DNA from: Steromphala cineraria
Lineage: Eukaryota > Mollusca > Gastropoda > Trochida > Trochidae
Assembly: GCA_916613615.1 (NCBI GenBank)
Contig: OU744737.1
Coordinates: 1,074,001-1,138,000 of the forward strand
Reading direction: 5' to 3'
Length of the DNA: 64,000 nt
Both the position numbers and the translations under genes were made by a program. The stretch's first letter is position 1; each line of letters starts with the position of its first letter. This document shows, piece after piece, positions 1-64,000 of the stretch. The notes beneath the pieces were generated by a model that searched no databases, had not been told where the DNA came from, and worked only from the letters and a program-made list of their open reading frames with translations.

Positions 1-1321
1 TACCCTTTATGTTGTGAAATAGCAGAGACTCGAGTGCTACTACCCTTGAAAACTTCATTCCCCAGAAGATGAAATAAGAGCCATTGTCAGTGTCATATGT
101 TTAAACTCACACATGACAAAGGAAGCCAACTTCTAACTGCCATATAGCTTTTCTGCTACTGTGTGATAAACTCCAGTACTCCAGCACCAGTTAAAACGAA
201 TTATTTTCTAGGTAAATAATTAAATAAGGGTCTTGATTTTTTTCATACATTGACTATCTAATGATTAACATTAAGGAACCAGTCCATGAGTTGTTTTGGG
301 TCACATATGACAAACTGTTCAAATAAGTTGTGTATTGTGATCAAAAACTGGACAATACGGCAGTCTATCAGTCAAATGAAATATTTGGAAACTTATCAAT
401 AGTATTCAGAAAGACAGTTACAAGTTAATAATGTTCGAAAGGCCATATAACTATTATCTATGTAAGTTGGAGGTGTGATTATTTCATTTAATGACCATAA
501 TTGAATATTTTACGATTTTCATTTGAAAGAAGCATTGAATGTATTTGGGCTATTATTAGATGGATGAGTGCGATTTTTGGGTGCAGATAATTGATTAATG
601 GAAGCAAACTCTTCATGATGAAAATCGTGGAGTGACTTTTAAGCATATTCACAATTGTTTTCATATCAAATTATAAAAAGAAATACTCTTTATGAACAAT
701 CAATTCATTCCAACTATACACGTTAATTATTTAACTGTTGAAACGCATTCTTAAATTTAAATCATTGTCGATCAGTTATCTTGTTAAAGCTAGCCAACTT
801 GTTTTTATTTAAGTGGTTTAGGGGGAAATGTAATATATATTTAACACTATACTGCTTATATACGCGATTCTATGCTTCTGCCCTTTACTGCTTTTCTACG
901 CGATTCTACGCCTTTCGAGACCTACGCAAGTCTAGCCCTGTGCATCAACAAAAACGCTGAATCTTGTGGAAATTATGTCTTACATCGCTTCTGCATACAC
1001 ACAATTTACGTTCCTATTTTTAAAATGATAATTTCCTTTCCAATCTCTTGTTTATTTCAAAACCCGAGGCACATGCTTAAAATCGTCATGACTCGGAAAA
1101 TAAAGTTTGCCGTATTTTTATCCAATCAGCGAAGGGCGTGTTTACAGAGGACCGGTTATGTTTTTGTAACTGGACCCTTTTATAATAGTATCATAGTTAG
1201 CTTATTTCAAGATTAAAATCCACAAACATTAAGTTTTAAAGGTGATAATTAATGCCTCTTTGATTGATAACCTTTATTTTGCTGTGACAGCTTGATATAA
1301 ATTGATCATCGTTTTGAGCGA
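1..1321. other. AT-rich non-coding sequence, no gene recognised
   Basis: No convincing exon, repeat array or RNA gene is visible. The open frame at 872-1216 has no recognisable domain or splice context and reads like chance. This stretch is probably upstream or intergenic sequence for the exon that starts at 1376. Confidence 0.5.
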
Positions 1322-1330
1322 CCCGGAAGT
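1322..1330 (+). promoter_or_regulatory. ETS-type site (CCCGGAAGT) upstream of a first exon
   Basis: The core CCGGAAGT lies about 50 bp before the ATG at 1376. ETS/GABP-like CCGGAAG sites close to start sites are common in TATA-less housekeeping promoters. Here the site supports reading 1376-1428 as a first exon. Use of the site is inferred. Confidence 0.35.
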
Positions 1331-1375
1331 AAATATTATGAACACTGGTTGACTGAGGCCGTGTTTTCTGTCGAA

Positions 1376-1428
1376 ATGTCATTCAAGGCGATGCAAGCTG
1401 TTAAAAAGTTGCCAGTGGACGTTATAAG
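1376..1428 (+). CDS. putative first coding exon of an unidentified plus-strand gene
   Basis: ATG at 1376 opens a 53-nt frame reading MSFKAMQAVKKLPVDVI plus two bases of a further codon. It ends at a consensus donor, AAG|GTGAGT (GT at 1429), giving splice phase 2. The short basic N-terminus could be a mitochondrial targeting start or a small housekeeping protein; I do not recognise the family. An ETS-like site lies 50 bp upstream. The exon at 38021-38102 begins with the single base needed to complete the split codon and continues without a stop, so the two may be consecutive exons. The piggyBac remnant would then lie in the first intron. Confidence 0.45.
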
Positions 1429-1626
1429 GTGAGTATACGTGTAAATAATGATATGGTTCTGAATATTATCAAAAGTCAAATAGTTTTGCTTTGTAAAAAT
1501 TGTCTATCATCAAGTTTGAAAGCACAGGAACAACTATTCATATAAGGGCATTCTACACACGGACTGCCCAAAGTTGTAAAATTTGATTGACAGATGTAAA
1601 CAAACAAACAGACGACATCCTTCAAG

Positions 1627-3657
1627 ATGTCACAGGTGTCAAGTGACTTTACGTGGCACCCATCGCAGACAGATGAAAGTGATATGAGTGGAAATAATGA
1701 TTTTTCTTCTGAATGCTAAATTACTGCAGTACCTGCACATTAATGAATCAACCAATGGCACAGATCCACTAGGTAAAGTGAGACCACTTCTAACCGACGC
1801 TCTGTCCAACATAAGGGAGAATTATGCCCCAAAGCAGCACCTGTCCCTAGATTAGGGCATGGTTGCATTTAAAGGGAGACACACTGCAGTACAATACAAT
1901 CCCTCAAAACCAATCAGGAGAGGTTTGAAAGTTTGGATGCTCTGTGATAGCCAGTCTGGCTTTTGTCACAAGTTTTAGGTTAGAAAATGAGCATTTACTC
2001 TACCTATTTGACTATCAATTCTTTACTCTGTATACAAATGGATGAATATTACAAGTTATCAAGCTGATTTATTTGATATTTAATTAAAATTATTTATAAA
2101 GTGCAAAATTATTATCAGAACTTTTAAAAAACTATATCAGACCTTTTACCAAATCATCATGATGAAAATGTCATTTCAGGTGTACATGGGAAAACTGCTT
2201 GAAGGGGATAGCGGTCCAACGGATACAAGGTGACCCAAGGTCTAACAACCGAGCTGGCCGGGAAACACCACCAGGTGTTCTTCGACAGCTATTTTACATC
2301 CAGCCCTCTACTGATCTCACTGAAGGAAGATGGCATTTACACCTGTGGTACTGTAAAAGCAAACAGGAAGGGTCTTCCGCATGAATTCAGGTTAGTCAAG
2401 TCATTTATCATTTAAAACAAAGTGGTAATACTTTAGGATAGTCAAGTTACAAAATGTGTCTGTTGTGAATCAGAGGTTGTGAAATATTTTTCATTTGTAT
2501 TGTATTGTTATTCTTCAACTTGTAAGGGAATAATCAATGAATCATATTATTATTGCTGATAAGTCATCATTATCAAGGTAGAAAATAAACATTAATTAAC
2601 TTAGTGGTAGTCTGTAGGGCTACTAATTCAAGTTTTAACCAGCAAGAATTGAAAGCAATAGTGCATGACAACTACAAGGTATTAATATACATTTGTATGT
2701 GTCCATTGATGATATCTAACTTGGTAAAGGGGGAAATTTCAACACCTGCTGTGACTAATCCATTGTTTTTGAGGTAATATTCCAAACCTACATGGATGGA
2801 GTATAAAGTGTTTGGAGCCAATATTAAACTTAATTCATTCCTCAGACAGAAAGTGCAAATTTCTAGCCCAGTTACTATTTATGTGTGTTTCTTGTGAGTT
2901 AATGACTATTTTGTCTGTTAGCCTAGTTAAATAATGGTGACATTTACAGTGTGTACTGATTGTTAAAGTTATAAACTGTTTGTTTCAGAAGCCTTCTAAG
3001 ATGCAGCAGGGCGAATCCCGAGCATACCAGTGCAGACAGCTGACAGCCTATGTATGGCAGGATAAGAGGCCCATCATCCTTCTTGCAACAACATCGGACC
3101 CTACTGATGACGTCCCTGCACTGGGACGGCAATCGGACGGATCGTGGACGCGTGTCTCCAGACCCGGCGCAGTGGCTTTGTACCAGCAGCACTTCAGGGG
3201 TGTCGACAAGTGAGATCAGCTTAGAGCTGCCTATCCAGTTGGAAGAGCTTCAAGGAAGTGGTGGAGATATATCTTCCATTTTATAATCAATATCTGTATG
3301 ATAAATGCTTTTATCACAGCAAAGGAGTCTGCAAGAGCTGAACAAGAGTGGGCAAAGAGTCGCTACTGCCAACTTGAATTCAGGATGAATCTTGTACATC
3401 AATTGGTTTCAGCATTCCAACATAGGGGGAGATCCCGTAACGGTGTGTTGCCACTAACCTGTTCCACACTGCATGAGCACAGATTGGTGCGCCTTAAACG
3501 AAAGAAGTCGACTTGCAAGTGGTGTCGTGCAAAGAGAGGTGTGAGGCGGGATACCGTCTATGGCTGTGTGTCGTATAACCAGCACTTCTGCTCCCTGGCC
3601 CACCACAGTGCCTACCATGCTATAGGACCACACACTCAACAGGAACATGAACAGTGA
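1627..3657 (+). pseudogene. decayed piggyBac (PGBD4-like) transposase, three blocks separated by intron-like gaps
   Basis: Block 1 (1627-1979) has an acidic N-terminus starting MSQVSSDFTW. A large internal deletion and frame change near 1719 follow, then a block with LGKVRPLLTD and FKGR. Block 2 (about 2173-2396) has HHQVFFDSYFTSSPLL and CGTVKANRKGLP. Block 3 (about 2990-3657) has RPIILLATTS, FRGVDK, RKWWRYIF and a C-terminal Cys-rich finger beginning CKWC. These are family landmarks of DDE piggyBac transposases. The three expected catalytic Asp codons are present at 1850-1852, 2284-2286 and 3205-3207. It is inactive: TAG at 1853, TAG at the block 1 end, a one-base frame slip near 2230 and TGA at 3211. 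Both gaps start with GT, end with CAG and fall at homologous joints, so they were probably introns. A decayed domesticated copy or an intron-bearing transposon both fit. Confidence 0.88.
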
Positions 3658-3659
3658 TC

Positions 3660-5630
3660 ACAGTGTCTTTCACATTCTCACTTTGAAGCAAAGATTTACC
3701 AGTACCTGACATTCATAGACTCTTCATGCTTTCCTCCACTAAAAACTGATATTGATACATTCTGACTTATAAATCTTATATCATTTGCAAACTGGCAACT
3801 GCACTGTGTACATAGAGTTATTCTTTGTTATGTGTTTCAATGTTTTCAAGGGAGACAATCCAATTTAAACTGTAACGGTAACCATCTTTTCATGAGTTGT
3901 AGGAAATTTACTGCATATCATACAATATGATTAGTAAGCATCAGTATAAAAGTAATAATTTATACATGTACTTTAAACATTGGATTCTGATATGGTGAGC
4001 CTTGAGTTCATTAGAGAATTTTGGAATGATTGAAAGTGAATTGTCTCCCCTTGATCAACATGTTTCTTTATTTGTTTCTACATTGTGAATGAAATGAACA
4101 TAACTTATATATATTTGACATATTTGATTGATTGTGTAACAATAAGAGACCAGTACATGATGATTCATGTCTATGATAATGATAATCACTCAAGTGTTTG
4201 CCTCATCAACAGACTTGTTCATAATACAGATGTCATGATTGCAAGAGTTGATAAGCTAATGTTGATAGACTATAGTTTCTGTGAATGTTTCCTATTTCAT
4301 ATTAACTAATAAGGAATGTTAGTTGCATTATTAAATAAGAATAAATTAAGCATTCTACTCTTATTCCTCTCATGTTTTTTCTTCCAACTGTGTTGCAGTT
4401 TTGGAAGTCAGTGATTCAACAGCAGTAAAGAACATAGCAGACTTCACATTGGAATTAATTGATTATTTATATTATTTCTTGATTGTTAAACATTCAAAGC
4501 TGTTATCTGCTTTAATGTGCTATAACATCATTAAGGAAAGGCTAATGTTACGTTTGTGATTTACATTTGCTCTGATGAAGTCATTTAAATTACTTTCCTT
4601 GATCATCATTTGAACCAGATTATCTCCCCTTATCCATCAATCAAACAAATCTTTACATCCAAACTCTCAAGTGTACTTTATCTTTTTATTGTTCTTTATA
4701 ACCTTAGAGTACTAGTTATTCTTAAACTGCTTATTAAATAGCTCTTAAATGGGTTTTTGTCTCTTAAACCTTTTCAGGATATAAACATAAGTATCTTTCA
4801 CCTGCTGTAAAGTGTACTCGTTAAGATATCGTTAATGAATTTAAAAAAGTTAAAAAAATACTTTTTAGTGACCGAGAAATCATTAAGGAATAATTGTATC
4901 ATATCAAAAGTTACATTTTTTTATTTCTAATTGTTTTTAATTTTCTTGCAAGCAGTAAGGGGCTGTGAAGGTGCTTGTCAGGTAAGAAGGAAGGGGGTTG
5001 TTGGGTGTCGGTATTGCAAGCAGTAAAGAGTTTAAAAAAAACAGAACTACCTTTGGCATATCGACCATAAAGAACTCGAGCTGAATATAAGTGAAATATG
5101 AGGAATATTCACATAATGAGTGTACATGTTTGTTAAGAAAGTGCAATACTCAAAATATAAATTTCTTCATTTATCTAATATTAAAAACCGGACAGGTATA
5201 TAATCATCCGGACTGGCAGATGTTTAAAGTAACCAGTCCGGCTGTCTGGCTTTAGTTTTTGGGAGTTTTATACACTGGGTACTTGCATTAAAATTTTGTG
5301 GATTTAAAGAACTTCTGTAGATAGAAATTTTATCCCATGAACATAATTTACATCTCAAGTGCAAGAAATGAGTGAATGAAGGATGTGCTTAGAATGAAAT
5401 TCAAATTGCAGACGTTTGAGACACGCCCATTATCGATAACTAATGATTGAATCTTTCTTCTTTTAGATAATGAGTTTATCCTTAAACAGTTTTGTTTATA
5501 TTTGAAACAGCGCCTTCTTTCTTGTCAGGCAAATTTTCCCTGGTAGAGGTAGGGTAACAATAACGTTTCCCCAGTGTATCTATGGTATAAGTTATGATAG
5601 GATAGAAAGGTGAACTCTGTCCTCCACAGT
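3660..5630. other. AT-rich sequence without recognised gene
   Basis: This follows the transposase stop. No coding exon, terminal repeat or RNA gene could be supported. A short phrase (TTGCAAGCAGTAA) occurs twice near 4947 and 5014, without evident meaning. Confidence 0.4.
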
Positions 5631-5639
5631 GAACCCATT

Positions 5640-5745
5640 TACATGGCGATGAGGTCAGATGATTTAGTATTTAACGATGCTTTCAAGCATATTTCAAATA
5701 TATCATGGCTCATAGTATTATTGCAGGGAGAAAGTCCTCAATGCT
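5640..5745 (+). repeat. diverged copy of a dispersed repeat (5.6, 21.2 and 49.8 kb)
   Basis: The segment with CTTTCAAG, TATTTCA and GCAGGGAGAAAG recurs around 21240-21320 and 49858-49920 with about 75-85% visible similarity. No protein is encoded. It is probably part of an old interspersed element. Confidence 0.45.
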
Positions 5746-6912
5746 ATTTTCACTATGCAATGTGGTGAAACCTTCCATCATCGGCTGGACCTGAAATTCA
5801 GTGTTATCTTGCACTCAAAAAGTTCAGTCAGTTTCCTACTGCAAACAAAATTGCCGAGCCCTTTGCTGTATTCGAACCCTGAACCACTTGTTCCACGCCC
5901 CTCTCCAAATAACATTGATGGAGTTTGCATGCAATATCATGTTGATGCAGATACAAAATTCCATTTGAGGCTGTTTGTTTTATCAAAACAGTTTTTTTTA
6001 AACCAATGTCTCTGCCATAAGAAACTCTTTTCAATAATGTCACATGCTGTATATTATGTAGAAAGGCATTCAAATTAAAATTACATTACATGTATTCTTT
6101 TAAAGGGTTATTTATAACCTTTAGTAAATAGAGAATCTCAGTAAGAGTTACAAATATCCGAAGCTTGCCGAGGATTTTAAACTTTTATCAAGGAGTGTTG
6201 ATATATTGATATCAGAAGACAAAAGTTTGGGACTCTATTTAACATCCTAAATAATTCTTCATTAGGTTTTAAAAGAATGATGAACATTTCTGAATACAAA
6301 ACTCATATTTGGGTTTCAGTGCTGTGATGTCATAGCATTGTGATGTTATCATGTTTATGATGTCATAGCATTGTAAGGTGATTAATTGATGATGCAAAAG
6401 TATTGTGATGTCATGTAGATGACGCCATCAGGGCATTGTTCCAAATCTACTGACTGTCAAAACGATATGGAAGCCAGTTTTGGATGAAAACACAAATAAT
6501 AACCCAACTAAAACCTCATTTGTTCACATCATCAAGGACAGTAGATCGAGATTGCTTTCATTTAGAAGCAGTTGCAGAGTGATCTTACAACTGTAAATAG
6601 AGAAACCACATGCAAGCATTTGTGTTTTAATCTTACCAATACAAGGCATTGCACTTGATGAAATATAATTGTAGAAGAATTTTATAAAGTCTATTAAAAG
6701 ATACTTAATTGTTTATACCTTTAACAGATGAAACCAAAATTCATTGCGGAAAGTAATTGAAGTTTTGTTTTGTTGGAACACACACCTTTTGAAATGGACT
6801 GTTCTTAATCTAATTTATAACTAAAATAGTCAAACCCTTGTTATGTTTCATATTCTTCTGCAATATTTTGAATGAATTATGATATGTTTGATTCCAAAAG
6901 TACAGAAGCCTG

Positions 6913-7172
6913 TTACCGCCAACATAAAATGAAAAGCTTCTGGCAATAACGACTGTTCATCTCGTAAATACGACTTTCAATTTGAAGGCAATGATAAATT
7001 AAGACTGTCACGACAGTAACCTTTTTGAGAGATAAGCTCCTTCCACAAGTTTCGTTCAATTTCACCGACACACATATGTTTTTACTTGCTCCTTGTGCCC
7101 AGTTAAGGAATTCTTCAAATGTGTATCCCTTATCATGGACTATTTGAATACATCTATCAATTGCATCCATGT
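6913..7172 (-). CDS. possible exon, unrecognised protein
   Basis: The minus strand has an 85-codon open frame starting MDAIDRCIQIVHDKGYTFEE and containing ICVSVKLNETCGRSL. Composition (mixed hydrophobic/charged, regular Cys and Trp) is more protein-like than the surrounding AT-rich DNA. An AG acceptor-like site (CCTATCCTAAAAG) lies just before the frame. Only a weak donor (AAG|GTTACT) is visible within it, so the true 3' edge is uncertain. I do not recognise the family. It may be a lone exon of a minus-strand gene or chance. Confidence 0.3.
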
Positions 7173-7675
7173 CACTCTTTTAGGATAGGCAATTATTTTC
7201 AATTAAACACCCAAAAAGTCTATCACAAAATATATATAGAAATTGATATCATAATAATTATGCTACATGATATGCATTGTATATATTTTAGTGTCATCTA
7301 AACATTAATTAAGATTTATTCGTTAACTAATAACATATATTCATCCCAAATGCTGAACACACTTTTTGGACCATTGTGTGTAGAAGTTCAATGAAGTTCA
7401 TGAAGGCTAGGTAATCAGTGATTTTTTAAAGTATGGTTTGAATAAATCTAAAGCATCATTACAATAAGTAATGGTCTTTCTAAATGTTGGGACTAGGGCA
7501 AACTGACCAAGGTTCGGACAGCGTCCCATTTTAAATATCTTCAGAGATTGTATTGTCAAATATTTTATGAAGAAAATTTGTAAACTAAGTAAATTAAGCA
7601 AACTGTGTTATAAACAATCATCATTTCTACAATTTTATGATAAAAATTGATTGCAGACTACCTGCAAAAAGACAG

Positions 7676-7963
7676 TTTAAAGGGACAGTTGTAAGACAAT
7701 ATATTCAAACTAAATGGAACAGTAATAATTCTGATACATAATGTTAAGTTTAGCCATGCGATTCCTTTTTCTTAATCAAAGTTAATTAAAGGTGTTCACA
7801 AAAAATGGCCGCCAATGGAATTCATGTGAATCGTCATACTTTGTCCTCTGACTATGGCTGATTGGCTTGTGTAATGAGATTAATGACACTATCAAAGTAA
7901 TAATAAACAGTGAACATTTTATAAATTTTTAAATTATCAAAAAACGTGCTACTGCCCCTTAAA
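7676..7963 (+). mobile_element. short inverted-repeat element (MITE-like), copy 1
   Basis: About 290 bp ending in AACGTGCTACTGCCCCTTAA. Its interior (GTGTTCACAAAAAATGGC, then TTTGTCCTCTGACTA) is shared with the copies at 20514-20874 and, inverted, 20905-21190. The best-preserved left end is AAAGGGGCAGTAGCACG (copy at 20.5 kb), the reverse complement of the right end here. TTAA occurs at the outer edges of copy 2, but I cannot be sure of the target-site duplication. Confidence 0.6.
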
Positions 7964-8925
7964 GTTATGTATAGAAAATCACCAAGGTTTTTTACCTAAC
8001 TTCGGACAATACAACTCTATTTGCCTGTATACACACAGCTTAAATATAGTCATTGAAATAGTTCCTATCATCACCAAACATGCATTAGGTCATCTATGTA
8101 CAATAATATAACAGTATTTCTCCAACATGATAAACTTCCGCAAGTGTCGCATGAGTCATTTGAAGTTGATGACGTCACAAAGGCATTTGCAAGCTCTGAC
8201 ACAAAAACCATCGTAAAAGCTAAACTAAATGTTTTCAAAGTAAAACGTCTTGCTTGAATGTTTATTTTTGTTTCCTAAGCATTTGTTGGGCAATTTTTTT
8301 TATTACAGATCAATATAAAGAAAGGTTAAAAGTGTCAGAAACTGTCCGAACTAAAGTCCTTTTGATATAATATTTCGAAAATCTTGATATTAACTCCCAA
8401 GTTCATTTTAGAATTGCAAATGTCAATAGATGTTTGATTGTTTCCCTTTTAAAATAGATATAATCCAAGATGGTTTGGCACTACCTCCATTATCTTGGCT
8501 TTGTGTAAACATTTACATAAACAAATAATATCTGGCCACATTCTTCCATGTAATTGGTAAAGTGTTCTATTTTAAAAAGTTTGTTGATTAATGTGTCCGA
8601 CAATAAAATGTAATGCTGAATGTGATGCAGAAAACACAGCTAAATACAGACTTCGCATTTCTATTTCAGGGTGTGAATGTGATAATATATTGTGGGGATA
8701 AAGGGGATAGCTAGGGGTATCTTATCCTTATTGTTAGCCTCTGAGTTGCTGTCGGTGTGTGTCAGTCTTATGACTCGTGGACCAAAATGGTGCCGGTAAA
8801 ATTGAAAAAAATTGATTATGGTCACTCTTGTAAATTACAAGTTGCAGGGATTGAAGTAAAGATGATATGCTCTATTGTGATGGGTTTCTGAATGAAAATA
8901 TCAGATAAAGTGAATTTTATTTCAT

Positions 8926-8948
8926 TATGAGTGAGTGAGTGAGTTATT
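8926..8948 (+). repeat. short (GAGT)n run
   Basis: Four to five GAGT units in otherwise AT-rich DNA. No coding or structural context was seen. Confidence 0.6.
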
Positions 8949-9399
8949 GTTTTTCGCTGATTGGGCAATACTTCAGCCATTAGCGGCGTCCTTTCGTTAT
9001 AAAAGAGGATAATGTCCATATTTACACATTACAAACACAAAATATTACGTCCTCAAATTGACATATAAACTAAAACTGTAAAGCGATTGATAAGGTATAA
9101 ATTGGTAACATCAGAATTAAAATATTGTTCAGATTGGAAATAAAGCCGTCATTAAACTGAGAACAAGTTGTATTAAGAGCCAAGAGACAAGTTTTAAAAA
9201 TCGATGTTTCAGCGAATTTCACAACAATTTGTATATGAATTATCTAAATATGTTGCAAATTTCCTCAGTTTATTTGGAATATTCAATAGATAAGAGTTAT
9301 CAAAACAATGTCTCATTTTTTGGCTCGGAGGTATAACACATTTATCCAGAGACAGTGAAATGTAAGTCAAGTGAATGTTTCGTTTCTACCCAGATGCTT

Positions 9400-9475
9400 T
9401 TTATAATACCCTACAAAGTTGCTTGGGTTATATATAGTTGGTGTATCCGACCATCTGTCTGTCTGGCCGCCAATA
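9400..9475 (-). repeat. reverse-oriented end of a microsatellite-bearing dispersed element
   Basis: Read on the minus strand this contains a GACAGACAGATGG run followed by a segment ending GGGTATTATAAAA. It matches the right-end layout (ACAG/ACGG run, then GGGGTATAA) of elements ending near 49720, 49997 and 56158. Confidence 0.4.
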
Positions 9476-9479
9476 CATG

Positions 9480-10550
9480 CATCTGTCACCTTTTGTTCAA
9501 TTGATAACTCTGATATTTATAGCTGTAATGTAAGGAAACTTGTCACATGTAATCACTAGATGTAGGATGAATTTGCAAACATAATATACTTATTAACTTT
9601 GGGGTAAAGATGTACTTTATGTATGATTCAGTCCCTCATCATTAATCATAGAATATATTTCTAAATCAATTGTCAAATACATATGCATATACTTTATGAG
9701 CTTGCTGATAAAGGCTTTCTGATCATTAATCCTAGTACTCTAACTGCAATTTTTGTAGGTTCTTATTGCCAATCAATGGTAATGATGATGTAAATAGTGA
9801 CTCAACCAGAAGGTCAGTTTTGGGTTAAGGATAGATATCTTTATTAGGTAAACTTTGAAGTTCACTGACCCACTAGGAAACTGTTCTTGTCTTGCTTCTC
9901 ACGTGCAGCACCTGCGCGCTCAAGTTTCGCCTTGGCTAAAATTAGAACTTATGAAACAGTGCTTTCTGATAACTTGCCGTGTGAAAAAAGATATACCATA
10001 CTTTCAAATTGATCTGTAGGGGGAATTACATGTTTACTTTAATGTGTGAATTGGGCAGAGTGTAAATTATACTTATGTATTCAGCAATTTGAAGACATAC
10101 CGGTTTTTCAAATGTACATATAACAATTATTCATGGAGAATAAACATGAGTTTTTTTCACACTATGACATTCATAAAAAAAATTGAAATTTACTGTTTGG
10201 TAATACTGTCTACCAAAAAAAGGCAAATATATGTTCTGTGTTATCTTAAATAACTACTCGAGCTATTTGTATGTGTGTCTAAATAACTCTAGACTTGTTG
10301 AATGAGGATGTAGACTGCCGTAATAAAGGTTCCTATTTGATAAACCTTCAGTATGCTTGACTAAACAAGAGTCTTCATTTAGAAATTAGTAGAGCAATCT
10401 GAAATGATGAGGGTCATTCTTCATCAAGTTGAATGGTTTCCTGCATACAAAATCTTGGACACAAATTGATAGTATTTATATGGAGAGAAAATGTGTTTCT
10501 GTGCAATTAAACTAGTTGTGTACAATATGCTATGCAGATGCAGTTGTTGT
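9480..10550. other. AT-rich sequence, nothing recognised
   Basis: No exon or repeat array can be supported here. An ACGTGCA-containing segment near 9900 resembles one near 11405 and may be an old dispersed repeat. Confidence 0.35.
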
Positions 10551-10554
10551 ATCT

Positions 10555-10790
10555 TGCAAATATTGCAAATATTCATCACAAATCTAGACCTACTTTTCTT
10601 ACATTGGTGTTCATCACAAATCTAGAGTTGCTTTTCTCACAATGGCCGATTAATACAGATCTAGACTTGATTTTCTCAAACTAGCATTTAATATAAATCT
10701 AGACTTGCTTTTCTTACACTGGTGTTCAAAACATACCTAGATTTACCCTTCGTAAACTTCTGATTTTTCTAAACCTAGACTTTCTCTTCA
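10555..10790 (+). repeat. short degenerate tandem repeat (~45-55 bp, 4-5 copies)
   Basis: The phrase AAATCTAGACTTGCTTTTCT recurs with changes at about 10580, 10620, 10660 and 10696, and once more degenerate near 10740. Spacing is irregular. It is not coding. Confidence 0.6.
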
Positions 10791-10799
10791 AACAAAATT

Positions 10800-11950
10800 A
10801 ATCATTATCTCGGTTTTGTTCACATAAAAACGATTGAACATCATTTTTGTTATTTTTGACTAGACCCCTGACATTACACATTCCTGAAATCAAAATATAT
10901 ATTTTTCCTGTATTGATAATGAGATATATAGATGCAGGCAGTGTAAGTGGTCAAAGAGATACATGGAGATTTCATGTTCATATTTACTCGGGAACGTTGA
11001 TAAGTAATAGGTAGAAAAAAAACCGTGATTATCTGCTTCGATGCTCTCACATCTGCATATTTTAGTTTGTAAAAATAATTTCTATTAATAATCAACAGAT
11101 AGGTCTGAAAAATCATTGTCATATCATACACTTTATGAATGATTATACGAGTTTACAAATGCCATAATGGAAACTTATTTAGAATGTATTGACATTACAT
11201 TGACATATCAAAATGCATTACTACTATTCACTGTTAGTTGTACAAATATTCTTCATTAAGCGACTTTGTTATATATTTTATTTAATTGATCTCCTATGTC
11301 TGTATGGATATATGGGATTTGTGAATATTCATTAGAGAATGGTAGACAGTTTGAAAGCTTAAAAGTTGGCAGACGGGATCTGCACCTGTGTTAATCTTTC
11401 TTTCCACGTGCAACGCATGAAGGGTACAACTTTGCCCTGGTTAGAAGTCCTTTAAAACAGCTCCGGCTTGGCTACTCATTTATGGACGTATTTAAGAAAT
11501 TAGATACTTTGCAATATAACAGATAATTCAAGCAAATAATGGTATCCTACCACCAAATGTAGAAATATGTTATTTCATTAAGTTTGTTAGATCCTGATTA
11601 GCAAGATTCATAGGAAAATTGCGTTGGTTACATTCACTAGGACTGGTGATAAAGGTTTCAATTATAGTTTAAGTGATTTTTGTGGAACATTTCCGAACAG
11701 CTTCAGCCAAAACATAATATCAACTCTCAACCATTCATAATTTTAACAATTAATGTGATTTATTCTATAATTTGTTAACAAAGAGTGTGTTTTTTTTCTA
11801 AAATTAAAAAAAATTGTGACTCCCACAGAAAAATTGGTGTATCATTCTGATTTTTAAAATCAAATTGATAAATTTTGAAATAATTATTTTCAGTTTGACT
11901 ATGAATTAAAAACCAAAAAAATACATCTAGGACCTAAATACTTCATCAAG
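10800..11950. other. AT-rich sequence, nothing recognised
   Basis: No exon, RNA gene or array is visible. Composition changes sharply to GC-richer sequence at about 11950, where the SET gene promoter begins. Confidence 0.4.
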
Positions 11951-11957
11951 TGAGAGT

Positions 11958-12244
11958 GGGCGGGGCCTAGCTAGAGTCACAATTTGTAGGAAGAGCCACG
12001 TCAACGCGATCAAACCACAGGGAGAACTGGGTTGCGTTCGGGCGATCAGTATTGGCTGGGAACAAGTCTTAATTTTAGGTACCAGTAGCACATGATTACT
12101 GACAAAAGCATGTTGCATTTAGAACATCTTGTGTTGATGTTGACGACCAAACGATTCAGATGCGCACGCACCTGGTCAGGTTGTCTGGTGGGAGGAGCCT
12201 AAGGCAGGGTATAAAGTCTTCTCCCGCCACAATTTTGCCATTCC
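11958..12244 (+). promoter_or_regulatory. histone-gene-like promoter of the SET-domain gene
   Basis: Elements in order: a GC box GGGCGGGGC at 11958-11966; an inverted CCAAT box ATTGGCTG at 12051-12058; a TATA box TATAAAG at 12210-12216; and CCATTCC at 12238-12244, which fits the cap-site consensus of many histone genes (YCATTCR) except at the last base. The spacing of 30 bp from TATA to the presumed start A at 12240 is standard. This predicts a 5' UTR of about 46 nt before the ATG at 12286. The elements are seen directly; their use is inferred. Confidence 0.7.
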
Positions 12245-12285
12245 GCTCTCAATCTTCGCACCATTGATCTGAGCAATTTTTCACG

Positions 12286-13161
12286 ATGCCAAGAGAAAGT
12301 CGAACAAGCCGATCCCAACGCCGTGGTCTGACAGTGGACCCCAAGACCAGCATGGCCTGCCCCTTCCTCTCTGCCTTCGCCGAGCTGTACTCCCCCTGTG
12401 CCGGCAACGTCATCGCCACCAGGGACCTCCACGCGGAGTACAAGGCCTACGTAGCGGCGAAGACCAGAGACGGAAGACTGGTGGACGTAGCCAACAGCTT
12501 TGCCAGGTTCTCCCTCCAGTTTGCGGTCGTTGCTGTGAACAAGAACTTCGTCAAACATACGACCAGGGTAAAGGGGTATGAAGTGGTTAGGATTAACCGT
12601 AGTGCTAGGACAGCGGGGGTTAATGATGGGGACGCTTTGGCTAGTCCTCTTGGGTACGATTTTAGAGATTATAATAGACGTAGCTCTGTTTTGGACCGGG
12701 AACGAAGGGGGGATCTAAATTCTAGTCCTTTGATAGCGCCTGTCAGTACTGAAATTGGGAAGGGGTTGTTTGCAACACACGACTACCCTGCTGGGGCAGA
12801 AGTCTGTGAGTATTTTGGCCAGATTGTTAGTGAAGAGGAGGCAGAAATTCGGCAGGACGAGTACGACAGGCAGGGGTTATCGTATAGGTGTATTCAGTTT
12901 GAGGGTTGCCGACGTTCATCACATTTACGTTTAGATGGCCAGCGTAATCACTTGGGGGATCGAATTGATCCTGACACAAATTTGGGAGCAACGATGAACC
13001 ACTCGGCTCGAAATTCTAATTGTAGGTTAGTTTCTGAATTGCGGGACGGGAGGCGAAGGTTCTTCTTGTATACAAAGACGGCGGTGAGCTCGGGAGGAGA
13101 ACTAACATGGAACTACAATGACCAGAGGCCAGGACTACCCGCCTTCCTTAAGGACTCTTGA
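12286..13161 (+). CDS. intronless SET-domain protein lysine methyltransferase (KMT5A-like SET) with N-terminal putative winged-helix module
   Basis: This is a 291-residue intact frame. The SET domain spans about residues 152-279: GKGLFAT at 158-164, CEYFG at 174-178, the MNHS signature at 237-240 (N238/H239, cofactor pocket) and GGELTWNYND at 270-279 with the expected active-site Tyr277. The LRLDGQRNHLGD stretch resembles KMT5A/SET8 order, and no post-SET Cys cluster follows, so a histone or other protein lysine substrate is likely. Residues 25-105 (ATRDLHAEYKAYV then VKGYEVVRI) look like a winged-helix fold such as that ending viral D5-type primases; this is inference. Basic residues 1-15 could bind DNA or act in nuclear import. 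The first ~85 codons are strongly C-ending, the next ~160 much less so, hinting at a mosaic origin. The ATG is the first after the predicted cap site. The 3' end is histone-like. Confidence 0.9.
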   Translation: MPRESRTSRSQRRGLTVDPKTSMACPFLSAFAELYSPCAGNVIATRDLHAEYKAYVAAKTRDGRLVDVANSFARFSLQFAVVAVNKNFVKHTTRVKGYEVVRINRSARTAGVNDGDALASPLGYDFRDYNRRSSVLDRERRGDLNSSPLIAPVSTEIGKGLFATHDYPAGAEVCEYFGQIVSEEEAEIRQDEYDRQGLSYRCIQFEGCRRSSHLRLDGQRNHLGDRIDPDTNLGATMNHSARNSNCRLVSELRDGRRRFFLYTKTAVSSGGELTWNYNDQRPGLPAFLKDS

Positions 13162-13200
13162 GAAGCTGAAGACCACAGGCTAGCTTGCTTCGACAACCCC

Positions 13201-13216
13201 GGCCCTTTTCAGGGCC
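13201..13216 (+). terminator. histone-mRNA-type 3' stem-loop
   Basis: GGCCCT-TTTC-AGGGCC is a perfect 6-bp stem with a 4-nt pyrimidine loop, beginning 40 nt after the SET gene stop. It matches the metazoan replication-dependent histone 3' element (GGYYYU UHHH ARRRCC), including the UA pair closing the loop and the GG start of the stem. The 3' flank AACAAC is A/C-rich as in histones. No AATAAA lies within 100 nt after the stop. In histone mRNAs this element binds SLBP and directs cleavage without polyadenylation. Confidence 0.85.
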
Positions 13217-13225
13217 AACAACTCG

Positions 13226-13238
13226 CAAAAAAGATAAC
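13226..13238 (+). promoter_or_regulatory. purine-rich histone downstream element (HDE)-like segment
   Basis: GCAAAAAAGATAA starts about 10 nt after the stem-loop, the position at which U7 snRNP pairs with a purine-rich HDE in histone pre-mRNAs. Sequence agreement is loose, so the call depends on position and the stem-loop. Confidence 0.5.
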
Positions 13239-13274
13239 TGGATTCAATGCTGCATTCCAATAATCAACAACGCT

Positions 13275-13535
13275 GAAAGAAAACTTTCAATGCAAACCCT
13301 TAAACATTGTTGAAAGAAAACTCTCAATGCAAACCCTTAAACATGGTTGAAAGAAAACTTTCAATGCAAACCCTTTAGAATTGTTGAAAGTAAACTCTCA
13401 ATGCAAACCTTTAAAAAATTGCTAAAAGAAAACTCTCAATGCAAGCCCTTAAACATTACTGAAAGAAAAATCTCAATGCAAGCCCTTAATATATTGCTGA
13501 AAGAAAACTCTCAATGTAAATCCTTATTAAATTGC
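13275..13535 (+). repeat. 37-bp tandem repeat (7 units plus a degenerate eighth)
   Basis: Units begin with GAAAGAAAACTCTCAATGC at 13275, 13312, 13349, 13386, about 13424, 13461 and 13499, so the period is 37-38 bp. Most units contain CAATGCAAA, one base short of the octamer ATGCAAAT. The repeat starts 60 bp past the SET stem-loop. The open frame across it is a repeat artefact. Confidence 0.9.
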
Positions 13536-13559
13536 AGAAAAAATTGTAAATGAAAACCC

Positions 13560-14226
13560 CTAACTTCTTTATAATTGCAAACAAATATAAGACAAACTTC
13601 AAAAGATAAAGCACGAGGAAAAATGAAAGATAGTATTATCAATGTCATAACAAATAATACAAATTATTTTTAATTTCATGTTTTTGCGAAATTATGTTGA
13701 TTCAATGATGAAGGGGAATTTTTAAAAAGACATAAAGCAAAACTTATAACTCAAGAGATAAAACAACCCAAGAAAAATCTGATAAACTTAAAATCATTAA
13801 CTGCGAATTGAATCCAATTTACACCTATCCAATATATAGATATAAAACTCAAAAGGTTGACACAATTATGGTTAAATAAACAAAAACAAAGCTTAGTTAA
13901 CTTCAAACTTTGATTTTGTTTTGAAATATTATACAAGTCTTTTAAGTTTTGAAGTTGAATAGTCAGTTATTATTGCAGAAGTAGGATAGCATTACTCATC
14001 ACCGATGAGTTTCGTGCCTTTGCTACGGAAAGACGTTACAATTATGGACGGACAAACGTCTGGACGAACAGACAATGAACTTAATTACATATGAATTCTC
14101 TCAGATATTCGTTTTGACTCTCAGTACTTTATACACTCTCAATATTTGATAAGATAAGTTGTTTTACTTATAAACGAGCAATGATGAAATACAGTTGAAT
14201 TTCAAACAGACAGACTGGGAGTATTT
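13560..14226. other. AT-rich sequence, one possible microsatellite-element remnant
   Basis: No exon is seen. Around 14030-14075 a GACGGACAAACG/ACGAACAGAC stretch resembles the right-end microsatellite of the dispersed tandem-core elements, but no cores accompany it. Confidence 0.35.
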
Positions 14227-14460
14227 CTAAATCAAATCTCTTTTTTCAAATTTCTTTCTTAAAATCTGTTCCTTCCCTACAATGTTGACACCCAGTGAAT
14301 TTGACATGTGCTCGTGCAAAGCGTGGCCTATATGTGACTTGTGCCCTAGAAACCATAACACAGACGTCTTAATTATAACATCTTCATCACTAATATTTGC
14401 CTCATTAAAACATTTTTGAAAACGAAATCGATTCATGTCACACAAAACTTTTGTCCAGAC
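14227..14460 (-). pseudogene. possible exon or exon relic, homologous to 16602-16790
   Basis: The minus strand reads through 70+ codons including NEANISDEDVIIKTSVLWFL and HALHEHMSNS. The nucleotide segment resembles 16602-16790 (shared TTGACATGTGC, then ACACAG at the same spacing), whose minus-strand frame contains VIIDSSLQRR and HDLHVHMS. The pair are paralogous exons or copies of an old repeat. No splice sites convince me and no family is recognised. Confidence 0.25.
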
Positions 14461-15167
14461 GCAGTTATTTCAAACTCATAATTACATTCATTCTCGTAAT
14501 AAGGAATTTGGCTTATTTTATAATGGCATGGTCTAACATCGAAAACGTTTTCAATGTGTTGTAAAATTAGTACAGTTGGTTATGTTATTTTAAAATCAAT
14601 CAGGTTATCGTAGGCAATGCAGGGAAGCTGGAATGAGGTTTAATTATTCGCCGTGCGTGAGGGATTGGGTACCGAGGTGACTATTAAACGTGTTGTTAAT
14701 TGTTTCCAATATCAAATCTGCTAAATCAGCCAAATTAGGTTGTGTAATTTTATATTATTCCTACTCCTGTTTTCCCGTTAAGAGATTTATTTCTTTATTG
14801 TGCGAGTCTAGTACAATGATTTAGCCATATGTCAGCTAGTTAAAAAAAGGTCTCTGGTCTTTTCATACAGAGAACAGTGGTGCCATGATTTGTGAAAATC
14901 ATTTCTTATCTTTGATCATTGAACATCACAGGATTGAAGAGATATAAAATAATATAAACTGTATTTCTGCAAAATCATCTTTGTAGGCCTTTACGAACAG
15001 AAAGGATTTATATCTTAAAATTTCATATTTCTTTTTTTTTAAATTTGATTAGAACTCCTTTTTATGTGTGGCTTTGAAACTGTGGACAGAAACAAGAAAC
15101 TGGAATAACTGCTGGTAATCTAAATATTATCCATAAGTCTACTATAAGGGACTGGTTAAACAATATT

Positions 15168-15188
15168 GGGGGGGGGGGGGGGGGGGGG
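15168..15188 (+). repeat. 21-nt poly-G run
   Basis: Twenty-one consecutive G, then TATGTG and six more G. It is prone to slippage and able to form G-quadruplexes. It lies 70 bp left of an inverted-repeat element. Confidence 0.95.
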
Positions 15189-15258
15189 TATGTGGGGGGT
15201 AGGTCACTATCAAGCCAATTGGTATGTATATAAAAAAATTTCCCTCCCAAAATCGATG

Positions 15259-15778
15259 TACCGTATTTCCTCGAATACAACCCCGGGGTTCTATTTCGTT
15301 CAGTACCCCCTTACCCCCCGGGTTATAATGGAGGCCGGGTTGTATTTTTTCAGGTCTGAATTGACGTTTCAAAATCTTCTAGGAATGGCGTTTTCATAGA
15401 AAATTATTGATCTAGTTCTACATATCTCGTGGAATTTCTGTTGATATTCATTCTTTTATCAAAACCCGTATCAATCCCTGCAATATACGGTTTCCATGAA
15501 GTATATACTTACGGCATAATATACAAGTGTTTCTTTTCAAAACGAGCGTATTACTGATCTATATGCATAAGAAAGAAGCTGTATACATGGATATCAAATA
15601 TCAATGTATATTACAGAATGTTACTTAATTTGCAACAGGGAGTATTCATTTTTTATGTTAGATCTGGGTTCTATTCGAGACCCGGGTTGTATTTATGTCA
15701 GCACCCCCTTACCCCCCGGGTTATATTCGAGGCCCGGGTTGTAATGGAGGCCCGGGTTATATTAGAGGAAATACGGTA
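15259..15778. mobile_element. 520-bp MITE with 14-bp perfect terminal inverted repeats
   Basis: TACCGTATTTCCTC at 15259-15272 is repeated inverted as GAGGAAATACGGTA at 15765-15778. Each end is followed inward by GC-rich blocks with the shared phrase ACCCCCTTACCCCCCGGGTT and several CCCGGG palindromes. No transposase frame is present. The TA at each outer edge could be part of the repeat or a TA target duplication. Confidence 0.8.
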
Positions 15779-15789
15779 ATCTTTTATGG

Positions 15790-17015
15790 TGGGCCTGGTG
15801 TAATTTTTTCATTATCCTCCTTAAACTTATATATAATTATCCCTTGGAATAAGACTTTATGTAGTTTTACATTTTACATTTTTCATTGACTGCTATTAAT
15901 AGAATGTTGAATGTTACATATTACTCTGTCAATATTTGGTTATGTATGTTAATGTAGAGTCTTGCTTAATTGGGCTTCCTCATAGACTCACTGTTGAATT
16001 AATGTTCTGTGGGAAAGATAGGATAACGGATTGCATGATAATGGTTGACATGTGCATCACTTATGGATATGCTAAACTGTACAGTTTCAATCTGTACAGC
16101 CTTGTAGGAAATGATTTTGTCAGCGATTCATTAAATAGTTTAGAATCTATTTGGGAAGGCGAGTGCAAGACTTTCATAGGCAAGGTTAAAATCTACTAAT
16201 CAAGGTGATTAATTCTTAAATTTTATTTTAAATGTTATTTGCAGAAACATAATGATAAGTTCAGTCAATCAGGGCACCAAGTGTGTGGAGGCCAGGCAAC
16301 TCTAATTTCTTCATGCCAAAATGTTATAAGACATTCATAAGACATTGGCTTTTGTGGCTAAAACAACTTAGATAATTCAATATTTCATCAAATAGTCTTT
16401 TAAAGTGTCAAAGCGTAAATTGTTGTATTTAAAACCAACAGGGGCACAACTATGTATTTTGAGTTTGGACAGATAAACACTATTAAACAAATAACTTGGC
16501 AAGAAAACAGATAACGGCAAGGGAAAAAGTTAAGGAATATAAAGTTCAACTCATAACACGATAGAGCCAAGTCTTATAGGTTCTTCCAGTCTGTCTCATT
16601 TCTACAAAGCTGACAGTGAGGGATCTGAAATTGACATGTGCACGTGTAAATCATGTCTTAGTCCGGTTGCCCTTGCAACGTTAAACACAGGCCGTCTTTG
16701 CAGGGAAGAGTCAATTATTACCAAACCAAGTTTTCCCGACTGACACAGGACTGAATTATTTAAAACACTTGTTTTAGACAACACAATACATTTAAAACAT
16801 TGATAAGATTTTTTAACTCACATCTACATTTCAAAGTCTACCATATAACCATGGCAAATATTCGAACCTTTGATCCATTCAAACATAATAATGGGCTACT
16901 ATCAACGTTTATTTGAAAAACATATCTTCCAAATTTTCCCAATGGCTTTGCCACATAATATTAAGGACATTCGCTGAGTATGCATAGTTATTACAGAAAC
17001 AATAACAACAAGCAA
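15790..17015. other. AT-rich sequence with one exon-like relic (16602-16790, minus)
   Basis: Apart from the minus-strand frame paired with 14227-14460, nothing is recognised. The plus-strand frame at 15936-16199 has no splice context or known motif. Confidence 0.3.
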
Positions 17016-17020
17016 AACTA

Positions 17021-18376
17021 GAGCCATTGGCTCTGTAGCTCATCAGGCATCATATCAAGTTTGCTTTATACAGGCAAGATGAGCTAAAAATGAAACTGAT
17101 GTTACCTATTGCAAGAAAACCTATAAAAAAATAACAAAACAAATGTATTATTATTCAACACTTTCTAGATCGCCAATATCAGACAATGAAAGAAGTCCAC
17201 ACTAAAATATCCAAGGAGAAATAAATTCATCTAATGGAGAAACATAGGTTTTTAAGATTGTGACCCCTGTGACCCCTGTGACCCTATTTGGGGTCATGGG
17301 GTCACAAAACCTACAGTTTAGAATCCCAATTGGCGAAGGAGTCTACATTCAGTCTTTCAGCTCAATAGACCTTTAGGAGCTAAAGATGATGATGAAAATA
17401 AGTGTTAAAGGTTGTGACCCCTGTGACCCTATTTGGGGTCATGGGGTCACGAAATCTATAATTTAGAATCCCCATTGGCCAAGGAGTCTGCACATATAAT
17501 TTCAGCTCTCTAGACCTTTTGGAACTTGAGAAGAAGATGAAAATAGTTTTTTAAGGTTGTGACCCCTGTGACCCCAAATAGGGTTACAAAGTTACAAATT
17601 AGAATCCCCATTGTCCAAGGAGTCTGCACATATCAATATTAACTCTCTAGACTTTTTGGAACTGGAGAAGAAGATGAGAATTGGTTTTTAAGGTTGTGAC
17701 CCCTGTGACCCTATTTGGTGTCATGGGGTCACGAAATCTACAATTAAGAATCCCGATTGGCCAAGGAGTCTGCACATATCATTTTCAACTTTATAGTCCT
17801 TTTAGTACTGGAGAAGAAGATGGAAATAGGTTTTTAAGGTTGTGACCCCTGTGACCCTATTTGGGGTCACAGGGTCACCAAAGTTACAAATTAGAATCTC
17901 AATTGTCCAAGGAGTCTGCACATATAATTTTTAACTCTCTACTCCTTTTGGAACTGAAGAAGAAGATGAAAATAGGTATTTAAGATTGTGACCCCTGTGA
18001 CCCTATCTGGGGTCACAGGGTCACCAAAGTTACAAATTAGAATCCCCAATGGCCAAGGAGTCTGCACATATCATTTTTAACTCTCTAGTCCTTCTGGAAC
18101 TGGAGAAGAAGATGAAAATAGGTTTTTAAAGTTGTGACCCCTGTGACCCTATTTGGGGTCACAGGGTCACCAAAGTTACAAATTAGAATCTCCATATGCT
18201 AAGGTACTTGTACACAAAATGTCAGCTCTCTAATGTGTATGGTTCATGAGGAGAAGTCGAAAGTGTCAAAAGTTTACTGACGGATGACGGACGACGGACG
18301 GACGACGGACGGACGGACGCCGGACGACGGGCCATGCCATAAGCCTATCTGGACTTTCAGTCCTGATGAGCTAAAA
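17021..18376 (+). mobile_element. pearl-like (Helentron-derived) element with ~7 tandem cores
   Basis: The left end has the small palindrome GAGCCATTGGCTC then TAGCTCATCAGG. The ~146-bp core contains GACCCCTGTGACCC and AGTCTGCACATAT. An ACGG-rich run at about 18284-18330 is followed by GCCATGCCATAAGCC, a hairpin GGACT-TTC-AGTCC at 18351-18363 and CCTGATGAGCTA. Left TAGCTCATCAGG and right CCTGATGAGCTA are exact reverse complements. This layout matches bivalve pearl elements. No protein is encoded. Confidence 0.85.
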
Positions 18377-18379
18377 ATC

Positions 18380-19020
18380 AATGTTGGCCATTTCTGTGTA
18401 AACACCTTTTACTCATTTTGGATTAGAAAATGGATGTCCATAGGGTAACCAAATAAAGTACATTCGTTTTATTGATGCATTATTCAATATCTTTGACTTG
18501 CAGCTGATAATTCTTACTTTTTCGTTTTCTTTTGTTACTAAAATTGAGCTACTGCCGCTTTGACACATTTTCATCTATACAAGCACATAGGTGACAGAAA
18601 GTACAATAAAAAGAGTCATGTTAGAGTCCCTTATTCTTGCTGTTATCAGCAATGGTATGTTTTCTCACTCGAGGACGGTAAGCACGTTTATAAAGGGGAA
18701 GTGAAGTGGTCTCACAGACAAACAACAAGTGTGGAGAGACAATCAAAGTTATAAAATATTTCTAAAAAGTGCAAAGTTATATCAAATAATTTAAAAACGT
18801 TTCTTGCTTCATTCGTAACAACTTAAATGATGAAACAGACACTAGTGATTTATGCCTTTTAACATAATAAAGAAACATTTTAATACAAAATGATAATATT
18901 AATAGTGCACTTTTCCCAGGTACTAATAACCTGCTCAAAGTGCAAACTACATAATTACCCTGAAGAATCGAGTAAGCATACAAGCAATTAGCACGAACAT
19001 GTAGTTCCGTCAGTAACCGA
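18380..19020. other. AT-rich sequence with a possible microexon
   Basis: A pyrimidine-rich acceptor (TTCTTGCTGTTATCAG) at 18634-18649, 28 nt reading QWYVFSLED, and a GTAAGC donor at 18678 form a plausible microexon. It is unsupported by neighbours. Confidence 0.25.
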
Positions 19021-19029
19021 TTTTACAGC

Positions 19030-19170
19030 TTGTTGAACTGAGTGAAGGAGAATAAAGTGCCTTATCGAGGGGAAAAAAACAGCACAGTATGACACCCAGG
19101 TGTTTCGAGTCTCTTTTAGGATTTGAACCCTGGTCGTTTGCGCAATAGACCAAACAAAGGCACCGGGCTG
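19030..19170 (-). mobile_element. tRNA-derived SINE trace
   Basis: On the minus strand, GGTTCAAATCC (complement at 19119-19129) is a Pol III B box, with a phrase related to the SINE at 58035-58185 on the same side (TGACACCCAGG). The tRNA head is too diverged to type. Confidence 0.45.
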
Positions 19171-19226
19171 TGTTTCTCTCCCCTTTCTAGTATCAACCTA
19201 AAAATCTACAAGGTTCCTATAAAATA

Positions 19227-19763
19227 GAGCCATTGGCTCTGTAGCTCATTAGGCTTTATGTCAATATTGCTTTAGGGTGTGGCAAATGTGGTTGTCCCTT
19301 TAGTAGGGTCCACTTGGTCACCAAATGTTCAATTTAGAATCCTACTTATCTAACTTAGGAGTCTGTAGATAAGGTTTCAGCTGTCTATGCCTCAAGCTTC
19401 TGGAGAAAAAGAAGAAAATAGGTTTAAAGAGTGTGGCCCCTGTGACCCTTTTTAGGGGTCACAGGGCCATATAAGCTATGAATTATATTCCTCACTATTC
19501 AAGGAGTATGTACACAAGGTTTCAGCTTTCTAGGCTTTATTCTTCTTGAGAAGAAGATGAAAATAGGTTTTAAGGGCGTGGCCCCTGTGTCCCTTATTAT
19601 GGGTCACAGGGCCTCAAAAGCTCCAATTTATTATCTTCACTAGCCAAGGAGACTGTGCACAAAGTGTCAGCTATCTAGGCCTTATGGTTCTGGAGAAGAA
19701 GTCGAAATTCCACCATTCCATGCCATAAGCCCATCAGACCTTACAGGCCAGATGAGCAAATAA
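19227..19763 (+). mobile_element. pearl-like element, GGCCT hairpin subfamily, damaged right end
   Basis: It has the GAGCCATTGGCTC left end and two to three cores of the 'GTGGCCCCTGTG' subtype. The microsatellite is lost, and the right end is CAGGCCAGATGAGCAAATAA, where GAGCTA has become GAGCAA. Confidence 0.8.
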
Positions 19764-19769
19764 AAGCCA

Positions 19770-20513
19770 ACTCTTTAGATCAATGTCAAGGTCACTTAGT
19801 GATGGGTGTCTGGTCGGGTTCGAATCCCTTAAGGGACTCAACATTACAAGTACAAAAAACAAAAGGGGTCAAAATAAAAATAGTATATAGTGTTTACCTT
19901 AGGCATATTTCGCAGGGCGCAGAGCCAAACATTTTAATTTACCTTTTCCATAAATTCAGATATATGATTAGATACTTTACAAAGTTACAGTATTGTTTCA
20001 TGTTAAGAATATAAAAAGAAATTTAAGACAAGAATGGATTAACCCTTTGTTTAAACAGCATGCATGGTTTGCTGACCCCATGTTAATCTAGCTACAGGAA
20101 CAATAACAATACCGAGTGTTGATTGGTGGACACAGCTCAATGATCCCATCATTTGCCCTTATATTTGGTAAAACACAACATTTATTAATGAAAATGTGGC
20201 AGTACTGAAATTGTATATATTTATTATGACTAGTTACTCTAATTTAAGACAGCTAGAGTTGTGTTGTTTATAGTATTTTAGAAATATTATAGTGAAAGTC
20301 TTAAACAATCATCAAATTGCCAGTAAATGTCAGTGTCAATTGCCAGTGTAGGGCTTATTTATAAAATAAGTTATATTAGCAGCCACATATATTTCATATT
20401 TTACCATTTTCGCTTGAAGAGTGACTCAAAATTAACTTGTCTGTAGGTGCCGTTTTGCAAGTCATTGTGCCCTTTTCAAAAAGGAGTGGCCCTGTCTTTT
20501 TTTCAGCTTGGTA
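19770..20513. other. non-coding sequence, one B-box-like site
   Basis: GGTTCGAATCC at 19817-19827 matches a Pol III B box, but no A box or tRNA fold is apparent. The rest is AT-rich and unrecognised. Confidence 0.3.
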
Positions 20514-20874
20514 TTAAAGGGGCAGTAGCACGTTTTTTGTGGGAATATAAGGTGATGTCGGGAAAATGAAACTTAATGGTTCGAATTGAAAAACGATGCA
20601 TTTGAACTAAATGGAGCAGTAATACTCCAAGTATACGTAAAGTTTAGCCAAGCGATTCCTTTTTGTTACACAAAATGAATTAAAGGTGTTCACAAAAAAT
20701 GGCCACCAATGGATTTTATGTGAATCTTTATAGTTTGTCCTCTGACTAGGGATGATTGACTTGTGTAATGAGATTATTGACACTGTCAAAATAATACATT
20801 AAACATTAACCTTCAATTATCAGTGAAAAATTTAAAATATAAAATTATAAAAAGTTGTGGTACTGCACCTTTAA
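20514..20874 (+). mobile_element. MITE-like element, copy 2 (best preserved left end)
   Basis: It starts TTAAAGGGGCAGTAGCACG and ends TACTGCACCTTTAA. The interior is shared with 7676-7963. TTAA at both edges would fit piggyBac-type insertion, but the ends are too diverged to be sure. Confidence 0.65.
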
Positions 20875-20904
20875 TGCTAACTTGCATGAATTTATATATG
20901 TCTC

Positions 20905-21190
20905 TAAAGGCAGTACCCCTTTTTTTCACTGACAATTGTACGTTAATGCTAAATCTATTATTTTTATGGTGTCAATAATCTTATTACTCAAACAAATCAT
21001 CCATAGTCAGAAATCATATAAAGTCCATTAGTGACCATTTTTGTGTGATCACTTAAACCATGTCTGAATTTATTTAATTTTTTACTGCTTAATTTAGTCT
21101 TAAGACATTTTCCTTCAACTGCAACCATTTATTTTCATTTTCCGGACATCACTTTATATTCCCCATAAAAACATGCTACTGCCGCTCTAA
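20905..21190 (-). mobile_element. MITE-like element, copy 3, inverted relative to copy 2
   Basis: It begins AAAGGCAGTACCCC and ends ACATGCTACTGCCGCTCTAA, the reverse order of copy 2. Only about 30 bp separates copies 2 and 3, so the pair forms an imperfect ~300-bp inverted repeat. Confidence 0.6.
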
Positions 21191-21234
21191 GGCAGGAACG
21201 TATGTAAGCCACAAGAGCTTTTACTGTCTAATCC

Positions 21235-21440
21235 TGCAGGATGATTTGGAGTTCAGCGCCACTTTCAAGAGTATTTCACTTACATCACAGCTACAAGTAA
21301 TATTGCAGGGAGAAAGACGTAACACAATTGTGACAATGCATTGCAGTGAAACCAGAGAGCAACAGCTGGAACTTGCGAACCATAGTTTATACGGTCTAGT
21401 CGGCTCCAAGACGTTTTCTTTTCTTGAAGGTGTTACTACA
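21235..21440 (+). repeat. dispersed repeat copy (also at 5640 and 49858)
   Basis: It shares CACTTTCAAGAGTATTTCAC and TATTGCAGGGAGAAAG with the other copies. The short frames on both strands here are by-products. Confidence 0.5.
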
Positions 21441-21499
21441 CGGAGCACGTTCTCATAGGTTTGAAAACAATATCTGTAAATATACAATTTTGTGGATTC

Positions 21500-22270
21500 T
21501 GCCAGAATGAAAACTCTTTTCATCAAAGTCTGGCGTCCTCAAAATTTGGTATTCTGTCAAAATTGGAATAGGGGTCCAAAAGCGAAAAGTACCAAATATG
21601 AAATTGGTTGATTTTAAATAATTATCATCATTAACTAAACACTGTCACAGGCAGATGTTTCTTATAAGAAACTCAGCTCCATTGCCTTCACATTACATCA
21701 TAAATCTCATTGAGATAAGATCAAGCATTTCATTCAAGTTTCAATACCAACTTCAGATGTGTATTTTAAGATCAATGATGGATCTACCTGGCTATATCAA
21801 AATTTTGGCCGATGTTAGATCTCATTTAAATGATATTGTATGGGGTCACATCCGACAAATTACATGGATAATGTATGACAAAGAAGTATTGACTGTAATA
21901 TTTCAGTAATGAAAATGTCAAAGGAAAACTCAGAAATCCACATAAAAATTTATTTCATTATAACTCAACTTAAAATTCAAGTTTAAAGATGCAGCACAAC
22001 GTTTTCAATGAAATACAGATGATATATCTCACTCAAATGCCTGACATAAGTTTGAGATTACAAGTGATAATATGAGTAACACTGTTAAGTATTCACGTTT
22101 TTCCCTCTGAAGATAATTTTTTGCATGACCTGTTATTCATTGGGAGAAACTTTGAAGAAACAAAATTTCAAAAATGTGCTACTGTCGCTATTACAGACAA
22201 CTGTTTCTCAATCATACTATCAGTAAAGAATTGCAATTACAGTTCTGCCTCAAGTCTTGGAAATATCATA
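21500..22270. other. non-coding sequence, nothing recognised
   Basis: AT-rich. The frame at 21655-21909 shows no motif and no splice sites. A degenerate MITE end (ATGTGCTACTGTCGC) lies at about 22172. Confidence 0.3.
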
Positions 22271-22277
22271 TAAAAAG

Positions 22278-23680
22278 AAAGCCATTGGCTCTGTAGCCCA
22301 CCAGGGGTACCATCTTATTTTGCTTTAGGGTGTGGCAGAGTGATTTTGGACATTTGTAATCAATTCAGAAAAGGAAATTCCTTAACAACTCAAGAATATA
22401 CAGGCATGGGCTCTGTAGCTCATCATACTTTTGATGGAAATAGCTTTTAAGGCTTTTGACCCCTGTGACACCACATTTTGGGTCTACAATCTACAATTTA
22501 GAATCCTCATTGGCCAAGGGGTCTACACACAACTTTTCAGCTCTCTAGACTTTTGGAACTGGAAAAGATGAAAATAGGGTTTAAAGGTTTTGACCCCTGT
22601 GAGCCCATTTGAGGTCAAGGAGTCACCAAACTTAAATTAAAACTAAAATTTAGAATCCCCATTGGGCAAGGAGTCTACACATAACTTTTTTCATCTCTTA
22701 GACCTTAGGCCCTTATTAGGGGTCACAGGGCCATCAAGCTACAATTAATAATCCTCACTAGCCAAGGAGTTTGTACAAAAATAGAACCAGTGGCTCTGTA
22801 GCTCATCAGGCTACAATTTTGCTTTTAGGGTTGCATATGCTGTTCCACCTTACTCGGGGCCACAGGGTCACCAAATGTACAATTTGGAATCCTCCTTATC
22901 TAACTTAGGAGTCTGTAGACAAGGCTTCAGCTTTCTAGGCATTATGGGGGGTCACCAAAGGTTACAATTTATAATCCTCACTAGTCAAGAAGTCTGTACA
23001 CACAGTTTCAGCTTTCTGGGCCTTATGGTTTTTGAGAAGAAACTGAAATTCCACAAAATAACGGACGGACAGATGGATGCCGGACACCATGCCATGCCAT
23101 AAGCACATCAGTGGGTCTGATTAAGAAGGTTGAAATAGGTTTTCAGGTCGTGACCCCGGTGACCTCTTATTTGGAGTCAGGTCACAGGGCCACCAAAGCA
23201 TTTACTTCTGGAGAAAAAGATGAAAATAGGTTTTAATCGCGTGGTCCCTCTGGCCCTTAATAGGGGCCAACGGGCCACCAGAGCTACAATTTATAATCCC
23301 CACTAGTCAAAGAGTCTTACACAAACTATAATCATTCTAGGCCTTATGGTTCTGGAGAAGAAGTCGAAATTCCACAAAGTTTACGGACAGACGGACATGC
23401 CATGCCAAATGAGCTTAAAATGTAAAAACATAGCAGTTGGCTCAGCTTTAATATTCTCTCTTTCAGCCTTAATATTCAACTTTCTAGACCTTATGCTTCT
23501 GAAGATGATGATGAAAATTGGTTTCAAGAGGGTGGCCTCTGGTGCTTATTTTGAGCCCGAGGGCCACTCAAGTTACAATGCTTCCGGAGAAGATGGTTTA
23601 AATAGATACTAAAAGCGTAGTCCATGTGACCCGTAGTAGGGGCCACAGGGTCACCAAAGCTTTAGATAATAATCTTCACT
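22278..23680 (+). mobile_element. cluster of broken pearl-like elements
   Basis: Left-end remnants occur at about 22280, 22405 and 22786 (the last CCAGTGGCTCTGTAGCTCAT), with scattered cores of two subtypes. A partial ACGG run with GCCATGCCATAAGC lies at about 23060-23105 and another at about 23385-23405. Right-end hairpins are missing, and the last part (23440-23680) is heavily diverged. It looks like nested insertions followed by decay. Confidence 0.65.
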
Positions 23681-24106
23681 ACAGTATTCACTTCATTTCC
23701 TATGTATGTTAAAATAAGTTTTTACCCAATTTCACGTGTTCCCAATGATATGTGTATATAACTGGTTACCAAACCCTTAAAATCTTGTTGTCTTTCGATT
23801 CTAGTAACATTAGCTTTATCACTTTCTGTGAAATTGTTTCTTTCTAGGGTACTTTGTATAAATGTTTCTTTAAATCGCAACATTAGTGTGTGGAGATTGT
23901 TTGGTTTAAAATATATACAAAATTAAATTAAAAACGCCATCAGTGTTTTCGTTTCTGTTCAAGCAAAGGGGAGACAACCCCTTGTTGACCTAGAATACCA
24001 GACGGACTGAGGGGAGGTTGTATTCGTACCACAGTGAGGAATACCATTCAAGAGTCAGCAACCTGCAAAGGTTGGTGTGATTCTTTACCAGAAGATATCC
24101 TCAGTG

Positions 24107-24800
24107 TGGTAGCAGAAGCGGGACGTGGAATCCTTAATACAGTACTTAAAGTTTGTCGACTGAGTAAACGAGTGCAACTGAGTTAGTTTGTGCAACAGAG
24201 TTAGTTTGAGCAACAGAGTTAGTTAGTGTAAACTCAATGGACAGGAATGGACAGCAACACTCTGCTCTGGAGAAAATGTTAGTGAACCAAGGAAACACAT
24301 ACTAATTAAGGTGACAATGCTTAATAACATATTCTATTCTGCCAAGTTGGCTACAAGTCTTGACTGACAACAATCATGGCCAAATCCTTCACCACATCCG
24401 TTGACCAATTGCAACTCTTGCAGGAATAATGCTCTCCTGGAGGTGATTCCAGGCGGCAGTGAAATGCCGCCAATGCCGAAGCCCTTCCCCTGGATCTAGT
24501 GAAGTTGAAGCCATCATAGTGCAACAGGAGGTTTGAAGTGTCCAGATTGAAAGAGAGCAGGAGACACGAGTTGAAATGTCCAGATTGAAAGAGAGCAGGA
24601 GACACGAGTTGGAAATGGAAACCAGCTGGTGGCAACAACATACTCTAACGATGCAGTCAAGGCAAACGTGGCTATGCCCTAGGAGGAGGTTACCAGGAGT
24701 CAAACTTTGGTATCTGGATGGTATCATTGGATGCAAACACATCTGCCATACAATCCAAATCCAAAATTCAGTTATCAAGAGCCTAAGGGTCTGGTATATC
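24107..24800 (+). mobile_element. possible LTR-retrotransposon leader and decayed gag start
   Basis: TGGTAGCAGAAGCGGGA at 24107-24123 resembles a tRNA-Leu-type primer-binding site and would follow an LTR end near CTCAG. Downstream is an untranslated-like leader with a three-fold GAGTTAGTTTG repeat, then ATG at 24237 opening about 22 codons (MDRNGQQHSALEKML). Broken frames with Glu/Arg-rich stretches follow (SRLKESRRHELEMETS). No protease, RT or integrase is visible. A solo remnant is the best guess, and chance resemblance cannot be excluded. Confidence 0.3.
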
Positions 24801-24936
24801 TAGATCAACAAGTGGTGAGACAAGGGTTATGTACAATTTGCTTTTGTTTGGGCTTAAACTATGTGGTCATATGTATGAGAAATGTTTTCTTGTGTGTAAA
24901 TTAAAATATGTCAATTTAAATCATAATACAAAAATA

Positions 24937-26061
24937 GAGCCATGGGCTCTGTAGCTCATCAGACTTTTGATGGAAAAAGGTTTTGACCCCTGTGACCCCA
25001 TTTAGGGTTATTGGGTCACAAAATCTACAAGTTTGAATCCCCATTGGCCAAGGAGTCTACACACAACTTTTTAGCTCTCTAGACAATTTGGAACTGGAGG
25101 AGAAGATAATAATAGGTTTTGAAGGTTGTTACCCCTGTGACCCCATTTGGGGTCATGGGGTCACCAAACCTAAAATTTAGAATTCCCATTTGCCCAGGAG
25201 TCTACACACAACTTTTCAGCTCTCTAGACCCTTTGAAACTGGAGAAGGAGGAGTAAAATATGTTTTTAAGGCTTTGACCCCTGTGACCCCATTTGGGGTC
25301 AAGGGGTAACCAAACCTAAAATTTAGATTCCTCATTGGCCAAGGGTCTTCATACAACCTTTTAGCTCTCTCGACCTTTAGGATCTGGAGAAGAAGATGAA
25401 ATAGGTTTTTAAGGTTTTGACCCCTGTGACCCCAATTGGGGTCATGAGGTCATGAAATCTACAACTTAGAATCCCCATTGGCCAAAGAGTCTACACACAA
25501 CTTTTTAGCTCTCTAGACCTTTTGGAACTGGAGAAGAAGATGAAAATAGGTTTTTAAGGTTTTGACCCCTGTGACCCCAATTGGGGTCATGAGGTCATGA
25601 AATCTACAATTTAGAATCCTCATTGGCCAAGGAGTCTACACACAACTTTTTAGCTCTCTAGACCATTTGGAACTGGAGGAGAAGATGAAAATAGGTTTTG
25701 AAGGTTGTGACCCCTGTGACCCCATTTGGGGTCATGAGGTCATGAAATCTACAATTTAGAATCCCTATTGGCCAAGGAGTCTACACACAACTTTTCAGCT
25801 CTCTAGACCTTTTGGAACTGGAGAAGAAGATGAAAATAGGTTTTTAAGGTTTTGACCCCTGTGACCCCATTTGGGGTCATGAGGTCATGAAATCTACAAT
25901 TTAGAATCCCCAATTGCCAAGGAGTCTCCACATCAAATTTGAGCTATCTAGAGTCATTGGTTCTGGAGAAGAAGTCGAAAATGTGAAAAGTTTACGGACG
26001 GACGCCGGACGCCATGCCATGCCATAAGCCCATCGGGTCTTTCAGACCTGATGAGCTAAAA
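24937..26061 (+). mobile_element. pearl-like element with 7 cores, GGTCT hairpin
   Basis: Left end GAGCCATGGGCTC at 24937. Seven cores with the 'GTCTACACACAACTTTT' subtype are spaced about 146 bp. A short ACGG run at about 25994-26010 is followed by hairpin GGTCT-TTC-AGACC at 26036-26048 and CTGATGAGCTA. It abuts the next element directly. Confidence 0.85.
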
Positions 26062-26064
26062 ATA

Positions 26065-28552
26065 GAGCCATTGGCTCTGTAGCTCATCAGGCATCATATC
26101 AAGTTTGCTTTATACAGGCAAGATGAGCTAAAAATGAAACTGATGTTACCTATTGCAAGAAAACCTATTAAAAAAATTACAAAACAAATGTATTATTATT
26201 CAACACTTTCTAGATTGCCAATATCAGACAGTGAAAGAAGTCCACACTAAAATATCCAAGGAGAAATAAATTTGCAATAGACTGTCATCTAATGGAGAAA
26301 AATAGGTTTTTAAGATTGTGACCCCTGTGACCCTACAGTTTAGAATCCCAATTGGCCAAGGAGTCTACATGCAGTCTTTCAGCTCAACAGACCTTTAGGA
26401 GCTAAAGATGATGATGAAAATAAGTTGTTAAGGTTGTGACCCCTGTGACCCTATTTGGGGTCATGGGGTCACGAAATCTACAATTTAGAATCCCCATTGG
26501 CCAAGGAGTCTGCACATATAATTTCAGCTCTCTAGACCTTTTGGAACTTGAGAAGAAGATGAAAATAGTTTTTTAAGGTTGTGACCCCTGTGACCCTATT
26601 TGGGGTCACAGGGTCAACAAAGTTACAAATTAGAATCCCCATTGTCCAAGGAGTCTGCACATATCAATATTAACTCTCTAGACCTTTTGGAACTGGAGAA
26701 GAAGATGAGAATTGGTTTTTAAGGTTGTGACCCCTGTGACCCTATTTTGGGTCATGGGGTCACGAAATCTACAATTAAGAATCCTGATTGGCCAAGGAGT
26801 CTGCACATATAATTTTCAACTCTATAGTCCTTTTAGTACTGGAGAAGAAGATGAAAATAGGTATTTAAGGTTGTGACCCCTGTGACCCTATTTGGGGTCA
26901 CAGGTTCACCAAAGTTACAAATTAGAATCCTTATTGTACAAGGAGTCTGCACATATCACTTTCAACTCTCATGTCCTTTTAGAACTGGAGAAGAAGATGA
27001 AAATAGGTTTTTAAGGTTGTGACCCCTGTGACCTTATTTGGGGTCACAGGTTCACCAAAGTTACAAATTAGAATTCTTATTGTCCAAGGAGTCTGCACAT
27101 ATCACTTTCAACTCTCTAGTCCTTTTAGAACTGGACAAGAAGATGAAAATAGGTTTTTAAGGTTGTGACCCCTGTGACCCTATTTGGGGTCACAGATTCA
27201 TCAAAGTTACAAATTAGAATCCTTATTGTCCAAGGAGTCTGCACATATCACTTTCAACTCTCATGTCCTTTTAGAACTGGAGAAGAAGATGAAAATAGGT
27301 TTTTAAGGTTGTGACCCCTGTGACCTTATTTGGGGTCACAGGTTCACCAAAGTTACAAATTAGAATTCTTATTGTCCAAGGAGTCTGCACATATCACTTT
27401 CAACTCTCTAGTCCTTTTAGAACTGGACAAGAAGATGAAAATAGGTTTTTAAGGTTGTGACCCCTGTGACCCTATTTGGGGTCACAGATTCATCAAAGTT
27501 ACAAATTAGAATCCTTATTGTCCAAGGAGTCTGCACATATCACTTTTAACTCTCTAGTCCTTTTAGAACTGGAGAAGAAGATGAAAATAGGTTTTTAAGG
27601 TTGTGACCCCTGTGACCTTATTTGGGGTCACAGGTTCACCAAAGTTACAAATTAGAATTCTTATTGTCCAAGGAGTCTGCACATATCACTTTCAACTCTC
27701 TAGTCCTTTTAGAACTGGACAAGAAGATGAAAATAGGTTTTTAAGGTTGTGACCCCTGTGACCCTATTTGGGGTCACAGATTCATCAAAGTTACAAATTA
27801 GAATCCTTATTGTCCAAGGAGTCTGCACATATCACTTTTAACTCTCTAGTCCTTTTAGAACTGGAGAAGAAGATGAAAATAGGTATTTAAGGTTGTGACC
27901 CCTGTGACCCTATTTGAGGTCACAGGTTCACCAAAGTTACAAATTAGAATTCTTATTGTCCAAGGAGTCTGCACATATCACTTTCAACTCTCTAGTCCTT
28001 TTAGAACTGGACAAGAAGATGAAAATAGGTTTTTAAGGTTGTGACCCCTGTGACCCTATTTGGTGTCACAGGTTCACCAAAGTTACAAATTAGAATCCCC
28101 ATTGTCCAAGGAGTCTGCACATATCACTTTTAACTCTCTAGTCCTTTTAGAACTAGAGAAGAAGATGAAAATAGGTTTTTAAGGTTGTGACCCCTGTGAC
28201 CTTATTTGGGGTCACAGGTTCACCAAAGTTACAAATTAGAATTCTTATTGTCCAAGGAGTCTGCACATATCACTTTCAACTCTCTAGTCCTTTTAGAACT
28301 GGACAAGAAGATGAAAATAGGTTTTTAAGGTTGTGACCCCTGTGACCCTTTTTGGGGTCACAGGGTCACCAAAGTTACAAATTAGAATATCCATATGCTA
28401 AGGTACTTGTACACAAAATTTCAGCTCTCTAATGTGTATGGTTCATGAGTCGAAAGTGTCAAAAGTTTACGGACGGACGACGGACGGACGGACGCCGGAC
28501 GACGGGCCATGCCATAAGCCCATCTGGACTTTCAGTCCTGATGAGCTAAAAA
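26065..28552 (+). mobile_element. long pearl-like element with ~15 cores and a dimeric higher-order repeat
   Basis: Left end at 26065 is nearly identical to 17021. Cores recur every 146 bp from about 27023 to 28337. Within the array two variants alternate ('GACCTTATTTGGGG...GGTTCACC' and 'GACCCTATTTGGGG...GATTCATC'), giving a 292-bp dimer (GACCTTA at 27030, 27322, 27614). Right end: ACGG run, GCCATGCCATAAGCC, GGACT hairpin, GATGAGCTA. Confidence 0.88.
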
Positions 28553-28554
28553 TA

Positions 28555-29108
28555 GAGAAGGTGGCTCTGTTGCTCATCAAGCTTCATATAAATTTTGCTT
28601 AAGGGGGGTGGCAAATGTGGTCCCCCTTACTTTGGACCACAGGGTCACAAAATGTACAATTTGGAATCCTTATCTAACTTAGGAGTTTGCACACAAAGTT
28701 TCAGCTTTCTAGACCTGATGTTTCTTGAGAAAAAGATGAAATAATGTTAAAGGGTGTGGCCCCTGAGGCCCTTACTAGGGGCCACAGAGCCACAGACCAA
28801 AAAAGGTATCAATCAAAATCCTCACTGGTCAAAGAGTATATTCACAAGGTTTCAGCTTTCTAGGCATTTACTTCTGGAGAAGAAGATGAAAATAGGTTTT
28901 AATCGTGCGGCCCCTTTGGCCCTTAATAGGGGCCAAAGGGTCATCAAAGCTACAATTTATAATCCTCCTCCTAGTCAAGTTTCAGCTTTCTAGGCCTTAT
29001 GGTTCTAGAGAAGAAGTCGAAATTTGTCCAAATTTAAGGACGGAAGGACGGCGGACACCATGCCATGCCATAAGCCCATCGGGCCTTACAGACCAGATGA
29101 GCTAAAAA
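28555..29108 (+). mobile_element. pearl-like element, GGCCT subtype
   Basis: It starts about three bases after the previous element. The left palindrome is damaged (GAGAAGGTGGCTC), followed by two to three cores of the GTGGCCCC subtype, a GGACGGAAGGACGG run, and the right end GGGCCTTACAGACCAGATGAG, where the hairpin is disrupted by a G to A change. Confidence 0.8.
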
Positions 29109-29184
29109 GAGTGTTTTGATTAAAATAATTATGGTAATAAGTACCCCAGAGAGAACCCTTCTAAAAAGGACATTAAGTTCTTAA

Positions 29185-29325
29185 GATGAAAATATGTTTA
29201 AGGGCGTGGCCCTAAGGCCATCAAAGCTAAAATTGTATCTTATCGTCAGCTTCCTAGGCCATATGCTCCTGGAGAAGAGGTCGAAAATGCACCAAGTTAA
29301 CAGACGGACGGATGGACGAACCAAA
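29185..29325 (+). mobile_element. pearl-like core and microsatellite fragment
   Basis: A half core (GGGCGTGGCCC... GAGAAGAGGTCGAAAATG) with an ACGGACGGATGGACG run. Both ends are missing. Confidence 0.6.
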
Positions 29326-29362
29326 TATAAAGATCTAAACTGTTGCCAAGGAAATAAAAATA

Positions 29363-30200
29363 GAGCCAGTGGCTCTGTGGCTCATCAGGCTTCATATCAA
29401 TTTTGCTTTACGGTGTGGAAAATGAGGCCCTATTAGGGGCCACAGGGCCACAAAAGCTACAGTTTAGAATCCCAATTGGCCAAGGAGTCTACATGCAGTC
29501 TTTCAGCTCAACAGACCTTTAGGAGCTAAAGATGATGATGAAAATAAGTTTTTAAGGTTGTGACCCCTGTGACCCTATTTGGGGTCATGGGGTCACGAAA
29601 TCTACAATTTAGAATCCCCATTGGCAAAGGAGTCTGCACATATAATTTCAGCTCTCTAGACCTTTTGGAACTTGAGAAGAAGATGACAATAGTTTTTTAA
29701 GGTTGTGACCCCTGTGACCCTATTTGGGGTCACAGGGTCAACAAAGTTACAAATTAGAATCCCCATCGTCCAAGGAGTCTGCACATATCAATATTAACTC
29801 TCTAGACCTTTTGGAACTGGAGAAGAAGATGAGAATTGGTTTTTAAGGTTGTGACCCCTGTGACCCTATTTGGGGTCATGGGGTCACGAAATCTACAATT
29901 TAGAATCCCCATTGGCCAAGGAGTCTGCACATATAATTTTTAACTCTCTACTCCTTTTGGAACTGGAGAAGAAGATGAAAATAGGTATTTAAGGTTGTGA
30001 CCCCTGTGACCCTATTTGGGGTCACAGGGTCACCAAAGTTACAAATTAGAATCTCCATATGCTAAGGTACATGTACACAAAATTTCAGCTCTCTAATGTG
30101 TATGGTTCATGAGGAGAAGTCGAAAGTGTCAAAAGTTTACGGACGGACGACGGGCCACGCCATAAGTCCATCTGGACTTTCAGTCCTGATGAGCTAAAAA
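29363..30200 (+). mobile_element. pearl-like element with ~4-5 cores
   Basis: Left end GAGCCAGTGGCTC at 29363. The first core is of the GGCC subtype and the rest of the GACCCC subtype, so the element is recombinant between subfamilies. Right end has ACGGACGGACG, the GGACT-TTC-AGTCC hairpin and GATGAGCTA. Confidence 0.82.
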
Positions 30201-30202
30201 TA

Positions 30203-31650
30203 GGTTATAAGGGAGTGGCTCAGAGGGTGATCACATCTATAAAATAAATTCTCATTTAGCTTAAAGAGATTTTAAGGTTTTCAGCTTCCTTGGCCTTTTC
30301 ATTATTGAGAAGATGATGAAGATAGGGTTGTGCCCCTGTGGACTTTATTGCTGGTCACAGAGTCACTACATCTATAAACTATTATTCATTTCAACTACTG
30401 AGTCTGTACACAAGATTTTCATTATTGGGAAGATGATGAAGATAGAATCTTAAGGTTGTGCCCCTGTGGCCCTTATTGCTGGTCACAGAGTCACTACATC
30501 TATAAACTATCATCCATTTCAACTACTGAGTCTGTACACAAGATTTTCATTATTGGGAAGATGATGAAGATAGGGTTGTGCCCCTGTGGCCCTTTCTGCT
30601 GGTCACAGAGTCACTACATCTATAAACTATCATCCATTTCAACTACCGAGTCTGTACACAAGATTTACATTATTGGGAAGATGACGAAGATAGAATCTTA
30701 GGGTTGTGCCCCTGTGGCCCTTATTGCTGGTCACAGGGTCACCACATCTATAAACTATCATCCATTTCAACTACCGAGTCTGTACACAAGATTTACATTA
30801 TTGGGAAGATGACGAAGATAGAATCTTAGGGTTGTGCCCCTGTGGCCCTTATTGCTGGTCACAGGGTCACTACATCTATAAACTATCATCCATTTCAACT
30901 ACCGAGTCTGTACTCAAGATTTACATTATTGGGAAGATGACGAAGATAGAATCTTAGGGTTGTGCCCCTGTGGCCCTTATTGCTGGTCACATGGTCACCA
31001 CATCTATAAACTATCATCCATTTCAACTACTGAGTCTGTACACAAGATTTTCATTATTGGGAAGATGATGAAGATAGAATCTTAGGGTTGTGCCCCTGTG
31101 GCCCTTATTGCTGGTCACAGAGTCACTACATCTATAAACTATAATCCATTTCAACTACTGAGTCTGTACACAAGATTTTCATTATTTGGAAGATGATGAA
31201 GATAGGGTTGTGCCCCTGTGGCCCTTATTGCTGGTCACAGAGTCACTACATCTAAAACTTATCATCCATTTCAACTACTGAGTCTGTACACACGATTTTC
31301 ATTATTGGGAAGATGATGAAGATAGGGTTGTGCCCCTGTGGCCCTTATTGCTGGTCACAGAGTCACTACATCTATAAACTATAATCCATTTCAGCTACTG
31401 AGTCTGTACACAAGATTTTCATTATTGGGAAGATGATGAAGATAGAATCTTAGGGTTGTGCCCCTGTGGCCCTTATTGCTGGTCACAGGGTCACTACATC
31501 TATAAACTATCATCCATTTCAACTACTGAGTCTGTACACAAGATTTTCATTATTGGGAAGATGATGAAGATAGAATCTTAGGGTTGTGCCCCTGTGGCCC
31601 TTATTGCTGGTCACAGGGTCACTACATCTATAAACTATCATCCATTTCTG
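30203..31650 (+). repeat. ~118-128-bp tandem array diverged from the pearl-like core (~12 units)
   Basis: Units read GGTTGTGCCCCTGTGGCCC, then GGTCACAG-GTCACTACATC, then GAGTCTGTACACAAGATTTT. Some units lack a 9-10-bp AGAATCTTAG segment. Similarity to the 146-bp core shows common origin. It follows directly on the right end at 30200 but has no left or right flank of its own. The short frames in it are artefacts. Confidence 0.85.
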
Positions 31651-31955
31651 CTACTGAGGCAAACACCATGCTATAACAGACAATCAACATCACAGATCGG
31701 ATTAGCTTTTCAATACTCATTACCATCAAGAGGTGTGACTCAATACCATCCCCCACAGTTCCCGCGTAGGACTTAATAAAAGAAAACAACAAGCTTGCAG
31801 TGAACAATGCAAGACCTGACAATCACTAACTCTCGTTCTTTGTAAAGACTGTACGCCTGTCACTACTATCAAAAATAGTTAGACATCTGCATATACATCA
31901 CAATACATGTTCGCCTCCTTGTCCTCTTTGATAAATTAATCCCAGTTCTTAGAGT

Positions 31956-32178
31956 TTATGAGTTCAAATATGACAGCATCAAAACAATTTGTCGGAGGTC
32001 AGCGCTGAATATATCATTGCCCTTCATCCTTGTGAGGTTGTAAACAGCTGAAATCAGTCCTTGATCAACAATCGATCCATGTCCCGTCAAGACAGCAAGA
32101 TTTCCTCGGTAAACCATTCCACGACATTCAGACAAGTTCCAAGTTCTTCAGACTCCATCAGATGATCCAAACTGAAAT
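31956..32178 (-). pseudogene. coding-like terminal exon with one internal stop
   Basis: On the minus strand a good acceptor (ACTTTTAATTTCAG) ends at about 32176. The frame then reads FGSSDGV, TGA (32148-32150), then about 65 codons containing MVYRGNLAVLTGHGSIVDQG and NDIFSADLRQIVLML, ending at TAA (31956-31958). Amino-acid composition is strongly protein-like, and the frame sits in one of the few repeat-free stretches. I do not recognise the family. Either the TGA marks a dead exon, or the true acceptor lies after it (an AG at the TCTGAAG just inside). Confidence 0.45.
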
Positions 32179-32442
32179 TAAAAGTAAAACGTCAAAAATG
32201 TTTTTCAAGTTGACAACCTGTCCTAACCAAGCTGATAACGAGTTGTCATTCCTTATACATATTGATACTTTGATAAGGAGTTCTCATTCCTTACACATAT
32301 TGATACTTTGTTACACATCTAGGAATTATGCAGGGTGCTTTTAATCATTTCCTTTCAATGAAGCTACGATATATTTTTGCATCACTTTCCTATCTGTTAC
32401 GGTTATGGACAAGAATACAATGACATTGTTTTTGATAAAAAT

Positions 32443-32997
32443 ATAGCCATTGGCCCTGTAGCTCATCAGGCTGCATATCAATTTTGCTTTAGGGTGTTGC
32501 AAATGTGTTTCTCCCCTTAGTAGGGTCCACAGGGTCACCAAATGTACAATTTAGAATCTTCCTTATCTAACTTAAGAGTCTTAGACAAGAATTCAGCTTT
32601 CTCTTCCTAAGCTTATGGAGGAAAATATGGAAATAGGTTTTAAAGGTGTGGCCCTTTTAAAGGGCCAAAGGGTCAGCAAAGTTATGAATCCTATCCTTAC
32701 TAGTCATGTGGTATGAACACAAGGTTTCAGCTTTCTAAGCCTTCTGCTTCTTGAGAAAAAGATTAAAATAGGTTTTAAGGGCGTTGCCTCTGTGGCCCTC
32801 ATAAGGGGTCACAGGACTGCAAAAGCTATAAATTATGGTCCTCACTAGTCAAGAAGTATATACACAAAGTTTCTAGGCCCAGGCCTCATGCTTATGGAGA
32901 AGAAGTGGAAAATGCACAAAGTTTACGGATGAATGGATGGACAGATGCCATGCCATGCCATAAGCCCACCGGGCCTTACAGGCCAGATGAGCTAAAA
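32443..32997 (+). mobile_element. pearl-like element, GGCCT hairpin
   Basis: Left end ATAGCCATTGGCCCTGTAGC, about three diverged cores, a GGATGAATGGATGGACAG run, and right end GGCCT-TAC-AGGCC then AGATGAGCTA. Confidence 0.82.
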
Positions 32998-33000
32998 CTT

Positions 33001-33440
33001 GAGATATGGATCATAATTTGCATTTTGAGCATTTTATTGTGACCTTGACCTTTAACACTTAGTGAAATGTGTTCATTGATTGTTTGTCCTAAGTACAACA
33101 ATAATGTAATGAATTAAAGTGTTAAAAGTTGAAATAATCCATCTTCTCAATATATATAGACCTTGATGTAAATTTTTGTACTTCTCAAGATATATTATAT
33201 ACAAAATCTAAACTTCATAGCACAGAAACTTTCCAAGTAATCGTGTTCACAAGGAATTTTGTAATGATTTTATAAGTCGCGACTTTCACCTTTTACCTTG
33301 AAAGTGAACATTATAATTCCCCGGAGGTGTAAACACTTAGAAATGTTTATGAGTTCAGTAAAGCTTAATAGGATAAAGTTATACCCAAATTAGTGTACAT
33401 TGCTATAACTCATTTCTCATGACCTTGACCTTTGATCTTC
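33001..33440 (+). repeat. repeat with GACCTTGACCTTT motifs (family shared with 47990-48970)
   Basis: It carries GTGACCTTGACCTTTAAC and CATGACCTTGACCTTTGATC blocks spaced by the same AT-rich text (AAGTGTTAAAAGTTGAAATA) found at 48.1-48.8 kb. It has about two to three units and no coding potential. Confidence 0.65.
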
Positions 33441-33562
33441 AAGACATACATATTTTTTTCAATTGACTTTCAAACTCAATCAATATTTGCCATCAGGTTA
33501 CCCAGTTTTATTCACCTAGTTGTCATAGCATCTGAAACAAAACTTGTCATAAGAGCATCAGT

Positions 33563-34490
33563 CAGTGTTGCATCCAGGTTTGAAAATTGAGGGTGAGGTC
33601 CCTTCTGGCTTTCATAAAAGTGGGGGAGTGACCTGAAATTGTGTGCTAGTGCTGATATATATTCAAAGCAATCATAGTTAATATGTAAATGATCTTCCAT
33701 ATCAAATTGCCAATATTGCACGCGGTCACAAATTTCAAATGTCAAATGAAGTGTTGAAGTTTTGAAGTTTGATTAAGTCCGTAAAAATAGGTTATCTTTT
33801 GAAGTTTAAATGCAAAGTTGTATAGTCATATTTCCTTCTTTATTCAGCTGAAATCAAGAATAATCCTTCTTCCACTTTATCTTGAAATAATGGTTCATAC
33901 CCCGGTAATTATGTTTATCTGAAAGTCAAATCATCGGGAAAAGTCAGCATTTGATTATTCATCGGTCTAACTTACGCGAATTTTTTAGCTTGAAGCAGGT
34001 GTTTCAGAAATTAGAAGCGTTGGATAAGGGAAGAAATCTATACTCGTTTTGTCTTAGGCATTTTAGCTCACGAACTGGGCTTTCAAATGATTAAGCAGAC
34101 GAAACCGGCCATTGCCCCGTACTTATTTGGGCGAAACATCTATTGCACAGTAAGCATGTCATTCATTCGGAAGTGCTATCACTATAATCATTACCTGGGA
34201 TACATACGTTTCATTCAAAAAGACGGAATCCAACAACATTTTGCCGATTGCATTAGTAAACATGAGGCGACTTTTACAATTGATTATATTAACAAGTTAT
34301 CATTTTTATTGATCAAAGTATGTAAAGTGTTGGGGAAAAAATAGTCTAGGTAGGTTGCGCAGTAAATCGTCTGGATTGCAGGACTTGATGTAATTTTGCG
34401 AGATTACTCCCCCAAATAAATATTAAAATTGCGGGAATGATACATGAAATAGCACATTTCCCACAAGCGTCCGACCTGGATGCAACACTG
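33563..34490. mobile_element. hAT-like non-autonomous DNA element
   Basis: CAGTGTTGCATCCAGGT at 33563-33579 recurs inverted at 34474-34490, a perfect 17-bp inverted repeat. CAGTG...CACTG ends are typical of hAT elements. The flanks (GCATCAGT and TCAGGTCT) do not form a clear 8-bp duplication. The inner 85-codon frame at 34087-34344 has no transposase motif, so the element is probably a deletion derivative. Confidence 0.6.
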
Positions 34491-34911
34491 TCAGGTCTGT
34501 TGATTACTTTGAAGTTCAAATGCAGAATCATAATCATGCAGTTATGCAGAATCAATGGGCATAACTCATGTGTCTTCTTGTGTAATTAAGTGTAATAGTT
34601 TCAAAGGAAACTTGTCCCCGTTGTTAGCCATTTTACAAAGTCCATAAGGGCAAACAAAAGTTTAACATTACAATGTTACAAGCATGGCTACCTTCTCATT
34701 ACTCCTATCAATGAAGTGTGTTCGACCATCCAACAAGTCTTCTGTGTTCAATGTTGCACTTGATGTGTTGCTTCATGATTCCCTCAAATCTCCTTTGTAA
34801 GTCTGTCCAAGTTATAAGTCTGCGTGGATCCAACAAGCCTGAAACAGTTACATAAAAACTTCAGCTACCTGGTTCAGTATAATCCACATCATATTGAAAT
34901 ATATAAAAATA

Positions 34912-35186
34912 GAGCCATTGGCTCTGTAGCTCATCAGGCATCATATCAAGTTTGCTTTATACAGGCAAGATGAGCTAAAAATGAAACTGATGTTACCTAT
35001 TGCAAGAAAACCTATAACAAAATTACAAAACAAATGTATTATTATTCAACACTTTCTAGATTTCAAAATTTCAGCTCTCTAGTTTGTATGGTTCATGAGG
35101 AGAAATTGAAAGTGTCAAAAGTTTACGGACGGACGACGGGCCATGCCATAAGCCCATCTGGACTTTCAGTCCTGATGAGCTAAAAA
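34912..35186 (+). mobile_element. short pearl-like derivative without cores
   Basis: Complete left end (GAGCCATTGGCTC) and right end (ACGGACGGACG, GGACT hairpin, GATGAGCTA), but an internal deletion has removed all tandem cores. This defines the minimal unit. Confidence 0.85.
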
Positions 35187-35437
35187 CTGACTTGCCCAAA
35201 AAGAGTGTCTTCTTTCCTTAAAAATAATACTAATTTAAACTAATAACACTGTTATGTAAATAATCTTGTGTATTATACAATGATTGCAAAACCTGGAAAT
35301 TGTCATAAGACACACATGAAGATCTAGATAATGAAATAAATTATTTAGTGGTTTTGTAAATTAGCATCAATCAGATAGAATGTGATGTATTGTGTTTTGA
35401 ACTTTACAGTTGCAATATTTACAGAACATCTTTAGAT

Positions 35438-37735
35438 ATACTACACACTACACGCACGACTGATACTACACGCACGACTGATACTACACACTACACACAC
35501 GACTGATACTACAAGCACCACTGATACTACACACTATACACACGACTGATACTACACGCACCACTGATACTACACGCACCACTGATACTACACACTATAC
35601 ACACGACTGATACTACTCACTACACACACGACTGATACTACACACACGACTGACACTACACACTACACACACCACCGATACTACACACACCACACACCAC
35701 TGATACTGCACACTACATGGACGACTGATACTACACACTACACACACGATTGATACTACACGCACGACTGACATTACACACTACAAACACGACTGATACT
35801 ACACACTACACACATGATGGATACTACACACTACACACTACCCACACGACTGATACTACGTGCACGACTGATACTACACACTACACACACGACTAATACT
35901 ATACGCATAACTGATACTACACTCACGACTGATACTACACACTACACACACGACTGATACTACACACTACTGATACTACACACTACACGCACGACTGATA
36001 CTACAAGCACCACTGATACTACACACTACACACACGACTGATACTACACACTACACACACGACTGATACTACACACTACATGCACGACTGATACTACATA
36101 CACGACTGACACTACACACTACACGCAGGACTGATACTACACACTACACACACCACTGATACTACACACTCGGGCACGACTGATACTGCACGCAGGACTG
36201 ATACTACACACTACATGCACGACTGATACTACACACACAACTGATACTACACGAACGACTGATACTACACAGTGTACACACTACACGCACGACTGATACT
36301 ACACACACGACTGATACTACACACTAGACACACGACTGATACTACACACTACACGCACGACTGATACTACACACACGACTGATACTACACACTAGACACA
36401 CTACTGATACTACACACTACACGCACGACTGATACTACACACTACACACGACTGATACTACACGCACGACTTATACTACACACTACACACACGACTGATA
36501 CTACAAACTACACACACGACTGATACTACACACTACACACACGACTGATACTACAAACACGACTGATACTACACGAACGACTGATGTTACACAGTGTACA
36601 CACTACATGCACGACTGATACTACACGCACGACTTATACTACACACTACACACACGACTGATACTACACACTACACACACGACTGATACTACACACTACA
36701 CGCACGACTGATACTACACACACAACTGATACTACACGAACGACTGATACAACACAGTCTACACACTACACGCACGACTGATACTACACACACGACTGAT
36801 ACTACACACTACACGCACGACTGATACTACACACTACATGCACGACTGATACTACACACGACTGATACTACAAACACGACTGATACTACACAAACGACTG
36901 ATATTACACAGTGTACACACTACATGCACGACTGATACTACACGCACGACTTATACTACACACTACACACACGACTGATACTACACACTACACACACGAC
37001 TGATAATACACACTACACGCACGACTGATACTACACACACAACTGATACTACACGAACGATTGATACAACAGTCTACACACTACACGCACGACTGATACT
37101 ACACACACGACTGATACTACACACTACACGCACGACTGATACTACACACTACATGCACGACTGATACTACAAACACGACTGATACTACAAACACGACTGA
37201 TACTACACAAACGACTGATATTACACAGTGTACACACTACACGCACGACTGATACTACACGAACGACTGATACTACACAGTGTACACACTACACACACGA
37301 CTGATACTACACACACGACTGATACTACACACTACACGCACGACTGATACTACACACTACATGCACGACTGATACTACAAACACGACTGATACTACAAAC
37401 ACGACTGATACTACACAAACGACTGATATTACACAGTGTACACACTACACGCACGACTGATACTACACGAACCACTGATACTACACAGTGTACACACTAC
37501 ACACACGACTGATTATACACACTACACACACGACTGATACTACACACTACACGCTCGATACTACACACTACACGCACGATACTACACACTACATGCACGA
37601 CTGATACTACACGCACGACTGATATTACACACTACATGCACGACTGATACTACACACTACACGCACGACTGATACTACACACACGACTGATACTACACGC
37701 AGGACTGATACTACACGCAGGACTGATACTACACA
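35438..37735 (+). repeat. 2.3-kb CA-rich minisatellite (GATACTACACGCACGACT family)
   Basis: Units of 18 bp (ACTGATACTACACGCACG) and 25 bp (with an extra ACACTAC) are interspersed. A variant with CAGTGTACACAC recurs at about 36573, 36893 and 37210, giving a ~317-bp higher-order period. The sequence is not coding. Confidence 0.95.
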
Positions 37736-37739
37736 CATA

Positions 37740-38020
37740 CTGCGTCAAAAGTGTCCAAAGTTCAGCGACTTTGGGTGCTGTCTGAAAACTTCGGTCACTT
37801 TGCCCTATGCAATCTTAAAGATTAGTCATTGTGTAAGTTATGTTTCTAAAGAAACTACAAAACTAAATTCATTGGGATAATGGTTGATCTTTGTTTCAAG
37901 ATTGATGTTGCCATCATAAAGATTCTAGGAAATCATGATGAGGACTAAGTTACTTCAGTTCAGTCACTATCAAGTTATGTTGTAATGATAATCACGAAAA
38001 AAAAGAATATTTACACATAG
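37740..38020. other. non-repetitive intron-like sequence
   Basis: AT-rich, ending in the acceptor TATTTACACATAG of the exon at 38021. Nothing else is recognised. Confidence 0.4.
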
Positions 38021-38102
38021 GTTTTACCCTCAAAAGGCATATGAGGAGATCATGATTGACATGTCTAGAAAGTTGATGGAAGCTAACAGAACTCCAGAAA
38101 GA
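38021..38102 (+). CDS. putative internal exon, unidentified protein
   Basis: Acceptor ...TTACACATAG ends at 38020 and a consensus donor AGA|GTATGT starts at 38103. The 82-nt exon gives one base completing a codon plus 27 codons, including AYEEIMIDMSRKLMEANR, with acidic/basic helix-like composition. Splice phase at its 5' side matches the 3' phase of the first exon at 1376-1428 (2+1), and the joined frame stays open. If they belong together the intron is about 36.6 kb. A different upstream exon is possible. I do not recognise the family. Confidence 0.5.
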
Positions 38103-38540
38103 GTATGTATTTGTATATTTTATCAACAATTTACTCAATTGAAAAATAACCAAGGAGTAAAACAAGAGCCATCAGGAGAGATGGCTTCATCCCCCCGGCC
38201 CAACTAAATTTGAATGATCAGTTTTAGCATATATTTTAATATACTGATTGTGTGAATAATGTTGTATGCATACAAGCAGCTCTTTCTGTTTGACTTTTAA
38301 TAACCATCATAAAATTATGATAAACCACATTCAGGTCTTTTTTAATAGTAAATGCTTATGTGATGTCATCATCAAGTTCCTCATGTTAATGTGAAGAGAG
38401 AGCAAAACTACCATCATGTTTGATTGAATATGCTGTTTGAGTTAAACACCTTCTTCCCTTTGTGAGACACAGTTTAGCAATTAATTGTAATGTTGGAATG
38501 AAGAATGTCATTGAGTTTTAACTCCCTGCAATTTGAAAAC
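38103..38540. other. intron-like AT-rich sequence
   Basis: No further exon is identified. ACAAGAGCCATCAGGAGAGA at about 38165 looks like the start of another dispersed repeat (a short GAGCCATC...GATGGCTTC palindrome). Confidence 0.35.
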
Positions 38541-38549
38541 ACAAAAATA

Positions 38550-38948
38550 GAGTCATCGGCTCTGTAGCTCATCAGGTTTTATATCAATTTTGCTTTAGGG
38601 TATGGCAAATGTGGTTCTCCTCTTAGTAGGTCACCAAATGTACAATTTAGAAACCTCCTTATCTAACTAGGAGTCTGCACACACATAACTTTCAGCTTTC
38701 TAGGACTGATGCTTCTGAAGAAAAAGAAGTCTATACGTGAGATTTCATCTTTCTAAGCCTTTTGGTTTTGGAGAAGAGTCTAAAATAGGTTATCAGGCTA
38801 TGGCCCATATATGGGGTCACAGGGTCACTAAAGATACAATTTATCATCCTCACTAGTCAAGGAGTCTGTACACAAAATTTAAGATTTCTAGGCCTTTTTG
38901 TTCTGTAGAGGTAGTAAAAAATGCACAAAGACGGACGAGCTAAAAACC
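38550..38948 (+). mobile_element. pearl-like element, truncated right end
   Basis: Left end GAGTCATCGGCTC, two diverged cores, then AAAGACGGACGAGCTAAAAA. The microsatellite runs straight into GAGCTA, so the hairpin segment has been deleted. Confidence 0.75.
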
Positions 38949-38956
38949 TTAAAAAA

Positions 38957-39300
38957 CAACACAAACATGACACCCAAGTTTTACTCATGCGACAAACACC
39001 TCTTGATGACAAATGTAATGAGCCCATCTGGTCTTATTGGCCTTAGTTATATATAATGTACTAACAATGAAGCAGGCAACTACAAACCTATCAATAGCAG
39101 CTGCACGGATATCTCCCCTACGAAGTTCCAGTTCCACGATCCTCTCGCTGTTTTCTTCTTTTACGTCTGGTCAGTCCCGAAGGTCATCTCCGATTATTCA
39201 GCCACAGCGAGTGCCCACGGTCGCACAGTAGGGAAATAGAAAATAATCATTTCAATGTTATTATCAAATATTCAATAGAAACTGTATCAGATGAGTAATT
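38957..39300. repeat. segmental duplicate A (partner at 55535-55875)
   Basis: About 340 bp nearly identical to 55535-55875, running from the TGACACCCAAGTTTTACTC phrase to the ATCAAATATTCAATAGA phrase. Both copies lie beside pearl-like right ends, suggesting the repeat mediated the duplication. Each copy carries the same minus-strand exon candidate. Confidence 0.85.
39088..39166 (-). CDS. putative internal exon (copy A), unidentified protein
   Basis: On the minus strand, acceptor GACTGACCAG precedes 79 nt reading VKEENSERIVELELRRGDIR then AAAID, followed by donor ATAG|GTTTGT. Phases are 1 in and 2 out. The twin at 55674-55752 differs by one base, a synonymous Ala change, while the flank just upstream of the acceptor carries four to five differences in about 27 bp. 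That pattern suggests coding constraint or recent conversion. The charged helix could be a coiled coil. Confidence 0.5.
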
Positions 39301-39430
39301 GTTTATTCATTGTTTATTACTCAATCATTGTGAGATCAATCACTAGATAACAATGAGTTGGTAACATACATGTACGGAACAACTTTCGAACATCACATTA
39401 CATTGTCCAATCACCTGATTCTGAACAAAT

Positions 39431-41660
39431 CTTATCTTATAAATCCTACTCTATCTTATCCAATTCTACTCTATCTTATCCAATCCTACTCTATCTTATC
39501 CAATCCTACTCTATCTTATCCTACTCTATCTTATCAATCCTACTCCATCTTATCAATCCTACTCCATCTGATCCTATCCTACTCTATCTCATCCAATCCT
39601 ACTCTATCTTATCAATCCTACTCTATCTTATCCAATTCTACTCTATCGTATCCAATCCTACTCCATCTTATCCAATCCTACTCTATCTTATAAATCCTAC
39701 TCTATCTTATCCAATTCTACTCTATCTTATCCAATCCTACTCTATCTTATCCAATCCTACTCTATCTTATCCTACTCTATCTTATCCTACTCTATCTTAT
39801 CAATCCTACTCCATCTGATCCTATCCTACTCTATCTCATCCAATCCTACTCCATCTTATCCTATCCTACTCTATCTCATCCAATCCTACTCTATCTTATC
39901 AATCCTATTCTATCTCATCCAATCCTACTCTATCTCATCCAATCCTACTCTATCTTATTCAATCCTACTCTATCTTATCCTACTCTATCTTATCAATCCT
40001 ACTCCATCTTATCAATCCTACTCCATCTGATCCTATCCTACTCTATCTTATCCAATCCTACTCTATCTCATCCAATCCTACTCTATCTTATCCAATCCTA
40101 CTCTATCTCATCCAATCCTACTCTATCTTATCCTACTCTATCTTATCAATCCTACTCCATCTGATCCTATCCTACTCTATCTCATCCAATCCTACTCTAT
40201 CTTATCAATCCTATTCTATCTCATCCAATCCTACTCTATCTCATCCAATCCTACTCTATCTTATCAATCCTATTCTATCTTATCCTTTCCTACTCTATCT
40301 TATCCTTTCCTACTCTATCTCATCCAATCCTACTCTATCTCATCCAATCCTACTCTATCTCATCCAATCCTACTCTATCTTATCAATCCTATTCTATCTT
40401 ATCCTTTCCTACTCTATCTTATCCTTTCCTACTCTATCCTATCGTACTCTTTCTTATCCTATTCTATCTATACTTTCCTACTCTATCTTATTCTACTAAT
40501 TTTTATCCTATCCTACTGTATCCTATCCTACTGTATCTAGTCCTATCCTACTCTATCTTATTCTTTCCTATTCTATCTTATCCTATCCTACTTGATCTTA
40601 TCCTTCTCTATCTTATCAATCCTACTCAATCTTATCCTATCCTACTCTATCTTATCCAATCCTAACCTTACTCTATCTTATCCTATCACACCCTATCTTA
40701 TCCGGTCCTATCCTACTCTATCTTATCCTATCACACCCTATCTTATCCTATCCTACTCTATCTTAACATATCACACCCTATCTTATCCCATCCTATCCTA
40801 CTCTATCTTATCCTATAACACCCTATCTTATCCGGTCCTATCCTACTCTATCTTATCCTATCACACCCTATCTTATCCCATCCTATCCTACTCTATCTTA
40901 TCCTATCACACCCTATCTTATCCTATCCTACTTTATCTTAACCTATCACACCCTTACCTTATCTATCGTATCCTATCCTACTCTATCTTATCCTACTCTA
41001 TCTTATACAACCCTACTCTATCCTTTCCTACTCTATCTGATCCTACTCAATCTTATCCTATCACACCCTTACTATCTTATTCTATCACACCCTATCTTAT
41101 CCGATCCTAACCTTTTCTATCCTACCTAATCTTATCCAATCCTAGCCTTATCTTATACTACATTACTATTAGCTTCATTATCTACTCTATCGTATCCAAT
41201 CCTACTCTATCTTATCCTATCCTAACCTTTTCTATCTTATCCTATCCTAACTTTACTATCTTATCCAATCCTACTCTATATTATCCAATCCTACTCTATC
41301 TTATTCTATCCTAACCTTAGTATCTTATCCTATCCTACCCTATGTTACTGAATCCTAAACTTTTCCTTCTTATCCTATCCTACCTAAATATTATTCGGTC
41401 CTAACCTTTTCTATCCTTTCCTATCCTACATAATCTTATCCAATCCTAGCCGTATCTGATACTACATTACTATTAGCTTCACTATTTTGTCCTATCCTGT
41501 TCTTGTTATCTTATCCTATCCCTGTTCAATTTCATCCTTTTCTATTCTATCCTTCCTATCCTGTCTTGCCTAGTATTTGCTATCATATCCTTTATTACCC
41601 TATCTTATCCTGACAGTTTCCTATCCTATAACATATCTCGGCCTATCGTACGATACTCTG
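39431..41660 (+). repeat. 2.2-kb pyrimidine-rich satellite (CTATCTTATCCAATCCTACT family)
   Basis: About 20-bp units with variants (CTCATCC, CCATCTGATCC, TCACACCC). The plus strand is almost free of G for two kilobases, and units become more diverged towards the right edge (41100-41660). The long Leu/Ser/Tyr/Ile frames are artefacts of the period. Confidence 0.95.
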
Positions 41661-41664
41661 ATAC

Positions 41665-42025
41665 TCTAACCTGCCTTATGTATCTCCTCTTACATAGAGC
41701 CATAATGAAGCAAATGTACATAAACCTGACATCATCTAGTTTAACAAAATTGCCTTTGGATACCCAAGTTTGTCCATGTGTGCCTCAAACAATCACCATG
41801 GTGCGGAGGGTTTGAGAATCTCTCATGGGGGGGTTGTAACTGGCAGACCTCAAGCTTGAAGAGACCCGAGCTCTCGCATGTAAGCATCAATGATGGAGAA
41901 AGATAAGATACATTATTATGTTCTACCTAAACTAATAAAGGAATTCATGTGAGTGTACTTATTAGTATAAACATAAGTTAGGATATAAGTATGGATTAGT
42001 ATTGAACAGCGCTGCTCTAATGCAT
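41665..42025. other. unique sequence between satellites
   Basis: GC is higher around 41800-41885, with a seven-G run. Exon-like but without clear splice sites on either strand, and no call is made. Confidence 0.3.
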
Positions 42026-42029
42026 CTTA

Positions 42030-42603
42030 ACTTTTTCCATCACCGACACCTCTAGAAGAGCTCTGTACCAGCAGATGTGCTTCAGATCCAAACAACAGAC
42101 AAGATGGAGACTTTTCCCATCACGGACACCTCTGGCAGAGCTCTGTACCAGCAGGTGTGCTTCAGATCTAAACAACAGACAAGATGGTGACTTTTTCCAT
42201 CACCGACACCTCTGGCAGAGCTCTGTACCAGCAGATGTGCTTCAGATCCAAACAACAGACAAGATGGAGACTTTTCCCATCACCAACACCTCTGGCAGAG
42301 ATCTGTACCAGCAGATGTGCTTCAGATCCAAAAACAGACAAGATGGAGACTTTTCCCATCACCGACACCTCTGGCAGAGCTCTGTACCAGCAGATGTGCT
42401 TCAGATCCAAAAAACAGACAAGATGGAGACTTTTCCCATCACCGACACCTCTGGCAGAGCTCTGTACCAGCAGATGTGCTTCAGATCCAAAAAACAGACA
42501 AGATGGAGACTTTTCCCATCACCGACACCTCTGACAGAGCTCTGTACCAGCAGATGTGCTTCAGATCCAAACAACAGACAAGATGGAGACTTTTCCCATC
42601 ACT
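42030..42603 (+). repeat. 80-bp tandem repeat, ~7 units
   Basis: The unit contains TCACCGACACCTCTGGCAGA and GTACCAGCAGATGTGCTTCA. Period 79-80 bp is not a multiple of three, so each long frame switches register between units. Units are >95% alike, indicating recent expansion. Coding-looking composition may reflect an exon fragment as the seed. Confidence 0.93.
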
Positions 42604-42609
42604 GACAAC

Positions 42610-43035
42610 AGATTAGAAATGTGTTGCTTGAAGCCCTTAAGCAAGTACCTTGAACCTATCTGTTCAAGGAGCCAGTTTTGTCAATAAAGGTATTGGACAG
42701 ATAGTCGGCACTCAGAGACCATTGAGCACCTAAAGGCATTAATAATGATATAGGTACATAGTCGATAACATCTCCATATGAATTGCTTTTCATTCCAGCT
42801 TTTCATCATTTTCCTGAATAAACATAAGACAAAATGACATTGTGTATCTTTCTGAAAATGCATTACACCCACAGATTTACGTGTAGACACATCATTATGA
42901 CCTAAATTGTAAATGTATACAATTCAATGAAATAATTAAAATCAACAATGCTATCTGACGAGTATCTGTATGTAATTGATGGTATATCTAATTAATTTAA
43001 TTTAATACCTATGTCATTTAAAAGATGCAGTAAAT
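42610..43035. other. AT-rich spacer
   Basis: No exon or RNA gene is supported between two tandem arrays. Confidence 0.35.
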
Positions 43036-43039
43036 CCAC

Positions 43040-44790
43040 AAATTAACATGTAAGTACATTTTCATCATGAACTAATATCTGTTCTAATATGTTTCTACTA
43101 AAGTAATTAAAAACCACAAACTTGCATGTAGGTATATCATCATCATAAACTAAAATATAAACTTATATATATCTACTAAACAAATTCAAACCCACAAACT
43201 TACAAGGTATATCATCATCATAAACAAAAATATTTGCTAATATATTTCTAGTGAAGACATTCAAACCCACAAACTTACATGTAGGTATATCATCATCATA
43301 AACTAAAATCTTTAATAATATATTTCTAGTAAAGACATTCAAACCCACAAACTTACATGTAGGTATATCATCATCATGAACTAAAATATTTGCTTATATA
43401 TTTCTAGGAAAGACATTCAAACCCACAAACTTACATGTTGGTATATATCATCATCATAAAGTATTAAACTAAAATCTTTAATAATATATTTCTAGCAAAG
43501 ACATTCAAACCCACAAACTTACATGTAGGTATATCATCATCATGAACTTAAATCTTTGCTTATATATTTCTAGTAAAGACATTCAAACCTACAAACTTAC
43601 ATGTAGGTATATCATCATCATGAACTGAAATCTTTGCTTATATATTTCTAGTAAAGACATTCAAACCTACAAACTTACATGTAGGAATATCATCATCATA
43701 AACTAAAATATTTGCTAATATATTTCTAGTAAAGACATTCAAACCCACAAACTTACATGTAGGTATATCATCATCATGAATTAAAATCTATTTCTTTTAA
43801 AGAAATTAAAACCACAAACTTCAATGTAGGCATATCATCATCATAAATTTTTAATCTAAACTATCAAATTTATAGTAAACAAATTAAAACCCACAAACTT
43901 ACATGTAGGTATATCATCATCATGAACTTAAATCTTTGCTAATATATTTTTAGTAAAGACATTCAAACCCACAAAATTACATGTAGGTATATCATCATCA
44001 TGAACTAAAATCTTTGCTTATATATTTCTAGTGAAGACATTCAAACCCACAAACTTACATGTAGGTATATCATCATCATAAACTAAAATATTTACTTATA
44101 TATTTCTAGTAAAGACATTCAAACCCACAAACTTACATGTAGGTATATCATCATCATGAACTGAAATATTTGCTTATATATTTCTAGTAAAGACATTCAA
44201 ACCCACAAACTTACATGTAGGTATATCATCATCTTGAATTAAAATCTTTGTTTATATATTTCTTTTAAAGAAATTCAAACCCACAAACTGACATGTAGGT
44301 ATTTCATCATCATGAACTTAAATCTTTGCTAATATATGTCCAGTCCCAAAATTCAAACCCACAAACTTACATGTAGGTATATCATCATCATAAATTAAAA
44401 TCATAACTAGTATATTTCTAGTAAAAATATTCAAACCCACAAACTTACATGTAGGTATATCATCATCATGAACTTGAATCTTTGCTAACATATTTCCATT
44501 AAAAATATTCAAACCCACAAACTTACATGTAGGAATATCATCATGAACATAAATCTTTACTTATATATTTCCAGTAAAAAAATTCAAACATACAAACTTA
44601 CATGTTGGTATATCATCATAAGCTCAAATCTTAACTTGTATATTTCCAGTAAAGACATTCAAACCCACAAACTTACATGTAGGTACATCATCATAAATTT
44701 AAATATTTGCTAATATATTTTTAGTAAAGACATTCAAACCCACAAACTTACATGTAGGTATATCATCATCATAAACTAAAATATTTATAT
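43040..44790 (-). repeat. 78-bp tandem repeat, ~22 units
   Basis: The plus-strand unit carries TACATGTAGGTATATCATCA and ATTCAAACCCACAAACT. A 78-bp period equals 26 codons, and the minus strand stays open across several units reading VYDDDIPTCKFVGLNVFTRN. Indels interrupt the frame every few units, so I treat it as a satellite. Confidence 0.9.
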
Positions 44791-44902
44791 TTATAAGTGA
44801 GACTAACTAGCTATCTTTAACATCACTTTGCTGAAGAAAGTTAGTAGCTGGAATTGAAATAGAACTTGCCTGACTAATCATAGGAGGACTGCTGCCTCCT
44901 CT

Positions 44903-44903
44903 G

Positions 44904-44943
<40 letters not shown>

Positions 44944-44944
44944 G
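44903..44944 (+). repeat. (GACA)n microsatellite, ~10 units
   Basis: Perfect GACA/CAGA repeat. It lies next to a possible minus-strand exon start (ATG at 45027-45029, frame MNTQLNNMDIEEFEDPNCGY, acceptor TTTTTTGCAG at about 45046) that would run into the microsatellite. Confidence 0.95.
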
Positions 44945-45049
44945 CAGGGAAAGTGTTTCTGGTCATCAAGTATCCGCAGTTTGGATCTTCAAATTCTTCA
45001 ATGTCCATATTGTTCAGTTGAGTGTTCATTGCTGTTCAATAAATCTGCA

Positions 45050-45600
45050 AAAAATATCAAGCAGCTACACAATATGTACTTATTTTACAGATCAAGACAA
45101 TAAAGGAAAATATGCGACAACATTCACACCTTCATTTCAATCTGAATCTTAATACCAATTTGATCAACCTTTGAGACATTGTTTAGAAGTTTTGGACCAG
45201 ACAGGACTCCACTGCATCATCGTTTTTTGCCAATATACAGATTTTAAAACATAATTTCGAAATTGTTAATCATGACACACCTCATGTCAGTCTGTATCTG
45301 AAAACAGCAATCAGTTGTTGGTGTAAAAAAATTTTGGGTTTCCCAACAGGCGTTATTTTTTACCAAAACATGAGAAATTTAAGAAAAAAAATTTACATTT
45401 TTTACTTTGACATACCTTTATATCATTATGTATCTCAAGGTCAAATTTGATCAAAATGTAATGATTAGCTAAGAAATTGTGAGCCGGACAGGACAAGTCC
45501 CCAATTTTAACCAGAAATCTGTTTAATGTCTGGAATTGTTACATGTCCTTTTTCTGTTTGGAGTTTTTAAAAAAAAATCAAAAAGATAAAAAAATAAAAG
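45050..45600. other. AT-rich sequence with weak GGACAGGAC repeats
   Basis: Phrases such as GACCAGACAGGACTCC and GCCGGACAGGACAAGTCCCC at about 45195 and 45482 recur at ~290-bp spacing with similar context (ATCAACCTTTGAGACATT / GATCAAAATGTAATGATTAG). Probably a two-unit remnant of another tandem family. Confidence 0.35.
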
Positions 45601-45615
45601 TACCGAGGGTACAGA

Positions 45616-47770
45616 AGCTCACCTTAAAATGAATGATGTGGTATTGGTTTAATTATACATGTAACCATCTTTTATATAATTGATTATGGCTGCCATCATG
45701 ATTTTTTTATCTTTCAAAATACTAGTCTTCTTTTGGAAATGACTAGAGCTTGAACAAACATTAATACACGAATGATATAATCATGATAAGTTAACAAGCA
45801 GTAGGTTTTTGTATACCTTTTTTGTATATCTATGGCTGAATTGGTGACCATCTTGTACTTTTTAATCTTCAAAATGCTACTTTTATGTGGGCATCCGTAT
45901 TAATTTCATTATGATATCTTGATTGGTTTAGGTGTATCCATTTAAATGTCCTTCATTACTTACAAGATGGTGGCCACTTACATTTGTTTTGTAGTGAATC
46001 ATTAATATGATTTCAAGATTATTTCACTGATGGTTATGCTGCATGGGATATTGAAAATCCCAAAAGTACAGATTTTTCAAGGAAAATGAATGACTGATTG
46101 AGAGGAAAGTCATAAACACAGCAATGCATAAGACACGTTTATTTTGTTCACATAATATTGACATGTCAAGTGACCATGAGATGTCTTTCATTAAAGTATC
46201 AATTTATTTAACACTCATACAGTACTATAATGGTAAACATTTTTGCATTGTCAAATCAACAGAGAGATATGACAAATCAAATTTCCTTACTTTTCTCACT
46301 AAACCCTTTTCGATTTTCATCTGCATATTTATTCCACATCAACTTATCATGTAGATTGCTAAACACAAAGCTTATTGTAGACAAGTTTTGTGTAAGTTGT
46401 TATTCTTAGAAAGAACATATCACTGTCATGAGAATACAAGTCCATAACTTTTATTGCATACACATGGGCCATGGCCATATAGCATAATGCTCTACCATAT
46501 CAATTGGGTCAGGTTGATTATGCAACAGACTAGCAGCTGACACTGTGATGCTAGCAGCCTGCCTTGGGATGTGTATTAGACAGCATAGTGGAATATCTGA
46601 ACTCTGGTTGACCCCTTATGTGTGGTATTTAAAGGAATAAAAGGGAAATACCATTGTTTAAAATTTAACATGTTTAATGTGATTTGGTTTTTGCAGCTAG
46701 TTGCCATAAAGATTTGAAACAAATTAATCAATTATGTTTGTCTTTCATCTTAATTTTTTTTAGAAACACTAAAAAATATAGAACAACTTGCACGACAATC
46801 TTAAATATTCCATATTTAAGATAATATTATGATTAGTAAGTTCAAATTAGAGAATTTATATGGTGCCAGTGATCACTTGATGAAAGCTTAAAATTTAATA
46901 ATAATGATGTGTCATCTGCAGCTGAAAAGTCAATATGGCTGCTATTGCGGCCATCTTGGATTATCAAAACTGAAACGTCTACCTTTCTGTGCGGAATCAC
47001 TATAGGTATAACATACTACAATATAAAAATGATATCTAGATTGGTTTAGGAGAAATAGTCTTTGTCATGAAATCTAATTGAAAATTCAATATGGCTGCCA
47101 TGGCGGCCATATTGGATTCTTAAAACTTTAACGTCTACCTTTCTGTGCGGAATCACCATAGGTATAACATACTACAATTTCAGAATGATATCTGTATTCG
47201 TTTAGAAGGAGTAGTCTTTTTCATGAAATCTAATTGAAAATTCAATATGGCTGTCATGGCGGCCATCTTGGATTCTCAAAACTGAAACGTCTACCTTTCT
47301 GTGAGGAATCACCATGGGTATAACATACTACAATTTCAGAATGATATCTGTATTCGTTTAGAAGGAGTAGTCTTTTTCATGAAATCTAATTGAAAATTCA
47401 ATATGGCTGTCATGGCGGCCATCTTGGATTCTTAAAACTGAAACGTCTACCTTTCTGTGAGGAATCACCATGGGTATAACATATTACAATTTCAGAATGA
47501 TATCTGTATTCGTTTAGAAGGAGTAGTCTTTTTCATGAAATCTAATTGAAAATTCAATATGGCTGTCATGGCGGCCATCTTGATTTCTTAAAAGTGAAAC
47601 GTCTACCTTTCTGTGAGGAATCACCATGGGTATAACATACTACAATTTCAGAATGATATCTGAATTCGTTTAGGAGGAGTAGTCTTTTTCGTGAAAGTTT
47701 ACGGACGGACAGACGGATGACGGACGAAGCGCCATGACATAAGCTCACCTTTACTTTGTAAAGGTGAGCT
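45616..47770 (+). mobile_element. second tandem-core element family, AGCTCACCTT ends
   Basis: Left end AGCTCACCTT at 45616-45625. Single-copy interior, then about five ~150-bp cores (46900-47690) with CAATATGGCTGCCATGGCGG and GAAACGTCTACCTTTCTGTG. An ACGGACGGACAGACGG run follows, then a 29-nt right hairpin (AGCTCACCTTTAC-TTT-GTAAAGGTGAGCT, 47742-47770). The left end equals the 5' arm of this hairpin. The layout is the same as the pearl-like family but the sequence is unrelated. Confidence 0.82.
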
Positions 47771-47989
47771 AAAAAACAAGCAAAAAAATGAGCGTGCATC
47801 CCTGACTAACTGAATTATTTTTCACTTTCCATGTAGACATCTCTTGCATAGCATTTGAACCCAAAAGAGGAATTGAGGAGAATGAATGAATTTCTGCACT
47901 ATTTTGAACAAAGTCTTTTCATATAAAATGACCATTACTATGAAACTTTGCATCTTTTATTTTCATCTCTCCAAATAAGTTAAAAGAAA

Positions 47990-48970
47990 AATTTAAACTA
48001 GATTAGTGTTTGCGGGACACCGCAAAAACAGAGCAGCCACGAAACTTGGGGTTTCGCCTTACCCTGTTCCGCCTTCTACAAGCCTCAACATATTGGGCAT
48101 TTTCTTGTGACCTTGACGTTTGACACTCAAGGTCACGCAATCAATGAACACATTTCATTGAAAATAACATTAATGTATCGAATTAAAGTGTTTAAAGTTA
48201 AAATAATCCATTTTCTCAATATTTGTTGACCTTGCTGTGACCTTGACCTTTAACAGTTCGTACCCAAAACCTTTCGAAAATGTTGTACTTCTCAAGAGAT
48301 AATATATACAAAATTTAAACTTCATAGCATAAAAGCTTTTCAAGTTAACGCGTTTACAAGGAATTTGTTTGTGATTTTATAGCTCATGACCTTGACCTTT
48401 GATCTCGAAAGTGAACATGTCATTTTAAGTCCCTAGAGGTGTAAACAATTACACATGTTTATGAGTTCTGAAAAGCTTAACGGGATTAAGTTATATCCAA
48501 ATTAGTTGCACATTGTAATAACATAAATGTCATGACCTTGACCTTTGACCTTCAAGGTTACACAATCTATGAACACTTTTCATTGAGTATAACAATCATC
48601 TATTGATTACAAGTGTTCATAGTTATAAAAAAGCATTTTCGCAAAACCATGCTAAAGTCGTGACCTTGCTGTGACCTTGACCTTGAACAGATTGTAGCGA
48701 AAACCTTTTCAAAATTTTGTTTACTCTTCCAAGAATGATACATACCAAGTTAGAGCTTCATAGCACAAAAACTTTTCAAGTTATCGTGTTTACAAGGAAT
48801 TTTTTAGTGATTTTATAGCTCGTGACCTTGACCTTTGACCTTGAAAGTGAACATGTCAAAATCGTTCCCCCGAGGTATAAGCAGTAAGTTATGAATACAA
48901 GTTCTGTAAAGCTTAGTAGAAAAAAGTTAAAGGCATTAGTATGTGCGCGGCGGACGCGGCGGCGGAAACT
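47990..48970 (+). repeat. tandem repeat rich in TGACCTTGACCTTTGACC motifs
   Basis: About three units of ~430-450 bp, each with two to three blocks such as CATGACCTTGACCTTTGA and GCTGTGACCTTGACC. The right edge has GCGGCGGACGCGGCGGCGG at about 48943, an atypical microsatellite. Related sequence is at 33001-33440. On the minus strand the blocks read as AGGTCA direct repeats. Confidence 0.8.
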
Positions 48971-49019
48971 GCACAAAACCTGATGCTAAATATGAAAAGA
49001 ATAGGATAAATAGTTTTCT

Positions 49020-49740
49020 GCAATCAGTCAAACAAACTAAAAATTACCGAAATTGGTTCTTAAATGGCATAACACACTTCCTAGTGAGGTAGAGTGCATA
49101 TATACAAAATTGGAAATATAATGGATGAATAGTTTTTCTTCTATAGGTTGGACAAATTTTGATGGAAAAATGACTAAGCAAAAAAATGGAAAACAAAAAC
49201 AAAAACAAAGCTTATCAATTTTAGTTTTGATTTGGCACTGGACCGCTCCTAGTAGAGAAGAAGACACATGCAAAATGTGAAAAGAATCAGATAAATAGTT
49301 TTCCCCGTAAATGGTTGGACAAATCTGATATTGGAAAATGACCAATTCAAAACATGGAAATTTGTAAAAAATTCAAATATTGACGAAATTTGCTGAAACT
49401 TTGCACTGCACCCTTCCTAGTAGGGTAGAAGACATGTGTAAACTTTGAAAACAATCGGATAAAAAGTTTTCCCGTAATAGGTCGGACAAATCTGATATTG
49501 GTAAATGACTAAATCCAAAACACAGAAATTTGTAAAAAAATTCAAATATTGACGAAATTTGCGGGAACTTCGCACTGCACCCCTCCTAGTAGGGTAGAAT
49601 ACATGTACAAAATTTGAAAACAATCAGATGAATATTTTTTCGAAATAGGTCGGACAAAAAATGTCCTCGGACAGACGGATTGATTGACGGAATCATTGGT
49701 ATTACTTTATAGGGGGTATAAAAATCTGTAAAATATTACA
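49020..49740 (+). mobile_element. third tandem-core element family, GGGGTATAAAA end
   Basis: About four ~170-bp cores with TTCCTAGTAGGGTAGAAGAC and GGACAAATCTGATATTGG, then TCGGACAGACGGATTGATTG and a TAGGGGGTATAAAAA right end. A second copy is at about 55880-56160. Confidence 0.75.
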
Positions 49741-49835
49741 AAAATATTTTGGAAATAATAAATTATGACACACCTTCTAATGATTATGTATCTCCATATT
49801 AAATGTGATGAAAATGTGATGATTAGTTTAGAGGT

Positions 49836-50000
49836 GAGGTGAGGTGAGGTGATATCGCCACTTTCAAGAGTATTTCACTTATATCATGGCTGCTAGTATA
49901 ATAGCAGGGAGGAAGCCAGCGACCCTATTGTGGCTATGTATAACGGATAGATGGACGGACGGAGAGACAGTTCCATTTTGATCAATGAACTTTTTGCGGG
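49836..50000 (+). repeat. (GAGGT)n run plus dispersed-repeat copy and ACGG run
   Basis: Four to five GAGGT units at 49836-49853 lead into the CACTTTCAAGAGTATTTCAC repeat (as at 21260). A GATGGACGGACGGAGAGACAG run and GCGGGGTATAAAAA follow, so this repeat also belongs to a microsatellite-bearing element. Confidence 0.65.
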
Positions 50001-51668
50001 GTATAAAAAGGTTAAAACTATGGGCCGTATGATCGTAGATTGTTTGGAGGAAGTTTAGCCCTTAACCTGGTCTAACAAGTGGGTTTTAACTGATCCGGTT
50101 TTATCGAAGCAAGTTCCCACTTGAACCTGGCCTATACCACCTGGTTTAAGTAGAAATATGTAAACCTGTCCTGGGGTAGTTTAGCAAAGGTTTAAGACTG
50201 TCGACAAATACTTTGTAAAAACATATAGAACACATATCAAAATTGATGCACAGAGATTTTCATATTTTAATACGTTATAACGTAGGTTCATCAATCAAAT
50301 TGTATTGTGGAGACAAGATCAGATGCAATGATTCCAGAAACACAAGTGAAGAAGAGATCAGAGCTCACATACTGCCGCTTCCAATTTTGTTCAAAGAATT
50401 TCAAATTGAAAATCTGATAAACGTTGTTTGATAGTTGAGTATTCAGTTTTAAAGATAAGTCATTGTGTAAGTCATGTTCCACTGTAACAAAAACTAAATT
50501 CATCGGTTGGTGAAGCTAGCATGTATAGTTTCGGATGTATGCTCCAGACAAAATTATGTTACGGACGGACAGACAAGCAGACGGACGGAGGGACTGACAG
50601 AATTACTGCTATATACTCTTGCTTAGGTTGTAAGGTGGGGCTATAATTATTCATTATTAGAGTATAAAATCATTATTTTTTTTACAATTCACAAACAATT
50701 ATTAATGATAGGTAACAAACATGCAAATGGATGATTACATCAACATTTGCCTTTCACATGTAACTCTCATAAATTATTACTTACATTATAACCGTAACAA
50801 CACCCAGACATCGCATCATGCACGCATTGGATTGTCAGTGATAACATGTGGGTAAACCGAGCCAAATGCTATCAAATGTGACAAGCACTGAGTATAAATA
50901 TATTTAAAATGCAGTCACGGAGTCAGGAACACATCACAGGAAAATTGGGAATCCCCAAACACGCTGAAACTACACAAGGCGATGACCTTGCCCTTTTCAT
51001 CATGTCCTTTTCATTATCATCAATCTCGATAGAAGCGTTTCATATGAAGTACCAAGAAAAGTTTGAAAGATCTTCCATCACATTACCATTACACAGCCAC
51101 ACATCAGCCTTGACGCTTGAACATGGCGAGCCGACCGAGAGGGGAGCGTTGACAGATTTGAGTCTGACTCTGAATGTTTACATTCTACACTTTCCATGTC
51201 AAATCATTAATTAACTGTCAATCAAAACTTCATTGATAAATTGGACCTTATTGATATTTCTATTTTGGTTTATTTAAATCAAGCGAAACTATTTATCTTC
51301 TTCGAATGTTTAAACAAGCGACTGGGCAAATAGACTTTGGTCACATCACAAATGTTGATAATTAGGCATTTGGTTATTGAAACCGTTTTTTCGGAATTCT
51401 TTCCTTGATGCCATACACGTAAATGAGGATTATTAACAAATATATCTATTCTAACCGTGTGTAATAAATGAAATACCACGTGACCTCTTTAAGCTCGGTC
51501 AGATACTGCCGGAAGTAAACTCGTTTCGTATAATTGGAACTAATGAGGCCTCATGTAGTATTTCCTATTGTTATCTCTACATAGTTATAACCTGTTTGAA
51601 AGATAAACTTTATTCATTTCTTATACTTCTTGTACTACATGGACCATGAGAATAATAAGTAAAAAATA

Positions 51669-52482
51669 GAGCCATTGGCTCTGTAGCTCATCAGGCATCA
51701 TTATCAAGTTTGCTTTATACAGGCAAGATGAGCTAAAAATGAAACTGATGTTACCTATTGCAAGAAAACCTATAAAAAAATTACAAAACAAATGTAACGA
51801 TTTCGGAATAAATTTCCTTCCCCAAATGATTTATTATTATTCAACACTTTCTAGATCGCCAATATTAGACAGTGAAAGAAGTCCACACTAAAATATCAAA
51901 GGAGAAATAAATTTGCCATAAACTGTCATCTAATGGAGAAAAATAGATTTTTAAGATTGTGACCCCTGTGACCCTATTTGGGGTCATGGGGTCACGAAAT
52001 GTACAATTAAGAATGCCCATTGGCAAAGGAGTCTGCACATATCATTTTCAACTCTCCGGCCATTTTAGAACTGGAGAAGAAGTTGAAAATAGGTTTTTAA
52101 TGTTGTGACCCCTGTGACCCTATTTGGGGTCATGGGGTCACGAAATCTACAATTACGGATCCCCATTGGCCAAGGAGTCTGCACATATCATTTTCAACTC
52201 TCTAGTCCTTTTGGAACTGGAGAAGATGAAAATAGGTTTTTAGGGCGTGGCTCCTGTGGCCCTTAATAGGGGTCACAGGGTCACCAATGCTACAATTTAT
52301 AATCCTCACTAGTCAAGGAGTCTGTACACAAAGTTTCAGCTTTCCAGGCCTTATGGTTCTAGAGAAGAAGTCGAAATTCCACAAAGTTTACGGACGGACG
52401 GATGGACGGACGGAAGGATGGATGCGGGACAACATGACATGCCATAAGCCCATCGGGCCTTACAGGCCAGATGAGCTAAAAA
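51669..52482 (+). mobile_element. pearl-like element (nested), mixed core types
   Basis: Left end GAGCCATTGGCTC. GACCCC-type cores are followed by one GGCC-type core. ACGGACGGACGGATGG run, hairpin GGCCT-TAC-AGGCC and AGATGAGCTA. Confidence 0.85.
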
Positions 52483-52883
52483 TACAATACAATAATGTGT
52501 CATTTAACAAGCGAAAACTGCAATCGTTCATTTTAGTGTGAACAGTTTGTTCATTCAAATGAGGGAACAGGGTTATGGTAGCTTTACTGACAAATCGTAA
52601 CATGTTCCATTGTTAATAAGATGTTGACACATCTTAACTACGACACATCTTGTCTATTCAAAATATACATTCTTCTGAAATTTAAGATTTGATTTGAAAT
52701 GAAATGCCAAAAAAATCAAATGACAGCAACACAACAGTTTTGACTCTTTGTTACAGGTTTTAAGCTCCGCCAACATGCAAGTTCACAGTTCGATTGCACA
52801 TGGCCTATTCCAATTGCCCTCGCAATCGTTCTCATTAAAGTCAAGGTCATTTCTCATGAAGGCAGCACAGAAATTGAAAAATA

Positions 52884-53441
52884 GAGCCATTGGCTCTGTA
52901 GCTCATCAGGCTTCATTATCAATTATGCTTTATATATATTAGGGGTCACAGGACCACCAAAGCTACAATTTATAATCCTCACTAGTCAAGGAGTCTGTAC
53001 ACACAATTTCAGCTTTCTAGGCCTCATGGTTCTGGAGAAGAAGATGAAAATAGGCCTTTAGGGCGTGGCCCCTGTGGCCCTTATTAGGGGTCACAGGGCC
53101 ACTAAAGCTACAATTTATAATCCTCACTAGTCAATGAGATTGTACACAAAGTTTCAGCTTTCTAGGCCTCATGGTTCTGGAGAAGAAGATCAAAATAAGT
53201 TTTTAGGGAGTGGCCCCTGTGGCCCTTATTAGGGGTCACAGGGCCATCAAAGCTACAATTTATAATCCTCACTAGTCAAGGAGTCTGTACACAAAGTTTT
53301 AGATTTCTAGGCCTTATGGTTCTGGAGAAGAAGTCGAAATTCCACAAAGTTTATGGACGGATGGACGGACGGATGGACGGACGCCGGACACCATGCCATG
53401 CCATAAGCCCATCGGGCCTTACAGGCCAGATGAGCTAAAAA
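52884..53441 (+). mobile_element. pearl-like element (nested), ~3 GGCC-type cores
   Basis: Left end at 52884, cores with CTAGTCAAGGAGTCTGTACA, a GGACGGATGGACGG run, hairpin at 53415-53427 (GGCCT-TAC-AGGCC), AGATGAGCTA. Confidence 0.85.
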
Positions 53442-53788
53442 TGCAATGATATCGATTCAAACCCAATTGTGATAATATCTTCAAACCTGGTACATAAGTT
53501 TGGTTTACTAAACTTGATCTTCATAATACAAAACAAAACAAATAGTTTGGACCAAAACCTGGTCTAACATAGACTTGGTACGATCATACGGCCCACACAG
53601 TTCTCGTCCTTAACAGTAATTCCAATTGTGTTACCGAGGAAAGGGCCATACATATATGTAGCAAGAAGTTTGAAATCTAAACAGGCACCACTAAACAATA
53701 TACATGATTAATGTTTCATATATAAAGTTTGAAATGAGCTTGCGAAAGGTGTTTACTTACCATCAATCGGTTGTGAAGAGATTCGACC

Positions 53789-53926
53789 TCAAATTATAAA
53801 CACCATACGATGATCACCATGATACTGCCTCAAGCAAACACGGCTTTGATTCTCTCTATGACAGATTTTGGTTGATGAGCGCTGTCCAGTTGGCTTCTGG
53901 TCACTTCCAGGTTGTGTTTGATCTAC
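53789..53926 (-). CDS. putative terminal exon, unidentified protein
   Basis: On the minus strand, acceptor TTTCATTGTGTGCAG ends at 53927. A 138-nt frame (45 codons plus TGA at 53789-53791) follows, reading VDQTQPGSDQKPTGQRSSTK then ICHRENQSRVCL. It enters in phase 0. The Gln/Ser-rich polar composition suggests a disordered C-terminus. It may continue from an exon further right on the minus strand, such as 61612-61713, which leaves phase 0. No family is recognised. Confidence 0.35.
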   Translation of the reverse strand, partial: VDQTQPGSDQKPTGQRSSTKICHRENQSRVCLRQYHGDHRMVFII

Positions 53927-54270
53927 CTGCACACAATGAAACAATTACATTCAGTTAAATCATGTCTGTTGCTCAGGCTATCTTATTACTTATACAAACA
54001 GTAACATGGTCAACATATGAGAAGTCACAGGATAGCAAAACAAAACTACAAATTGCAATTTTGATCAGCAAAGCAGTATGCACATAAGATTTCAACTTTC
54101 CAGGCATTGTTTGGCTTCTGGAGAAATATAGGATATGTTAGTGGTGTCACCCTTTGGGTCCTATTAAGGGCTCAGGGTCACCAAATCAATAAATTTGAAT
54201 TCCTGTAAGTTAATGAGACTGTAAAAGTTGTAAGCCTTCTTTGCCTTTGCTTCTGAAGAAGATAAAAATA

Positions 54271-55354
54271 GAGCCATTGGCTATGTAGCTCATCGGGCTT
54301 CATCATCAATTATGCTGTAGAGTGTGGCCAATGTGACTCCCCCTTTGTAGAGGCCACAGGCGACAAGTTTCAGTTTTCTAGGCCTTATACTTCAGGAGAA
54401 GAAGATGAAAATAGATTTGAAGGATGTTCCTGTTGCCTTTATTAGGGGCAACAGGGTCACCGAAGCTACAATTCATAATCCTCACTAGTCAAGGAGTCTA
54501 TACACCAAAGTTTCAGCTTTCTAGGACTTATGCTTCTGGAGAAGAAGATGAAAATAGCTTTTTAGGGCAGGGCCCCTGTGGCCCTTATTAGGGGTCAATT
54601 GGCCACCAAAGCTACCATTTATAATCCTCACTAGTCAAGGAGTCTGTACACAAAGTTTCAGCTTTGTAGGCCTCATGGTTCTAGAGAAGAAGATGAAAAT
54701 ATTGTTTTAGGGTGTGGTCCCTTCGGCCCTTATTAGGGGTCACAGGGCCACCAAAGCTACAATTTATAATCCTCACTATTCAAGGAGTCTGTACACAAAG
54801 TTTCAGCTTTCTAGGCCTCATGGTTCTGGAGAAGAAGATGAAAATAGGTTTTTATGGGGTGGCCCCTGTTGCCCTTATTAGGGGTCAATTGGCCACCAAA
54901 GCTACTATTTATAATCCTCACTAGTCAAGGAGTCTGTACACAAAGTTTCAGCTTTCTAGGCCTAATGGTTCTGGAGAGGAAGATGAAAATAGGTTTTCAG
55001 GGCGTGGCCCCTGTGACCCTTATTAGGGGTCACAGGGCCACCAAAGCTACAATTTATAATCCTCACTATTCAACGAGTCTGTACACAAAGTTTCAGCTTT
55101 CTAGGCCTCATGGTTCTGAAGAAGAAGATGAAAATAGGTTTTTAGGGCGTGGCCACCAAAGCTACAATTTATAATCCTCACTAGCCATGGAGTCTTTACA
55201 CAAAGTTTCAGCTTTCTAGGCCTTATGGTTTTGGAGAAGAAGTCGAAATTCCACAAAGTTTACAGACGGATGGACGGACGGATGGACGGACGGACGGAGG
55301 ACACCATGCAATGCCATAAGCCCATCGGGCCTTACAGGCCAGATGAGCTAAAAA
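54271..55354 (+). mobile_element. pearl-like element with ~6 GGCC-type cores
   Basis: Left end GAGCCATTGGCTA at 54271. Cores have CCACCAAAGCTACAATTTAT and TCTAGGCCTCATGGTTCTGG. One core is internally truncated at about 55155. ACGGATGGACGGACGG run, GGCCT-TAC-AGGCC hairpin, AGATGAGCTA. Confidence 0.87.
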
Positions 55355-55448
55355 GTAAGATAAAAGTTATACCCCTGATCGTCCATCCCTGACAAACCTT
55401 ATCATTTTTCACTTCCCTTGTAGACGTCTCTTGCACAACATTTGACCC

Positions 55449-55499
55449 CCATGCCATGTCATAAGCCTATCGAGTCTTTCAGACCTGATGAGCTAAAAA
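55449..55499 (+). mobile_element. isolated pearl-like right end
   Basis: GCCATGTCATAAGCC, hairpin GAGTCTTTCAGACC and TGATGAGCTAAAAA, with no cores. It borders segmental duplicate B. Confidence 0.75.
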
Positions 55500-55534
55500 A
55501 GCGGTCATTTTAAAGTGGCTACAGGGCCACCAAA

Positions 55535-55875
55535 ACTAAAAAAAACACAAGTATGACACCCAAGTTTTACTCATGTGACAAACACCTCTTGATGACAAAT
55601 GTATTGAGCCCATCTGGTCTTATTGGCCTTAGTTATATGTAATGTACTAACTATGAAGCAGGCAACTACAAACCTATCAATGGCAGCTGCACGGATATCT
55701 CCCCTACGAAGTTCCAGTTCCACGATCCTCTCGCTGTTTTCTTCTTTTACGTCTGGTCAGTCCCGAAGGTCATCTCCGATTATTCAGCCACAGTGAGTGT
55801 CCACGGTTGCACGATAGGGAAATAGAAAATCATTTAGAAAATATCCTAATCATTTCAATGTTATAATCAAATATT
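55535..55875. repeat. segmental duplicate B (partner at 38957-39300)
   Basis: See duplicate A. This copy has a small insertion in its right part (CATTTAGAAAATATCCTAAT at about 55830). Confidence 0.85.
55674..55752 (-). CDS. putative internal exon (copy B), unidentified protein
   Basis: Same 79-nt exon as 39088-39166 with the same acceptor and donor. It differs by a synonymous T/C in an Ala codon. It lies in the minus-strand exon neighbourhood of 53.8-61.7 kb. Its phases (1 in, 2 out) do not match the phase-0 exons at 56214 or 53789, so intermediate exons or a separate gene are needed. Confidence 0.5.
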
Positions 55876-55879
55876 CAAT

Positions 55880-56160
55880 AGAGATATTGGAAAATGACAA
55901 CTGATAAGTACAAAACATGAAAATTAAAAAAAAAAAAATTTAAAGAAATCCAGCACAAAACCCTTCCTAGTGGAGTAGTTCAACATATTGAAATTTTTTA
56001 AAACTCCTAACATCAACAAAATTTGATGAAGGATAGAAGACATGTACAACATTAGAAAACAATCGGATGAATATTTTTTCTGAAATAGGTCGGACAAAAA
56101 AAGTCCTCGGACGGACAGAAGTGATGGAATTACTACATACCCTCGACCAAGGGGTATAAT
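55880..56160 (+). mobile_element. copy of the GGGGTATAA-ended family
   Basis: Shares ATATTGGAAAATGAC, CCCTTCCTAGT and GAAATAGGTCGGACAAAAAA with 49020-49740. It ends CTCGGACGGACAG then AAGGGGTATAATAAA. Confidence 0.7.
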
Positions 56161-56213
56161 AAACATGGGACAGGAACTGGGGCGGGGGTTGGGGTTCTTA
56201 TCAGGGGCGACAT

Positions 56214-56417
56214 CTAGGAACTGATTCCCACCATCCTGCAGACTGCACTGTGAGGGATGCCGATGATCATGGTGGAAATGTTGATGCCAGTGACTAATCT
56301 AGCAGGTGCCAAGCTGTAGTTCTTTGTTCTCTTGACCAGAATGATGCCATCCTGGGCTGCAAAAACATCCTCCTCCATCTTTGTTATGTTCTTGTCCAGA
56401 ACCAACACCATAAACTG
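56214..56417 (-). CDS. putative C-terminal coding exon, unidentified protein
   Basis: On the minus strand, acceptor CCACTTCAG|CAG is followed by 67 codons and TAG (56214-56216). Reads QFMVLVLDKNITKMEEDVFA, then AQDGIILVKRTKNYSLAP, then LVTGINISTMIIGIP. Alternating hydrophobic beta-strand-like blocks and low local repeat content make this one of the best coding candidates in the right half. It enters in phase 0, compatible with the first-exon candidate at 61612-61713. No family is recognised with confidence. Confidence 0.55.
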   Translation of the reverse strand, partial: QFMVLVLDKNITKMEEDVFAAQDGIILVKRTKNYSLAPARLVTGINISTMIIGIPHSAVCRMVGISS

Positions 56418-56459
56418 CTGAAGTGGATTGTTTCTTTTATTACTTGCAAATGATAACAA

Positions 56460-58020
56460 ACATTACTCGGTCAAAGATCTCTTATAATCAGTTTTAATTT
56501 TACTTTGTAGAACAGCCTTCACACGACAAACTAACACCTCACATCAAACATCAAACATCTGAAGTGAATGCTTTTGATCTATCATTCCAAATAATCAGTC
56601 ATCTCAGATTGTTAAAGTGACCAAGATAATTTAGAAAACACCCTATTTGTCCTCAAAAGCTAAAGTCACAACAACCCAATCGCACGAGTCCAATATTCCA
56701 AACCATGGGCCCCAATATCTCCCCTTTCCATGGACGAGTAAGGAAAATGGGGACCTATTAATTGATATATAAACAAACATGTCACTTATTACTTGTGAAA
56801 CTTGTTTAACAGTTGAGAGTAAATGTCCGAGGAAATCCAATCTCATTTAAATGTTATAAAACCTGTTATTAATACCTGATATAAGATTTCAAACAATAAG
56901 ACATAGTCATCAACATCCCCTCATTTTCGAACTCCATCAAGGTATTGATACCCTGAAGACACACACCAAATTCGGTTATCATATCTTAAATAGTTTGAGA
57001 AAAATGTCCCCTTTAAATGCACTAACAAACAGAGTTAAAAAGACAAAACTAAATAACTCCATAACAATTAATAGTGCAGTTTTTAATTTTAAGCTCCATC
57101 AAGGTATTGAAAACCTTAAGACACACACCAAATTTTACACAGAGACACAAACGGAGCCCAAACCTATATCAACAATGAGTGGATACGGCTAAAGTATAAG
57201 GAAATACTAAATGTATTAAATATCAAATGATATCAAATCCATCATAAATTCCTAATTGAGCGTTTTGAACTGCCTAAAACATTTGAAATTATGAGTGGTA
57301 TAGGGCTTCAGGAGAAATTTTAAATGTATCAAATCTCATTAAACCTGGTTCAAACCTGTAACTTGTACAGTGTTGCACTTTTGCCACCCCTGATATTTCA
57401 AATAACAAGACCTGTTAAAGACTCCAAAGGAAATGCAAAAGTCATCCATTCTCATTAAAATGGGGATCAAACCTGTCACTAACAAAAAGTGTATCGCTAA
57501 AAAAAAAACCATCATGAAATGAAGCCAATCATGGAAGCTTTTTGCATTACCAAGACAAAATGTTGTCGTAACTGAAAACTTTTATTATGAATTATTTGTA
57601 AATATGCTCTTCTTCTATCAATCAAGTAGTTATTAATTAGTTTAGCATAATAAGCATATTACAGCACAGTTGTTTTCTCGCAATGCTAACCTTTCAAAAT
57701 GGCAGATGGAATCCGCTCAAGTGGTGCCTTTAAACATTCTAGCACTTTGCTTGATTTGTCCTTAAAGAGACAGTCCCATAGGCCATTCAGCGTATTTTTT
57801 CTTGCGGAAACAACATTCAAGAAAACTTACCTGTTTATACTAATATGATGATAATAATAATAATAATTTTAACGCCTAGTATCAAGTCCAGGACTGCTCA
57901 ACGGCGATACAATTGGCTGTACAATGTATATTATTACCTTGAAGGAATTGTACTTTCAATTCAAACTACTAAGCGCCTCGCGCGACCGTATAGGTCCGTA
58001 CTTTCCCCATTTTCAGGTAC
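56460..58020. repeat. diverged repeats with TCTCATTAAA...TCAAACCTGT motifs
   Basis: The phrase (A)ATCTCATTAAA, about 10-20 bp, then CAAACCTGTNACT occurs at about 56840, 57335, 57450, 58315, 58495, 60715 and 60930. Between them CCATCAAGGTATTGA and AAGACACACACCAAATT recur at 56935 and 57095. This is an old, diverged tandem/dispersed family of ~100-190 bp. A short (ATA)n run is at about 57847-57868. Confidence 0.55.
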
Positions 58021-58029
58021 CCATTTATA

Positions 58030-58185
58030 CAGCTGGGTGAATTGATTGCAATGTGGATGAAGTGCCTTGCCCAAGGACACAACACAGTGTTAAGCCCAGG
58101 TTACAAATTTTTGGTGTCTCCACCGGGATTTGAACCCAGGCCATTGGCGTGACAGGCCAGCACGCTTACCACTTCACCACTGTGT
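58030..58185 (-). mobile_element. tRNA-derived SINE (tRNA-Asp-like head)
   Basis: On the minus strand: GTGGTGAAGTGGTAAGCGTG, then GGCCTGTCACGCC (Asp-type GTC anticodon-arm sequence) and B box GGTTCAAATCC (complement at 58126-58136), in tRNA order. The body contains the phrase complementary to GTGCCTTGCCCAAGGACACA. It lacks a proper acceptor stem, so it is a SINE and not a functional tRNA. Confidence 0.75.
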
Positions 58186-58799
58186 AATATGTGATTATAA
58201 CATGATTATTTCCTTTGACGATAGTGCTAGTGAGGTTACATTTAAGTTGTTCTAGATTTAACAAATTGACAAACAATTGAATGCATTCATGGGAAATGCC
58301 AAATGTATATTTTCTCATTAAAATGTAATCAAACCTGTGACTTACATCTTCTAGTATTTCTCTTACTGCCAAACACAATAAATGCCCGATGTATCTTTTC
58401 TCTCACTATCACCTTCTAGGATATCTCTTAATAGCCCTTAGATTAAAACAAGTAGTGATGTTGAAATCTTCATGGGAAGGCCTAGAGCATCGAATCTCAT
58501 TAAAACCGAATCAAACATGTTGCTGATACCTGGTGGTTCTTGTAAATCTAAACAAGCTAAACATGTATGTTTCCTGCAGTCATTAGTGTATCAACTAATA
58601 AACATAATTAAATATGCAGTCATACCAAAAATATACCTTTGTGTATCGTGTACCAAACCCAAAGCAAAACAGGGAAAATCAACTACAGTAGTTGTGTTTC
58701 ACCCTCTAATAATAGATGCACATGTGAAATATCACAATCTAACCACAAGTTATGCCAAAGGTAACATTTTCGAAACCGAAGGGGGAGGTCATAAGGTCA

Positions 58800-60617
58800 T
58801 AAGGGTCTACCCCTAAGCAATCAAAAGTTATAAGCATGGTTAATATTTTTGAAATCCGCTTTCTGCACCAAGGATAAGGTCATGAGGTAAAAAATATCAC
58901 ATGACCTAAAAGGCCTCATCATGATAGATGCACATGTGTTATATCAACAGTCTACCCCTAAGCAATCAAAAGTTCAAAGCAAGGTTAAGGTTTTCAATAA
59001 TTCTTGTAGCACAAAGGTCAAGGTAACCAGGTCAACAATTATGACCTGACCCGAAAGGCCTTATCATGGTAGATAATCATGTAAAATATCAAAGGTCTAA
59101 CCCTAAGCAATCAAAAGTTATGAGCAAGTTTAAAAATTTCGAAAAGTGCTATCTGCACCAAGGTCAAGGTCAAGAGGTCACAAATTATGACCTGACCTGA
59201 AAGCCCTTATCATGGTAGATAATCATGTAAAATATCAAAGGTCTAACCCTAAGCAATCAAAAGTTATGAGCAAGTTTAAAAATTTCAAAAAGTGCTATCT
59301 GCACCAAGGTCAAGGTCAAGAGGCATAAATTATCACCTGACCTGAAAGGCCTTATCATGGTATATACAAATGCAAAATATCAAAGGTCTACCAATAAAAA
59401 GTTATGAGCAAGTTAACAAATTTCGAAAAGTGCTAATTGCACCAAGGTCAAGGTCAAGAGGCAAAAAATTATCACCTGACCTGAAAGGCCTTATCATGGT
59501 ATATACACATGGACAATATCAAAGGTCTACCCCTAAGCAATCAAAAGTTATGAGCTAGTTAGAAAAATTCGAAAAGTGCTATTTGCACCAAGGTCAAGGT
59601 CAAGAGGTCACAAAATATGACCTGACCCGAAAGACCTTATCATGGTAGATACTCATGTAAAATATCAAAGGTCTACCCCTAAGCAATCAAAAGTTATGAG
59701 CAAGTTAACAAATTTCGAAAAGTGCTATCTGCACAAAGGTCAAGGTCAAGAGGTCACAAATTATGACCTGACCTGAAAGGCCTCATCGTGGTAGATAATC
59801 ATGTAACAGATCAAAGGTCTACCCCTAAGCAATCAAAAGTTATGAGCAAATTTAAAGATTTCGAAAAATGCTATCTGCACCAAGGTCAAGGTCAAGGGGC
59901 AAAAAATTATCAACTGACCTTAAAGGCCTTTTCATGGTATATACAAATGCAAAATATCAAAGGTCTACCAATAAAAAGTTATGAGCAAGTTAAACAATTT
60001 CGAAAAGTGCTAATTGCACCAAGGTCAAGGTCAAGAGGCAAAACATTATCACCTGACCTGAAAGGCCTTATCATGGTAGATACTCATGCAAAATATCAAA
60101 GGTCTACCCCTAAGCAATAAAAAGTTATGAGCTAGTTAGAAAAATTCGAAAAGTGCTATCTGCACCAAGGTCAAGGTCAAGAGGTCACAAATTATGACCT
60201 GACCCGAAAGGCCTTATCATGGTAGATAATCATGCAAAATATCAAAGGTCTACCCCTAAGCAATCAAAAGTTATGAGCAAGTTTAAAAATTACGAAAAGT
60301 GCTATCTGCACCAAGGTCAAGGTCAAGAGGTAAAAAATTATCACCTGACCCGAAATGCCTTATCATGGTAGATACTCATGTAAAATATCAAAGGTCTACC
60401 CCTAAGCAATCAAAAGTTATGAGCAAGTTTTAAAATTTCGAAAAGTGCTATCTGCACCAAGGTCAAGGTCAAGAGGTCACAAATGATGACATGACCTGAT
60501 AGGCCTCATCATGATAGATTCACATGTGTAATATCAAATGTAGACCTCTGAGCAATCAAAAGTTATGAGCAAGGTTATATTTTTAGACAGACAGACAGAC
60601 TGACAGACAGACAGGAC
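58800..60617 (+). repeat. ~145-bp tandem array with AAGGTCAAGGTCA motifs (~13 units) and ACAG run
   Basis: The unit has CTACCCCTAAGCAATCAAAA, GAAAAGTGCTATCTGCACC and AAGGTCAAGGTCAAGAGGTC, then TTATGACCTGACC. The array ends in GACAGACAGACTGACAGAC at about 60584-60615. It has the layout of the other tandem-core families, but clear terminal inverted repeats were not found. Frames at 59370 and 59788 are artefacts. Confidence 0.88.
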
Positions 60618-60619
60618 AA

Positions 60620-61600
60620 ATACAATGCAACCACAGAATCTCTGATTTCAGTGTATACAAATGTAAGTAAAATGTGACTTCAATCGTTTTGGGTAAATAA
60701 TAAAGGGATCCTATCTCATTAAAGTGAGAACAAACATGCCACTGATTCCTATGATAGCTTTTGAATTTGTTGTATGCTGGGCAGAGGAAATGACAAATAC
60801 AATTAATCCCTTTAGAATGAATCAACCCTGTCAAATTCTAAGCACATTGCCTCACTTTTTGTACTGCCCCTAAGATATCAAATGATGGGTGATTTAAAGG
60901 ATAAATGGAATTTGCCCATGTATCCAGTCTCATTAAAATAAGGTCAAACTTTTCACTGATACCATGTTGAGGTTATTGTATTGTCCCTAGGAGTTCAATG
61001 TTGTGTGAGGATTTAAATAGCCCAATCCCCATCAACTCTAATACGTTTGTGTTAGACCAAAGGATAAATGTAGAACTGTAGACTTTGGTGACCAGTTTGG
61101 TCAGATTTTAATGAGATTGAAGGAAGATTAGGACCAACTTTACTAACTGTATAAAGCCTAGTATAACTCAACAAACCTATTCATACACATTTGGAGATGC
61201 CAAAAAGGGTAGATTTCACATATTAATTTTTAATTTTTAATTAAAAATTATTATCCTTTAGTTATCTAAATAAATCTTGTACTGCAATATAGTGAAATGT
61301 CACACCAAACATACAATAAAGCCGACCAGGTTTAGCATTGTTCAATGTAAACAAACCAATGAACATGTCTTGGGAACTTCCTGTCATTTTCTCTTCCTTA
61401 TTAATATTCATGAGCTTTTCACGTGCAATTTCGCGGGAAACCTATCCCTACAATAACAAACAAGTTTGATCCAAAATCGGTAATCATATCCACCATTTAC
61501 CACTACCTGATCCTATACAGATATCAGCTGACTATTTTATCAAACCCCCAAGTTAGATGGCTGACATTACGCTGTTGACAAAACCTAAAACACTCGAGCT
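60620..61600. other. non-coding sequence with diverged repeat copies
   Basis: Two plus-oriented and one inverted copy (TTTTAATGAGATTGAAGG at about 61107) of the TCTCATTAAA repeat. No exon is seen. It would be intron 1 if the exons at 61612 and 56214 are joined. Confidence 0.4.
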
Positions 61601-61611
61601 GCCATACTCAC

Positions 61612-61713
61612 CTCGTTATGCTGTTTCAATGGCCGGGTCTTGCCTTGGTTCCTCTTGGGAAGACAGGCACCGTTGCAAGAGATATCTCGTGATTTCGTCT
61701 TTGCAAGTCTCAT
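61612..61713 (-). CDS. putative first coding exon (minus strand), unidentified protein
   Basis: Minus-strand ATG (61711-61713) opens 34 codons reading MRLAKTKSRDISCNGACLPK then RNQGKTRPLKQHNE, ending at a perfect donor AACGAG|GTGAGT (GT from 61611) in phase 0. A second frame over the same bases (FDETCKDEITRYLLQRC) is also protein-like but hits TAA five bases before the donor, so the frame choice is uncertain. The segment lies beside a promoter-like, GC-richer region (61850-62230). Confidence 0.38.
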
Positions 61714-61849
61714 CAAAATACTTGTTTAAAACGCCCTATAACACAATATCTGAATTAATCAATAAACTTCACAAGATTTAGGTTCTTTAAGATTAGCTCT
61801 GAAATTACATTTCCAAAACACCCCATCACTCGGCCAAAACTCTTTCTGA

Positions 61850-62230
61850 AATGCTGGCACGAGCGCGTGCAAAGATGTCACGTGATCATAAAAAATGTCA
61901 CATTTTTTTTCTAACTTATATCAAATCCGCGTACATCTATCAATTCTTTCCTAACTTTTAAAAAGAAGGATTTCCGTCGACCTAGTATGTGTTTTCTCTG
62001 TAAAAAAAAGGTTTGTTACCATGGGAACAGCTAACTTGACCAATGAGGCACCAGTGTCTAAAATCTGGGTCAGCTTGATGGACAGCTCGGATGCACTAAG
62101 CACCGTTGGGTCCTCGAGCGGGTGTGGCGCTTGCCGTTCGTTATAAGTACGCAAGTACCAAAACAATCAGTCACTTCTTGGTAATCAACAAAAATCAAAC
62201 AAACTCGGCGGTAGATAAACGTAAGTTTCA
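61850..62230. promoter_or_regulatory. possible bidirectional promoter
   Basis: A locally GC- and CpG-richer stretch with CACGTGATCA (E-box) at about 61879 and GACCAATGAG (CCAAT) at about 62038. A minus-strand exon candidate lies to its left. On the right a plus-strand segment ends in AAAC|GTAAGT at about 62220. All inferred. Confidence 0.3.
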
Positions 62231-62784
62231 GCTATTGCCGTCAAGGTATATTATTTCTTATATATTATTATATCTTTGCTTAAAAAATTTAAAGACACCA
62301 ACCCTCTAAAATTAAAATCAATTAAAAAATCATAATATTCATATACTTCAATTAATGTTTGAGTTCGGCAAATCGAAGTTAAAAGAAAGACAAAGTTCGA
62401 AATTTTAAAGATAAAATATCATATTTGGGAAAAAGTAAACATTATAATCATCAAAAACAGAACTTTGAATCTTCATAGGTTTCAATGAGGTGAATTGCAT
62501 ATTCTTAGATCAAGCTATTCAAAGGATTTTTATTTATATTTAAATTGTTAATAAAACAGACCTAATATAAGTTTTGATAATGTAATTCAAATGTTCAAAC
62601 GTTAATCATGTATCAATTGGTGGTTATTTAAATTTGTATTAATCCATTACTGCCATCTGCCGTTGTGGGAATTCGTAATTACTATAATAATATAATTTTT
62701 TTGGTCAATTTGATTGAATAAAAGCATATAAAATCGCAATCGCTGTTGTCCTGACTGTATCTTATATAGTGAGAACGATGTTTA

Positions 62785-62945
62785 CAAACACAATATTAGC
62801 CCACGCTTTTGTTGTATCAGCCAATGGGAGCAGGAGGTTGCATGCAGAAGTAACACTGGTTCATAGTAAAAACGATTTCAACACAATCTTAGCCCACGCT
62901 TTTGTTGTGACAGCCAATGAGCGAGCTAGGCGATCGCATGTATGG
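62785..62945 (+). repeat. two-copy ~100-bp repeat with CCAAT boxes
   Basis: TTAGCCCACGCTTTTGTTGT followed by CAGCCAATG occurs at about 62797 and 62889. The CCAAT-bearing copies and the following ATTTGGAG|GTAAAT donor-like site hint at a promoter and untranslated first exon. Evidence is thin. Confidence 0.45.
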
Positions 62946-62989
62946 GGTCGCCTGTTCTGAGGCATTGTCGTCTTTTATTTATTTGGAGG

Positions 62990-64000
62990 TAAATACTTTG
63001 TTTTAAAACTTAAATAAATAGTGGAAAACTTTAAAATTATTTCATAACATGATTTGCTTTTTGTTAACTTTTCCCGCTTAGAGGAAATGCGTTTTTTAAA
63101 GTTCCAAACATCAACATGTCAGCCATCGCTGTTTGAGAGGCATTTTAGAAGTTTTTAAAAGTTGGTTATAACGAGACAACGAGTTTATGGATGATCAACA
63201 TCTTCATTGTGGAAATAAGGGATGTTTCCGGTATAGATCCATATATCGTTTTCAAGCATGTTGTCTGCAATACAAAAAAAGTTGACCATCCATAGAATTT
63301 CTTGCATTCTTGATTTCAAGATTCATTAATACATAATATTAAAATTAGTGTCTCTAGCCTTGTAATTTTATTGTTCTAGTTCATTATTTTAATTCCCCTG
63401 TTTTGAACATTTAATGAATGTATTTTGCAACTTAGAGGAGGAACTTTCTTTTTACCGATAGTTTATATATTTTATTTCACACATGAAATATGATAAATCA
63501 AGCTTGAAAATATACAGTCGAGAGATTTTTATAAAACTTTTTCAGCACAATATTGATTTATCAAGAAAGTTAGAGGGAAAATGCGGGAATATAGAATAAG
63601 AAACGATTTTAAAAATTGATCAAAAGTAGTTAGCTCTTTCTTGTACAAAGAGAGTTTCAATATCCAAAAAGAGTTTGTTAAACTTTGATCAAAAGTATAA
63701 ATTATTCGGCACCGTCCCCTTGGGATTCGTTGCTGTCACCCGGGATTTTTCAATAACTTACCGTATTTCAAAAAAGGGGATAGAGGGGTTGATGTGTGTA
63801 CAATTTGAATGAACGAGGAATACATACAGTCAGTTATTCTAGAAATATTTTGATTTAAGCGAGAGATGTCGCATCCCTTGTCGCTATTTTATTTATGAGT
63901 GCACATATGCAAATTAAACATGGCAGTCAAGACAATTCTCTCCTCAATACATTGGTAAAATAATTTCAGAAATATATGGAATAGTTCGGAAGATATCAAG
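62990..64000. other. AT-rich sequence, nothing recognised
   Basis: No exon or array is supported. On the minus strand a donor-like AATACG|GTAAGT lies at about 63760, without a clear frame. Confidence 0.35.

Follow-up and report, generated by a model that had tools for sequence, protein, structure and literature searches.

The window analysed here is the whole 64-kb stretch (C44:1074001-1138000) of a 1.27-Gb assembly, in which loci of the same gene family were sought genome-wide. It contains an uninterrupted SET-domain gene with promoter motifs on its 5' side and, shortly after its stop codon, a stem-loop and purine-rich element resembling those of replication-dependent histone genes. The features, in window coordinates, are as follows.

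11958-11967, + strand: GC box GGGCGGGGCC, read directly; it opens the GC-rich block covering the SET gene
12051-12055, - strand: inverted CCAAT (ATTGG), far upstream, weak evidence
12210-12215, + strand: TATA box TATAAA
12238-12243, + strand: CCATTC cap-like site; predicted transcription start ~12240
12286-13161, + strand: uninterrupted SET-domain gene, 291 codons plus stop TGA
12343-12600, + strand: conserved N-terminal domain (~residues 20-105), without Pfam match
12757-13119, + strand: SET domain (residues 158-278), with GKG, NHS..NC and conserved Y277
13201-13216, + strand: histone-type stem-loop GGCCCTTTTCAGGGCC, starting 39 nt past the SET stop
13217-13225, + strand: 9-nt spacer; cleavage predicted ~4-5 nt past the stem (13220/13221)
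13226-13240, + strand: purine-rich element CAAAAAAGATAACTG, like a histone downstream element, beginning after the spacer

At 11951 the GC content climbs from 26% to 56%, and it drops again past ~13250. Among 2000 simulated stretches matched in length and composition, none yielded a 297-codon frame, the longest being 258. The 291-aa product belongs to the Pfam SET family (PF00856), scoring 50.7 bits (E 2.6e-13) against a cut-off of 22.4 and carrying the core motifs. A first-pass annotation of this DNA had described the gene as free of introns, which holds for the frame at 12286-13161, although an intron in the 5' UTR could still be present. Likewise, the TATA box, CCATTC site and ATTGG that it assigned to the promoter are all in place, with ~30 bp from TATAAA to CCATTC, but the "correct spacing" ascribed to them is generous for the inverted CCAAT, because ATTGG sits ~190 bp upstream of the cap-like site.

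The N-terminal domain is predicted to form a helix-helix-beta-hairpin, at low confidence (single-sequence prediction, pLDDT 45.5; pLDDT 31 for the whole protein predicted in the same way). A resemblance to the winged-helix end of D5-type helicases was considered, but neither Pfam nor PHROGs gave it backing. The two parts of the gene also differ in third-position GC content (80% in codons 21-100, 12346-12585, versus 45% in codons 101-291; Fisher p 1e-7, with boundaries picked post hoc), as if each half had its own history. The Pfam scan of the window covered ten selected stretches. A C-terminal transposase piece, which we take to be of piggyBac type, lies at 3214-3654 (DDE_Tnp_1_7, E 6.7e-6), and a motif scan of all six frames revealed no histone genes in the window.

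Turning to the identity of the enzyme, the first-pass annotation had pointed to KMT5A-type enzymes and methylation of H4K20. A profile of the SET family instead favors SETD2 (35.8 bits) and NSD2 (33.9) over KMT5A (28.3) among the matches listed (60 of 78), an ordering of profile bits alone, without a tree, in which the differences are small. Kinship with KMT5A is not supported by these scores. The SET protein has no cysteine after residue 246 and therefore no post-SET zinc cluster, so that it also lacks the cysteine-rich post-SET region of the SETD2/NSD family. These scores, the lack of post-SET cysteines and an N-terminal domain without library match together leave the H4K20 idea unsupported. 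A 5.8-billion protein set returned zero matches to the full-length query or to its parts, residues 20-140 and 140-291; viral (IMG/VR) and prokaryote contig scans revealed no relative of the SET protein, PHROGs gave no match to it, and tblastn against phage records returned only matches of E 0.3 or worse. Homologs outside this genome were thus not found in the collections searched, which hold few or no animal genomes. A tblastn match at 14708-14929 was weak (E 0.021) and we dismissed it as chance, since 1 of 100 shuffled queries equaled it, and under other settings a shorter stretch matched at E 0.11.

The 3' end of the gene carries the main finding. In the 64-kb window, on both strands, the stem-loop at 13201-13216 is the sole match to the consensus GGYYYTTHTNARRRCC, with a mean of 0.01 expected, and it bears out the earlier description of a perfect histone-type hairpin after the stop. 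A match to GGYYYUUHUNARRRCC stands at this place (39 nt past the stop in the window) in all 19 intact copies of the gene described below. The Rfam model Histone3 (RF00032) scores the window stem-loop at 30.1 bits, with E 4.9e-7 for 221 nt and ~1.4e-4 when scaled to 64 kb. This score lies below the curated cut-off of 34 bits, so a gathering-threshold scan of the window omits the stem-loop, and we accordingly file the SET 3' end as one that works like Histone3, without curated membership. The hairpin is included in the minimum-energy fold of the 99 nt past the SET stop, and the whole-stretch fold of these 99 nt is no better than that of shuffles (z -0.37).

Further downstream on the + strand, poly(A)-like signals first occur at 13526 (ATTAAA) and 13875 (AATAAA), with neither motif present within 360 nt of the SET stop; the claim that no AATAAA lies nearby thus stands. 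To judge from the letters, an intron-free frame with no near poly(A) signal would be of the histone type. The flanks of the stem are less typical: its 5' flank is ACCCC, where the histones of this genome have ACAAAC-type or AAAAA flanks, so that the A-rich 5' flank of those genes is missing, and its 3' flank is AACAACTC, compared with ACCAAAT in the core histones. These flanks probably account for the lower Rfam score. From the motifs and the Rfam match together, we conclude that a histone-type end with atypical flanks is present in the SET gene. A tandem array of 37-bp units lies just 3' of the gene end (13272-13526, + strand) and is common to the SET copies; its unit holds TTGAAAG-AAAA-CTTTCAA-like hairpins, and the array is probably outside the 3' signal.

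This genome's own histone genes supply the closest comparison. Of 293097 candidates from a Histone3 search across the genome, the best 75 were scored; all reach at least 40 bits, and the SET copies are consequently missing from that list. Among these 75 stem-loops, we read 20 of the 35 at C2:82 Mb, 1 of the 30 at C5:25.6 Mb and all 10 others. The H1 genes read on C2 (20/35) and C5 (1/30) carry a 16-nt stem-loop identical to that of the SET gene, GGCCCTTTTCAGGGCC, together with the element CAAAAAAGA(A/T)AA. The stem-loop lies 35 nt past the stop in H1 on C2, and in the one C5 copy read the frame stops 2 nt before the stem. Histone3 scores H1 of this genome at 41.6 bits, versus 30.1 for the window SET gene. 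One H1 locus (L137, C2:82.15M), from a 3.18-kb tandem unit, has a 5S rRNA gene on the opposite strand.

The core histones carry the stem-loop GGTCCTTTTCAGGACC in 12/12 units fetched. In H4 it is followed after 9 nt by CAAAAAAGAAAACTT (12/12), in H3 after 9 nt by CAAAAAAGAAAACTC, and in H2A by TCAAAAGAAAACTC; an H2B end was not seen among these 12 units. The SET copies have a spacer of the same length as H4 and H3. In seven of the 19 (L114-L120), the element after 9 nt is CAAAAAAGAAAACTT itself, matching that of H4 at 15/15 positions with the same spacing, and the remaining 12, window included, differ from it at 2/15 positions. The purine-rich element proposed beyond the stem-loop is therefore confirmed, at a histone-like distance and 0-2 of 15 nt from the H4 element of the same genome. 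In the bivalve Lucina, a stem-loop is described in all histone mRNAs, with purine-rich elements near the stem-loop in only some (PMC6210712). A search for U7 snRNA with RF00066 gave no match in this genome, and control genomes were equally without a match. The contig that holds the window also has core histone repeats at its left end (C44:344-11707), with more array on C49 and C50; the C44 arrays lie a little over 1 Mb from the window and 0.8-4 Mb from the contig's seven SET copies. Comparison with this genome's own H1, H2A, H3 and H4, together with conservation across the 19 intact SET copies, gives strong sequence-level support to the central claim of the first-pass annotation, namely that a non-histone gene ends like a replication-dependent histone gene.

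These 19 copies (L102-L120, including that of the window) share 97-100% identity and lie on C4, C44 and C35. An intact paralog (L121, C4:17.64 Mb) has 54% identity and a SET score of 48.7 bits; there are also two tandem SET arrays, one with broken frames (C4:39.08-39.10 Mb) and another in a more advanced state of decay (C4:57.35 Mb). Two of the intact copies were followed past 3.9 kb, and these have 13-15 kb in common with the window: that at C44:0.82 Mb shares window 5304-20654 at 98.6-99.5% identity, and for that at C35:7.21 Mb the shared part is most of window 5254-18048, with 96.5-99% identity. Such long common flanks indicate that the SET gene was copied together with its surroundings. 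The stem-loop is identical in all 19 near-identical intact copies, 39 nt past the stop (41 in L120), and both stem-loop and downstream element are kept throughout. TATAA and GCCATTC are likewise kept in 19/19, with TATAAG in place of TATAAA in L114-L117.

Because the 19 copies are for the most part recent duplicates, they amount to few independent observations, and the informative comparison is that of the window with L120, the most diverged of the 19. Between these two, the outer flanks differ at 79/489 positions upstream and 98/824 downstream (12-16%), the 37-bp array at 30/296, the promoter block at 19/313 and the ORF at 29/873. The stem-loop and element differ at 1/44 positions and the next 28 nt at 3/28; since the stop-to-stem interval has changed at only 2/32, the 3' module is not distinctly better conserved than the sequence adjoining it. 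Ratios of dN/dS relative to the window, obtained for 5 of the 18 other copies, are 0.18 (L120), 0.13 (L114), 0.24 (L118), 0.15 (L112) and 0.91 (L113), the last resting on 4 changes only.

More distant members of the family vary at the 3' end. In the frame-broken C4 array, the stem-loop reads GGCCCTTTTTAGGGTC in 8/8 units whose 3' end was fetched, with a single base off consensus, by which a G-C pair becomes G-U, and the one such unit scored (L122) reaches 20.8 bits with Histone3. Two N-terminal matches in the broken array (L130 and L131) lack a stem-loop in the stretch scanned. In L121, the 300 nt past the stop hold no stem-loop and Histone3 gives no match; the trait is therefore not shared by every member of the SET family. 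As L121 retains an open frame at dN 0.37 from the window gene, with synonymous change saturated, either it lost the histone-type end or the amplified branch gained it.

In histone mRNAs, SLBP binds the stem-loop and U7 snRNP pairs with the downstream element, with cleavage between the two (PMC5011920). With both signals at histone spacing, the SET transcript should undergo the same processing. We consider an amplified SET family that uses SLBP/U7 3' processing to be the best reading and a quite probable one; its backing so far comprises the frame, the SET domain, the promoter motifs, the stem-loop, the element, their conservation and the match to the genome's own histones. From these we infer transcription, cleavage, the lack of a poly(A) tail, the timing of the mRNA and the substrate of the enzyme. 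Transcription by RNA polymerase II would begin near 12240, driven by the TATA/cap promoter, and SLBP and U7 snRNP would recognize the transcript at 13201-13216 and 13226-13240, respectively. A cut ~5 nt past the stem would yield a non-polyadenylated SET mRNA, which could be active alongside histone mRNAs in S phase, the germ line or the early embryo. The target of the SET protein may then be a lysine in newly formed chromatin or else a replication factor, and the gene would have been amplified with its flanks in duplicated segments.

The alternative that survives best, though we think it unlikely, is that the SET gene was acquired from a DNA virus or from a transposon of viral type (Maverick/Polinton, adomavirus or a relative of these) and that its 3' end is a viral device kept after integration. 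The frame is compact and uninterrupted, as such an origin would lead one to expect, and adomaviruses are described as encoding a SET gene, of 298 aa in one record (PMC12474061, PMC12711042). Furthermore, other top-scoring stem-loops in the genome follow non-histone genes. Ten of the best 75 lie outside the H1 arrays, and all ten were read. Six of them, scoring 40-40.6 bits, form a second family (L160-L164 and L166; C5:31.79M, C5:44.89M, C7:68.96M, C41:41.2M, C41:58.0M and C2:40.25M) with a Cys-rich C-terminus. In five of the six loci (L160-L164), the stem-loop lies 20-23 nt past the family frame, which carries LRCDE, an LxCxE motif; the L166 frame is in pieces and the motif was not seen in it. 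Adjoining L161 are a BIR protein (64.8 bits), an rve integrase (43.5 bits) and a Pox_A32-like ATPase (29.5 bits), together with a weak protease match (E 0.0093) and a capsid-like frame without Pfam or IMG/VR match. These surroundings fit a Maverick/Polinton (adintovirus-like) element. Viral genes defined by short linear motifs have been given the class name "oncoid" (PMC11071296).

The other four loci are of different kinds. In three (L157-L159; C6:4.96M, C3:59.96M and C3:59.97M), the stem-loop lies 18 nt past a 77-codon Cys-rich frame that ends in KCSCYC; its C-terminus resembles that of the LxCxE family on visual inspection alone, a link that tblastn did not recover. In the fourth (L165, C3:23.88M), it lies 29 nt past a basic SR/K-rich frame that, from its sequence, looks like a protamine-like sperm protein. 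It is an evenly balanced proposition that histone 3'-end processing here serves the SET family, the protamine-like protein and the Maverick/Polinton LxCxE genes alike, host and virus-like genes sharing a replication-coupled control of their mRNAs. A viral origin of the SET gene itself is opposed by the nine proteins of the L161 element, which match neither the 64-kb window (at E 0.01) nor the fetched SET copies with their flanks, L102-L135 (at E 0.001); this comparison, made with one such element, thus gives no sign of Maverick/Polinton genes next to the SET gene. The 13-15 kb that the two long-followed copies have in common with the window, and the lack of a relative in the IMG/VR scans, from which such viruses may be missing, also stand against it.

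Still less probable, in our judgment, is that the histone 3' end was gained from a nearby histone array through gene conversion or duplication, with the mRNA polyadenylated downstream and the stem-loop surviving as a relic or minor alternative end. Core histone arrays do share the window's contig (C44:0.3-11.7 kb), L121 manages without a stem-loop, and some (variant) histone genes have both kinds of 3' end. A relic, however, sits poorly with a stem-loop and element that are kept while the outer flanks diverge, with the absence of AATAAA or ATTAAA near the stop, and with the altered stem of the broken copies. A silent duplicated family without present function, which the spread in duplicated segments and the frame-broken older tandem arrays might suggest, seems more doubtful again: frames are open in the 19 near-identical copies and in L121, dN/dS is 0.13-0.24 in four of the copies measured (0.91 on 4 changes in L113), and promoter and 3' motifs are conserved. 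A chance hairpin, for which one could cite the GGCYCTTTTCAGRGCC motif in 101 IMG/VR viral-contig stretches (a number of them <=50 nt after an open frame), appears for practical purposes refuted by the own-genome comparison, in which element and spacing agree with the histones; the consensus hairpin alone is expected 6e-5 times per 100 nt at the composition of the SET locus, a Histone3 control on 20 of the 101 loci (E up to 5) listed two at 19.4 and 19.3 bits versus 30.1 for SET, and the one terminator-like site in 12900-13400 lies on the opposite strand, away from the hairpin.

Histone mRNAs are described as the only animal mRNA class that lacks a poly(A) tail (PMC12775136), and no description of a SET gene with a histone-type 3' end was found among the titles and abstract openings of the open-access PMC literature. 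If SLBP/U7 processing of the SET family is borne out, a conserved enzyme family with a 3' end like that of the host's histones would widen the histone-only rule, and a single RNA signal would connect histone supply with a chromatin-modifying enzyme. The Maverick/Polinton-like parallel, if true, would be a case of mobile DNA using the same switch.

Several known systems bear comparison with the SET gene. The SETD2/NSD and KMT5A enzymes have the SET fold motifs in common with the window protein, but the match is confined to the SET stretch; the N-terminal domain of the window protein, which has no Pfam match, differs from theirs, and their known members are described as having polyadenylated mRNAs. 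The adomavirus SET gene is of similar length and also encodes a SET domain, a likeness drawn by description only (PMC12474061, PMC12711042). The LxCxE gene (L160-L164) is, like the SET gene, a non-histone, multi-copy gene with a histone stem-loop shortly past its stop, whereas its protein is unrelated to SET and its L161 copy is carried by an element with an integrase and a packaging-type ATPase. The H1, H2A, H3 and H4 genes of the same genome share with the SET gene an uninterrupted frame, multiple copies and a downstream element that is almost identical in sequence and in spacing. Their stem-loops lie 27-35 nt past the stop (H1 on C2, H2A, H3 and H4), compared with 39-41 nt in the SET copies. 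Unlike the histone genes, which stand in 3.2- or 4.2-kb tandem units, the SET copies are dispersed in duplicated segments and their product is a SET enzyme.
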